Shown here: positions 1 to 36,630 of the stretch, piece after piece
Numbering within the stretch: the stretch's first letter is position 1
Layout: each line of letters starts with the position of its first letter
Virus record (IMG/VR): IMGVR_UViG_3300024502_000027
Location: 1 to 36,630 of that record
From: a virus
Length of the DNA: 36,630 nt
Direction: 5' to 3' (one strand)
Position numbers and translations under genes: made by a program
The notes under the pieces: generated by a model
Databases searched by the model: none
What the model saw: only the letters and a program-made list of their open reading frames with translations
Told to the model about the DNA's origin: nothing

Positions 1-1
1 C

Positions 2-190
2 GCTCGTCCAACCATACATCGACTAGAAAAGATTAGTTCACAATCACCGCGATCAAATACATTGGATGATATTTTTAATGTATTCCGTGACCGTGGAGTA
101 GAACTCACAATCAATGACAGCGAAGTCACTATACGTTTTACAAAACAAGCATTGCTAAACATACAAAATGATTCTGACATCTCAAAATAG
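2..190 (+). CDS. 3' end of an unknown early gene (5' truncated)
   Basis: An open frame runs in from the left edge for 62 codons and stops at 188-190, overlapping the start of ninB by 23 bases. The visible C-terminus contains DDIFNVFRDRGVEL and TIRFTKQALL and looks like a small globular protein. I do not recognise it. It differs from the gene found directly upstream of the second ninB copy near 34.8 kb, so the two ninB modules have different upstream neighbours. The start lies outside the window. Confidence 0.6.
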   Translation, partial: ARPTIHRLEKISSQSPRSNTLDDIFNVFRDRGVELTINDSEVTIRFTKQALLNIQNDSDISK

Positions 191-554
191 AGATATTGCC
201 AAGCAGCTTGTGGAATCTGCTGCAGATGGCATGGTTCTGGAGATCAGAAAACCCAAGCGTTCTTTGGATCAAAACCGCTACTACTGGGCCATACTGACCG
301 ACATATCAGAGCAAATCGTACCCGGCAAGGCATATGAGCCGAGTATGTGGCACGAGTACCTGAGGGCATTATTCCTGCCGGAAAAGATGGTGGAGCTGCC
401 GGACGGAAGCCTGAAAATGCTTGAGGCAAGTACGTCAGAACTTAGGGTAAACGAGTTTACAGAGTATCTGGAAAAAGTTATAAAGTGGTCGGCCGAGCAT
501 GATGTAGTTTTTTCTGAGGAGACAAAAAACTATGGGACAGTACGAGGCGTGTAG
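168..554 (+). CDS. ninB: NinB-like recombination protein (copy 1)
   Basis: The 128-residue protein matches the NinB family of lambda-like phages, which acts in phage recombination with single-stranded DNA (an Orf-like recombination mediator). The diagnostic block is RSLDQNRYYW at residues 31-40, followed by a conserved helical core to about residue 118. Its ATG overlaps the end of the upstream frame, and its 3' end overlaps the next gene by 23 bases, so it is part of a tight rightward operon. A second copy at 34829-35215 differs at only a few residues plus the last five. Function is taken from the family; nothing here shows which DNA it binds. Confidence 0.85.
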   Translation: MILTSQNRDIAKQLVESAADGMVLEIRKPKRSLDQNRYYWAILTDISEQIVPGKAYEPSMWHEYLRALFLPEKMVELPDGSLKMLEASTSELRVNEFTEYLEKVIKWSAEHDVVFSEETKNYGTVRGV

Positions 555-831
555 AAGATTGTTGTCAGCGGTTGTAAGTCTCGCAGTTCGAGATGCTTGC
601 CAAACACCTGGGAAACGGATGCTGAATCAAATGCCAAGACACGCGCTGGATTTTTTGTTTAATTGCAGCGATGGCTATTTAGAGTTATTAGATTTTGACC
701 CGGAACAATTCCGCAAAAAATTGGTGTCGGTGATGTATATGAAAAACCCAAACCCGCCTTTTAGTCTATCGCAAGAAGATTGCAGAAATCTCCGAATAAA
801 TTACCAAATGTGGTGCAATGAACAAGGATGA
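532..831 (+). CDS. Conserved small protein of the ninB module (copy 1)
   Basis: This 99-residue protein starts at an ATG inside the 3' end of ninB, with GAGGAG upstream as ribosome binding site. It ends inside the start of the ref-like gene. It is mostly helical, with the motifs LLDFDPEQFRKKL and SLSQEDCRNLRINYQMW. I do not recognise a family. The same gene, clearly diverged but in the same order, follows the second ninB at 35193-35495, so it is a fixed partner of NinB. A recombination accessory role is inference from position only. Confidence 0.7.
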   Translation: MGQYEACRRLLSAVVSLAVRDACQTPGKRMLNQMPRHALDFLFNCSDGYLELLDFDPEQFRKKLVSVMYMKNPNPPFSLSQEDCRNLRINYQMWCNEQG

Positions 832-1099
832 AAAAAAGCATCTCAATCGCGTGGCCGAACTCGGCTGTATGGTGTGTCGAAGGATGGGCTACGAAGGAAC
901 CCCATGCGAAATCCATCATATTCGTGCCGGTCAGGGATGGGGCAGAAGCTCTCACTTTCAAACAATCGGGCTATGTCCTGAACACCATCGCGGAAAAACT
1001 GGCGTCCACGGCCTTGGGACAAAGGGATTTGTTCGACACTATGGGTTTACCGAGCAAGAGCTTTTAGAGGAGGTTTTAGAACTGTGCAAGCCATCGTAA
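818..1099 (+). CDS. ref: Ref-like RecA-dependent HNH nuclease (copy 1)
   Basis: The 93-residue protein matches the Ref family (phage P1 Ref is an HNH-type endonuclease that cuts DNA at RecA-formed displacement loops). Metal-binding residues are visible: C17 and C20 in GCMVC, H33-H34 in IHHIR, C53, H56-H57 in CPEHH, and H64. The C-terminal YGFTEQELLEE is typical of the family. P1 Ref is longer, with a disordered N-terminus missing here. It overlaps the previous gene by 14 bases and the next by 16. Bases 885-983 recur exactly as the last 99 bases of the window. Family call is good; activity is inferred. Confidence 0.8.
   Translation: MNKDEKKHLNRVAELGCMVCRRMGYEGTPCEIHHIRAGQGWGRSSHFQTIGLCPEHHRGKTGVHGLGTKGFVRHYGFTEQELLEEVLELCKPS
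885..983 (+). repeat. 99-base exact match to the window's right end
   Basis: Bases 885-983 are identical to 36532-36630. The match starts immediately after a single A/T difference (884 versus 36531) and runs to the last base. A repeat ending exactly at the window edge, beside a longer diverged copy, is the pattern expected where an assembly closes onto itself across strain variants. Confidence 0.9.
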
Positions 1100-1767
1100 T
1101 TGCCACCGTCAGCGGGAAGTGTCTCGTGACCCTTGCGGCCTCTGTGACCGCTTATGTGCCCCAGGATGTAACCGTATTCCTGTCGGGTTCCAAGATGATC
1201 TTTCCCCGCCACCGCACGATCACTTCTGATAATACGGCTACCAATTTTGGGGATGCCTACAATGCTGTGGTGCAACAAGCATTTCAGGAGTTTGACGAGG
1301 TGGTGGTCTGTAACGACGATATTGTCTTTACCCCGACTACCTGGCAGACGTTATCCGAGGACGTTTCCAGACTCAAAAGTGAAAATATCCCCCTCGGCTG
1401 GGTCGCGTGCCGAAGCGACTACGCAAGAGGATACCAGAACATTCGTGTCGGTAAAGGACCGATGAGTTGGTTTCGTTACGAGACCGAGAACTCCATTATT
1501 GAGACCGACGTCATTGCGCCGATCTGTGCCTACATCCAGAAAAGCGACTGGATCGACTTCCCGCCTTTGAACTGGTATTCGGACGATGTGAACTGCCTGG
1601 ACCTCCAGAAAGCCGGTAAGCGGCACTTTATCTCCAGAGCCTACGTTCACCATGTGGGCAGCCAAACCTGTGGCTTTGACTCAAAGAATCTTATAGAATC
1701 CGCAAAACCTTGGATTCGGGAGAATCGGCCAGAGCTGTACGACTTATGGTTTCGGAAGAAAGACTAA
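1084..1767 (+). CDS. GT-A fold glycosyltransferase-like protein
   Basis: A 227-residue protein with a GTG start inside the end of the ref-like gene. The N-terminus resembles the nucleotide-binding beta strand of GT2-type enzymes (AIVIATVSGK). The acidic metal/sugar-nucleotide motif is CNDDIV around residues 76-80, a second acidic SDD sits at 166-168, and the C-terminal HH near 189-190 in YVHHVGSQT is where these enzymes often carry a metal ligand. Phage glycosyltransferases modify phage DNA, virions or host surface glycans; the target cannot be told from sequence. A second, unrelated-looking glycosyltransferase lies among the head genes. Confident on fold, not on substrate. Confidence 0.7.
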   Translation: MQAIVIATVSGKCLVTLAASVTAYVPQDVTVFLSGSKMIFPRHRTITSDNTATNFGDAYNAVVQQAFQEFDEVVVCNDDIVFTPTTWQTLSEDVSRLKSENIPLGWVACRSDYARGYQNIRVGKGPMSWFRYETENSIIETDVIAPICAYIQKSDWIDFPPLNWYSDDVNCLDLQKAGKRHFISRAYVHHVGSQTCGFDSKNLIESAKPWIRENRPELYDLWFRKKD

Positions 1768-2159
1768 AAAATTGGGCTTTTTACTGTGCCTGGGGGCATC
1801 TTGGCCCGGAGGTTCGTACCCGCGCCGCTTCTGCCGAGGGTAATTACGAATCCGAGGATGTCTTTGAGGGCGAAGAACCGCGAATTGAACCAGACATAAT
1901 CGACGGGGAAATAATTGAACAAGCGGTCAGAAAACTTCCAGAAAAATACCGTAAAGTTCTAAAAGCACGTTTTATAATGTACCCCTACCACCTACAACAT
2001 ACCGTGGCACAAAGACTGCGGATGTCGGTGGATAGGCTTGAAATTGAGTTACAAAACGCAAAGAGGAGATTAACAAGTGAACTCGAAAGAGATCGCCCAA
2101 GGCACGCCCGAGTGGTTGAAAGCCCGATTGGGATGTGTAACCGGATCACGAGCGAATGA
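1746..2159 (+). CDS. Q antiterminator / sigma region 4-like regulator
   Basis: Using the ATG at 1746, which overlaps the glycosyltransferase by 22 bases, gives 137 residues. The region from about residue 60 to 108 (KLPEKYRKVL, then a helix-turn-helix around TVAQRLRMSVDRLE) looks like sigma-70 region 4 and like the DNA-binding part of phage Q-type antiterminators. The N-terminus has the WAFYCAWG and acidic segments seen in some Q-like proteins. The last 83 bases overlap the exonuclease gene, a large overlap. Late genes lie on the other arm, so a Q role would act in trans. An alternative TTG start at 1710 exists. Moderate confidence. Confidence 0.55.
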   Translation: MVSEERLKNWAFYCAWGHLGPEVRTRAASAEGNYESEDVFEGEEPRIEPDIIDGEIIEQAVRKLPEKYRKVLKARFIMYPYHLQHTVAQRLRMSVDRLEIELQNAKRRLTSELERDRPRHARVVESPIGMCNRITSE

Positions 2160-2673
2160 CATCTGTGCCGCTGAAACAACGGCGGCTTATCAAAACTATC
2201 TGTGGCAACTCGTAGCAGAACGAGAAACGCAGACCGTTGAAGAAATCTACGTCAATGCCGATATGCAGCGGGGAACCGAAATGGAACCCATCGCCCGCGC
2301 CGCATACGAAGCCCATACAGGGACTTTTGTCACCGAAACCGGATTCTGGCTCCACCCAGAAATCCCGTACTTTGGCAGTTCTCCTGATGGACTGGTCGAA
2401 GATGACGGGCTTATCGAAATCAAGTGCCCAAGAACCTCGACCCACCTCCGCTACCGATCAGACAACAAACCGCCTACGCAATACAAACGTCAGATGATGT
2501 GCCAACTGCTGTGTACGGGCAGGAAGTGGGTGGACTTTGTAAGTTTTGACAATAGGGTTCGGGATTCCAAGCAACTCTTTATCGTGCGATTTGAACCCAA
2601 GCAGTCGGATCTCGATGAAATGCTAGAGAAGGTCAAGGCGTTCTTGGCTAACATAGAAAAGGAGATGCAATGA
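2077..2673 (+). CDS. YqaJ / lambda-type recombinase exonuclease
   Basis: A 198-residue protein of the YqaJ viral recombinase family (PD-(D/E)XK fold), which resects double-stranded ends so that an annealing protein can load. Catalytic elements are in order: GTPEWLKARLG near residues 9-19, RGTEMEP at 65-71, SSPDG at 101-105, IEIKCP at 113-118 and Q139/Q143 in the following helix. The GTG start is chosen because GAGGAG lies 8 bases upstream. Its natural partner, a Sak3-like annealing protein, is on the opposite arm at 32171-32719, so the pair is split across the two transcription units. High confidence. Confidence 0.9.
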   Translation: MNSKEIAQGTPEWLKARLGCVTGSRANDICAAETTAAYQNYLWQLVAERETQTVEEIYVNADMQRGTEMEPIARAAYEAHTGTFVTETGFWLHPEIPYFGSSPDGLVEDDGLIEIKCPRTSTHLRYRSDNKPPTQYKRQMMCQLLCTGRKWVDFVSFDNRVRDSKQLFIVRFEPKQSDLDEMLEKVKAFLANIEKEMQ

Positions 2674-2783
2674 ACTGGACTGTCTATGTGGTTGATTGGA
2701 ATTCTCTGGGGCCGGTAAAGTTTTGGCTGTTTATGATGGCCGTAATGTTTTTATCGGGGTGGCTCGAATGGCGTCGTGGCTAA
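2670..2783 (+). CDS. Small single-pass membrane protein
   Basis: A 37-residue ORF starts at an ATG overlapping the exonuclease stop (ATGA) with AAGGAG 5 bases upstream. Residues about 15-32 are hydrophobic (FWLFMMAVMFLSGWL) and followed by EWRRG, a typical single membrane span with a positive cytoplasmic end. Its end overlaps the next small membrane ORF by 16 bases. No family recognised. Confidence 0.55.
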   Translation: MNWTVYVVDWNSLGPVKFWLFMMAVMFLSGWLEWRRG

Positions 2784-2911
2784 TAGCGGGGATCGGAATT
2801 GTTTATCTTATTGTCGCGGTGGATTTGTTTAGGGTTCACAATTGGGGTTTGGGCATTGCTTTTTTGGGCTATGCATTTGCTAATGTCGGTCTTTATATGA
2901 GCGCAAAATGA
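2768..2911 (+). CDS. Small two-pass membrane protein
   Basis: Read from the ATG at 2768, this gives 47 residues with two hydrophobic segments: WLIAGIGIVYLIVAVDLF and GLGIAFLGYAFANVGLYM. An in-frame earlier start at 2696 would add 24 residues that merely shadow the previous ORF. It overlaps the preceding small membrane ORF and its stop overlaps the start of the HNH gene (ATGA). Function unknown. Two adjacent tiny membrane proteins may act together. Confidence 0.5.
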   Translation: MASWLIAGIGIVYLIVAVDLFRVHNWGLGIAFLGYAFANVGLYMSAK

Positions 2912-3420
2912 AACATTGTTTTATTCCAAATCAGTTTTATTTACATACTCATTTTAATTACGACCCAGAAACAGGTATTTTTTCTCGAAAAATAAAACAA
3001 TCAAACCGAACCATCATTGGAAAACCTTTGTTGGCTGGCGCAAAAAATAAAGGGCAAAAAAGAATAATTATTCACATCCAAGGAAAAGTTTATAAAGCTC
3101 ATCATTTGGCTTGGGTCTATGTTTATGGAGTATGGCCGGAAGAAGTTGATCATATAAATAATGATCCAACCGATAATCGCATAAGCAATCTTCGATTAGC
3201 AACTAGGCAACAAAACAGTTACAACAAAAAAATGTACCGAAAAACAGAATCTGGAATTAAGGGAGTTACTTGGGATAAACAGCGAAAAAAATGGTTTGTC
3301 AAAATAAACGCCAATAAAAAACAAATTCCACTTGGCCGTTACGATGACTTAAAAGATGCCGAGCGTGTTATTACCAAAGCAAGAGAACAATATCACGGAG
3401 AATTTGCAAATTTCAATTAG
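2908..3420 (+). CDS. HNH homing endonuclease with AP2 DNA-binding domain
   Basis: A 170-residue protein with an HNH domain (AHHLAW at 64-69, VDHINNDPTDNRISN at 80-94, N103) followed by an AP2-type three-strand DNA-binding domain (SGIKGVTWDKQRKKW to GRYDDLKDA, about 115-152). This is the usual layout of free-standing phage homing endonucleases. The gene is visibly more AT-rich than its neighbours, consistent with recent acquisition. It is joined to the upstream gene by ATGA, and its TAG stop sits in the AGGAGG that serves the next gene. A paralogue of the same layout lies at 5307-5819. Confidence 0.85.
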   Translation: MKHCFIPNQFYLHTHFNYDPETGIFSRKIKQSNRTIIGKPLLAGAKNKGQKRIIIHIQGKVYKAHHLAWVYVYGVWPEEVDHINNDPTDNRISNLRLATRQQNSYNKKMYRKTESGIKGVTWDKQRKKWFVKINANKKQIPLGRYDDLKDAERVITKAREQYHGEFANFN

Positions 3421-3430
3421 GAGGGCAACA

Positions 3431-3634
3431 ATGACGCAGACGGAATGGGTGCTAAAGGAGGGTAAGCGAAAGTGGATTACACCGCTGGATGCTTATTTGG
3501 GGTGTAAATGCTTGCGGCTGGCCGCGAGGATCAAGGACTTAAAGAATATGGGCTACATTGTAGCTACAAAAACAGTCCACAAGGACGGGAAACATTTTGC
3601 GGCCTATCGCGTGAAGGAGAAGAAAAATGGCTGA
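3431..3634 (+). CDS. Small winged-helix DNA-binding protein
   Basis: The 67-residue protein starts at the ATG at 3431, 6 bases after AGGAGG. The pattern KWITPLDAYLGCKCLRLAAR followed by IKDLKNMGYIV and a short beta hairpin matches the small phage helix-turn-helix family in which an N-terminal helix pair chooses between rules of the type 'A...LR..ARI..L...G' (HTH_39-like). The likely role is transcriptional or replication control within the early operon. It overlaps the next gene by 8 bases. Confidence 0.65.
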   Translation: MTQTEWVLKEGKRKWITPLDAYLGCKCLRLAARIKDLKNMGYIVATKTVHKDGKHFAAYRVKEKKNG

Positions 3635-3857
3635 TTACACAAACTCGGGCGTTCTGTTTAAGAACGAATCGCCCAACGAAAAGGCTCCGGCTTACAAGGG
3701 CAAGATCAATGTAGATGGCAGGGAGTACGAACTTGCCGCTTGGCTAAAAGAAGGTAAGAATGGCAAATATATGAGCCTGAAGGTTCAGGAGCCAAGGGAA
3801 AAGAAGCCCAAGCCTGAACCAACTTTTGATGACATTCCAGATGACCTCCCATTCTGA
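3627..3857 (+). CDS. DUF736-like small protein with an SSB-type acidic tail
   Basis: A 76-residue protein. Residues about 4-55 (SGVLFKNESPN through REYELAAWLKEGKNGKYMSLKV) resemble the DUF736-like family of short all-beta proteins found near phage and plasmid replication genes. After a Pro/Lys linker the protein ends in FDDIPDDLPF, very like the conserved acidic C-terminal tip of bacterial single-stranded DNA-binding proteins (DDIPF), which recruits repair and replication partners. No other SSB is visible, so this may be the phage SSB or an SSB mimic; that is inference. AAGGAGAAG lies just upstream of the ATG. Confidence 0.65.
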   Translation: MADYTNSGVLFKNESPNEKAPAYKGKINVDGREYELAAWLKEGKNGKYMSLKVQEPREKKPKPEPTFDDIPDDLPF

Positions 3858-4173
3858 CCGTGAACTAATGCAGATGGCGTTAGATGCGTTGGATTGGAAG
3901 TTGACTACGCTACTTAAAAAGTCTTGGGAAAATCATCATATCCACGAAGTAGTAAAAGCCCTGCGTGACCGATTAGCGCAGCCTAAATATGAGTTTGAGT
4001 GTCCGAGGTGTGGGCATTGTTGCCAGCAGCGTGAATGGGTTGGGCTGACGGATGATGAGATTACGATGCGGTGGTCTTGGTCGCAAAGCCGTGAAGCCGA
4101 GGAAACTGCCACGACCCAACAACACGCTTTTGCCTATGCCATAGAAGCCAAGTTAAAGGAGAAGAACACATGA
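3841..4173 (+). CDS. Zinc-ribbon protein carrying the WVGLTDEE C-terminal module
   Basis: Read from the ATG at 3841, 110 residues. The N-terminal half (SDRELMQMALDALDWKL through VVKALRDRLAQP) is a helical segment common in small phage accessory proteins. A CPRCGHCC cysteine cluster follows, probably a zinc site. The C-terminus is REWVGLTDDE and ends IEAKLKEKNT, a module that recurs in the products of 4170-4364 (end only) and 4482-4913. The start overlaps the upstream gene by 17 bases and has no strong ribosome binding site. Function unknown. Confidence 0.6.
   Translation: MTSHSDRELMQMALDALDWKLTTLLKKSWENHHIHEVVKALRDRLAQPKYEFECPRCGHCCQQREWVGLTDDEITMRWSWSQSREAEETATTQQHAFAYAIEAKLKEKNT
4030..4055 (+). 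repeat. 26-base direct repeat, copy 1 (WVGLTDE coding)
   Basis: A 26-base stretch encoding REWVGLTD is identical at 4030-4055 and 4776-4801, in the same reading phase of two neighbouring genes. Sequence on either side differs, so the repeat marks a duplicated or shuffled C-terminal module. Confidence 0.85.
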
Positions 4174-4364
4174 CTAAGTGGCTATCAGAACAATGGTGCT
4201 CTTGGTTTCATGGCGGTGGAACAATAAAGCGAGATTCATTCGACAGGATTAACTGGCAATGCAATAAGTGTGGGAGATGGTCAGAGCCAGTTGATGTGCG
4301 AACTGAACAAAGAATTATCGAATCAACAATTAGAGCCAAACTAAAGGAGAAGAACAATGGATGA
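4170..4364 (+). CDS. Small zinc-ribbon-like protein
   Basis: A 64-residue protein starting at ATGA overlap with the previous gene. It has CNKCGRWSEP around residues 31-40, a single CxxC that could bind zinc with C10 or H14 upstream (WCSWFHGGG). It ends RAKLKEKNNG, the same tail as its neighbours, encoded by the 23-base cassette that also contains the next gene's ribosome binding site. No known function. Confidence 0.6.
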   Translation: MTKWLSEQWCSWFHGGGTIKRDSFDRINWQCNKCGRWSEPVDVRTEQRIIESTIRAKLKEKNNG

Positions 4365-4485
4365 AGGCTACTACTGCGTGGTGTGCGGCAGATATTTAGA
4401 GGCTAACGAGGATAGGGTGATTGTGCACGACGATGTTCTACACCCACCTGAAATGGACTTTGCAGATGAGGAGAAGCCGCAATGA
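4357..4485 (+). CDS. Very small CxxC protein
   Basis: A 42-residue ORF begins at an ATG 7 bases after AAAGGAGAAG and ends by ATGA overlap with the next gene. It reads CVVCGRYLEANED followed by a histidine pair region (VHDD, LHPPE), matching a short zinc-binding knuckle, and has an acidic C-terminus. Good ribosome binding site and tight spacing on both sides support it as real. Function unknown. Confidence 0.6.
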   Translation: MDEGYYCVVCGRYLEANEDRVIVHDDVLHPPEMDFADEEKPQ

Positions 4486-4913
4486 AAGAATATGAACCAA
4501 CAACAAAACAAGAGCAGGCCATACGAGAGTACTTACACGAAGCCGTTATCCCCTTGATTGAGGACGTTCTTGTTAAGAAGCTAGGGCAGGCCATGTCGTT
4601 TTGCTCAAAAGAACTTAAAAGCGCAGAGGCAGAGAAGCAAAAGCCGGTGTTATGGGTTGAGAATTTAACCGACCCGCAACCTCATGCCGTCACCGATTTG
4701 AAGTATTGCAGCGTGGCAGACCGAGACAGTGGGAAAAACCAGACTTACATACCTCTCTATACCGCACCACCAAAACGTGAATGGGTTGGGCTGACGGATG
4801 AGGAGGGTGCAGAGATGTGGGCTGATGCTCACGATATTGACGGAAAGATGTGGATGAAACCCAAGGAATTGTTCAGAGACATCGAAGCCAAACTAAAGGG
4901 GAAGAACAGTTGA
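4482..4913 (+). CDS. Early accessory protein with WVGLTDEE module
   Basis: A 143-residue protein. Residues 1-50 are helical (TTKQEQAIREYLHEAVIPLIEDVL), the middle holds a beta-rich segment ending YIPLYTAPPKREWVGLTDEE, and the end is IEAKLKGKNS. Similar tails are widespread in phage hypothetical proteins; I do not know a function. It shares a 26-base exact repeat with the gene at 3841-4173. Its TGA overlaps the TTG of the MazG-like gene. Confidence 0.6.
   Translation: MKEYEPTTKQEQAIREYLHEAVIPLIEDVLVKKLGQAMSFCSKELKSAEAEKQKPVLWVENLTDPQPHAVTDLKYCSVADRDSGKNQTYIPLYTAPPKREWVGLTDEEGAEMWADAHDIDGKMWMKPKELFRDIEAKLKGKNS
4776..4801 (+). repeat. 26-base direct repeat, copy 2
   Basis: Identical to 4030-4055 and in the same reading phase (REWVGLTD). 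See the first copy. Confidence 0.85.
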
Positions 4914-5314
4914 GCATCTTCTATGACGTAGACGCCTTTATGAAGGCAGCGGGACACGGGCCTGATCCCAAGAAGGTGAGTTTGTATCTTGACTTGGTGC
5001 GGGAGGAGATTGGGGAGTTGGAGCAGGCGATGGCTGAATACCACGCTGCCGAAAATCTTCAGGATGAGCAACTTGCCAAAGCGGATGCCTTGGACGCCAT
5101 TTGCGACTCGATCTGGGTGCTGATCGGGCTGGCTCGGGTGATGGATTTGCCCGTGGATCAGGGGTGGGATGCAGTCACAATTACAAACTTAAGAAAAGTC
5201 GATCCTGAGTTGGGGACTGTGTTGCGGGACGAACACGGGAAAATTAAGAAGCCACCAGGATGGCGGCCGCCAGATATGTTGAGGATCATCCAAAACTACG
5301 ACAAGCGTGGATAA
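4910..5314 (+). CDS. MazG-like nucleotide pyrophosphohydrolase
   Basis: A 134-residue all-alpha NTP pyrophosphohydrolase-like protein. The metal-binding signature REEIGELEQA at 31-40 (E32, E33, E36) is followed by DALDAICDSIWVLIG at 59-73 with D62 and D66, the standard ExxE...D pattern. Such phage enzymes hydrolyse nucleoside triphosphates or (p)ppGpp-related signals and are thought to adjust host nucleotide pools. The TTG at 4910 is preferred because AAAGGGGAAG lies just upstream and the stop of the previous gene overlaps it. An in-frame ATG at 4850 would overlap the upstream gene by 64 bases. Confidence 0.75.
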   Translation: MSIFYDVDAFMKAAGHGPDPKKVSLYLDLVREEIGELEQAMAEYHAAENLQDEQLAKADALDAICDSIWVLIGLARVMDLPVDQGWDAVTITNLRKVDPELGTVLRDEHGKIKKPPGWRPPDMLRIIQNYDKRG

Positions 5315-5819
5315 GCACTTTGTAAGGCGGCTGTTTATCTACAAGCGGGGTGTGTTGTTTTGGCGCAACAGACCCCCAGAGGACTTTAAGCGGGTCAATG
5401 CGTACAAGATGTGGAATAAGCGGTACGCGGGTAAGCCAGCCGGGTCTGTAGGGGGAAAGGGATATATCAGGGTTGCGATATACAAAAAGTATTACCTTGC
5501 CCACCGATTGATCTGGCTTTACCACCATGGGGTTTTCCCTGAAATGATTGATCATAAGAATGGGAAAAAGGCAGATAATCGCATTTCCAATTTAAGGGCT
5601 GTAATTTGCTCTCAGAACCTTTGGAACGCAAAGAGACATCAAAGCACCAAAACAAACATAAAAGGCGTGTACGAGCGAAAAAAAGGGGTTTACGAGGCAC
5701 ATATTTGCGCAAATGGCAAAAGAGCTTATCTCGGCAGGTTTACTTCTAAGAAGGCTGCGGCAGGAGCGGTCCGAGCAGCAAGAGAGTATTTTCACGGAGA
5801 ATACGCCCGGCACAAGTGA
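5307..5819 (+). CDS. HNH homing endonuclease with AP2 domain (second paralogue)
   Basis: A 170-residue protein, GTG start inside the MazG-like gene's end. The HNH domain shows LAHRLIW at 64-70, IDHKNGKKADNRISN at 81-95 and N104. An AP2 domain follows (NIKGVYERKKGVYE to YLGRFTSKKAA, about 117-151). It shares layout and many positions with the protein at 2908-3420, including the ending HGEYA versus HGEFA. Its last 107 bases overlap the next gene in another frame, which may be a scar of insertion near that gene's start. Confidence 0.85.
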   Translation: MDKHFVRRLFIYKRGVLFWRNRPPEDFKRVNAYKMWNKRYAGKPAGSVGGKGYIRVAIYKKYYLAHRLIWLYHHGVFPEMIDHKNGKKADNRISNLRAVICSQNLWNAKRHQSTKTNIKGVYERKKGVYEAHICANGKRAYLGRFTSKKAAAGAVRAAREYFHGEYARHK

Positions 5820-6057
5820 ATTTTGGGCGACTAAAGAAGAGATCTTACAGACGATGATGTCCCAGCACGAGGCAAAGATTGAGGGGCTGGCCCGTCATGT
5901 GCTGAAGATGAGAACCAAAGCCCAGAGAAGGAAATGGTTAGATGAGTTTGAGCTCAAGCATGGGCCTGAACTAACCTACGAATTGAAAGACAGGATCTTA
6001 GAGTTAGCCAAGGAAGAGCGCCACCTCAGCCTTGCGCCGCCGGACCAGTCCGGGTAG
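5713..6057 (+). CDS. Unknown charged helical protein
   Basis: The longest reading gives 114 residues. The part beyond the HNH gene (EFWATKEEILQTMM through ELTYELKDRILELAKEERHL) is helical and highly charged and looks like a genuine protein, but I do not recognise it. The first 36 residues lie wholly inside the HNH gene. An internal ATG near 5851 would give a shorter product without that overlap, so the start is uncertain. The 3' end overlaps the convergent lysozyme gene by 54 bases, with no terminator between the arms. Confidence 0.5.
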   Translation: MAKELISAGLLLRRLRQERSEQQESIFTENTPGTSEFWATKEEILQTMMSQHEAKIEGLARHVLKMRTKAQRRKWLDEFELKHGPELTYELKDRILELAKEERHLSLAPPDQSG

Positions 6058-6540
6058 TTCCTTACCCCCGCCCTTCGTATACATCATAAAGCCTTCAGCA
6101 ATGCGATCCAGGGGTTCGTCTCGTAGGATGCGCTGGCGTAGTGTAGAGCGTTGAAACCCTCCGACACCGATGTTGTAGCTAAGAGCGACACAAGCGTCAA
6201 ATAAGCCTTGACGCCCAGTAAGATTGGGAGCAAGTCGAAGAACACCACGCTCAAAACTAACGAGCAAACCTTTGAAGCGTTCTTCAATCTCCGACTTGGA
6301 CCAGGTACGGTTATCTGCATCTCGTAATGGATATTCCTTGCGAATCAAGCCAGTATACCCATCCTTACGGACCATCGGCAGTTTGATCTGGTCTTGGTAG
6401 AGCACCTCGCCATAGCCCACCGTCCAGAGATGGGCGGGGCAGAGGTACGGTTTGTCCCGATACCCCTCAAACTGGTGCATCAGATGGATGCCTTTTTCAG
6501 ACGTTCTCACTTCTTCGACCAGCCCCGTGATCCAAACCAA
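6004..6540 (-). CDS. Endolysin, GH24 (T4/P22-type) lysozyme
   Basis: A 178-residue muramidase that cleaves the glycan strand of peptidoglycan at lysis. The catalytic signature is clear: E25 in HQFEGYRD, C34 at the position usually Asp or Cys, and T40 in WTVGYG. The GRQGLFDACVALSYNIG block at about 109-125 is also family-typical. There is no signal peptide or signal-anchor, so it should rely on the holin. Its start overlaps the holin gene by 34 bases, and its 3' end overlaps a gene on the other strand. Last gene of the leftward arm. Confidence 0.92.
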   Translation of the reverse strand: MVWITGLVEEVRTSEKGIHLMHQFEGYRDKPYLCPAHLWTVGYGEVLYQDQIKLPMVRKDGYTGLIRKEYPLRDADNRTWSKSEIEERFKGLLVSFERGVLRLAPNLTGRQGLFDACVALSYNIGVGGFQRSTLRQRILRDEPLDRIAEGFMMYTKGGGKELPGLVRRRKAEVALFLG

Positions 6541-7013
6541 AACCCAATAATACCGCCAAGCATTGCCATTTCGTCCTCAGAAAAGATCAGGTCGGTAGCG
6601 GCAATAAACTGGTCCACGGTCAAAGTTCCGAGTCCTTGCTTAAATAGCAGGAAGTAAACCAAGCCCATGTTGATAAGGACCAGTTCGAGCACAAAGATGT
6701 AGGTCACGGTAGGACGGACTGTAGCCACATAATTGACCGCCCACTTGCTTGCCTTGTCCATGATCTTTTTGTCATGGTCGAGCGCAGCGTTTTGCATCTG
6801 GGCTTCTGACTGCATGGCAATCTGATCCGTCCGGATCTCTTCTATCTTGGCCTGGGCCGCAAACCCTTGAGCCGCCATCTGCAACTGCATTTCATTTTGC
6901 AGTCTGGCAAGGGCTAACTCATGGGATTGGTCAGATTTGTTTTGAAAAAAGTCTAATACTTTCGGTAAGCCAGAGATGAGCAACCCGCCAAGGGTAGAGA
7001 TTAAAGATAGCAT
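6507..7013 (-). CDS. Holin, gene-transfer-agent 3TM type
   Basis: A 168-residue membrane protein resembling the GTA 3TM holin family, which permeabilises the inner membrane at lysis. It has a hydrophobic N-terminus (res 1-22), a long Gln/Ala-rich amphipathic helix (28-85), a strong membrane segment after VRPTVTYIF (about 99-124) and a third hydrophobic stretch ending FWFGSRGWSKK, a hallmark ending. It directly precedes and overlaps the lysozyme, and is joined by a one-base overlap to the gene upstream. Confidence 0.8.
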   Translation of the reverse strand: MLSLISTLGGLLISGLPKVLDFFQNKSDQSHELALARLQNEMQLQMAAQGFAAQAKIEEIRTDQIAMQSEAQMQNAALDHDKKIMDKASKWAVNYVATVRPTVTYIFVLELVLINMGLVYFLLFKQGLGTLTVDQFIAATDLIFSEDEMAMLGGIIGFWFGSRGWSKK

Positions 7014-7453
7014 TACATAGCTCCAGTTGCTTTAAGAATTCCATATATGATTGCAGAAACGAGCAAAATCCCGCCCCACTCTCGTCTTGATTGCATACGG
7101 TTGCGGTAGAACTCATCGTTCAGCTCCCGATGATCTTTTCGTAATTGGTTGATGAGGGATTTGACTTCGGATACAGCAGAGCGGCCAAACTCACGTTCAA
7201 CCTGCCGGTACATTTCCTGCTCTGCTTCTCGGATTTGACGGATGATGCGATATTCGTCTATCGCCTCCATCCACACCATGTCGCCGCGCCGCATCATTTG
7301 TTGCTGCTTGCGCTTCCATGCAACTCTGGCTTTTGCTTCTTCGTCAAGAAAAGTATTGACTTCCCTTGCGGTTTCTTTGATTTCGCGGCCAACTTTTATG
7401 GCCTCTTTTATACCTCCTAGTGCTGCCCGTGTCGTTTCTATCGGGTCGCTCAC
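7013..7453 (-). CDS. Membrane-anchored coiled-coil protein near the lysis genes
   Basis: A 146-residue protein with GTG start and GGGAG upstream. Residues 10-118 are long charged helices, and a single membrane span lies at the C-terminus (GGILLVSAIIYGILKAT). The layout (coiled coil plus one span, beside holin and endolysin) could suit an inner-membrane lysis or spanin-like factor, but spanins usually have an N-terminal anchor, so this topology is reversed. It could also be a virion protein. Real gene; role uncertain. Confidence 0.6.
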   Translation of the reverse strand: MSDPIETTRAALGGIKEAIKVGREIKETAREVNTFLDEEAKARVAWKRKQQQMMRRGDMVWMEAIDEYRIIRQIREAEQEMYRQVEREFGRSAVSEVKSLINQLRKDHRELNDEFYRNRMQSRREWGGILLVSAIIYGILKATGAM

Positions 7454-7465
7454 AATTTGTTCTCC

Positions 7466-8407
7466 CTAAACTTCCTCCCCACGAAAATAGGCAACTCCGT
7501 CAATGACTTCACATAGTTCTGGTGGTAGTAATTTTCCGTTCTTAAACGTCAGCACAGCGAACCCTGAACACCAGTTCACAGGGTTAGTTTCTGTGTATAC
7601 AAATTGCTCTCCATACGGCTCTGCAAGAGTTCCCGTATCTACACCATATCGTCGGCCATTGTAATCCGACCACGGGGTTACTTTGAGTTGGTGTAGGTGT
7701 CCTGTAACAATGCTGCGTCCAGACTTGAGCGTGTTGTTATAGTTTGCGTGTACCCCATTATGCCATCGATGCTTGACGATCACATCCTCGTTGATGTCTA
7801 CTCGCCAGCCTGTGTGCCAGCCGGGGAAGTAGTCAAAGAGTCCTTGGAAGTCGGATAGTTCAGGAGCGTTGATAGCAATATAGCGGTGCAGCCTGACATC
7901 GTGATTACCAAAAGTCCACAAGCACCTAGCGTTTTTACTAGCGTTGCGTATCTCATCTAATCGGTCCTGGCAGGCTTCGATCTCCTGCTTTGGGGTAGGG
8001 GGATTGGTCCCCATGAGTGGCTCATGCCGCGATATTCGAGAGCCGTCAAACACATCTCCGTTAAGGATGATGGTCTTTGGCTTAAATTCTTTGAGCAGAG
8101 TAACAAACGCCCGATGCGCTGTAGTGACTTCCCCAGGCCAATAATGACAATCAGAAGCAACAAAAACCATTCCATCTTGGACCTCGTGCTGGATGATCCT
8201 GCGGTTCTCAGGAATGATGGTCTTTACGACAGATTCCTGTTTTGCATTAAAACTTGGAAGGCTAATGCCTAGGTTTTTTTGGATGACGCTACGCCGTTTA
8301 TAGACGTTGGTAACATCCATGCCCAGTTCTTTTGCTACATGAGCCGGACTCCCAAGTCGTTTTAATGCCTCAATTATTGATTCATCCGATATTTTTTTGC
8401 CTGCCAC
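7466..8407 (-). CDS. Calcineurin-like metallophosphoesterase with N-terminal HTH
   Basis: A 313-residue protein. Residues 5-45 form a helix-turn-helix (SPAHVAKELGMDVTNVYKRR). From residue 80 on all metallophosphoesterase motifs are present: D86-H88 in SDCH, GDVFD at 117-121, GNHD at 167-170, conserved histidines near 213-220 and GHLHQ at 236-240. The family hydrolyses phosphate esters, including nucleic-acid ends and cyclic nucleotides; the substrate is unknown. The HTH fusion suggests action at DNA. It starts inside the 3' end of the HslV-like gene. Confidence 0.8.
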   Translation of the reverse strand: MAGKKISDESIIEALKRLGSPAHVAKELGMDVTNVYKRRSVIQKNLGISLPSFNAKQESVVKTIIPENRRIIQHEVQDGMVFVASDCHYWPGEVTTAHRAFVTLLKEFKPKTIILNGDVFDGSRISRHEPLMGTNPPTPKQEIEACQDRLDEIRNASKNARCLWTFGNHDVRLHRYIAINAPELSDFQGLFDYFPGWHTGWRVDINEDVIVKHRWHNGVHANYNNTLKSGRSIVTGHLHQLKVTPWSDYNGRRYGVDTGTLAEPYGEQFVYTETNPVNWCSGFAVLTFKNGKLLPPELCEVIDGVAYFRGEEV

Positions 8408-8825
8408 GCCTGCCCTCCAGTTTTAGAACGTCTACTGGCTCATGGGAACTGGTGTCGTACTTACACGCAAGTTTGACCGCATCGGCGGGACTTAATCCCA
8501 TGTGCATCGCGGCTATTGCGTAGTTTGCTCCGGTTCCTATCGCCCAAAACTCGTTCTTAATCCGCGCAGGAATGATCGTACCCTCATAAATCCAGATGCC
8601 ATCATTTCTAAGCTCAAGAACGGTTACGTCAAGGTCGGAGTCCAACTCCCCGCCGGACTCCAACGCATGATAGAACTTTAGAATCTTATCCCAATCTCCG
8701 CAAGCCCCATAGATAGAGGCTTTTCCACGGCGGAGCTTTTCGACAAGGTAGAAAGAATCATCGCCGCTGACCATGCTATCTGCGGCAATTTCTCCCGTAG
8801 ATACCCGAGCGGCGATTGTGGTCAT
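8382..8825 (-). CDS. HslV/proteasome-like Ntn hydrolase
   Basis: Read from the ATG at 8825 the protein is 147 residues and begins MTTIAARV, so removal of Met exposes Thr1 exactly as in mature HslV (TTIVSV). Other HslV features line up: Asp in IAADSM (mature D15), Lys in VEKLRR (mature K29), YGACGD, and the C-terminal AIGTGANYAIAAM. This is a self-compartmentalising protease fold. A longer start at 8849 would bury the Thr and is rejected. No HslU-like ATPase is present. It lies between a small membrane protein and the phosphoesterase; the target is unknown. Confidence 0.75.
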   Translation of the reverse strand: MTTIAARVSTGEIAADSMVSGDDSFYLVEKLRRGKASIYGACGDWDKILKFYHALESGGELDSDLDVTVLELRNDGIWIYEGTIIPARIKNEFWAIGTGANYAIAAMHMGLSPADAVKLACKYDTSSHEPVDVLKLEGRRGRQKNIG

Positions 8826-9007
8826 CTCAAGGGAGGCTTTCCAAACCAACGGCGTACCGTATCGGTCTCGGCAATCCGAATCACCGACCAGACTAGGGAA
8901 AATAGGGCTGCCAGGGCCGGAAGTATCTCGGCTAGGGTTCCGAGTACCGTGACGATAGATAAGCCGTCTACAACGTGTTTAACGCCTTCTGTGGTGTGTT
9001 GCGCCAT
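8822..9007 (-). CDS. Small membrane protein, holin-like
   Basis: A 61-residue protein with one long hydrophobic stretch that could form one or two spans (LSIVTVLGTLAEILPALAALFSLVWSVI, broken in the middle by EILP) and a basic C-terminus (RRWFGKPPLR). Small proteins of this design sit near tail and lysis genes of many podoviruses and are often proposed as holins. A better holin is present downstream, so this may be an alternative holin, an antiholin or unrelated. Start overlaps ATG of the HslV-like gene. Confidence 0.6.
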   Translation of the reverse strand: MAQHTTEGVKHVVDGLSIVTVLGTLAEILPALAALFSLVWSVIRIAETDTVRRWFGKPPLR

Positions 9008-9010
9008 CGG

Positions 9011-9463
9011 TTACTCCGGTTTGCTAGGCCAGTTGATGTCATAGGGAAAACCTGCCTGTGAAGGCACATCCCGTAGTGCTTGTCTGTAAGTTGCCCAAGC
9101 AGCCTTATCTACCGGAGCGTCAGCAACTTGGGTCCAATCGCTACCGGACAGACGAGCATCACGGTCTTTTCTAACTTCTTTTGATTTTTCTTCAATGCGT
9201 GCAGTAATGTCTGCCTGACTTGCGTTAGAAACAGAATAGGCTTGTTTCCAGACACCACCATCCAGAACAGGGGTTGTTTCTTGCCAAGTTTGTGTATGGC
9301 TTACTGTTGGAGGTTGAACTTGTTGGATAGCAACAATACCAAATTCTTCTAAAACTAAATCTGGTATTTGCTTTGGAAATGATGTATTTGGATTGTCTTT
9401 CCGAAGATCGCCGATTGTGTAAGGATATATTTCGACAACTCCGTTGTTGATTTTTGCGTACAT
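9011..9463 (-). CDS. Tail-fibre assembly / tail assembly chaperone-like protein
   Basis: A 150-residue protein. The C-terminal part (RKDRDARLSGSDWTQVADAP and WATYRQALRDVP, ending FPYDINWPSKPE) is the typical signature of phage tail assembly chaperone-like proteins that pair with tail fibres (Phage_tail_APC-like). It lies directly downstream of the presumed fibre gene with one base between, supporting a fibre-maturation role. Confidence 0.8.
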   Translation of the reverse strand: MYAKINNGVVEIYPYTIGDLRKDNPNTSFPKQIPDLVLEEFGIVAIQQVQPPTVSHTQTWQETTPVLDGGVWKQAYSVSNASQADITARIEEKSKEVRKDRDARLSGSDWTQVADAPVDKAAWATYRQALRDVPSQAGFPYDINWPSKPE

Positions 9464-9464
9464 T

Positions 9465-10469
9465 TTAATTTGCCTTTCTTATTGCAATATAAACGTAATT
9501 ATCGCCATTAGCATTTACTCTAGCAGAACTTGTTCGTGGTTGAAAACCAGTAGAAAGAAAATCTACTGTGCTTGCTACTTCTTCTGCTTGGTTTGTATTT
9601 GGATAAAAAACATTTTCTCTAGGATTTGATGTATTACGAACAGAATCATAAAGAGTCCAATCACCAGTACCACCAGAACTTCTTTTTACTAATAACCATT
9701 GCGGTTGCCAACCAATTGTTACAGTTGGTCCTGGATCAGTTCCATTTCCTTGATATGTGCTACAATAAACAATACTATCTGTTCCAGCAGATCCAAATCC
9801 ACCTGCATCATGGGCAAATAGGTAAGCAACATAGTTTGATCCAGATACATTAACCATTCCATCTGTTCCAACAGTAAATGTGGTAGATGAAACTGATTTT
9901 ACTGTTGATGTATTTGAAGATGCCGACCCAGCTGTATTTAGTCTTAATCCATTATTTGAAGAAAGAGATCTATGATATACAAACCAATCATCTCCGCTTC
10001 TTCTTGCGATAATTACACAACCAGGAGTTGATCCTAAATTATGGCTAATTGCTCTATCATCTACGCTATTACCACTATAAGCAACAACATCAAAAAACTT
10101 TTCTGCTTTCCGAAACGACCACGAAACATTTGATTTGGTGCTTCTATTTACATAATAATCGTTAGTATTTGGATATTTAACAGTAAAACCATTATTATTA
10201 AATGAGGTTACTGCATCTGTACTTACTTCCCCTCCAGAACTATTAGTTGATAAAACAGTTCCTGTTCCTCTTGCGGTATCAAATAAACAATGAGCAGCGG
10301 CAGTATTTCGTTCTCTAATCCAAACCAACCCACCTTTACCAGATAAATCTAAACCATTAGTAATAGATTGTGTAGAAGAATCTCCGGTATAAAGAGTGGT
10401 GGAATAAACATCAGTAACATATAAAGGAGCAACGCTAGGCGCTCCTGCTAATGCTTTTCTTGCGAGCAT
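9465..10469 (-). CDS. Tail fibre / receptor-binding protein with DUF7483-like region
   Basis: A 334-residue, Ser/Thr/Asn-rich beta protein. It contains GGLVWIRERNTAAAHCLFDT, an acidic-poor sandwich with NGFTVKYPN and a second half beginning GWQPQWLLVKRSS, typical of phage adhesins that carry repeats of the DUF7483-like fold. Coding is markedly AT-rich compared with its neighbours, as expected for a host-range gene exchanged between phages. The partner chaperone-like gene follows directly. Receptor unknown. Confidence 0.75.
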   Translation of the reverse strand: MLARKALAGAPSVAPLYVTDVYSTTLYTGDSSTQSITNGLDLSGKGGLVWIRERNTAAAHCLFDTARGTGTVLSTNSSGGEVSTDAVTSFNNNGFTVKYPNTNDYYVNRSTKSNVSWSFRKAEKFFDVVAYSGNSVDDRAISHNLGSTPGCVIIARRSGDDWFVYHRSLSSNNGLRLNTAGSASSNTSTVKSVSSTTFTVGTDGMVNVSGSNYVAYLFAHDAGGFGSAGTDSIVYCSTYQGNGTDPGPTVTIGWQPQWLLVKRSSGGTGDWTLYDSVRNTSNPRENVFYPNTNQAEEVASTVDFLSTGFQPRTSSARVNANGDNYVYIAIRKAN

Positions 10470-10478
10470 AGTTATTCC

Positions 10479-11279
10479 TTAAGCGTCACCAACACGAGCG
10501 CCATAAACCTGTGTAGATACTTTCCACAGGGTGATTACAGTATATCCAGAAGTATTCAGAGTCGGTGCAACACCACCGTTAGTCTTCCACACCACACCAG
10601 AGCCACCAAAGGTTGAGTCTGTCCAAGTCAGCGTATAAGCAGAGCCATCATCTACCATCAGCGTTACCGACTCACCAGCAGCAAAGTTCGTAGCCTTGGG
10701 AGTACGGCTTGCACCAAGTGTGATTAGTTGGATAGAACCGTTGCCAGGATCGATCTCAAAGGCAGCGCCATCAGAGATGGTGTAGACATCCTCAAGGATG
10801 GTTCCGATGATTGCCGGATCGGTCAGGGTCTTGCTGGTTAGCGTCTGGGTGTCAGAAGTGCCGACAATGGTTCCGCTGGGCAGAACCTTGCCGCTGTCCT
10901 TGATGATCTTGCCGGAGGTTCCGGTAAACGCCGCAATGTTGCCATCTGTGCTGGATGCGGGGCCAGTAACATCTCCAGATGCGCCAGTAGCAAAACTCAG
11001 GGTTCCCGAGCCATTGGTCTTAATGAACTGGCCGTTAGTACCGTCCGAAGTAGGATAGGTTAGCCCTTTAAGCGTTGTGGTTCCAACCGCAATCAAACTT
11101 CCACCTACCGTTACGGAATCACCCGCAGATCCGACCTGGAAGTCCTTGAGCTGCTTCATCAACTCTCGGATTGCATTATTCACATCCGACGGCAGCATAC
11201 CTTCTGCAAGGTTGATGCTGTTGATGTCGGTATTATTGGCTGCGGTTTGCGAGTATTCGCTGATTTTTACTTTGGGCAT
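10479..11279 (-). CDS. Tail fibre protein (shaft/attachment)
   Basis: A 266-residue protein whose N-terminus (PKVKISEYSQTAANNTDINS, then PSDVNNAIRELMKQLKDF) is the common virion-attachment region of podovirus fibres. The middle is a low-complexity Thr/Gly/Ser shaft with the ubiquitous TSDTQTLTSKTLTDP segment, and the end is a small beta domain. It lies between the ejection-type proteins and the AT-rich adhesin, so it probably connects the adhesin to the tail. GC content differs sharply from the next gene. Confidence 0.8.
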   Translation of the reverse strand: MPKVKISEYSQTAANNTDINSINLAEGMLPSDVNNAIRELMKQLKDFQVGSAGDSVTVGGSLIAVGTTTLKGLTYPTSDGTNGQFIKTNGSGTLSFATGASGDVTGPASSTDGNIAAFTGTSGKIIKDSGKVLPSGTIVGTSDTQTLTSKTLTDPAIIGTILEDVYTISDGAAFEIDPGNGSIQLITLGASRTPKATNFAAGESVTLMVDDGSAYTLTWTDSTFGGSGVVWKTNGGVAPTLNTSGYTVITLWKVSTQVYGARVGDA

Positions 11280-11282
11280 TTG

Positions 11283-12860
11283 TTACTCCAAAAGTCCTTG
11301 GACTTGTCCAGATTGATAAAGAAGGTTGTAAAGTTGCGGATTTACTACAAACGGCAAATTTTGGCTTAATTGATTTACTCCACGGGCCGCTAAACCAGCA
11401 CCATAAGCCGCCTCTCCCATAACTCGAGGAGATGATGTGGCAAGCGATAGCGCTGCGGCCGGTGCTCCACCCAAATAATAGGCAGCACCACCAGTAGGAA
11501 TAGTGGCTAAACGCTGAATTCCTCTTGGGGCCAATTCACTAAGGGCTTGTCCAGCCAAACTTGGCATAATTTCTTTGCCGGTAGCAGACTCCATTTGTTT
11601 GGCAAGTTTTGCGCGCTGACCGTAATTGGTATTGACATTATTACGCATCAAAGATTGCAGTTTACGCAAAGCGGTGTCCGCAGAAGCACCTTGGCCAAGT
11701 GATAACGACCGCTCAATTTCTCTAATTTGAGTAGACGCGCTGGAATAATCTTTCATCACTCGGTCATATATTGGAGCCTGACGTTTAATTTCCTGCCCAA
11801 TAGAGTCATAAACACCACCAACTACACGGCGTGCATTACGAGATTCAAATGGAATTCCCTCAAGCAATGATCCAACTCGTTGTTTTAAGGCATCCATGCC
11901 TTCTGGTGTGTGGTATTCGGCAGGATCAAGTTTTTTCCATGCATTTATTTCGTCTTTTACTGCCGTTAAGCGGTCAGCAGCGTTTTGATCCTTGATTTGT
12001 CCCTTAAATGAAATGCTGTTTTCTGCATTTGCAATGGATTTTTCAATGTTTCCAAAATCCAACACAGTTTTGTCAGACTTGATATTGACCATTCCTGATC
12101 GATATTCGGCATTTTTTAGTTGACGCATTTCATCAAGGCTTGATTTTGCAATATCCAAAGCGTCTGTAATATCGGCACGACCAGAGATATTCTCTCTAAA
12201 TGCCGTTGCTGCCTCTCCGCCTTCGCGGCCAGCACGAAATGCTTGTCTTAGTGGCTCCGTTCCAACGCCGGTTTGAACCCCAATAACAGGGGCGATGACT
12301 TTGCCAGTACCAGAAACAGTTGCCTGAACCCCGCGAGCGGCAAGAGATAGCGGATCAACAGCTCGTGCCGTAGCGGCCAAAGGAGTAGCAACTGCACGCG
12401 GTGCGACAGTAGCACCACCAGTTAAAACCGTTGATAAATCTGCCAAAACACCTGCCGGATCTTCTGCAATTGCACGTTTTAGTCCCTCTCCGGTTCCATA
12501 GCGTTCGGCATAGAACTGCCCCACTTTGCGGGCCATATCCCTGGATTGTTTATCTTCTCCAACCGCTTGAACTAGTCGCTCTGGTAATACATTTTGTAGT
12601 GCTCCAGCGCCAACATCTAAAACAGATTTTGCTGTTTCAACCGGGTTTGTAATTGCCTCGACAATGTTTCCAATGAGGTTTTTGAATGAAGATGGGAAAT
12701 TTGTAATTGCCCCAGTAGCAACTTCTTTTCCGGTTAAAGGCTTGCCAGCACCAGACTGCTCATAAAGACGCTTTGCGGCATCATTGATTTCTGTATCTGA
12801 CATTGAACCAGGAAAAGCCACCTGGCCCATACCTGGAATTTCAATAATTTTATCTTCCAT
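11283..12860 (-). CDS. Internal virion / ejection-type protein (525 aa)
   Basis: A long, mostly helical protein beginning EIPGMGQVAFPGSMSDTEIN, a phage motif often found at the start of internal virion proteins, followed by Ala/Gly/Val-rich helices and a long central coiled segment (about 220-400). There are no enzymatic motifs. It is the first of four large proteins between fibre and tail-hub genes, the position of the DNA-ejection proteins in podoviruses. A role in forming the trans-envelope conduit is inference from position and composition. Confidence 0.6.
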   Translation of the reverse strand: MEDKIIEIPGMGQVAFPGSMSDTEINDAAKRLYEQSGAGKPLTGKEVATGAITNFPSSFKNLIGNIVEAITNPVETAKSVLDVGAGALQNVLPERLVQAVGEDKQSRDMARKVGQFYAERYGTGEGLKRAIAEDPAGVLADLSTVLTGGATVAPRAVATPLAATARAVDPLSLAARGVQATVSGTGKVIAPVIGVQTGVGTEPLRQAFRAGREGGEAATAFRENISGRADITDALDIAKSSLDEMRQLKNAEYRSGMVNIKSDKTVLDFGNIEKSIANAENSISFKGQIKDQNAADRLTAVKDEINAWKKLDPAEYHTPEGMDALKQRVGSLLEGIPFESRNARRVVGGVYDSIGQEIKRQAPIYDRVMKDYSSASTQIREIERSLSLGQGASADTALRKLQSLMRNNVNTNYGQRAKLAKQMESATGKEIMPSLAGQALSELAPRGIQRLATIPTGGAAYYLGGAPAAALSLATSSPRVMGEAAYGAGLAARGVNQLSQNLPFVVNPQLYNLLYQSGQVQGLLE

Positions 12861-14116
12861 TATTCAACCCGTTTTGTCAAAGGATTGTAACGAGGAATTC
12901 TTGGTGCGGCTGTAGGCGTTGTTGGAATTGTTACCTCCCCAAGGCCAAGAGACGATCTTGCTTCCGCGGGGATATTTTTAAGCCTATTGTTCCAAGATGA
13001 AACCGTAGCTTTTGCAACATTTTCTTCAATATCTAACTGCCTACGCAATGCTTCTGGGCTATATGTAATGTTTCCAAGACGGGCATTTTCTAAGAATTCT
13101 CGATCTTTGTTTGAGAATCCTTGACCAGCACCAAGACCAGATGAGCGAATTGAATCAAGTGTTGCTTGTGCGCGGTTTGCAAGTAACTGCTGTGTATTTG
13201 CAACAAGTTCATTGGTGGTTTTACCAGTCACACCAATCAATTGACCAAATCGAGCAAGATCAAGACGTTGTTGTGCCCCAATACCAGTAATTACATTGCC
13301 AGTATCAAGTAATTTTCGCGTTGATTGCACCGTTTCAATAATTCGAGGAGCAGAATTTGCTGCCTCAAACTTTGCTGCATCTGATTTCGCTACCTCACCT
13401 GCTAATGCACCACCATAGGATTTTTCTGTGCTAACCGACACATTGGTTGCACCAGCCCGACGAAGTTCTTGTTGATAATCTAGAAATGTCCCTTTATATC
13501 CTTGCTGAACAGCGAGTTGATAACCTTGCATATCAGCAGGAAGTTGTTTTGGCTCTTTTGCAACCAGTTTTGCGTACTCTGTTGGAGCTGCAACCCGAAG
13601 GTAATTTAGAACCGCTTGGTCGGCCATTTCTTGATTAACAACTTGACGAGATGGCATCCCAGCCGCTACGGCCTGGCCTGCAACGTCTTGAACCGACATT
13701 GTTTCTAATTGTTCTGGAGAGATATTGCTTTGTTGTGCAGCAAACCCTTCTAAAGTGGGGATTGTTCGTGTAGATGCGGAAATTTGCTGTTCAAACAATG
13801 TTCTAGCCTGTCTTGCACGCTCTTCATCGGCTTGTCTACGGCGCATATCAGCAACCTGCATCCCACGCATGGTATTGGCAAGCGTCTGGTCAAACGACTG
13901 CTGATAGCCCGCCACACCGACCGGGCCTGCCTGTCCAATAACTTGTGCCAGACTAGGCGCACGCTGTCCTGGTTGCCCACGGGATGCCTGCAACGCACCA
14001 AAGGCAAAGTTGAGCAGTCCGGCGTTTTGCGCCCGCTGTGCGGCTGCAACTTCTTGCTCTGGTGTAAGTAGCCCGGGCGGGAGACCGCCACCGAGAATGT
14101 CTTGTAATGTCGCCAT
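12860..14116 (-). CDS. Internal virion / ejection-type protein (418 aa)
   Basis: A 418-residue helical protein rich in Gln and Ala (VAAAQRAQNAGLLNFAFGAL; RQVVNQEMADQAVLNYLRVA), with a long helical C-terminal domain (240-395, including VQSTRKLLDTGNVITGIG). No catalytic motif. Its stop overlaps the start of the next protein by one base. It is one of four adjacent genes that together look like a P22 gp7/gp20/gp16-type ejection set; individual equivalence cannot be assigned. Confidence 0.6.
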   Translation of the reverse strand: MATLQDILGGGLPPGLLTPEQEVAAAQRAQNAGLLNFAFGALQASRGQPGQRAPSLAQVIGQAGPVGVAGYQQSFDQTLANTMRGMQVADMRRRQADEERARQARTLFEQQISASTRTIPTLEGFAAQQSNISPEQLETMSVQDVAGQAVAAGMPSRQVVNQEMADQAVLNYLRVAAPTEYAKLVAKEPKQLPADMQGYQLAVQQGYKGTFLDYQQELRRAGATNVSVSTEKSYGGALAGEVAKSDAAKFEAANSAPRIIETVQSTRKLLDTGNVITGIGAQQRLDLARFGQLIGVTGKTTNELVANTQQLLANRAQATLDSIRSSGLGAGQGFSNKDREFLENARLGNITYSPEALRRQLDIEENVAKATVSSWNNRLKNIPAEARSSLGLGEVTIPTTPTAAPRIPRYNPLTKRVE

Positions 14117-14120
14117 GAGG

Positions 14121-15587
14121 TTATCCTAAAAGACTAGATAAGTTTACAGGTGTTGGCTGGAATCTTGTACCCAACAGTCCGGTTGTACGGGCCTGACCTG
14201 CCAATAGATTCAGAAGCCCTGCGTAATCCACCCCAGTAGGACCAGACTGTCCGATTTGCTCGGGGGTCTGAGGTGCTTGCTGCTCTGGTTGTTGTGTAAG
14301 TTGCCGCAATGCATTTCCAGCACGCATAATGTCGGTTGTTGATAGTGCCGGTGTTGCCGCAGCAGTAGTTGCCAACAATTCTGGGGCGGCAGCCGTAAAT
14401 GTGCCTGGAAGGGCCGTAAATGGCGCTGTAGTGGCTTGTGTGGCGACACCGAGTTCAGGCAATGCAGATTGAAACGAACCCGGTGTTGGCGTAAATGAAG
14501 GGGCAATCTCAACTGCCGGATAAGCCAGTTCAGCGGCGGGAATCGGGGTTGCCGTTGATACCGGGGCCGGAGCGGGAGTTGCCGGTGGAGTTGTTGGTGT
14601 TGTTGGTGGGGCAAGGTTAGAAATTGATTTGCCGGTGTCTAATAATGATGGCGTTGTAGCGCCAACAGTAGCGCCAATGGTAGGCGCAAGGGTAAACCCT
14701 GCCGGAGCAGTAACCCCGGTCACGCCAGCCGCGCCGGGAGTAATTCCGGTTACACCGCCAGCGCCGGGAGTTAACCCGCTTCCAGCAGCGGCCTCTCCTC
14801 CAGTTAAAAGCCCACCAGGACCAAAAACATACGCGCCTAGTGCCGCCATAATCGGAGGGATCATTAGACCCTCTCGAACCAATTGGAAAAATACGTTTCC
14901 GCTGGTTTTTGGGTCTTGAAACTCAAATGTTTGTGGCGGTGCAACAGGAACTAACTTCCCATCTTGTTGTGTATAAACAACAGTCGCGTGCTGTGGGCCT
15001 TCTTGACCGCCCATTCCTGCTTGTGCGGCATCCCAGAACTGAGTGCGTCCTGTAACGGCAACTCGGTTATCAATTTTGTTGATCGCGTCATACAACTGGC
15101 GATCCGTCATGCCTTGCGTGTCTATCCCAAGCGTTCTGGCAGCACCAGCCAATTTGTTGCTGATGTCCGTCCATTTGTTGAAATTTTCTGCGCCACCCGT
15201 ATTTTCATCGGCAAACCGATAAATACTATTTCTAACTCCGCCTTCTGGGTCTTGCGAAACATCAAGGTAATAAGGCTGATTTGTTTCTGGGTCAATAGCC
15301 TGAATGATCTTTCCCTGGGCAAAGTCTTGTTTGGCCTTGTCACCAATATCAAGAAGCCGCTCGATTTCGGATCGTTTCCCGTCTACACCATATAAACCAA
15401 CTCCGGTATAGATCTTTCCCATGTAACGGGAATTTGTCCCCCATCCAAGATCATTGCGCTCAATGTCTAAAGGCTTTGCAAACTCGTCACCGAGAAGGCT
15501 TCGAGCAACAGATGCGTTCAGAATGGGCGCGCCATTGGCGTACCCGTACTGACCCGCTAAACCTGATTGAGTTTCGAGGAGTGCCAT
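14121..15587 (-). CDS. Internal virion-type protein with Pro/Thr/Ala-rich region (488 aa)
   Basis: Residues 1-210 look folded (LLDIGDKAKQDFAQGKIIQA, KWTDISNKLAGAARTLGID). Next comes a hydrophobic stretch near 235-260 (MIPPIMAALGAYVFGPGGLL), then about 170 residues of repetitive Gly/Thr/Pro/Ala sequence with GAGGVTGITPGAAGVTGV-type repeats, probably disordered. Such layouts occur in virion proteins that unfold to pass the portal during ejection. No enzymatic motif. Function inferred from position. Confidence 0.6.
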   Translation of the reverse strand: MALLETQSGLAGQYGYANGAPILNASVARSLLGDEFAKPLDIERNDLGWGTNSRYMGKIYTGVGLYGVDGKRSEIERLLDIGDKAKQDFAQGKIIQAIDPETNQPYYLDVSQDPEGGVRNSIYRFADENTGGAENFNKWTDISNKLAGAARTLGIDTQGMTDRQLYDAINKIDNRVAVTGRTQFWDAAQAGMGGQEGPQHATVVYTQQDGKLVPVAPPQTFEFQDPKTSGNVFFQLVREGLMIPPIMAALGAYVFGPGGLLTGGEAAAGSGLTPGAGGVTGITPGAAGVTGVTAPAGFTLAPTIGATVGATTPSLLDTGKSISNLAPPTTPTTPPATPAPAPVSTATPIPAAELAYPAVEIAPSFTPTPGSFQSALPELGVATQATTAPFTALPGTFTAAAPELLATTAAATPALSTTDIMRAGNALRQLTQQPEQQAPQTPEQIGQSGPTGVDYAGLLNLLAGQARTTGLLGTRFQPTPVNLSSLLG

Positions 15588-16883
15588 TTATCCAAAGTAT
15601 CCCAAAAGACCACCAAGACCAGCACCAATTGCTCCACCTTGTGTTCCACCCAAAGCCTGACCGCCCAAGAATCCTAGAGTTCCTAAACCAACGGCTTGGC
15701 CGAGGCGATTTGTCTGCGCCTGCGGGATCTGGGCGTATTGTGACGATCCCATCGGGGTTCCGTACACACTAGACAGGTAGCCTTGAAGCTGTTGGTATGG
15801 CAACTGTTGACCAAATTGGAAGCGTTGCATTTGCTCTTGCAGGGGTTGGGCGGCGATTGCTTCTCTTGCGGCTCCAACTTGTGCCAATGTTTGAGAAGGC
15901 AACAAACCAGCCGTAAAGAAACTTGGTGCGGCTTGTGCTAAAGCAGCTTGCTGGACTTGTGCTTGCTGTTGGGCGGCACGTTCACGGGCATAGTCAGAAT
16001 AAGCGATGTTAGTTGCCACATCACCTAAAGCACGACCGAACTGCTCGGAAGCCTGTCCAACGGCCCGCTGCATTGCGCCAGAACCGTAGCGGCCAGCACG
16101 CGAGAATCCAGAAGAAATACCCGGCAGGATTTGTGATTCGAACTGCTGTTGAATTGGCCGTGTAGCCGACTCAATCATTGCTTGGCGGTAGGGAGAACCT
16201 TGCAAGAACCCGCCAGCGGCGGTCTGACCAATCTGCCCAAGAGATGCCTGATAAGCCTGCTGTGCTTGTCCGAGAAGCGGCTGTGCGCCACCTGCAGCGG
16301 CTTCTTGCTGAGACAGGGCTTGCAGGGTCTGAGCGCTTGGCGAAACGTAAGTTTGTCCAGGGAAAAACTGTGGCTGCTGGCCGGTGAGAAACAGTTGATG
16401 TGCACGTTGTAGACCCATCTGCAAGTACGGCATAAGCGCAGGGTCAATTCTTGAACCTGTTCCGCTTGGCGTTCCGGCAGGAAGCGGAGCGGGCAAAGTA
16501 GCTTGAAAAAACCGAGATTGCACATCGGCTATTGGCAATCCGCTCATTTGAGCAACTTGTGCGGGTGTCGTTCCAGATGATTGCATCCAAGAAGCAATTT
16601 GCCGATCGGTTGCGCCAGGGTTTTGTGCCAAAAATGCCGTAAGAGTATTTTGCGGCATTGGCGTGGTCATCGGGGTTGTTGGAGCGGTAGACATTGCTGG
16701 CGAAACTGGAGGCGTAACAGCGGCGTTATAACGCGCCTGAACGTCTGCGGTCGGCAGTCCGGTTGCTTGCGCTACAAGAGCCGGAGAGACATTAAATTGC
16801 TGCATCGCGGAGGCGATCTGGGCATCAGACATACCCGGATTGGCTTGAAGATAATTGGCGACGTCTTGAGCGGTAATAGCCAT
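15588..16883 (-). CDS. Internal virion-type protein with two N-terminal helical repeats (431 aa)
   Basis: The N-terminus holds two copies of a ~48-residue helical repeat: VANYLQANPGMSDAQIAS with ALVAQATGLPTADVQARY, and LTAFLAQNPGATDRQIAS with AQVAQMSGLPIADVQSRF. These are UBA/HTH-sized three-helix units. The central region is Gln/Ala-rich helix, and the C-terminus is a glycine-zipper-like hydrophobic tail (GLGTLGFLGGQALGGTQGG through GLGGLLGYFG) that could insert in membrane. This suits an ejection protein that crosses the host envelope; inference. Confidence 0.65.
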   Translation of the reverse strand: MAITAQDVANYLQANPGMSDAQIASAMQQFNVSPALVAQATGLPTADVQARYNAAVTPPVSPAMSTAPTTPMTTPMPQNTLTAFLAQNPGATDRQIASWMQSSGTTPAQVAQMSGLPIADVQSRFFQATLPAPLPAGTPSGTGSRIDPALMPYLQMGLQRAHQLFLTGQQPQFFPGQTYVSPSAQTLQALSQQEAAAGGAQPLLGQAQQAYQASLGQIGQTAAGGFLQGSPYRQAMIESATRPIQQQFESQILPGISSGFSRAGRYGSGAMQRAVGQASEQFGRALGDVATNIAYSDYARERAAQQQAQVQQAALAQAAPSFFTAGLLPSQTLAQVGAAREAIAAQPLQEQMQRFQFGQQLPYQQLQGYLSSVYGTPMGSSQYAQIPQAQTNRLGQAVGLGTLGFLGGQALGGTQGGAIGAGLGGLLGYFG

Positions 16884-16888
16884 AGTTT

Positions 16889-17686
16889 TTATCCTACGAT
16901 AACGTAATTAAATGTGCTTCCAGCGTTAGTGTTGGGAGCATGAGAAATTGTCGCGCTGCCGTTTGCGGTTGCTGACACAAACGGGTCAAAGTAGATGTTG
17001 CTGGTATACCCGTTGGTAGACAGGTAGTGCATCGTTGCAATCACCGACGGGGTGGCTGGCCGGGTTGGGCTAGTCTGCGCCGGGATAGCTTGTATGGAGA
17101 CATCTGTGCTTGTGGTTGACCACATAATTTCTACATATTCGTCTTTTTGCAAATTAACATAAATGTTAAGCGCGGCAATCAACGCACCGTCTACACCGCC
17201 GTGACTGTTTGGAATAGAAAACTGACTATTACTATTGGCAATGTTGGTTCCACTTTTTCGAAACCAAACACTTACATCGTGAATTTGCACACCGGCGTTT
17301 AGAAACTGTGCGCTGAATTGCAGGTTAAAGATTCCAGAAAACCCAGCCACCAACTGGGAATTGTTAGACAGCGATACTCCGTTAGCAAAGTCCGTAGTGT
17401 TGTACGTCATCGCATACGCCGTCGTCGTGCTGGCAGCGGTTTGGTCTGCGGTGCTACTAAATGACCCGTAGGGAAATTCTTGGCTTGAGGCGGTCTGTGA
17501 ACTTGGGATCAAGATGATCTTGCTGTCACCACCAATCCTAGCATCGGTAATTGTTGTGGTGGTTGCGCTACCTGTAGCGAGCGTAACAGAGCCAGTATTA
17601 TTGGTCTTGCCGTTCATTATGTTGTTGACCACCTCGGAAATCTCACGAGGCGACCCACCCTGATACGGTAAAACCCTAAAATTCAT
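16889..17686 (-). CDS. Virion protein with C-terminal jelly-roll-like domain
   Basis: A 265-residue, Thr/Ser/Asn-rich protein. The N-terminus has PREISEVVNNIMNGKTNNTG, a phage tail/neck attachment segment. The second half (GIFNLQFSAQFLN, DVSVWFRKSGTNI, DEYVEIMWSTTSTDVSIQ) has the strand pattern of the C1q/TNF-like sandwich found in phage fibres and decoration proteins. It starts by ATGA overlap with the hub gene. Likely tail-tip, fibre or decoration protein; not further resolved. Confidence 0.6.
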   Translation of the reverse strand: MNFRVLPYQGGSPREISEVVNNIMNGKTNNTGSVTLATGSATTTTITDARIGGDSKIILIPSSQTASSQEFPYGSFSSTADQTAASTTTAYAMTYNTTDFANGVSLSNNSQLVAGFSGIFNLQFSAQFLNAGVQIHDVSVWFRKSGTNIANSNSQFSIPNSHGGVDGALIAALNIYVNLQKDEYVEIMWSTTSTDVSIQAIPAQTSPTRPATPSVIATMHYLSTNGYTSNIYFDPFVSATANGSATISHAPNTNAGSTFNYVIVG

Positions 17687-19131
17687 CTTACACCCGCTGG
17701 CACGATGTCGTAATCAATGCCGATTGCCGTTGTCCATGAGCCAGATGGCTGAATTGACAGGCGGTGATAGCGTCCAGTCGTCCTAAACGCGGCCCTGCCC
17801 TCGCTATCGGCTGCGCTGTATGCGCTAAATGTCACAGCGTCTGCAAGGCGGTTGCGACTTGCGTAGGCTACAGATGCGCCACCACCGTCAACAAGCGGGC
17901 GGCTCATGTTCAACATACTATAGGAGCCGGGAATCTCAATATCGCCGGTATTGATGGTTCCGGTCAGATTTGTGCCAGAAAATGTGACAATTTTTGCCCC
18001 ATTTCCACCCACAAACTGCGACTTACCACCTGTCCAGATACGCGAATCAAGACTAGAAGTCAGCGTGTCAAGCGTCCCAAATACGTCCAATGCTTCTAAT
18101 GTATAAGCAGGAGTGGCAGATTGGGCCACAAAGTCAGCCGCCGTATCTGCATGAGACCACCGCTGAATCTCAAAGTTGTAAATCATCATGCTATCCACAG
18201 TTCCGTTACTTCCGGCAGATGGATAAGCCCAAATAATCAGATTTTTGATCGGATCGACCGTAGCCGACATTTTATACGCGTAAGACTCGTCGAGATCGTT
18301 GAAAAAATATCGGTCAACTTTCTCTGTACCGATTCCCACCACTTGAGTACCGTTGCACGCATAAAATCCATCGTCCCCTAAAAAGTAGGTAATGCCTTGA
18401 TACTGAACAACAGAGTTCGGCTCAAAGCATCCCAGGTTACGCGAAATGTTGTCAAACTGAAAAATTGCCGGGGTTCCAACATAAGACATCCGGTAGATGG
18501 ATTTTTCCATCAGCACGAGGCCAAACTCACCACCCGTAATTCCCTGAACCGCGCCACCATCAGGGATTACCTGGAAGTCAGCTTGGTTAGTTGCGGTTGC
18601 AGTCCACTCTGCCTCATTGTTAATCGCAGACCATTGGATTTTTTGTGAGTCTGTAGAGCTCGTATATCCGGTAACCACAAAGTCTCGGACCACGGTGACG
18701 TATCGTGCGGTCGGAGCGGCAGCATCTAAATCTGCCCAAGCCGTAGATGTGCCAAGCAACCAGTATTGGAGAATTTCATCGCCATTGGCGGCAATCAGCA
18801 CATCACCAAACTGTGTAAAACGCCATTTTTGCTCGGCTGGGGTGGTGTAACCGCCAGACTTAGAAACATCATCTAGCGACAAATCGCCAGAGTCAAGCTT
18901 AAATAATTTGGTTGCTCCGCCAGCAAATACTTCGGTTGTTCCCGTTGCTGGGTTTCTGCCAGCTACCACATTGTTGATGTTCTCTGATGCTGCCTGCGAG
19001 TAATCAACAGGCGAGCGCATAGGCCCATATCCGACAGCCTGCGGCGACACATTTAGGGCTTCCTTGACCGTTCCCGTCAGTCCGGGCTGGTCTGGTAGCC
19101 ATTCTCCGAAACTTACCCTGCTAGTTGCCAT
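17683..19131 (-). CDS. P22 gp10-like tail hub / packaged-DNA stabilisation protein
   Basis: A 482-residue beta-propeller-type protein. The start (VSFGEWLPDQPGLTGTVKEA) and motifs such as YVTVVRDFVVTGY, IQWSAINNEAEWT, LGDDGFYACNGTQV, EKVDRYFFNDLD and IWAYPSAGS are characteristic of the phage hub family related to P22 gp10, which plugs the portal after packaging and holds the tailspikes. Residues about 344-366 carry LEALDVFGTLDTL, a motif also present twice in the protein encoded immediately upstream. Confidence 0.75.
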   Translation of the reverse strand: MATSRVSFGEWLPDQPGLTGTVKEALNVSPQAVGYGPMRSPVDYSQAASENINNVVAGRNPATGTTEVFAGGATKLFKLDSGDLSLDDVSKSGGYTTPAEQKWRFTQFGDVLIAANGDEILQYWLLGTSTAWADLDAAAPTARYVTVVRDFVVTGYTSSTDSQKIQWSAINNEAEWTATATNQADFQVIPDGGAVQGITGGEFGLVLMEKSIYRMSYVGTPAIFQFDNISRNLGCFEPNSVVQYQGITYFLGDDGFYACNGTQVVGIGTEKVDRYFFNDLDESYAYKMSATVDPIKNLIIWAYPSAGSNGTVDSMMIYNFEIQRWSHADTAADFVAQSATPAYTLEALDVFGTLDTLTSSLDSRIWTGGKSQFVGGNGAKIVTFSGTNLTGTINTGDIEIPGSYSMLNMSRPLVDGGGASVAYASRNRLADAVTFSAYSAADSEGRAAFRTTGRYHRLSIQPSGSWTTAIGIDYDIVPAGVR

Positions 19132-20081
19132 GTGTTGTTTCCAGCCGTATTCGTTGTCCAGGTGTTAGACCCTGCCGAGACAGGCGTCCAAGAGTTTGTT
19201 CCGATATTTGTGGGCGTCCAAGTATTTGGCCCAGCAGAAGTCGTTGTCCAGGTATTGGGTCCGGTCGTCACGTTGGTCCAATCCTCTCCGAGAATCTTGC
19301 CAATTACCGTTAGAGTGCCGCTTGCCGATACAGTTGCTTTTGCTGCAAATGTGGCATTTCCGGTAACAGACATCGAGCCAGTAGCCACAATGCTTGCCGA
19401 ACCAGCGGCGTCAAATCCACCCGTAGCCGTTACCGTTGCGGTGGCAGACATTGCTGCTTGCCCTGTTCTTACCCGAATTCCTGCGCCTGTCAGCGTACCG
19501 CCCGCAGAAATTGCGCCATTTGCTAGACGCACACGACTCGGTGTTACTACCAATGTTCCAGCAGAAGTAATAATCGCTTCGGCTTGGGTAATCCTAAACG
19601 CGCTTGCAGAAACGGTTGCAGATGCTGTTATTTGGGCTTCTGCTGACCTCACAAGGCTTCCGGCGGCTGTCATCGTACCTACGCCCATCATGGCTGCTTG
19701 AGCAAACCTTTCTAGGCTTCCAGCGGCAGTCATTGTGCCGGACGCAGTAATTAACCCCTGGGCGGTACGGATTGCAAATGCACCGGCTTGCATTGTCCCG
19801 GTTGCGGTAAAACTTGCCGTAGTGCCAATCTGACGCTCTCCGCTGGCGGTCATTGTTCCCGTTGCGGTAATACTTGCCGGAGCGTCAAAGTAAATACAGG
19901 CGGTTCCCCAGGCATCTGAATCCATTGGTAGATTCAAGGAGTCGAGAGTTCCAAATGCGTCCATCGCGTCTAGCGACCACGGGCCGCATACTTTATCTAC
20001 ATACCACGTTGAGTCCAATGGATACTGCGGCATCGAATCTAACGTGCCGAGCTGATCCAGTTCCTCTAACGTAAGAGACAT
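19113..20081 (-). CDS. Repeat-rich virion protein (322 aa)
   Basis: Three zones are visible. Residues 4-59 contain two copies of an LD-x-GTLDS-x-LDS-x-W motif shared with the hub protein. Residues 65-265 are tandem beta repeats of about 25-30 residues built on ASGTMTAAGS and ITASATVSASA, with few charges. Residues 268-322 are five 10-residue repeats of the type GPNTWTTTSA. It is probably an elongated tail or fibre-like beta structure between adaptor and hub. It overlaps the hub gene by 19 bases. No named family. Confidence 0.65.
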   Translation of the reverse strand: MSLTLEELDQLGTLDSMPQYPLDSTWYVDKVCGPWSLDAMDAFGTLDSLNLPMDSDAWGTACIYFDAPASITATGTMTASGERQIGTTASFTATGTMQAGAFAIRTAQGLITASGTMTAAGSLERFAQAAMMGVGTMTAAGSLVRSAEAQITASATVSASAFRITQAEAIITSAGTLVVTPSRVRLANGAISAGGTLTGAGIRVRTGQAAMSATATVTATGGFDAAGSASIVATGSMSVTGNATFAAKATVSASGTLTVIGKILGEDWTNVTTGPNTWTTTSAGPNTWTPTNIGTNSWTPVSAGSNTWTTNTAGNNTWQLAG

Positions 20082-20467
20082 TAGGCAAGTGTGACGCTTA
20101 ATGAGCCAGCAGCAATCTTGAAGATGTCGCCAGACTCAATGGTTTTAGAAGTTGTGATGTCGGTATAAAATAACAGGTTGCCAGAGGTAATTGCGTCTAG
20201 CAGTCCAACGTGCGACACCGTACCCCACGAAGCGGTAGCTTGAGCAAACTCAACCGCAGCAGAGTTGGTGCAAACACCATTGGAAGGCGCATTAAACGCC
20301 ACATCCTTACGGGCATAGGAACCACCAGAAACCTCAGTTCCCGTGTTGCCTTCGCCAGGATCGCTGGTGTAGAGGCCGACGTAGACGGTTGTTGGGGATG
20401 TGTAAGACGTATTACGAAGAACGGCGTTTAGTAAGCCATTCTCCAAATAATTTGACATTTCAGACAT
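20081..20467 (-). CDS. Small conserved virion protein (128 aa)
   Basis: The protein begins MSNYLENGLLNAVLRNTSY after a short leader, followed by TVYVGLYTSDPGEGNTGTEVSG, SYARKDVAFNAP and WGTVSHVGLLDA. This beta-sandwich family is common near head-completion and tail genes of many phages and is usually annotated as a phage tail or virion protein. Its last base is shared with the repeat-rich protein's start, indicating translational coupling. Confidence 0.7.
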   Translation of the reverse strand: MSEMSNYLENGLLNAVLRNTSYTSPTTVYVGLYTSDPGEGNTGTEVSGGSYARKDVAFNAPSNGVCTNSAAVEFAQATASWGTVSHVGLLDAITSGNLLFYTDITTSKTIESGDIFKIAAGSLSVTLA

Positions 20468-20469
20468 GA

Positions 20470-21090
20470 TTACCTCGACGTAACAGACATGGACAGGGGA
20501 ACACCAGCAAACTCAGAATTCTGGTCAGAAGTGTTGATATTATTGATGGCGCGGTCATACAAGGATGACCATACCGCGATCCGAGCATCATTCATTAGGT
20601 ACGGCTCAGACTCTAGAAGCGAGGCGTAAAGCAACGCATCTGGATAGTTTGCCAAGAACTCATTGGAGGCTACCGAATCCGACATTGCTACCGGTTTGAA
20701 GTAATACAACAGTTCTACCGTGTAGGCTTTGTCAGGGATCGGGGCTAGTTCAAACTCTTGCCCGAGCAGGGTGTAAAAGCCTGGCTTTCCAGACTCTTCT
20801 GCTTTTGCGTTGCGGGTAAATGATGACGGTGATTCGTAGTTCAGCGTGATGCGGGGATTACCCGATAGATAAATATCACGCATCTCTAAAAAATCAGAGG
20901 GGATCTCTACTGTAGAGTCCCCTGCTGTGGTGGTCGTGGTGACCGATTTAAGAAGTTTACGGGTGCGAATCTCGCGGGACAGACGCAGTTCAGCCAGGGT
21001 CACGAACGTCGGAATCTGGCTCGTCAGGTCGCTGCGCCCAAGATAGTTCGCAATCTCCGTTTTGAGAGAACTGTAAGTGGTCAGGCTCAT
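20470..21090 (-). CDS. Head-tail adaptor, SU10-adaptor-like
   Basis: A 206-residue protein matching the podovirus adaptor family that binds the portal and starts tail assembly. It has TTYSSLKTEIANYLGRSDLTSQIPTFVTLAE followed by REIRTRKLL near residue 40, a beta segment around EIPSDFLEMRDIYL, and the helical end LANYPDALLYASLLESEPYL. The pairing with an SU10-like capsid protein upstream is consistent. The first 101 bases overlap the 3' end of the glycosyltransferase gene in another frame. Confidence 0.75.
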   Translation of the reverse strand: MSLTTYSSLKTEIANYLGRSDLTSQIPTFVTLAELRLSREIRTRKLLKSVTTTTTAGDSTVEIPSDFLEMRDIYLSGNPRITLNYESPSSFTRNAKAEESGKPGFYTLLGQEFELAPIPDKAYTVELLYYFKPVAMSDSVASNEFLANYPDALLYASLLESEPYLMNDARIAVWSSLYDRAINNINTSDQNSEFAGVPLSMSVTSR

Positions 21091-21745
21091 CGTTTTCCTT
21101 GCTGGCTACGTCATGCCATCCAAAAGTATAAGAACCGACATGGCCGACCGAATTGGAGAAGTCGTGGTCTACCCATGTCTCAAATCCTGCGTCATGTGCT
21201 TTGACACAGAAATACACATCTTCGCCCAGCAGTTTCTCGCCAGGCAGTTGTTCAAACCAAAACCAAGGGCGTGGCGTCTTGAGGAAAACTTCACGTTTTA
21301 CCATCATCACACCACAACCGATGGCTGTGACCCGCTCCAAGCCTTTTTTATCCTTGGAACTAATCTTTTGCCAATTGATTGTTTTTTCTTTCTTGTTGAT
21401 CCAGGCGTTCTTGGCTGTGCCGTGGATCGGAGGAACTCGCGTGGTTGCATTAGCGCCCACGATGTCCTTGTTCAACGACAGTAAGTGCTCAATCGTATTC
21501 TTTGGGAACCGCATATCTGCATCTACCCAAAGGATATAATCTGCGCCTTCTTCAATGGCCGATTCAGCCATCTTTTCCCGCTGATCAAAGATCAGGGTTC
21601 CTGCTACTGTGTAAAGGCTCTGATGGCCTTTTTTTCTAAACCGAGAGTCATAACCGCACATTAAAGCCAAATCAAACGCCGTACCTACCTCCATTTCGCC
21701 ACGCGTAGGAATACAAATGGCGACTTTAGCCTTTTCTGGCTTCAT
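20990..21745 (-). CDS. GT-A glycosyltransferase inside the head module
   Basis: A 251-residue protein with a GT2-like nucleotide-sugar domain: AICIPTRGE at 9-17, YILWVDADMRFP with the DAD metal motif at 75-77, AIGCGVMMVKREVF, and GEDVYFCVKAHDAGF as acceptor/catalytic acidic motif. Its position between head genes and the adaptor suggests it is expressed late, so glycosylation of the virion or of host surface sugars is more likely than DNA modification; inference. The last ~34 residues are coded over the adaptor gene's start and may be dispensable. Confidence 0.75.
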   Translation of the reverse strand: MKPEKAKVAICIPTRGEMEVGTAFDLALMCGYDSRFRKKGHQSLYTVAGTLIFDQREKMAESAIEEGADYILWVDADMRFPKNTIEHLLSLNKDIVGANATTRVPPIHGTAKNAWINKKEKTINWQKISSKDKKGLERVTAIGCGVMMVKREVFLKTPRPWFWFEQLPGEKLLGEDVYFCVKAHDAGFETWVDHDFSNSVGHVGSYTFGWHDVASKENDEPDHLQFSQNGDCELSWAQRPDEPDSDVRDPG

Positions 21746-21754
21746 GCTTTCTCC

Positions 21755-22072
21755 TCAGATTTTTCCCGGTCGGGTACGAAAGAACCGATTATCGGGATTA
21801 TTTAGCCAAGCCTTCATTCGTTTTTGATCCAGCACCACAAAACCACGCATGATGCCCTGTCTGTTGAGATCTTCTATGACGGGAAACGGGATTTCAGCCA
21901 CGCGGTTGAAATCGCCCCACCGGGATCGTTCGTCGAATGTATTGTAAGAGGCTTTATTTGCCTCAATGATTGGCGTTAAGTTGGACTCTGCTTTGACAAC
22001 AAGATTTCCGTCGCTGTCTGCGTAGGTGGTTCTGACTTCGCCGTTGACTACTTCGCTACCAAGTTTTAACAC
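21755..22072 (-). CDS. Conserved small head-module protein (105 aa)
   Basis: The protein starts MLKLGSEVVNGEVRTTYADSDG, has a central DERSRWGDFNRVAEIPFPVIEDLNRQGI and ends LNNPDNRFFRTRPGKI. Proteins of this look sit next to the major capsid gene in podoviruses with P22-type portals. Head-completion is a reasonable guess from position. It is separated from the capsid gene by 51 bases holding a strong hairpin. Confidence 0.6.
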   Translation of the reverse strand: MLKLGSEVVNGEVRTTYADSDGNLVVKAESNLTPIIEANKASYNTFDERSRWGDFNRVAEIPFPVIEDLNRQGIMRGFVVLDQKRMKAWLNNPDNRFFRTRPGKI

Positions 22073-22087
22073 TTGTTCTCCATAGAC

Positions 22088-22110
22088 GGGAGTGGGACTA
22101 GCCCACCCCC
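22088..22110 (-). terminator. Hairpin after the major capsid gene (attenuator or RNA-processing site)
   Basis: A 9-bp GC-rich stem with one G-U pair (22088-22096 with 22102-22110) and a 5-base loop lies 13 bases after the capsid stop. No U-run follows on the leftward strand, so it is more likely a partial terminator or mRNA-stabilising hairpin that sets high capsid expression relative to downstream genes. Confidence 0.45.
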
Positions 22111-22123
22111 GATTCTACATCAT

Positions 22124-23077
22124 TTATGCTGCTTTGATGTCAAAGATACCGCCATGAGCCTTCTCATTCCGCATCTCCAGCGTGAGCTCGGCAAGGATCT
22201 GGGTCTTTTCAGAGTCACCAGTTTTTGCCAGATCATTGGTCTGGAACGGACGGAGATAAGCCAGGGCTGCGTACTCAGGATCAAGCACCAGCGCATCGGT
22301 GGAGCGCATGAAGCGATCCGGAACGATGCTGATGAGACCGAAGTCCGACAGGTAAGCACCAGCAGCAGCGATGATTGTGGTCGGCTCTGCGCCAGTTACA
22401 TAACGCTGTGCAGCCACGCCGGTAAAGCCGGAAGTGGTGGCCTTCAGGCCGGGAGGAACAACCAACAACTTGGGTGTGCCGCCTGCGCTGAAAATCTGCT
22501 GTGCAACGCTCTGGAGCATAGACTCAAGGAACGTGCGGGTTGTGGTGTCGGAACGAACATCGGAACCGTCTCCGGTCGGGTTTGTACCAGCCGAACCCTT
22601 GCTGACGTTGGTCGTGATCCAGGACAGCAGAGCACCCATTTTACGAGCGCCAGAAGTAGCCGTACCATTGGTTTTGGCTTGGTTAGCGGTCAGGATGGTC
22701 TCGATGTCACGCTTGATTTCAGCAGAGGCTTTAGCAAGCTGATAAGCCTTCTCAGACTTACGGCCAGCCTTGTCAACGGCTTCCAACGTACCGGAGATCT
22801 GAACAGTTTTACCAACGATCTGTGTAAAGTTGGTCAGACGAACGGTGGGCGAAAGCGATGCAGCAGTAGCGTCATCACCTTCGATCAGGGCGTTATTGGT
22901 CGTAGCAGCGGCCAGGCTGTCGGTCTGCCACTCGTGCAGAGTGTTGGTAGCCTTGGATTTGCCGATAGACGACATAATGGGCGTATCGGTGGGGCTGATG
23001 TCATAGATGACGTCAGACAGATCTTCGCGTACACCAATCGAGGTGTAGCGCAAGTAGGTATTTGAGGGGACAGTCAT
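22124..23077 (-). CDS. Major capsid protein, SU10-like (DUF5309 family)
   Basis: A 317-residue HK97-fold capsid protein of the SU10 type. Diagnostic stretches are TSIGVREDLSDVIYDISP near residue 12, DTPIMSSIGKSKATNTLHEWQTDSL, TQIVGKTVQISGTLEAVDKAG and the late EYAALAYLRPFQTNDLAKTGDSEK. It lies between scaffold and adaptor, the canonical order. An ORF of 330 codons is open on the opposite strand across the whole gene, but I read it as a shadow. Confidence 0.9.
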   Translation of the reverse strand: MTVPSNTYLRYTSIGVREDLSDVIYDISPTDTPIMSSIGKSKATNTLHEWQTDSLAAATTNNALIEGDDATAASLSPTVRLTNFTQIVGKTVQISGTLEAVDKAGRKSEKAYQLAKASAEIKRDIETILTANQAKTNGTATSGARKMGALLSWITTNVSKGSAGTNPTGDGSDVRSDTTTRTFLESMLQSVAQQIFSAGGTPKLLVVPPGLKATTSGFTGVAAQRYVTGAEPTTIIAAAGAYLSDFGLISIVPDRFMRSTDALVLDPEYAALAYLRPFQTNDLAKTGDSEKTQILAELTLEMRNEKAHGGIFDIKAA

Positions 23078-23087
23078 TTCTTACTCC

Positions 23088-24038
23088 TTACAGGAATTTT
23101 TCAAACAATCGGGCAGCATCCCGGCGGTTACCAGTCTTGGCAAGCCGTTGCTGTAGTTTTTTAACCGCATCCTGCTCGGCCGTCGTCTGTTTACCAGTCG
23201 TGCCCGGCTTGAGCATCTTTGGTGCTTCTGCGACTTTCTTGGTCGCCACAGGCTTAGATTTTTGCAGTTTTTCGTGCTGTAACCCTTTATACAGCGCCAA
23301 CACAGCGCGATGATCATAGATTTGAGCAAGTTCCTGCTCAGACCAGCCGATTGACCGGGCGAAATCCTTGATCTCTTTGCGGATCACCTCACCCTTGACC
23401 GGATCTGACATTTCGGGAATGGCCTGAGAGAGTTTCTCGGCTTCCGATGCCAAATGCTTACGAAGGTTTTCTTGGTATTCCGCTTGTTGCTTCTGTGCGA
23501 TTTGCTGTTGTTCGGCACGAATGGCCTGTAACTGCTTCTCCCGCTCCATTCTCTCGGCGATCTTCATTGTGTAGCCAATGGGATCGGTCTCTTTGAGTGG
23601 GGTGAGATCTTCCTCGGGCTGGGATGCGAGCATCTGTTCGATGACGGACAGCCGTTGGGCGTACTGGTCACGCAATTTGGCGGCTTCTTCTATCCGTTGG
23701 CGTTCAGCTTCTACTTGCTTCCGCTGTTCGGCTAGAGTCTGCGTCTTTTTGGTGTAATCCGAAGTGCGAGAATAACCTTTCAAAAGCTCATCAAGCGTAA
23801 CCTCCACTTCCTCGTTGTCAACTTTGACACGGTAGCGGGGTGGCTCTTCTGCTTCTACGGCTTCCTCGGATGCGGCTTCCATTTCCTCGGGTTCGGATTC
23901 CACATATTCTGCGGTCTCTTCTGCTGCTACTTCCTCAACTTGGCCTTCTTCTGGCTGTTTCGGATCAAGCATCCCAAAAATAGTTGCTGCGGCTTGGTCT
24001 ACGGTTTTGCCAGTCCCTTGCGGGTTGCTGTCGTCCAT
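23088..24038 (-). CDS. Capsid scaffold protein
   Basis: A 316-residue protein with classic scaffold composition. It has an acidic N-terminal half (EEVAAEETAEYVESEPEEMEA region), a long coiled coil (about 95-200), and a basic C-terminus with a helix-turn-helix-like segment (SIGWSEQELAQIYDHRAV) and the final KKLQQRLAKTGNRRDAARLFEKFL that would dock the capsid protein. It directly precedes the capsid gene. Removed or degraded after assembly in related phages; whether it contains a protease is not indicated. Confidence 0.8.
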   Translation of the reverse strand: MDDSNPQGTGKTVDQAAATIFGMLDPKQPEEGQVEEVAAEETAEYVESEPEEMEAASEEAVEAEEPPRYRVKVDNEEVEVTLDELLKGYSRTSDYTKKTQTLAEQRKQVEAERQRIEEAAKLRDQYAQRLSVIEQMLASQPEEDLTPLKETDPIGYTMKIAERMEREKQLQAIRAEQQQIAQKQQAEYQENLRKHLASEAEKLSQAIPEMSDPVKGEVIRKEIKDFARSIGWSEQELAQIYDHRAVLALYKGLQHEKLQKSKPVATKKVAEAPKMLKPGTTGKQTTAEQDAVKKLQQRLAKTGNRRDAARLFEKFL

Positions 24039-24054
24039 GCGTTACTCCCAGTAA

Positions 24055-24285
24055 TTAAAAAAACTTCATTCGCTTCTTTTCTACCTCTGGCTGTTTAGCC
24101 AGGGATTCAAGAGTGGCGATAAATTCATCCAGCGCCCGAAGCTTGGTATATGCGGCTTCCCGCTCATCAACCTGTTCGGGACTGCTGTTGACAATGTTGT
24201 AAATATACAACTCTCGTTGTTTTTTCACAACATCGGTAAAAAACTCGTCGGTCAGTAAATTCTGTGCTCTTGCGGCTTTGTCCAA
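24055..24285 (-). CDS. Small helical protein between portal and scaffold
   Basis: A 76-residue helical protein (MDKAARAQNLLTDEFFTDVV, RELYIYNIVNSSPEQVDERE, ending EVEKKRMKFF). TTG start immediately after the portal stop. The position is conserved in phages of this type, but I know no established function. It might be a portal or scaffold cofactor. Confidence 0.6.
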   Translation of the reverse strand: MDKAARAQNLLTDEFFTDVVKKQRELYIYNIVNSSPEQVDEREAAYTKLRALDEFIATLESLAKQPEVEKKRMKFF

Positions 24286-26319
24286 TTAGAGTCCTGATGC
24301 CTTGAGTTGAAGATCGACGGCGGCAGACTGTTGCTTGAGGGCAATATCCGCAGCGGCTTTCTCTTGGGCGATCTGGATGTCGGCCATTGCCTTCTGGCGC
24401 TTAGCCTCAATATCGGCCTCGGCTTTTGCCATCATTGCCTGAATCTGGGCCTGAGTCTGAGCCATGATTGCCTGTGCCATTGGATCAGCGCCCTGCTGTT
24501 GCGGCTGGGGCTGGGACAGCATTTGGTCCATCTCCGGGGTGATTTCCTTGAAGAACCGGGTGGAATCCTTCAGCCCAGCGGCCTCAATGAACTTGCCCAA
24601 CGTGGCGCGGTACTGCCCAAGCGACACCAGCGGGTTTGCCGGACCAAACTGCGCCAGCATTTGCTCTTGCTTCTGAAGGACCATCCCAAGCATCGCCATC
24701 TGCTCTTGCTTGGTCCCGGTTCCCAGGCCCACGTTGATCGTGACGTCGTACTCGGTATCCCACTCGCGGGGGTCCATCGGCACGAACTTGCCTTGTAAAC
24801 GGATGACCCGGGGCTTGTCCTGGTACTTGCAAAGCAGGTGCAGGATGTTACGAAAGATGTCTTTAATACCAGTTTCGGCAAATAAACGAGCTATTAACTC
24901 CAGTTTTCCAGCCGAGGCGTTCTGCATGGCCGCGATTGCCGTAGCCGTGGTGTTTTGCAGAATGTTGGGGTCCAATCCCTGCGAGGCTTCGGTAACACCC
25001 GTACGCTTGGCTTGGATGTTGTCCATGTATTCCAGCATCGGGAAGGACTGTCCTGCGACCGCCTGAACGGGCAACTGCTGGATGGCTTGTATGTTCTTTA
25101 CCCGTACCACGCCACCCGGAGTAACGGTCAGGAGGTCGTCGAGGTTTACGGCGCCATCGACGGCCACGACCCGAGCGTTATTTGTCAGGTATAGGTTGTC
25201 GAGAATCTGGCGGGTCAGCGTGGACTTGATGATCTGGAGGTCCATTGTCCGGTCGGCCAGCGACTGCCCAAAGAACTTGTGCGGCAGCGGGATCGGGCAA
25301 ATGGAGGCAAACGGGAGGTAGTCGATCTCCTCGTTTTCCAGAATGTTCATCCCGGCGTAGATGACCCGACGCAGTTCGGCAATGCCGTCCTCGTCGTAGT
25401 CCACTCGAATGTATGCCTCGAAGGTTTCCACCAACTGCATGGACGGGTCCAGGCTGTCATCATCCGGCTGCTCGCCTTGGGAGTACCGGGCCACGCGCTC
25501 GGGCGTGTAGGTCAGATCTTCGTATGACGGGAGGGCATAGATCTCGTCCTTATCAAACCCCATTGCTACGAGCTCTGAGCGGGTCACCAATCGGCGGTGG
25601 GCGCAGAACGGGGAATCCTTGAGTTGGATGGTTTTCTTGCTGACGATGAACTCTTCGGGTGGGATGTTCTCGATGACCACCCGGCCCTTCTTGTCAATCT
25701 TTTTGATCTTTACGTCGTAGGCAAACACCGGCTCCATGCGGGGCATCGGCGGCTGTCCGGTCTGCTGGGCCAGCGCAATCTCTTCCGGCGTCGGCAAAGC
25801 GGGGATTTCCCCAATCTGGCGCTGGTCTTGGCTGACGACTTCGTACTGCTCGTCGGCAAGCAGAAGGGCCAACTCTTCCTCGGAGAGGTTCTCGTACTTC
25901 TCGGTATTGACCTCGGTCTCGTCTTTCCAGTAGACCTTGACGGTTCCTGTTTTGGAGAGCAGGGCGTCCTTGATCATGGTGTGCAGGATCGAGATGCCGG
26001 GGTTATCCCGCATGAACACCCAGTTACACATCTTGGTGGCTTGCTCGGCGGCGTCTACATCTTCCGGTCCGTGTGGCTCAAAAACAACAGTCTCTTCGGA
26101 AGCGGTAAAGACACGCATGAGCGCAGGCATCGCACCGTCCACAGCCTCGGCCACCTCGCGGGTAACGATGCGCGACCGGCCCTCGACCTCGTTGCCGTAC
26201 TCCTCGCCGTTGTAATACTCGATGGCTTTGCGGCGGGACTCTGTGGTCTCGGTTTCCAGATAGCCAATCGCGTTGTCTATCTCGTTTTCGAGTATGCCTT
26301 TTAGGGTTTCTTCATTCAT
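24286..26319 (-). CDS. Portal protein, P22-type
   Basis: A 677-residue portal that forms the packaging vertex. Typical features: the N-terminal YYNGEEYGNEVEGRSRIVTREV, QATKMCNWVFMRDNPGISILH, EFIVSKKTIQLKDSPFCAHR, and RQILDNLYLTNNARVVAVDG. The C-terminal 75 residues are a Gln/Ala-rich helix (PMAQAIMAQTQAQIQAM...) equivalent to the barrel extension of P22 gp1. It follows the large terminase with one base between. Confidence 0.9.
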   Translation of the reverse strand: MNEETLKGILENEIDNAIGYLETETTESRRKAIEYYNGEEYGNEVEGRSRIVTREVAEAVDGAMPALMRVFTASEETVVFEPHGPEDVDAAEQATKMCNWVFMRDNPGISILHTMIKDALLSKTGTVKVYWKDETEVNTEKYENLSEEELALLLADEQYEVVSQDQRQIGEIPALPTPEEIALAQQTGQPPMPRMEPVFAYDVKIKKIDKKGRVVIENIPPEEFIVSKKTIQLKDSPFCAHRRLVTRSELVAMGFDKDEIYALPSYEDLTYTPERVARYSQGEQPDDDSLDPSMQLVETFEAYIRVDYDEDGIAELRRVIYAGMNILENEEIDYLPFASICPIPLPHKFFGQSLADRTMDLQIIKSTLTRQILDNLYLTNNARVVAVDGAVNLDDLLTVTPGGVVRVKNIQAIQQLPVQAVAGQSFPMLEYMDNIQAKRTGVTEASQGLDPNILQNTTATAIAAMQNASAGKLELIARLFAETGIKDIFRNILHLLCKYQDKPRVIRLQGKFVPMDPREWDTEYDVTINVGLGTGTKQEQMAMLGMVLQKQEQMLAQFGPANPLVSLGQYRATLGKFIEAAGLKDSTRFFKEITPEMDQMLSQPQPQQQGADPMAQAIMAQTQAQIQAMMAKAEADIEAKRQKAMADIQIAQEKAAADIALKQQSAAVDLQLKASGL

Positions 26320-26320
26320 C

Positions 26321-27577
26321 TTATACGATCCATTTCACGTTCGGTGTGATTGGCTTGCCCCAGCTTGAGGTTTGGTTCATGCCAACAGCCAAGTATCTAA
26401 ATGCGTCGGCAGCGTGTGAGCTCCAGTCGTGGAGCGGTTTATCGTAGAACACGTTGCGCTTCTCGTCGTATTCCCGGCGATAGTTACGCAGCGCGTCTAG
26501 TCCCTGTTTTACATTTGGGTGGAACCAGCAGTTAGGAAGTAGCCTACGGACGGCTTGTATCCCGTCGTCTACGCCAATTCGCGGGCAGACGGTGATGTTC
26601 AATCCTAAGTCCTGTAAAGCCTCTTTCCGACTCTTTCCGGTTCCCAGTTCCCTGACCTCTACGTCATGCGGCAGGATGTGTTCTGCCTGTGTATAGCCGT
26701 TCTTCTTGATCCAGTTTACATACCAGTCGAGGCCGACTCCGTGGTTTTCCACGAAATCAAATAAGCGACGCTCTTGCCCCGCGACCTGGCAGACGAAGAT
26801 GGCCGTGGAATCACCAACACCCAAGTCCCACGCCGTATACGTTTTACAGAGATCGTCCCGCGCAAACTCCTTAAATCTTTCGGGCGGGAGAGCGTTAAGT
26901 AAAGCGGCGTAATATGAACCTTCGACCGCAGCCGCGAAGGAACATTCAAACTCTTGAGCGTACTTGTCGTCGCCCATTTCTTTCTTGGCAGCGAGCAGTT
27001 CAGCTTCCGGAAGTATTCCCGTCTGCGAAGCCTTGAACTCAAGTAACTTCCATCCCGGCTCTTTTTCTGCTCGGTCTCGGAAGTCTTTGAAGTGGTTAGC
27101 ACCCTTTGGTGTTCCTAAAAATAGCGCCCAACCCATGCGATCCGCGAGAGCAGGACGGACAATCTCATTCCATATCTTTGGGTTTTGATCACCGATCTCG
27201 TCAAGAATAACACCGTCAAAATACTGGCCCCTAAGACTGTCAGGATTGTCCGAGCCGTAAAGTTGTATTCGTCGTCCGTAGAAGTCAACCTTTAACTCCG
27301 AGATGTTCGCCGTGGCTTCGAGCGGTCGCGTGAAGTTGCATAGGTAGTCCCAGGCAACCCGCTTGGCCTGTCCGTAAGTCGGTGCAATGTAGGCAAATCT
27401 TGGGTCTGGCTTGTCGCATTCGAGGGCTGAGTGGATGAGCTGGTTAAGCGCAGCCACCGTTTTACCCATGCGTCGGTGAGCGACAACCACCACAAACCTG
27501 TGTTCTGCCACCGCATCGTGAATCTCTCGTTGCTGGCTTCTTGGTTTATATCCGGTCTCAAGCAGAACCTCGGTCAT
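26321..27577 (-). CDS. terL: Terminase large subunit
   Basis: A 418-residue packaging motor. The ATPase has a Walker A-like AHRRMGKT at 33-40, TPTYGQAKRVAW-like motif (IAPTYGQAKR), Walker B VILDEIGDQ, and coupling motif FLGTPKG. The nuclease domain shows WDLGVGDSTAIF, PHDVEVRE and the final DWSSHAADAFRYL. Family-typical length. It starts inside the 3' end of the small-subunit gene, the standard terminase pair. It converts concatemeric DNA to packaged genomes. Confidence 0.92.
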   Translation of the reverse strand: MTEVLLETGYKPRSQQREIHDAVAEHRFVVVVAHRRMGKTVAALNQLIHSALECDKPDPRFAYIAPTYGQAKRVAWDYLCNFTRPLEATANISELKVDFYGRRIQLYGSDNPDSLRGQYFDGVILDEIGDQNPKIWNEIVRPALADRMGWALFLGTPKGANHFKDFRDRAEKEPGWKLLEFKASQTGILPEAELLAAKKEMGDDKYAQEFECSFAAAVEGSYYAALLNALPPERFKEFARDDLCKTYTAWDLGVGDSTAIFVCQVAGQERRLFDFVENHGVGLDWYVNWIKKNGYTQAEHILPHDVEVRELGTGKSRKEALQDLGLNITVCPRIGVDDGIQAVRRLLPNCWFHPNVKQGLDALRNYRREYDEKRNVFYDKPLHDWSSHAADAFRYLAVGMNQTSSWGKPITPNVKWIV

Positions 27578-27867
27578 ATCCCCGTCACCACCTTAATGGT
27601 GAGCGGTCCGTTCTCTGCGCCCGTGACTTCTGTCCGAGCCAGTTTGGGAATGTGGTACTCGATAGCCTTCAAGTAAATATCGCACGCCTTTTCAGGGCTG
27701 TCCTGTGCGACCTTTTCTAGCCATTCTGCGAACTTCTCTGCGTTGTCCTCGGCCATCTTAGCGATAGCCTCTCTGACAGCCGCTGTGGAGCGATTAGGCA
27801 CTCCCTTGGGCCTTCCTGGGCCGGGTGCACCTTCTCCGATTTTTGGTGTTTCTTTAACGGTTTCCAT
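27574..27867 (-). CDS. Putative terminase small subunit
   Basis: A 97-residue protein directly upstream of, and overlapping by 4 bases, the large terminase. The N-terminus is a basic GRPKGVPN motif with a following helix (STAAVREAIAKMAED), as in small DNA-binding terminase-associated proteins. The middle is helical. A small-subunit role is inferred from position; the sequence alone is not diagnostic. Confidence 0.65.
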   Translation of the reverse strand: METVKETPKIGEGAPGPGRPKGVPNRSTAAVREAIAKMAEDNAEKFAEWLEKVAQDSPEKACDIYLKAIEYHIPKLARTEVTGAENGPLTIKVVTGI

Positions 27868-27904
27868 GTCCGAATCCTTCCGGTTGTTCGGGATAAGTGT
27901 TGCT

Positions 27905-27910
27905 ATTATA
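27905..27910 (-). promoter_or_regulatory. Candidate -10 box for the packaging operon
   Basis: On the leftward strand a perfect TATAAT follows directly after the stop codon of the upstream gene and lies 38 bases before the small-terminase start. Just upstream is a perfect GGACT-4-AGTCC palindrome (27915-27928) that could be an operator. No good -35 match is visible, so activation or a non-canonical promoter would be needed. Confidence 0.35.
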
Positions 27911-28888
27911 CTACGGACTTAACAGTCCCTCGAACTGTGGCATAAGTGAGAAACCGCCCTCTTTTGTTGGGTAAGTTGCTTCCCGAACATCAAAGACTTC
28001 GGATATGAACTTATCCCCAGATTTCTTTTTGGAGTATCCAAGAACCGCATCATATCCGGCATTTCTCACAGCATTTGCAACGATATTTTCTTGAACTGCG
28101 TATGGCAAAGTATTGCCAGTTCTGCTGTTTGTGACAATGTTATAGGCCATGTCATACGCTTCATCAGGCGACATTTGGTTGTATTTTTCCAGAACGCCTT
28201 GCACTGCTTCAATTTTTTGGTTTTGATTTGCTTGAATGCTGTAAGAATTAAGAACATCTTTTCTCATTTCTTGATAAGCGCCCTTACCCATAATTTGATC
28301 GTAGGCTGCTTCTGGAGCTTTCCCGCCAGTTGCTCCTTTTACGAATATGGGATTTTTATATAGTGTTTCTCCGGCAATTTTTTCTTTCCCGCCGTATCCT
28401 GTTTTTCCAGTAGAGTAATACTTTGACTGCGCAGATCCTTCTGGCAAATAAAACACTCCAGTTCGGACAGATTCTTCTCCCGCCTGTTCTGGAACCTGAT
28501 TACGTTGAACACGCATTAACAACCCTTCTGGAAGTATTTGCGCTCCAGGGGTGTTTTCCACTGCATTAGCAAAACTTGGATCTTTGGGTAGTGTGGTTTG
28601 CATTTGCAATGAACGCGCAACTGCGGGACTAACAATTCCTGCAGGAGCAAACCCCAATGGACCGCCCATAATCATGCCCGTCAGCCTTGCTAGTGCTTGT
28701 TCGTCTGTAACCTGAAGCGGACGCTGTGGGTTGCCAAAGGCTTGGTTTTGTAATGCCTGGGCCTCTTGTGCCGACTGTGCAATACCTCCCAAAGCCTGCT
28801 GGGCGGCTAAAGACGGATTTTGGATAAGGTCGTATAAGCGCCGTTTTAGCGCATCAAACCTTCCGAAAGCCGTTCCTAATGGGGTCAT
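27911..28888 (-). CDS. ADP-ribosyltransferase-like virion-associated protein
   Basis: A 325-residue protein. Residues 1-100 are helical (RFDALKRRLYDLIQNPSLAAQ). From about 118 it follows the plan of the ART-PolyVal group: LLMRVQRNQ, then GVFYLPEGSAQSKYYS (144-159), ETLYKNPIFVKGA (174-186), a helical insert, GYDAVLGYS (278-286) and EVFDVRE (297-303). These enzymes transfer ADP-ribose to host proteins and are often packaged and co-injected by phages. The match is by motif order, not by verified catalytic residues. It sits just upstream of the terminase genes. Confidence 0.5.
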   Translation of the reverse strand: MTPLGTAFGRFDALKRRLYDLIQNPSLAAQQALGGIAQSAQEAQALQNQAFGNPQRPLQVTDEQALARLTGMIMGGPLGFAPAGIVSPAVARSLQMQTTLPKDPSFANAVENTPGAQILPEGLLMRVQRNQVPEQAGEESVRTGVFYLPEGSAQSKYYSTGKTGYGGKEKIAGETLYKNPIFVKGATGGKAPEAAYDQIMGKGAYQEMRKDVLNSYSIQANQNQKIEAVQGVLEKYNQMSPDEAYDMAYNIVTNSRTGNTLPYAVQENIVANAVRNAGYDAVLGYSKKKSGDKFISEVFDVREATYPTKEGGFSLMPQFEGLLSP

Positions 28889-29412
28889 GGTTTCTTGGTG
28901 AGAATGATTCTCATTGCGTCTATTGCCCTCGGGACGACCGAAAGCTGGTTAATGTCTAATCCTTCCTCTTCGGCCATTTTGACCCCGATGTCGGATAACT
29001 CGAACTCCATGCTTTGTAAATAAAATCTATCTTCCCAGCCGAGATACCAATGCCAGTCTGTGTAATACAGCCAGGACTTCTCGTTAAACGCCCGAACGTG
29101 GGTTGGGTCTTGCCACGCACCATACGATAAATCGTACGGTACATGGATATGGAACTCGCCCTCTTCGTGTAAGAGTTCCTTGCAGTTGGTCATTGCGGTT
29201 ACAAGGTCTGGGATGTGCTCCAAGACATCGTTGGCAATGATGACCTCGAACATTCTTGGCTCGACCAAGTGCTCGCCGTGTCGAGTAAAAATGCGCTCGC
29301 CCCACGGAACCTTTGTAATGTCTAGCACCCAGTCTGGGTTCTTGGCGGGGTTGATGTCGGCGTTGATTGCATCCCGCATCCAGTCCTTGCCGCTGCCGAG
29401 GTTAAGAATCAT
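28885..29412 (-). CDS. SAM-dependent methyltransferase A
   Basis: A 175-residue Rossmann-fold methyltransferase. Motif I is MILNLGSGKDW at the very N-terminus, with NADINP as the acidic post-I motif and FEVIIANDVLEHIPD as motif IV. The end contains RIILTKK. The N-terminus is short, as in methyltransferases of surface-glycan gene clusters. It overlaps both neighbours by 4 bases. The substrate could be a sugar or small molecule; it lacks target recognition regions typical of DNA methylases. Confidence 0.75.
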   Translation of the reverse strand: MILNLGSGKDWMRDAINADINPAKNPDWVLDITKVPWGERIFTRHGEHLVEPRMFEVIIANDVLEHIPDLVTAMTNCKELLHEEGEFHIHVPYDLSYGAWQDPTHVRAFNEKSWLYYTDWHWYLGWEDRFYLQSMEFELSDIGVKMAEEEGLDINQLSVVPRAIDAMRIILTKKP

Positions 29413-29909
29413 GCTTTCTTATACACCGCAATGAAGTCGCCCCAATGGTTATCTAGCGTTTCGTAATGCTCCAGGTCACAAGTGTAACCATTTCTTACGG
29501 CCCACTTTAACAGGGCTTTGGCAGCGTCTGGGTAGAACCTCCAGCAGTCCTGCGGGAAGGCATGGTATTCGCCCTTGCTTGGGGCGTTGATGTAAAACAA
29601 CCCGCCAGGCTTTGTAATTCGTAGCCCTTCGAGGAAAGTTAGCCAGAACATTTCTGCGTGCTCAAAGCATGAACTTGTAACCACAAAGTCGGCAAAGTTA
29701 TCCTCTAGCGGAAACTTGTATTCGTCCTCTAGGACAATATCTACGCCATTTCCTGCTGTGTAATCTATACCGACGTAGGTGTAATGCTTGGGGCAGACAT
29801 CTCGAATACTTGCGTTTACGATCTGTGACCCAATTTCGACCACGGTAGCCGAGTCTCTTGGGTGTTTGGCAAAGAACTCACTTGCGCTTTGTAACGCGCT
29901 TGCGTGCAT
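29409..29909 (-). CDS. SAM-dependent methyltransferase B
   Basis: A 166-residue class I methyltransferase: VVEIGSQIVN is motif I, VGIDYTAGNGVDIV the acidic loop, and FVVTSSCFEHAEMFW motif IV followed by ITKPGGLFYIN. It is adjacent to and co-transcribed with methyltransferase A but not closely similar, so the pair may act in succession on one substrate, plausibly a glycan made by the phage glycosyltransferases; inference. Confidence 0.75.
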   Translation of the reverse strand: MHASALQSASEFFAKHPRDSATVVEIGSQIVNASIRDVCPKHYTYVGIDYTAGNGVDIVLEDEYKFPLEDNFADFVVTSSCFEHAEMFWLTFLEGLRITKPGGLFYINAPSKGEYHAFPQDCWRFYPDAAKALLKWAVRNGYTCDLEHYETLDNHWGDFIAVYKKA

Positions 29910-30226
29910 TATTTGGGTTTATAGCGGGTTTTGAGTCTTTCGCCGAGGGCTTTGAGCTCGCGGAGGTCGGCTTGGTTTTGCGGGACTTTGGCGGCCCATC
30001 GCTTGAACTGGAGGGCGGCGGGCGTAGCCTCTCCGTTCTTGTCTTTGAGATTATGTCCCATACTAAGGGCTTGGGCGGCTTTTCTGTAGATGAATTTGGC
30101 GCGGTCGTACTTGTCTCCGGTGCTTGCGCCCGCAACTGACCGGACGGGCTTGCGAACACCACCACCCGCACGATTGTATTCAGCCATCTTCCGAGTAGTC
30201 GCACGATCATATTTTTCCCATTTCAT
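29909..30226 (-). CDS. Basic helical protein (105 aa)
   Basis: A Lys/Arg-rich protein beginning MKWEKYDRATTRKMAEYNRAGGG, with KFIYRKAAQALSMGHNLKD in the middle and a helical end (ADLRELKALGERLKTRYKPK). Probably nucleic-acid binding or virion-packaged; unrecognised. It is joined by one-base and four-base overlaps to its neighbours. Confidence 0.6.
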   Translation of the reverse strand: MKWEKYDRATTRKMAEYNRAGGGVRKPVRSVAGASTGDKYDRAKFIYRKAAQALSMGHNLKDKNGEATPAALQFKRWAAKVPQNQADLRELKALGERLKTRYKPK

Positions 30227-30381
30227 TTCTTGGCTTGCGCTCCACGCATATTAGCGATCAGGGATGGGTATTTGGTTCCCGTGGACTTGGCAAACCGCTT
30301 GGCCGCCGTTTTTTGGTTCTTGGACAATTTCTCAGGTTTGCCCAACGATTTTGGGCGGGGTTTCTCCCAAACCGACTTCAT
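30223..30381 (-). CDS. Tiny Lys-rich basic protein (52 aa)
   Basis: The ORF has an ATG at 30381 and TGA overlapping the next start. It is about one quarter lysine (KPRPKSLGKPEKLSKNQKTA), contains AAKRFAKSTGTKYPS and ends QAKK. It lies in a chain of tiny basic proteins. A DNA-condensing or virion role is possible, but no family is recognised. Confidence 0.6.
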   Translation of the reverse strand: MKSVWEKPRPKSLGKPEKLSKNQKTAAKRFAKSTGTKYPSLIANMRGAQAKK

Positions 30382-30536
30382 TTCTTGACCTTTGCCGGTA
30401 GCTTCTTGAGGCTAGACTGCCCTTCCTTGACCATCTTCTTGGCAACCTTCTGCGGGACGCCAGTCGCCTTGGCGACCTTGGGCGAGGCGGCAGCGGCAAA
30501 CATGAGCTTGGCCTGCTGTTTGGATTTGAACGGCAT
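30378..30536 (-). CDS. Tiny basic protein beginning MPFKSKQQAKLMF (52 aa)
   Basis: The N-terminal MPFKSKQQAKLMFAAAASPKV resembles a very common phage micro-protein family whose members start with MPFKSKAQ. The rest is Lys/Val/Ala helix ending KVKK. The stop overlaps the next ATG in AAATGA. Function unknown. Confidence 0.6.
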   Translation of the reverse strand: MPFKSKQQAKLMFAAAASPKVAKATGVPQKVAKKMVKEGQSSLKKLPAKVKK

Positions 30537-30537
30537 C

Positions 30538-30717
30538 TTAGATCCTTTCAGTTTTTACACACTTGTAGCCAACCCGGTCATACTCGCGCAGGAACTCCCT
30601 AGCGGTATCTTTAGCCACTTTTTCGCACTCTTCTTTAGTTTTGTAAAGTTCAGGAATTACTAACTCTAAACTTTGACAGTTGACCCCGAGGCAGACAATC
30701 CACATCGGGAGCCACAT
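30538..30717 (-). CDS. Small Cys-containing, possibly secreted protein (59 aa)
   Basis: Starting at the ATG at 30717 gives MWLPMWIVCLGVNCQSLEL followed by a charged helix (YKTKEECEKVAKDTAREFLRE) and GYKCVKTERI. The hydrophobic N-terminus and four cysteines suggest an exported disulfide-bonded protein, seen in many phages. A longer frame from 30927 overlaps the upstream gene and is not favoured. Confidence 0.55.
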   Translation of the reverse strand: MWLPMWIVCLGVNCQSLELVIPELYKTKEECEKVAKDTAREFLREYDRVGYKCVKTERI

Positions 30718-30718
30718 T

Positions 30719-31066
30719 TCAGTCCTCTTCTTCTTCGGACTCTTCCTCTTCCGGCTTCTCGTACTCCCAAGCGGCGCAGAGGTTCTTGTCAGAGCATACG
30801 AATTCCCAAACCTCACAGAACCCTTGACCCTTTGCCAGAGTCGGGTATTCCATGTTGAAGTATTCGCAGTTTCCGCACCGCTGGGTACGGCTGTCAGAGG
30901 GTCCGTAAGCCGCTTTTTCGACCGCAATCGCTTTGTTCTCGCGGTTGACGGCTTCGTCGGTCATGGCCTCGGGGAGCTCCATCTCAGGCTCTAGCAAGCC
31001 GCCTTCAGGCTTCTCGCCTTTGCGGGGCTTACCCAGCAGCCCGATCATAATGACGGGGCCTTTCAT
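30719..31066 (-). CDS. Cys-rich protein with HiPIP-like pattern
   Basis: A 115-residue protein. Residues about 62-103 contain RCGNCEYFN, then GQGFCEVWEFVC and NLCAAWEYE. This spacing recalls the small phage proteins annotated as HiPIP-like, which may bind zinc or an iron-sulfur cluster. The C-terminus is strongly acidic (EEEESEEEED). An internal Met at residue 7 could be the start. Role unknown. Confidence 0.6.
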   Translation of the reverse strand: MKGPVIMIGLLGKPRKGEKPEGGLLEPEMELPEAMTDEAVNRENKAIAVEKAAYGPSDSRTQRCGNCEYFNMEYPTLAKGQGFCEVWEFVCSDKNLCAAWEYEKPEEEESEEEED

Positions 31067-31116
31067 TTCTTGGGGCCGTACTTGCCAGGGGTGGGTTTCT
31101 TTTTCTTACCGTACAT
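31063..31116 (-). CDS. 17-residue Lys-rich micro-protein
   Basis: An ATG at 31116 with GGAG about 8 bases upstream opens a 17-codon ORF, MYGKKKKPTPGKYGPKK, whose TGA overlaps the ATG of the next gene. Similar micro-proteins occur at this position in other podoviruses. It may be translated mainly to couple expression of the next gene. Too short for certainty. Confidence 0.5.
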   Translation of the reverse strand: MYGKKKKPTPGKYGPKK

Positions 31117-31131
31117 TTTGATTCTCCAAAA

Positions 31132-31163
31132 AGGAACCCCCCAGGGCTTGTGGCCGAGGGGGG
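31132..31163 (-). terminator. Intrinsic terminator between regulatory and late segments
   Basis: On the leftward strand a C6/G6 stem (31158-31163 with 31137-31142), loop with internal GGCC/GCC pairing, is followed by TTCCTTTTT. It lies between the winged-helix gene ending at 31201 and the micro-protein at 31116, so it could end early transcripts and be the point where late transcription is switched on by antitermination. Confidence 0.5.
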
Positions 31164-31200
31164 CTGAGGGGGCTCGAAGGAGCGTGCTGAGGAGGGCGCA

Positions 31201-31449
31201 CTACTCCACCGATGATTCTACATTATTTTGTTGCGTAATTGCAACAGTTTTGTATGCCCATTGCAATTTTGGTCCGTTGCCGTTTGTCTTTTCTATTTTC
31301 TCCCTCGACAGTCGGCCAGCCCGACACAGACTTGCAAGCGAACCAGACACGATTCCTGGCTTTAACTCTAGCTGGTCTTGTAACTGTTTTAAGGTTACAG
31401 GTTCGGTAGCGTTCGCCACCATATCGTAAATGCGCTCAGTTGTTCTCAC
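31201..31449 (-). CDS. Winged-helix regulator (82 aa)
   Basis: From the GTG at 31449, which has GGAAAGGGGG just upstream. RTTERIYDMVANATEPVTLKQLQDQLELKPGIVSGSLASLCRAGRLSRE is a clear winged helix: helix, recognition helix around KPGIVSGSLASL, then a wing. A TTG at 31485 would extend it by 12 residues without an RBS. It probably regulates phage transcription. It is followed by an intrinsic terminator. Confidence 0.65.
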   Translation of the reverse strand: MRTTERIYDMVANATEPVTLKQLQDQLELKPGIVSGSLASLCRAGRLSREKIEKTNGNGPKLQWAYKTVAITQQNNVESSVE

Positions 31450-31543
31450 TTTGACCCCCTTTCCATAGTTGTATCGCCCCGACAATTAAGCCTGCGAACC
31501 CGATAATGGCCGCAATTTCTTTTGGCATGAAAAGCATCTCCAT
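31436..31543 (-). CDS. Small membrane protein (35 aa)
   Basis: An ATG at 31543 with AAGAGGAAC upstream starts a 35-residue ORF with one membrane span (IAAIIGFAGLIVGAIQLW) and a polar tail. It fits between the wHTH gene ending at 31553 and the wHTH gene starting at 31449, and its 3' end overlaps the latter in another frame. A different frame over part of the same bases (31486-31692) is also open. Confidence 0.5.
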   Translation of the reverse strand: MEMLFMPKEIAAIIGFAGLIVGAIQLWKGGQSENN

Positions 31544-31692
31544 CTGTTCCTCTTATAAATTTGTGTTGAGCCCTGATCTAAGTTCTTCCAAGTCTGGCAA
31601 CTGAAGCAGCATTTCTTTCCTAATGCTTTGGTGGCCGCTTCCGAGATTTGGGCTATGGTTGGGACGAAAGTACCGCTTTCGGTCTTTGACAT
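31486..31692 (-). CDS. Possible zinc-ribbon protein, alternate frame (68 aa)
   Basis: The frame contains CCFSCQTWKNLDQ and RWRCFSCQKK, a CxxC...CxxC pair with 20-odd residues between, which is unlikely by chance and typical of small zinc ribbons. Against it: there is no strong ribosome binding site, and it overlaps the wHTH gene by 140 bases and the small membrane ORF by 58. It may be a genuine overlapping gene. Confidence 0.4.
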   Translation of the reverse strand: MSKTESGTFVPTIAQISEAATKALGKKCCFSCQTWKNLDQGSTQIYKRNRWRCFSCQKKLRPLSGSQA

Positions 31693-31828
31693 ACCGCCTA
31701 ACCTTTCCCTCGGACAACAGCGAGTTTAGTGCTCTGTAAGCTGTCGTCCTTCCCACTAGGAACCTGTCCATGACTTCCTCTAATGTCACTAGCCTTCTGG
31801 ACATTATGTAACTTTTGATCCGCTCCAC
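31553..31828 (-). CDS. Winged-helix transcription regulator (91 aa)
   Basis: GTG start with AAGGATG upstream. The first 55 residues are a winged helix: RIKSYIMSRRLVTLEEVMDRF, recognition helix VGRTTAYRALNSLLSEGK and wing KVRRYVKDRKRYF. The C-terminal 35 residues are polar and lie over the alternate zinc-ribbon frame. Overlaps the previous gene's 3' end by 131 bases. The two winged-helix genes of this cluster are candidates for lifestyle or late-gene control. Confidence 0.6.
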   Translation of the reverse strand: MERIKSYIMSRRLVTLEEVMDRFLVGRTTAYRALNSLLSEGKVRRYVKDRKRYFRPNHSPNLGSGHQSIRKEMLLQLPDLEELRSGLNTNL

Positions 31829-31928
31829 TTACCATCCTTTTGTAACGTTCCATTGATTCTCTGAGATCGGTCTTGGCAGCCGGAACATACTCAAACTTTG
31901 ACCAATCGGGGTCAAGGATTCTACCCAT
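31698..31928 (-). CDS. Small conserved phage protein starting MGRILDP (76 aa)
   Basis: Starting at the ATG at 31928, the first 38 residues (MGRILDPDWSKFEYVPAAKT, then DLRESMERYKRM) resemble a short phage family of about 35-45 residues beginning RILDP. The remaining ~40 residues are coded over the start of the wHTH gene and look like extension by loss of an earlier stop. Function unknown. Confidence 0.5.
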   Translation of the reverse strand: MGRILDPDWSKFEYVPAAKTDLRESMERYKRMVSGADQKLHNVQKASDIRGSHGQVPSGKDDSLQSTKLAVVRGKG

Positions 31929-32103
31929 GCTCTTCTTCTCCTTCAATCCCTCTGGCCCACTTATAAATTGCGACCGCTGACGATTCAATTTCCTGACATA
32001 GCGCAACGATGGTGTCTCGGTCCGGGTCATAAGATCGCGCCATTTCGTGCTGAAGGCGATTCCCAAGCCGGATAATACGAACTGCGTGATCTGCCTCATA
32101 CAT
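31921..32103 (-). CDS. Small helical protein (60 aa)
   Basis: MYEADHAVRIIRLGNRLQHE and IVALCQEIESSAVAIYKW form two helices with an acidic tail. AGGAGGG lies 6 bases upstream of the ATG, a strong ribosome binding site, so it is probably real. Unrecognised. Confidence 0.6.
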   Translation of the reverse strand: MYEADHAVRIIRLGNRLQHEMARSYDPDRDTIVALCQEIESSAVAIYKWARGIEGEEEHG

Positions 32104-32132
32104 ATTGCCCTCCTATAACATAATTAAAATCA

Positions 32133-32158
32133 TGTAGCCTGTAACGCAACACGCTACA
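32133..32158 (-). terminator. Weak hairpin after the annealing-protein gene
   Basis: A 6-bp inverted repeat (TGTAGC with GCTACA, 14-base loop) is followed on the leftward strand by TGATTTTAATT. It could be a weak terminator. The same stretch also offers TTGCGT-17-TAATTA as a promoter for the next small genes. Confidence 0.3.
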
Positions 32159-32170
32159 AACACAAACCCG

Positions 32171-32719
32171 TCAAGCAGCCAGTTCCCGCTTTCTTGCGTC
32201 TTTTGCGGCGGTGATTGCAGCAACCGCCATTGGGTCTTGCTTCGTTGCGGCAAAGGCAGTTGCAAAGTAATTCTTGAGTTCTTCCACATTTTTAGCTCCT
32301 CGAATTTGTTCTACGAAATTGGTTGCGTCTACTGCGTCAGCTTCAGGCAAGTCCTCGCCTGCGTATATGTAAAGCCCAAGCCCATGCATGGCAATGCACT
32401 TCGCCAGGCAACGCATGATCGCGGTATTAACCTGAAATGCGTCTGGGTTTGGGATTGCTTTATTACGGTGGTCTAGCACCGGCAGTTGGCATGGCAGGGT
32501 CTTATCAAACATCGTGACCTCTACGAATACCATTGCGGTTTCACCAATCTTGCAATACGGCTGGTCAAAATTGGAGCCAAACATATTGACTTCCCACTTT
32601 GCTTTGGGATCGGCTTTAATTGCTTCTTGCCAAGCCCAGGCCCATGAGAGATATGTCAGACCGTTTTTCTTTTCTGTATGGTCGTTGACATTGACCTTAA
32701 GTAAATCAAGCGTGTTCAT
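32171..32719 (-). CDS. Sak3-like single-strand annealing protein (DUF1071)
   Basis: A 182-residue protein of the DUF1071 group, considered phage single-strand annealing proteins of the Sak3 type. Signature stretches: DHTEKKNGLTYLSWAWAWQE near residue 14, CKIGETAMVFVEVTMFD, QVNTAIMRCLAKCIAMHGLGLYIYAGEDLP. It anneals complementary strands during recombination, working with a 5'-3' exonuclease, here encoded at 2077-2673 on the other arm. GGAGGG lies upstream of the ATG. Confidence 0.8.
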   Translation of the reverse strand: MNTLDLLKVNVNDHTEKKNGLTYLSWAWAWQEAIKADPKAKWEVNMFGSNFDQPYCKIGETAMVFVEVTMFDKTLPCQLPVLDHRNKAIPNPDAFQVNTAIMRCLAKCIAMHGLGLYIYAGEDLPEADAVDATNFVEQIRGAKNVEELKNYFATAFAATKQDPMAVAAITAAKDARKRELAA

Positions 32720-32926
32720 TTATACCCTCCTATCTAATTGTTCGTAATCTTCAAGCGTTCTCAGTATGTATTTTAAGGCATCCTGAATATCACGCTCGCC
32801 TTTTGCGTTGTCGCGTATGAATCGCGCAACACCCACGAAGCGGCCGTGATTCAGGTTCATGCCATGAGCGATATCCTCCTGTTCCTGTTGCTCTAACTGT
32901 TGCTGGTGGTATTCAGCGGCGGTCAT
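32720..32926 (-). CDS. Small early helical protein (68 aa)
   Basis: A Gln/Glu-rich N-terminal helix (AAEYHQQQLEQQEQEDIAHG) followed by GRFVGVARFIRDNAKGERDIQDALKYILRTL. GAGGTG precedes the ATG, and the ATG overlaps the stop of the upstream gene. Located directly before the annealing protein, in the same transcript. Function unknown. Confidence 0.6.
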   Translation of the reverse strand: MTAAEYHQQQLEQQEQEDIAHGMNLNHGRFVGVARFIRDNAKGERDIQDALKYILRTLEDYEQLDRRV

Positions 32927-33129
32927 AGTGTCACCTCAATCTCGACTTGCAAAAAGCGAATCTCGTCCAGAATGTTGTCGTACTCGCGCTCTTGCTCAGA
33001 CGTCCATTCTGTCGGTAGATTTTCTAGTGCTTTTTTCTTGTCTTGCCACTTATCAAGTTGTGTAAGCAGCTTCTCTTTTTTGAGAGACATTGATGGTGGT
33101 AGTAGCCATGCACGTTCTGCGTAATTCAT
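32923..33129 (-). CDS. Small coiled-coil protein, first gene of the leftward arm (68 aa)
   Basis: The ATG at 33129 has GAGGAGGG seven bases upstream, so it is preferred over a frame opening at 33198 that would start inside the promoter/operator region. MNYAERAWLLPPSMSLKKEK is followed by a long charged coiled coil (KLLTQLDKWQDKKKALENL to VEIEVTL). First gene after the divergent promoter, so very early expression is likely. Function unknown. Confidence 0.6.
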   Translation of the reverse strand: MNYAERAWLLPPSMSLKKEKLLTQLDKWQDKKKALENLPTEWTSEQEREYDNILDEIRFLQVEIEVTL

Positions 33130-33162
33130 ATTTGCCCTCCTCAGAGCTGCGGCGTTAGTGCC

Positions 33163-33192
33163 GTGTAAGAATCTTACGCCAACTGTGTAAGA
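33163..33192. promoter_or_regulatory. Operator-like repeats in the divergent control region
   Basis: GTGTAAGA occurs at 33163-33170 and 33185-33192, 22 bases apart (about two helical turns). The first copy extends into a perfect GTAAGA-A-TCTTAC palindrome at 33165-33177. The set lies between the first leftward and first rightward genes, as expected for the control region of both early arms. Confidence 0.55.
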
Positions 33193-33221
33193 TTGCAAGC
33201 ACTTTATAACTGTTGTATAAA
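33193..33221 (+). promoter_or_regulatory. Candidate rightward early promoter
   Basis: TTGCAA (33193-33198) and TATAAA (33216-33221) with a 17-base spacer. Transcription would start at or near the ATG at 33228, giving a leaderless or very short leader. The -35 is a palindrome (TTGCAA), and on the opposite strand the same box precedes TAAGAT by 16 bases, so one element could serve both arms. Confidence 0.5.
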
Positions 33222-33227
33222 ACCCAC

Positions 33228-33536
33228 ATGAGTCCCACCCAACGATCCCTAAAACTACTACGCGAGCAGGGTTATTCCGTGTGGATTGTGGAGCATTGGA
33301 ACCACTTTGCCCGCATCCGGCAGGACCTGTTCGGGTGTATCGACCTGCTAGCCATAGGAAACGGGGAGACTGTGGCCGTACAGACCACCAGCAGGGGAAA
33401 TGTTGCGGCGCGGCAGAAGAAGATAGTCGAGAACGAGTATTACCCAGAGATGGTCCGATCAGGCTGGCGGGTGCAGGTCCACGGCTGGGGCAAGCTCAAG
33501 GTCGGCTGGACGGTCAAAATTATTGAACTTAACTAA
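33228..33536 (+). CDS. PDDEXK-like phage nuclease / resolvase-like protein
   Basis: From the ATG at 33228, 102 residues. SPTQRSLKLLREQGYSVWIVEHW, then IRQDLFGCIDLLAIGNGE and VAVQTTSRGNVAARQKKI, form the alpha-beta-beta-beta-alpha core of small restriction-fold nucleases. Acidic residues D in QDLFG and D in CIDLLA lie where the metal site is expected, and VQTTS replaces the usual E-x-K, as in other phage members of this group. First gene of the rightward arm. Activity not proven. Confidence 0.6.
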   Translation: MSPTQRSLKLLREQGYSVWIVEHWNHFARIRQDLFGCIDLLAIGNGETVAVQTTSRGNVAARQKKIVENEYYPEMVRSGWRVQVHGWGKLKVGWTVKIIELN

Positions 33537-33550
33537 ATCCGTGGTATCCT
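33523..33550 (+). promoter_or_regulatory. Candidate promoter for the structured RNA
   Basis: TTGAAC (33523-33528) and TATCCT (33545-33550) with a 16-base spacer span the end of the nuclease gene. Initiation about 7 bases later would place the RNA start next to the first hairpin of the structured RNA below. Confidence 0.4.
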
Positions 33551-33555
33551 AGCGG

Positions 33556-33701
33556 TGTCAGCGGTGTGGCAGCCGTTGGAATCTCAGGAAACCCAGAGTA
33601 TTTAGCGGGTGTGTGTAGTTGTGTAGTTGGTTCTCCTGAGGACTCATTCCATAACTGCCCATGCCAGGGCCACGCCCGCTAAGTGTTCTGGGTTTTTTTT
33701 C
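33556..33701 (+). ncRNA. Structured non-coding RNA / riboregulator with intrinsic terminator
   Basis: About 145 gene-free bases hold four helices: P1 33560-33565/33573-33578 (6 bp); P2 33583-33593/33629-33640 (11 bp, one bulge); P3 33591-33613/33671-33693 (23 consecutive pairs, some G-U); P4 33657-33660/33667-33670. P3 is followed at once by eight T residues. P2 crosses P3 (its right arm lies in the P3 loop and the left arms share three bases), so the two are alternative or form a pseudoknot. This is the expected layout of either a terminated small RNA or a terminator/antiterminator switch ahead of the replication genes. I know no matching family. Confidence 0.65.
33591..33700 (+). terminator. 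23-bp stem plus T8 intrinsic terminator
   Basis: Arms 33591-33613 and 33671-33693 pair at every position, with G-U wobbles mainly in the middle, enclosing a 57-base loop. TTTTTTTT follows at 33693-33700. It would end the nuclease or small-RNA transcript unless the competing upstream helix forms. Confidence 0.7.
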
Positions 33702-33924
33702 GTCCGCTGACCGTACTCCGCACGATAGCAAGGCCGTAACCCCGGTGCGTGGAAGAAAAGGGTAGTTTCAAGGCTAACGACTTGAAGCCGCTGGGCGCAC
33801 CCATGAGGCGGAAGGATTGGGTTCGGTTTCGACCGAGGTGGAAAGCTCTCGTTACTCTCCTGTCTCTGGGGGGTAAGGGGGGCTTTGGGTGGAAAGTATG
33901 TATTAAAGACTATCAGGAGGCTTT
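33701..33924 (+). other. Gene-free structured leader before the HNH gene
   Basis: No convincing ORF. Several inverted repeats are present: GGTGCG/CGCACC (33744-33749 with 33796-33801) enclosing TTCAAG/CTTGAA (33767-33772 with 33781-33786); a competing TGGG-CGCA-CCCA tetraloop hairpin (33792-33803); and TCGGT-TTCG-ACCGA (33823-33836). It ends with TCAGGAGGC as ribosome binding site for the gene at 33925. It may be a long 5' leader, a second RNA or an origin; I cannot tell which. Confidence 0.5.
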
Positions 33925-34455
33925 ATGAGAGTTGTAGACTACCTGAAGGCAAAATATGGGATGCAGCAGCCGACAACGATGCTTTATGCAGAAGCACAGG
34001 CTTTTAACATCAAATATCCTTTGTCTAAGGGATGGATGTGGAAATGCGGAGAAAAAGAAATCACGCCAGAGATGGCAAGCAAACTTCGCGCATTGCTTAC
34101 AAAGCAGGTAGAAAAAAATCACCCTAGATCAGATTCTGCGTTACGGGGATTGAAAATTCTTGAAGATGCGCACATAGAATTAAAAAACATACCAGACGCA
34201 AAATCGAAGGATTTTTTGTCCAGCAAAGCATGGTTAAGGGCTAGGTTGATGGCCTTAAAACAGCATGGAAATAAATGCCAGTCCTGCGGTCGTGGGCCAA
34301 ATGATGATGCAAAATTAAATGTGGATCACATAAAACCGAGAAGGTTGTTTCCGGAGCTTGCATTAGACATTACAAACTTACAGGTATTATGCTCTGAGTG
34401 TAACGAAGGCAAAGGAAACTGGGATTTGACTGATTTTCGAGGAGGAAAATCATGA
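33925..34455 (+). CDS. HNH endonuclease with unknown N-terminal domain
   Basis: A 176-residue protein. Residues 1-65 (MRVVDYLKAKYGMQQPTTML, AFNIKYPLSKGWMWKCG, EITPEMASKLRALL) form a small helical domain seen in some phage HNH proteins. The HNH domain is complete: C118-C121 (KCQSCG), D134-H135 (NVDHIKP), N151, and C156-C159-N160 (LCSECN) with EGKGNWD. AGGAGG lies 8 bases upstream of the ATG. It follows the structured leader and precedes the replication gene by ATGA overlap. Possible roles are packaging, replication or homing. Confidence 0.75.
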   Translation: MRVVDYLKAKYGMQQPTTMLYAEAQAFNIKYPLSKGWMWKCGEKEITPEMASKLRALLTKQVEKNHPRSDSALRGLKILEDAHIELKNIPDAKSKDFLSSKAWLRARLMALKQHGNKCQSCGRGPNDDAKLNVDHIKPRRLFPELALDITNLQVLCSECNEGKGNWDLTDFRGGKS

Positions 34456-34832
34456 TTGATTTCGAAGAGTTCTGGAAGCACTACCCTAGAAAAGTAGCTA
34501 AGGCAGATGCTCGCAAAGCATGGCTACAAACAAAAGATTACCGACCAGATTTACAAACACTGATCGCCGCAGTTATGGCCCATTGCAAGACAGAACAATG
34601 GATGCGTAATTCAGGTGCGTTTATTCCCTATCCGGCCACTTGGTTGCGCGGGGAGCGTTGGGAAGATGAGCTCACCATCGTCTTGCCAGATGTCGTAAAC
34701 GAGCAACCTTGGCACGAAACCGCAAGCGGAATCGAAGCCAAAGGAAAAGAACTCGGTTTAGACCCATCTCAATTTGGCTCCTTCCCTGCGTTTAAGGTTG
34801 CTGTCATGCGCCAAGCAATGAAGGCTGCATGA
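34452..34832 (+). CDS. Phage replication-associated protein (C-terminal O-like domain)
   Basis: A 126-residue protein containing FEEFWKHYPRKVAKADARKAW and the later FIPYPATWLRGERWEDEL. This pair of motifs defines the C-terminal region of many phage replication initiation (O/DnaD-like) proteins; here it stands alone, without the N-terminal DNA-binding part. It probably helps load host helicase or primosome proteins, as no phage helicase or polymerase is visible. Both ends overlap neighbours by 4 bases. Confidence 0.6.
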   Translation: MIDFEEFWKHYPRKVAKADARKAWLQTKDYRPDLQTLIAAVMAHCKTEQWMRNSGAFIPYPATWLRGERWEDELTIVLPDVVNEQPWHETASGIEAKGKELGLDPSQFGSFPAFKVAVMRQAMKAA

Positions 34833-35215
34833 TCCTGACTTCTAATAATCGTGACGTTGCCAAGCAGCTTGTGGAATCTGCTGCGGATGGCATGGTTTTG
34901 GAGATCAGAAAACCCAAGCGTTCCTTGGACCAGAACCGCTACTACTGGGCCATACTGACCGACATCTCAGAGCAAGTCGTACCCGGCAAGGCATATGAGC
35001 CGAGTATGTGGCACGAGTACCTGAGAGCGTTGTTTCTGCCGGAGAGAATGGTGGAGCTTCCAGACGGCAGCATGAAGATGCTAGAAGCGAGTACGTCAGA
35101 ACTTAGGGTAAACGAGTTTACAGAGTATTTGGAAAAGGTTATAAAGTGGTCAGCCGAGCATGATGTAGTTTTTTCTGAGGAGACAAAAAACTATGGATCA
35201 AGCAGTTGCGTGTAA
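34829..35215 (+). CDS. ninB: NinB-like recombination protein (copy 2)
   Basis: A 128-residue protein nearly identical in sequence to copy 1 at 168-554, with the same RSLDQNRYYW block. Differences are scattered third-base changes plus a few conservative substitutions, and the C-terminus reads YGSSSCV instead of YGTVRGV. Here it follows the replication gene by ATGA overlap, a natural operon arrangement, so this is likely the resident copy. Confidence 0.85.
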   Translation: MILTSNNRDVAKQLVESAADGMVLEIRKPKRSLDQNRYYWAILTDISEQVVPGKAYEPSMWHEYLRALFLPERMVELPDGSMKMLEASTSELRVNEFTEYLEKVIKWSAEHDVVFSEETKNYGSSSCV

Positions 35216-35495
35216 GAGATTGTTGTCAGCAGTCGTCAGTCTTGCGGTACGAGATTCCTGCCAAACACCAGGCAAAAAGATGCTGAATCAAATACCAAGG
35301 GATGCGCTAGATTTTTTGTTTAACCACAGCGACGGGTACTTAGAGTTGTTAGATTTTGACCCAGAACAATTTCGCAAGAAATTGGTGTCGGTAATGTATA
35401 CGAAGAATCCAAACCCACCTTATAGTCTTTCACAAGCGGATTGCAGGAATCTACGAATCAATTATCAGATGTGGTGCAATGAAAATAGACTATAA
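35193..35495 (+). CDS. Conserved small protein of the ninB module (copy 2)
   Basis: 100 residues, homologous along its length to the protein at 532-831 (LLDFDPEQFRKKLVSVMY, DCRNLRINYQMWCNE). GAGGAG precedes the ATG inside ninB. Its last codons diverge from copy 1 where the methyltransferase cassette begins, ending ENRL instead of EQG. Confidence 0.7.
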   Translation: MDQAVACKRLLSAVVSLAVRDSCQTPGKKMLNQIPRDALDFLFNHSDGYLELLDFDPEQFRKKLVSVMYTKNPNPPYSLSQADCRNLRINYQMWCNENRL

Positions 35496-35589
35496 ATTAT
35501 TTGGCTTGAGGGAACCCGATTTAGGCGAAACACCGCTAAGTTGGGAAGAGGTTTTAGTGTGGTTGAGGATTAGGAGGAACGATGAATGA
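35479..35589 (+). CDS. Small ORF leading into the methyltransferase (36 aa)
   Basis: An ATG overlapping the end of the previous gene opens MKIDYKLFGLREPDLGETPL followed by SWEEVLVWLRIRRNDE. The final codons contain the AGGAGG that serves the methyltransferase. The peptide is present only in the Dcm-bearing copy of the module. Its length and position fit a leader or small regulatory protein; otherwise unknown. Confidence 0.45.
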   Translation: MKIDYKLFGLREPDLGETPLSWEEVLVWLRIRRNDE

Positions 35590-36478
35590 GTTGGCTCTTT
35601 TCGCAGGCGCTGGTGGAGGAATACTTGGGGGACACTTGCTTGGATGGCGAACCGTCTGTGCAGTTGAATGGGAACCCTACGCAGCTTGCATACTTGCCGC
35701 AAGACAAAATGACGGACTTCTCCCGAGTTTCCCGATTTGGGATGACGTTCAGACCTTTGACGGCAGACCGTGGCGAGGAATTGTTGACGTCATATCTGGA
35801 GGATTTCCATGCCAAGACATCTCCGCAGCCGGAAAGGGCGCAGGAATTGACGGAGAGCGATCAGGAATGTGGCGAGAAATGGCAAGGATCATTCACGAAG
35901 TACGACCAAGATTCGTGTTCGTGGAAAACTCACCAATGCTCACTTCTCGGGGGCTTGGAACCGTTCTTGGAGACTTGGCCGCGATGGGGTTTGATGCGCG
36001 GTGGGGAGTGCTGGGAGCAGCAGATGTTGGCGCACCACACCAACGCGACCGAATTTGGATCAGAGCCAACGTTGCCAACACCAACAGCAAGCATGATGCC
36101 ATGCGAGGGTACGGTCAGAATGATGCGGAAACAATGGTTAGACGGAGAGTTTACATTGGAGGAAGCGTCAGCAATAGCGGGCCGAGATGTGAGGAAGGCT
36201 CAAGGAAAAGTTGCAATGTGGCCGACACCAGTGAAATCGGATTCCCAAGCCCGCAGACCGAGCAAGGGCTGGAAAGGGGACTCGGATTTGCCATCGGTAG
36301 TTTGGCAAGTGGATGGTGGGATAGAGAACCCGGAGAAACCCCCCGCACAGTTGAACGCGGATTGGGTCGAATGGTTAATGGGGTGGCCGCTAGGGTGGAC
36401 AGACTTAAAGCCATTGGAAACGGACAAGTACCACTTGTGGCTGCAACAGCATGGGAAGATCTAGGTGACCAAAGATGA
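35582..36478 (+). CDS. C5 cytosine DNA methyltransferase
   Basis: A 298-residue Dcm-type enzyme that methylates cytosine C5 in DNA. Motif I is LALFAGAGG at 4-12, motif IV GGFPCQDIS with catalytic C77, motif VI ENSP at 115-118, motif VIII QRDRIWI at 154-160, and motif X GNGQVPLVAA near 279-288. The target-recognition region (about 165-270) is short. No restriction enzyme is next to it, so it probably protects phage DNA against host restriction. The ATG is only 4 bases after AGGAGG. A 292-codon second frame lies entirely within it. Confidence 0.9.
   Translation: MNELALFAGAGGGILGGHLLGWRTVCAVEWEPYAACILAARQNDGLLPSFPIWDDVQTFDGRPWRGIVDVISGGFPCQDISAAGKGAGIDGERSGMWREMARIIHEVRPRFVFVENSPMLTSRGLGTVLGDLAAMGFDARWGVLGAADVGAPHQRDRIWIRANVANTNSKHDAMRGYGQNDAETMVRRRVYIGGSVSNSGPRCEEGSRKSCNVADTSEIGFPSPQTEQGLERGLGFAIGSLASGWWDREPGETPRTVERGLGRMVNGVAARVDRLKAIGNGQVPLVAATAWEDLGDQR
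35586..36464 (+). CDS. Overprinted +1-frame ORF inside the C5 methyltransferase (292 aa)
   Basis: The ORF starts at an ATG 4 bases downstream of the methyltransferase ATG and stops 14 bases before its end. AGGAGG (35572-35577) is 8 bases from this ATG, better spacing than for the methyltransferase. The product is Trp-rich, beginning MSWLFSQALVEEYLGDTCLD, with SCSWKTHQCSLLGGLEPF, ETWPRWGLMRGGECW, paired WPTP/LPTP motifs, and a C-terminal LNADWVEWLMGWPLGWTDLK. I recall database proteins with the same MSW start and WVEWLMGWP ending, but these could be translations of the same overlap in other phages. No catalytic motif recognised. Confidence 0.55.
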   Translation: MSWLFSQALVEEYLGDTCLDGEPSVQLNGNPTQLAYLPQDKMTDFSRVSRFGMTFRPLTADRGEELLTSYLEDFHAKTSPQPERAQELTESDQECGEKWQGSFTKYDQDSCSWKTHQCSLLGGLEPFLETWPRWGLMRGGECWEQQMLAHHTNATEFGSEPTLPTPTASMMPCEGTVRMMRKQWLDGEFTLEEASAIAGRDVRKAQGKVAMWPTPVKSDSQARRPSKGWKGDSDLPSVVWQVDGGIENPEKPPAQLNADWVEWLMGWPLGWTDLKPLETDKYHLWLQQHGKI

Positions 36479-36630
36479 AAAAAAGCATCTCAATCGCGTG
36501 GCCGAACTCGGCTGTATGGTGTGTCGAAGGTTGGGCTACGAAGGAACCCCATGCGAAATCCATCATATTCGTGCCGGTCAGGGATGGGGCAGAAGCTCTC
36601 ACTTTCAAACAATCGGGCTATGTCCTGAAC
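36465..36630 (+). CDS. ref: Ref-like RecA-dependent HNH nuclease (copy 2, 3' truncated)
   Basis: A GTG start (VTKDEKKHLNRV) immediately follows the overprinted ORF's stop and lies 14 bases inside the methyltransferase end. The 55 visible residues match copy 1 from residue 4 except one change (M23 to L, from A884 to T36531). C17, C20, H33, H34 and C53 are present. The window ends inside the gene; the identical continuation is at 984-1099 if the map is circular. Confidence 0.8.
   Translation, partial: MTKDEKKHLNRVAELGCMVCRRLGYEGTPCEIHHIRAGQGWGRSSHFQTIGLCPE
36532..36630 (+). repeat. Right-end copy of the 99-base exact repeat
   Basis: Identical to 885-983 and reaching the last base of the window. 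Together with the longer, imperfect ninB-orf-ref duplication, it indicates circular closure. Joining here gives a unit of 35,647 bases. Confidence 0.9.

Follow-up and report, generated by a model that had tools for sequence, protein, structure and literature searches.

C5 cytosine DNA methyltransferases fold as a large domain and a small domain (PMC3404938), and the split between the two domains is a workable place at which to cut these enzymes (PMC5944983). Two-polypeptide C5 enzymes have precedent, including an arrangement in which motif IX alone is located on the small polypeptide (PMC3404938). In the case of M.EcoHK31I, the large polypeptide contains motifs I to VIII, motif X, and the predicted TRD, and motif IX is located on the smaller polypeptide (PMC3404938). 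M.AquI is a natural C5 split between catalytic and recognition parts (PMC3404938), with motifs I to VIII separated from the TRD and motifs IX and X. In single-chain C5 methyltransferases, such as M.HhaI and Dcm, the motifs are found in one polypeptide. Multispecific phage C5 methyltransferases of the Bacillus phage SPbeta type are also single chains, and they carry tandem TRD units in a variable region. As for the genes of M.EcoHK31I, we take the small polypeptide to be encoded in an overlapping alternative frame.

Here, we analyzed a virus record of 36,630 bases (the window, meaning the whole stretch of DNA that was studied) and focused on two overlapping reading frames, which we call alpha and beta. 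The results described below indicate that this locus very probably encodes a C5 methyltransferase that is built from two polypeptides, as M.EcoHK31I is, and in which alpha would be the catalytic large domain and beta would be the target-recognition small domain.

Results

Two nearly co-extensive reading frames

All features described here are on the plus strand of the window. Alpha (35582 to 36478) encodes 298 amino acids and matches PF00145 (E value of 6.7e-32) and phrog_363 (E value of 2e-68); its motifs, I to VIII and X, are those of a putative C5 methyltransferase catalytic subunit. Beta (35586 to 36464) lies in the +1 frame and encodes 292 amino acids. It matches phrog_1008, which is labeled DNA methyltransferase (E value of 5.1e-27), and its putative TRD modules and motif IX suggest a specificity subunit; that it is a gene is supported by stop counts and purifying selection (see below). 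An earlier note on this DNA had reported the two frames, and their coordinates and lengths were exactly as it claimed. The overlap is nearly complete, with 292 beta codons versus 298 in alpha. The genes located 5' of alpha include those for an HNH endonuclease, a replication initiation protein, and a NinB-like recombination protein. The gene that follows beta matches phrog_1588, and it starts immediately 3' of the beta stop codon.

The +1 frame is open in all relatives

Related loci were gathered with a beta query and, separately, with an alpha query. This yielded 122 distinct methylase genes, 117 of which had a beta start near the alpha start, and 108 non-redundant pairs were kept. There were no +1 stop codons between the ends of alpha in the 108 relatives, compared to 508 expected from within-gene shuffling of synonymous codons, and the other alternative frame contained about 17 stops per gene in these same relatives. 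Stops in the +1 frame of homologous methylases had been named in the earlier note as a result that would speak against a hidden gene, and none were found. Beta was also open in 75 of the 75 relatives that were retrieved by alpha alone; hence, the open frame was not an artefact of searching with a beta query.

Similar results were obtained with the window gene itself. Synonymous shuffling produced a mean of 5.3 +1 stops and never produced zero stops in 200 shuffles, and drawing codons from the phage's own usage produced 8.3 +1 stops and never produced zero in 5000 draws. We also fitted a single-frame codon model to alpha residues 8 to 160 of 107 genes and simulated evolution from the window sequence. 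In 20 such simulations, only 1 to 4 of the 107 genes stayed open, versus the observed 107 of 107. As controls, we used 71 HhaI-type viral methylases that were fetched with M.HhaI. Each had at least three +1 stops (mean of 18), and the +1 frame was open over no more than 41% of the length; these controls were on average lower in G+C, and the 25 with at least 45% G+C had a mean of 11.8 stops.

Both frames are under selection

Substitutions that were silent in alpha and altered beta were suppressed; the earlier note had proposed an overlap-aware test for such a reduction. Specifically, the SN/SS ratio was 0.33, versus 0.90 to 1.62 in eight simulations, and the NN/NS ratio was 0.71, versus 0.90 to 1.28 in eight simulations. 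The NN/SN ratio for alpha was 0.21. At fourfold-degenerate third positions of conserved residues, the mean entropy was 0.92 bits, versus 1.34 to 1.52 bits in simulated data. Because the SN/SS ratio and the fourfold-site entropy were both below the simulated values, beta is under constraint even across the catalytic motifs, though less so than alpha.

In the 3' part of the locus, beta is the dominant frame, since the most variable alpha codon position in alpha residues 201 to 280 was position 1, which corresponds to beta position 3. In the 27 codons of the motif IX/X overlap, the rate of beta-sparing changes was 0.299, that of alpha-sparing changes was 0.139, and that of changes altering both frames was 0.047. 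Over the PTP modules (683 pairs), identity was 73% for beta, 39% for alpha, and 41% for the third frame, and beta codon positions 1, 2, and 3 differed by 0.22, 0.19, and 0.53, respectively. Grouping of the modules relied on beta similarity and so favors beta identity, and the unbiased codon-position pattern in alpha residues 201 to 280 agrees with these values. The overlap is genuinely dual-coding, and both frames are selected. Thus, the overprinted gene pair proposed in the earlier note proved to be real, with support from stop counts, simulations, controls, and selection.

Start signals of alpha and beta

The 3' end of the AGGAGG Shine-Dalgarno sequence (35572 to 35577) is separated by 4 nt from the alpha start and by 8 nt from the beta start, which is the spacing that had originally been pointed out. 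A TGA in the beta frame (35583 to 35585) is located immediately 5' of the beta ATG and fixes the beta start; it was present in 83 of the 83 relatives in which the two starts are likewise 4 nt apart. In these 83 relatives, the beta start codon was always ATG, the alpha start codon was ATG in 51, GTG in 23, and TTG in 9, and the median Shine-Dalgarno spacing was 8 nt for beta and 4 nt for alpha. Translation of the upstream region revealed a 36-codon open reading frame (MKIDYKLFGLREPDLGETPLSWEEVLVWLRIRRNDE, 35479 to 35589) that was absent from the list of open reading frames, and its TGA overlaps the beta ATG as ATGA. This overlap raises the possibility of translational coupling to beta. The conserved ATG, the preceding in-frame TGA, the Shine-Dalgarno spacing, and the ATGA overlap favor initiation of beta that would be independent of alpha.

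These data bear on the idea that the +1 frame is open simply as a consequence of base composition and of the conservation of the methylase, and that beta is untranslated. All 80 of the bacterial-genome matches to beta overlapped a methylase, and alpha conservation partly carries the +1 similarity, as this idea would predict. However, this idea is contradicted by the stop statistics, the simulation, and the HhaI-type controls, and it does not account for the beta-like pattern of variation among codon positions across the TRD and motifs IX/X or for a conserved ATG and a conserved Shine-Dalgarno spacing. Given the stop statistics, simulations, controls, codon-position pattern, and conserved start signals, we rejected an artefactual origin of the frame and consider its probability negligible.

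The C5 methyltransferase motifs are partitioned between alpha and beta

Alpha contains the C5 cytosine DNA methyltransferase motif set I, IV (PCQ), VI (EN), VIII, and X. Motif I (LALFAGAGGGI, 35591 to 35623), motif VI (FVFVENSPM, 35912 to 35938), and motif VIII (GAPHQRDRIWI, 36029 to 36061) were identified in the sequence, and motif IV (DVISGGFPCQDIS, 35786 to 35824), with the catalytic Pro-Cys, was aligned to M.HhaI. Motif X (beginning VAARVDRLKAIGNGQVP, 36383 to 36445) overlaps the 3' half of beta motif IX. When an alpha profile was aligned to M.HhaI, the alignment covered alpha residues 3 to 166 only, which corresponds to motifs I to VIII. The alpha frame contained neither motif IX nor a recognizable TRD. 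It had been claimed that the methyltransferase frame has all key motifs, and this claim must be corrected: the two missing elements were located in beta and not on the polypeptide that carries the catalytic motifs. AlphaFold models of both chains were poor (pLDDT of 60 and 54).

Beta contains PTP-type TRD modules followed by LNADWVEWLMGWPLGW (motif IX). In the window, module 1 (beginning LPTPTASMMPCEGTV, 36072 to 36218) belongs to a recurrent cluster of 13 modules whose positions vary, and module 2 (beginning WPTPVKSDSQARRPSKGW, 36219 to 36350) belongs to a recurrent cluster of 18. Putative motif IX (QLNADWVEWLMGWPLGWTDL, 36348 to 36407) is a weak match to M.HhaI, and its counterpart precedes motif X in a single frame of Gordonia phages. 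The best local hhalign alignment of the beta profile with M.HhaI was to HhaI residues 270 to 289 (KTRKLHPRECARVMGYPDSY, HhaI motif IX), with an E value of 0.35 that is not significant alone. No family matches to beta were found in Pfam or NCBIfam, sequence searches of solved structures with beta, the beta profile, and a split-beta profile returned no C5 match, and a Foldseek search of the PDB with the beta model, which was of low confidence, returned no match. The architectures of related genes provide a stronger argument for the identity of beta than the direct motif IX match.

Single-chain and split relatives

Gordonia phage Lennon and its relatives (L345 to L348, L350, and L352) have motifs I to VIII, LPTP modules, L(N/S)AAFAEWMM, and GNGV (motif X) in one frame; LNAAFAEWMM is the Gordonia-phage form of motif IX. 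The alpha profile aligned with the Lennon N terminus (E value of 4e-23), and the beta profile aligned over the region of the LPTP modules and LNAAFAEWMM with a moderate E value of 0.008. In the mycobacteriophages Shida (gp6/gp5), Shygu2 (gp77/gp76), and Dorothy (gp71/gp72), alpha stops after motif VIII, and a +1 frame that overlaps the end of alpha holds the LPTP modules and motifs IX and X. L249 (Paraburkholderia) and L254 (Spirochaetia) have the same split of motifs I to VIII versus TRD, IX, and X, with a beta start near the alpha start, and the window beta is homologous to both (E values of 2e-38 and 2e-32, respectively). In the window type, motif X is in alpha and motif IX is in beta, on overlapping nucleotides. 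This partition of motifs in single-chain and split relatives indicates that alpha is equivalent to the large C5 methyltransferase domain and that the small domain is represented by the C-terminal half of beta.

The earlier note had suggested a search for homologues of the hidden protein that are encoded without an overlapping methylase. For full-length beta there were none among the 80 bacterial-genome matches, which, taken literally, is an outcome that the note had listed against a hidden gene, but the TRD/motif IX module does occur free of any overprinting, in the single-frame methylases of the Gordonia phages.

The split relatives also bear on programmed frameshifting, in which ribosomes that initiate on alpha would move into the beta frame downstream of motif VIII and produce one chain with motifs I to VIII, the TRD, and motif IX. 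A single shift would complete the enzyme in Shida, Shygu2, Dorothy, L249, and L254, where alpha ends after motif VIII. In the window, however, motif X is again encoded by alpha, and two shifts would be required. Furthermore, the ATG that beta has in 83 of 83 relatives, the in-frame stop just before it, and its better-spaced Shine-Dalgarno sequence would be needless for a frameshift product. We consider frameshifting quite unlikely.

Two other observations were made in phages with C5 methylases. An annotated HNH endonuclease open reading frame with a LAGLIDADG-like stretch is located in the +1 frame within the single-chain C5-methylase frame of Gordonia phage Lennon (L340, 1145 to 1612), and the methylase frame remains open through this insert. 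In addition, Klebsiella phage OU509537 (L342) and Escherichia phage Bas78 (L344), whose methylases belong to another C5 subfamily, have +1 open reading frames of 310 and 223 codons that end in GQLNPAHSRWLQGYPPEW and ADFARQLMGYPQEW, respectively, and the overlap arrangement may extend beyond the alpha/beta family.

TRD modules are exchanged between betas

PTP units were found in 167 of 174 betas, with 1 to 5 units in each. The 295 modules formed 23 recurrent clusters of at least three members, plus smaller groups and singletons, and the positions of related modules differed between betas. Among 120 pairs of betas with N termini that were more than 80% identical, 95 had no module in common. For example, the beta N terminus of L016 is 92% identical to that of the window, and the two betas share no modules. 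Conversely, similarity between modules exceeded that between the backbones carrying them by as much as 35 points. Hence, backbone and modules are partly uncoupled, and the swapping fits what would be expected of an exchangeable specificity element.

It could be argued that beta has an accessory function of its own, for example as an inhibitor, an anti-restriction protein, or a regulator of the methylase, and that it overlaps alpha by chance. The N-terminal half of beta resembles no portion of a C5 methyltransferase and no known protein outside the overlap; this half overprints motifs I to VIII, is constrained, and has no counterpart in single-chain relatives. The C-terminal half, in contrast, is the TRD/motif IX region that is missing from alpha and that is located upstream of motif X in single-chain and split relatives, and module swapping fits a specificity element. 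We judge an accessory role very improbable. An inhibitor was rejected as a candidate on the grounds that the C-terminal half of beta supplies the TRD and motif IX and that the modules swap. Thus, of the partner roles that had been proposed for beta, a specificity partner gained support from the TRD and motif IX in beta and from module swapping, and an inhibitor or anti-restriction role did not, since the C-terminal half of beta is the region that alpha does not have. By all evidence here, the hidden frame would be the other half of the enzyme and not an accessory protein.

Distribution and annotation

The arrangement is common to hundreds of related phages and prophages. The 80 bacterial-genome matches to beta came from Pseudomonadota, Verrucomicrobiota, Spirochaetota, and others, and each overlapped its methylase in the same relative frame. 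Matches were also found on plasmids (two of Leptospira and one of Acinetobacter) and in named phages of Acinetobacter, Salmonella, Pseudomonas, Vibrio, Microcystis, Synechococcus, Stenotrophomonas, and Mycobacterium; some of the plasmid and phage matches cover part of beta only. In Acidovorax phage Alfacinha1 (L176, 909 to 2042), the annotated cytosine-specific methyltransferase gp46 is the hidden frame, and the real methylase frame lies alongside, unannotated.

Some loci were irregular. L012 (MW202674, 1497 to 1832) retains no more than the initial 30 codons of alpha and beta, followed by unrelated sequence; its beta is 90% identical to that of the window, and it appears to be a remnant or a recombination junction. 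In Mycobacterium phage Seabastian (L014, 832 to 1591), a frameshift breaks the methylase, and the annotated gp75 and gp76 together make up one alpha. Five bacterial loci (L196, L198, L206, L217, and L219) have an in-frame stop in alpha and an intact beta, which counts against the reading of the pair as two halves of one enzyme; these stops may reflect decay, sequencing error, or some other arrangement.

We found no description of the overlap in phage methyltransferases in open-licence papers. The passages retrieved from papers on Edwardsiella, Burkholderia, and mycobacteriophage Tweety do not report an overlapping methylase.

Discussion

The dual coding of this locus, the selection on both frames, the partition of the C5 motifs, and the exchange of modules were established here. 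Together with the architectures of the relatives, they suggest how a two-subunit enzyme might work. Alpha would provide AdoMet binding and catalysis through motifs I to VIII, and its C terminus would add the motif X helix. The small domain would come from the C-terminal half of beta, in which at least one TRD module with a PTP head precedes motif IX. One Shine-Dalgarno sequence would serve both starts, which are 4 nt apart, and the choice made by the ribosome would yield both subunits from one message. The two chains would then combine into a single active enzyme, with beta selecting the sites at which phage DNA is methylated, and the most likely purpose of this methylation would be evasion of host restriction.

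It seems probable that the locus represents an extensive class of C5 methyltransferases in phages and prophages. In this class, two frames of the same DNA would encode the catalytic and specificity subunits, motifs IX and X would share nucleotides, and specificity would evolve by swaps of TRD cassettes in dual-coded DNA; such a class is not so described in the open-licence literature that we searched. Annotation pipelines keep one of the two frames, and the other is lost or given the wrong label, as in Alfacinha1. If alpha needs beta, then many of the C5 methyltransferases annotated in phages are half enzymes, and their activity or target would be missed if they were cloned without the overlap. 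The locus also offers a testable case of two enzyme halves that evolve on the same nucleotides, with cassette exchange in a dual-coded region.

Of the known systems, M.EcoHK31I resembles the window locus by its published description: a large subunit with motifs I to VIII and X that does not have motif IX, and a second polypeptide with motif IX. In the window, motif IX was assigned to beta by its position and sequence in single-chain and split relatives, the direct HhaI match being weak. The two systems differ in the location of the TRD. The predicted TRD of M.EcoHK31I is on its large polypeptide (PMC3404938), whereas the recognizable TRD modules of the window are in beta, and alpha identity over the modules (39%) was no higher than that of the third frame (41%). 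They also differ in that the window beta spans almost all of alpha. The M.AquI partition is present in Shida, Shygu2, Dorothy, L249, and L254, but in the window, motif X stays in alpha instead of joining motif IX on the small subunit, and the overlap is nearly complete. Single-chain enzymes, including M.HhaI, Dcm, and that of Gordonia phage Lennon, have the same motifs overall, whereas the window has two polypeptides in two frames; the Lennon-type enzymes even have the same LPTP modules and motif IX, but in a single frame. The SPbeta-type enzymes are likewise phage-borne with tandem TRD units, and the window modules are in a second frame instead. As in other overprinted viral gene pairs, the window frames overlap in the +1 register on the same strand and both are selected, but on this evidence the window products would be two halves of one enzyme, with motifs IX and X stacked on the same nucleotides. 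Within the known two-subunit C5 kind, this locus stands out by an unusually complete overlap, a wide distribution, and the exchange of cassettes in dual-coded DNA.
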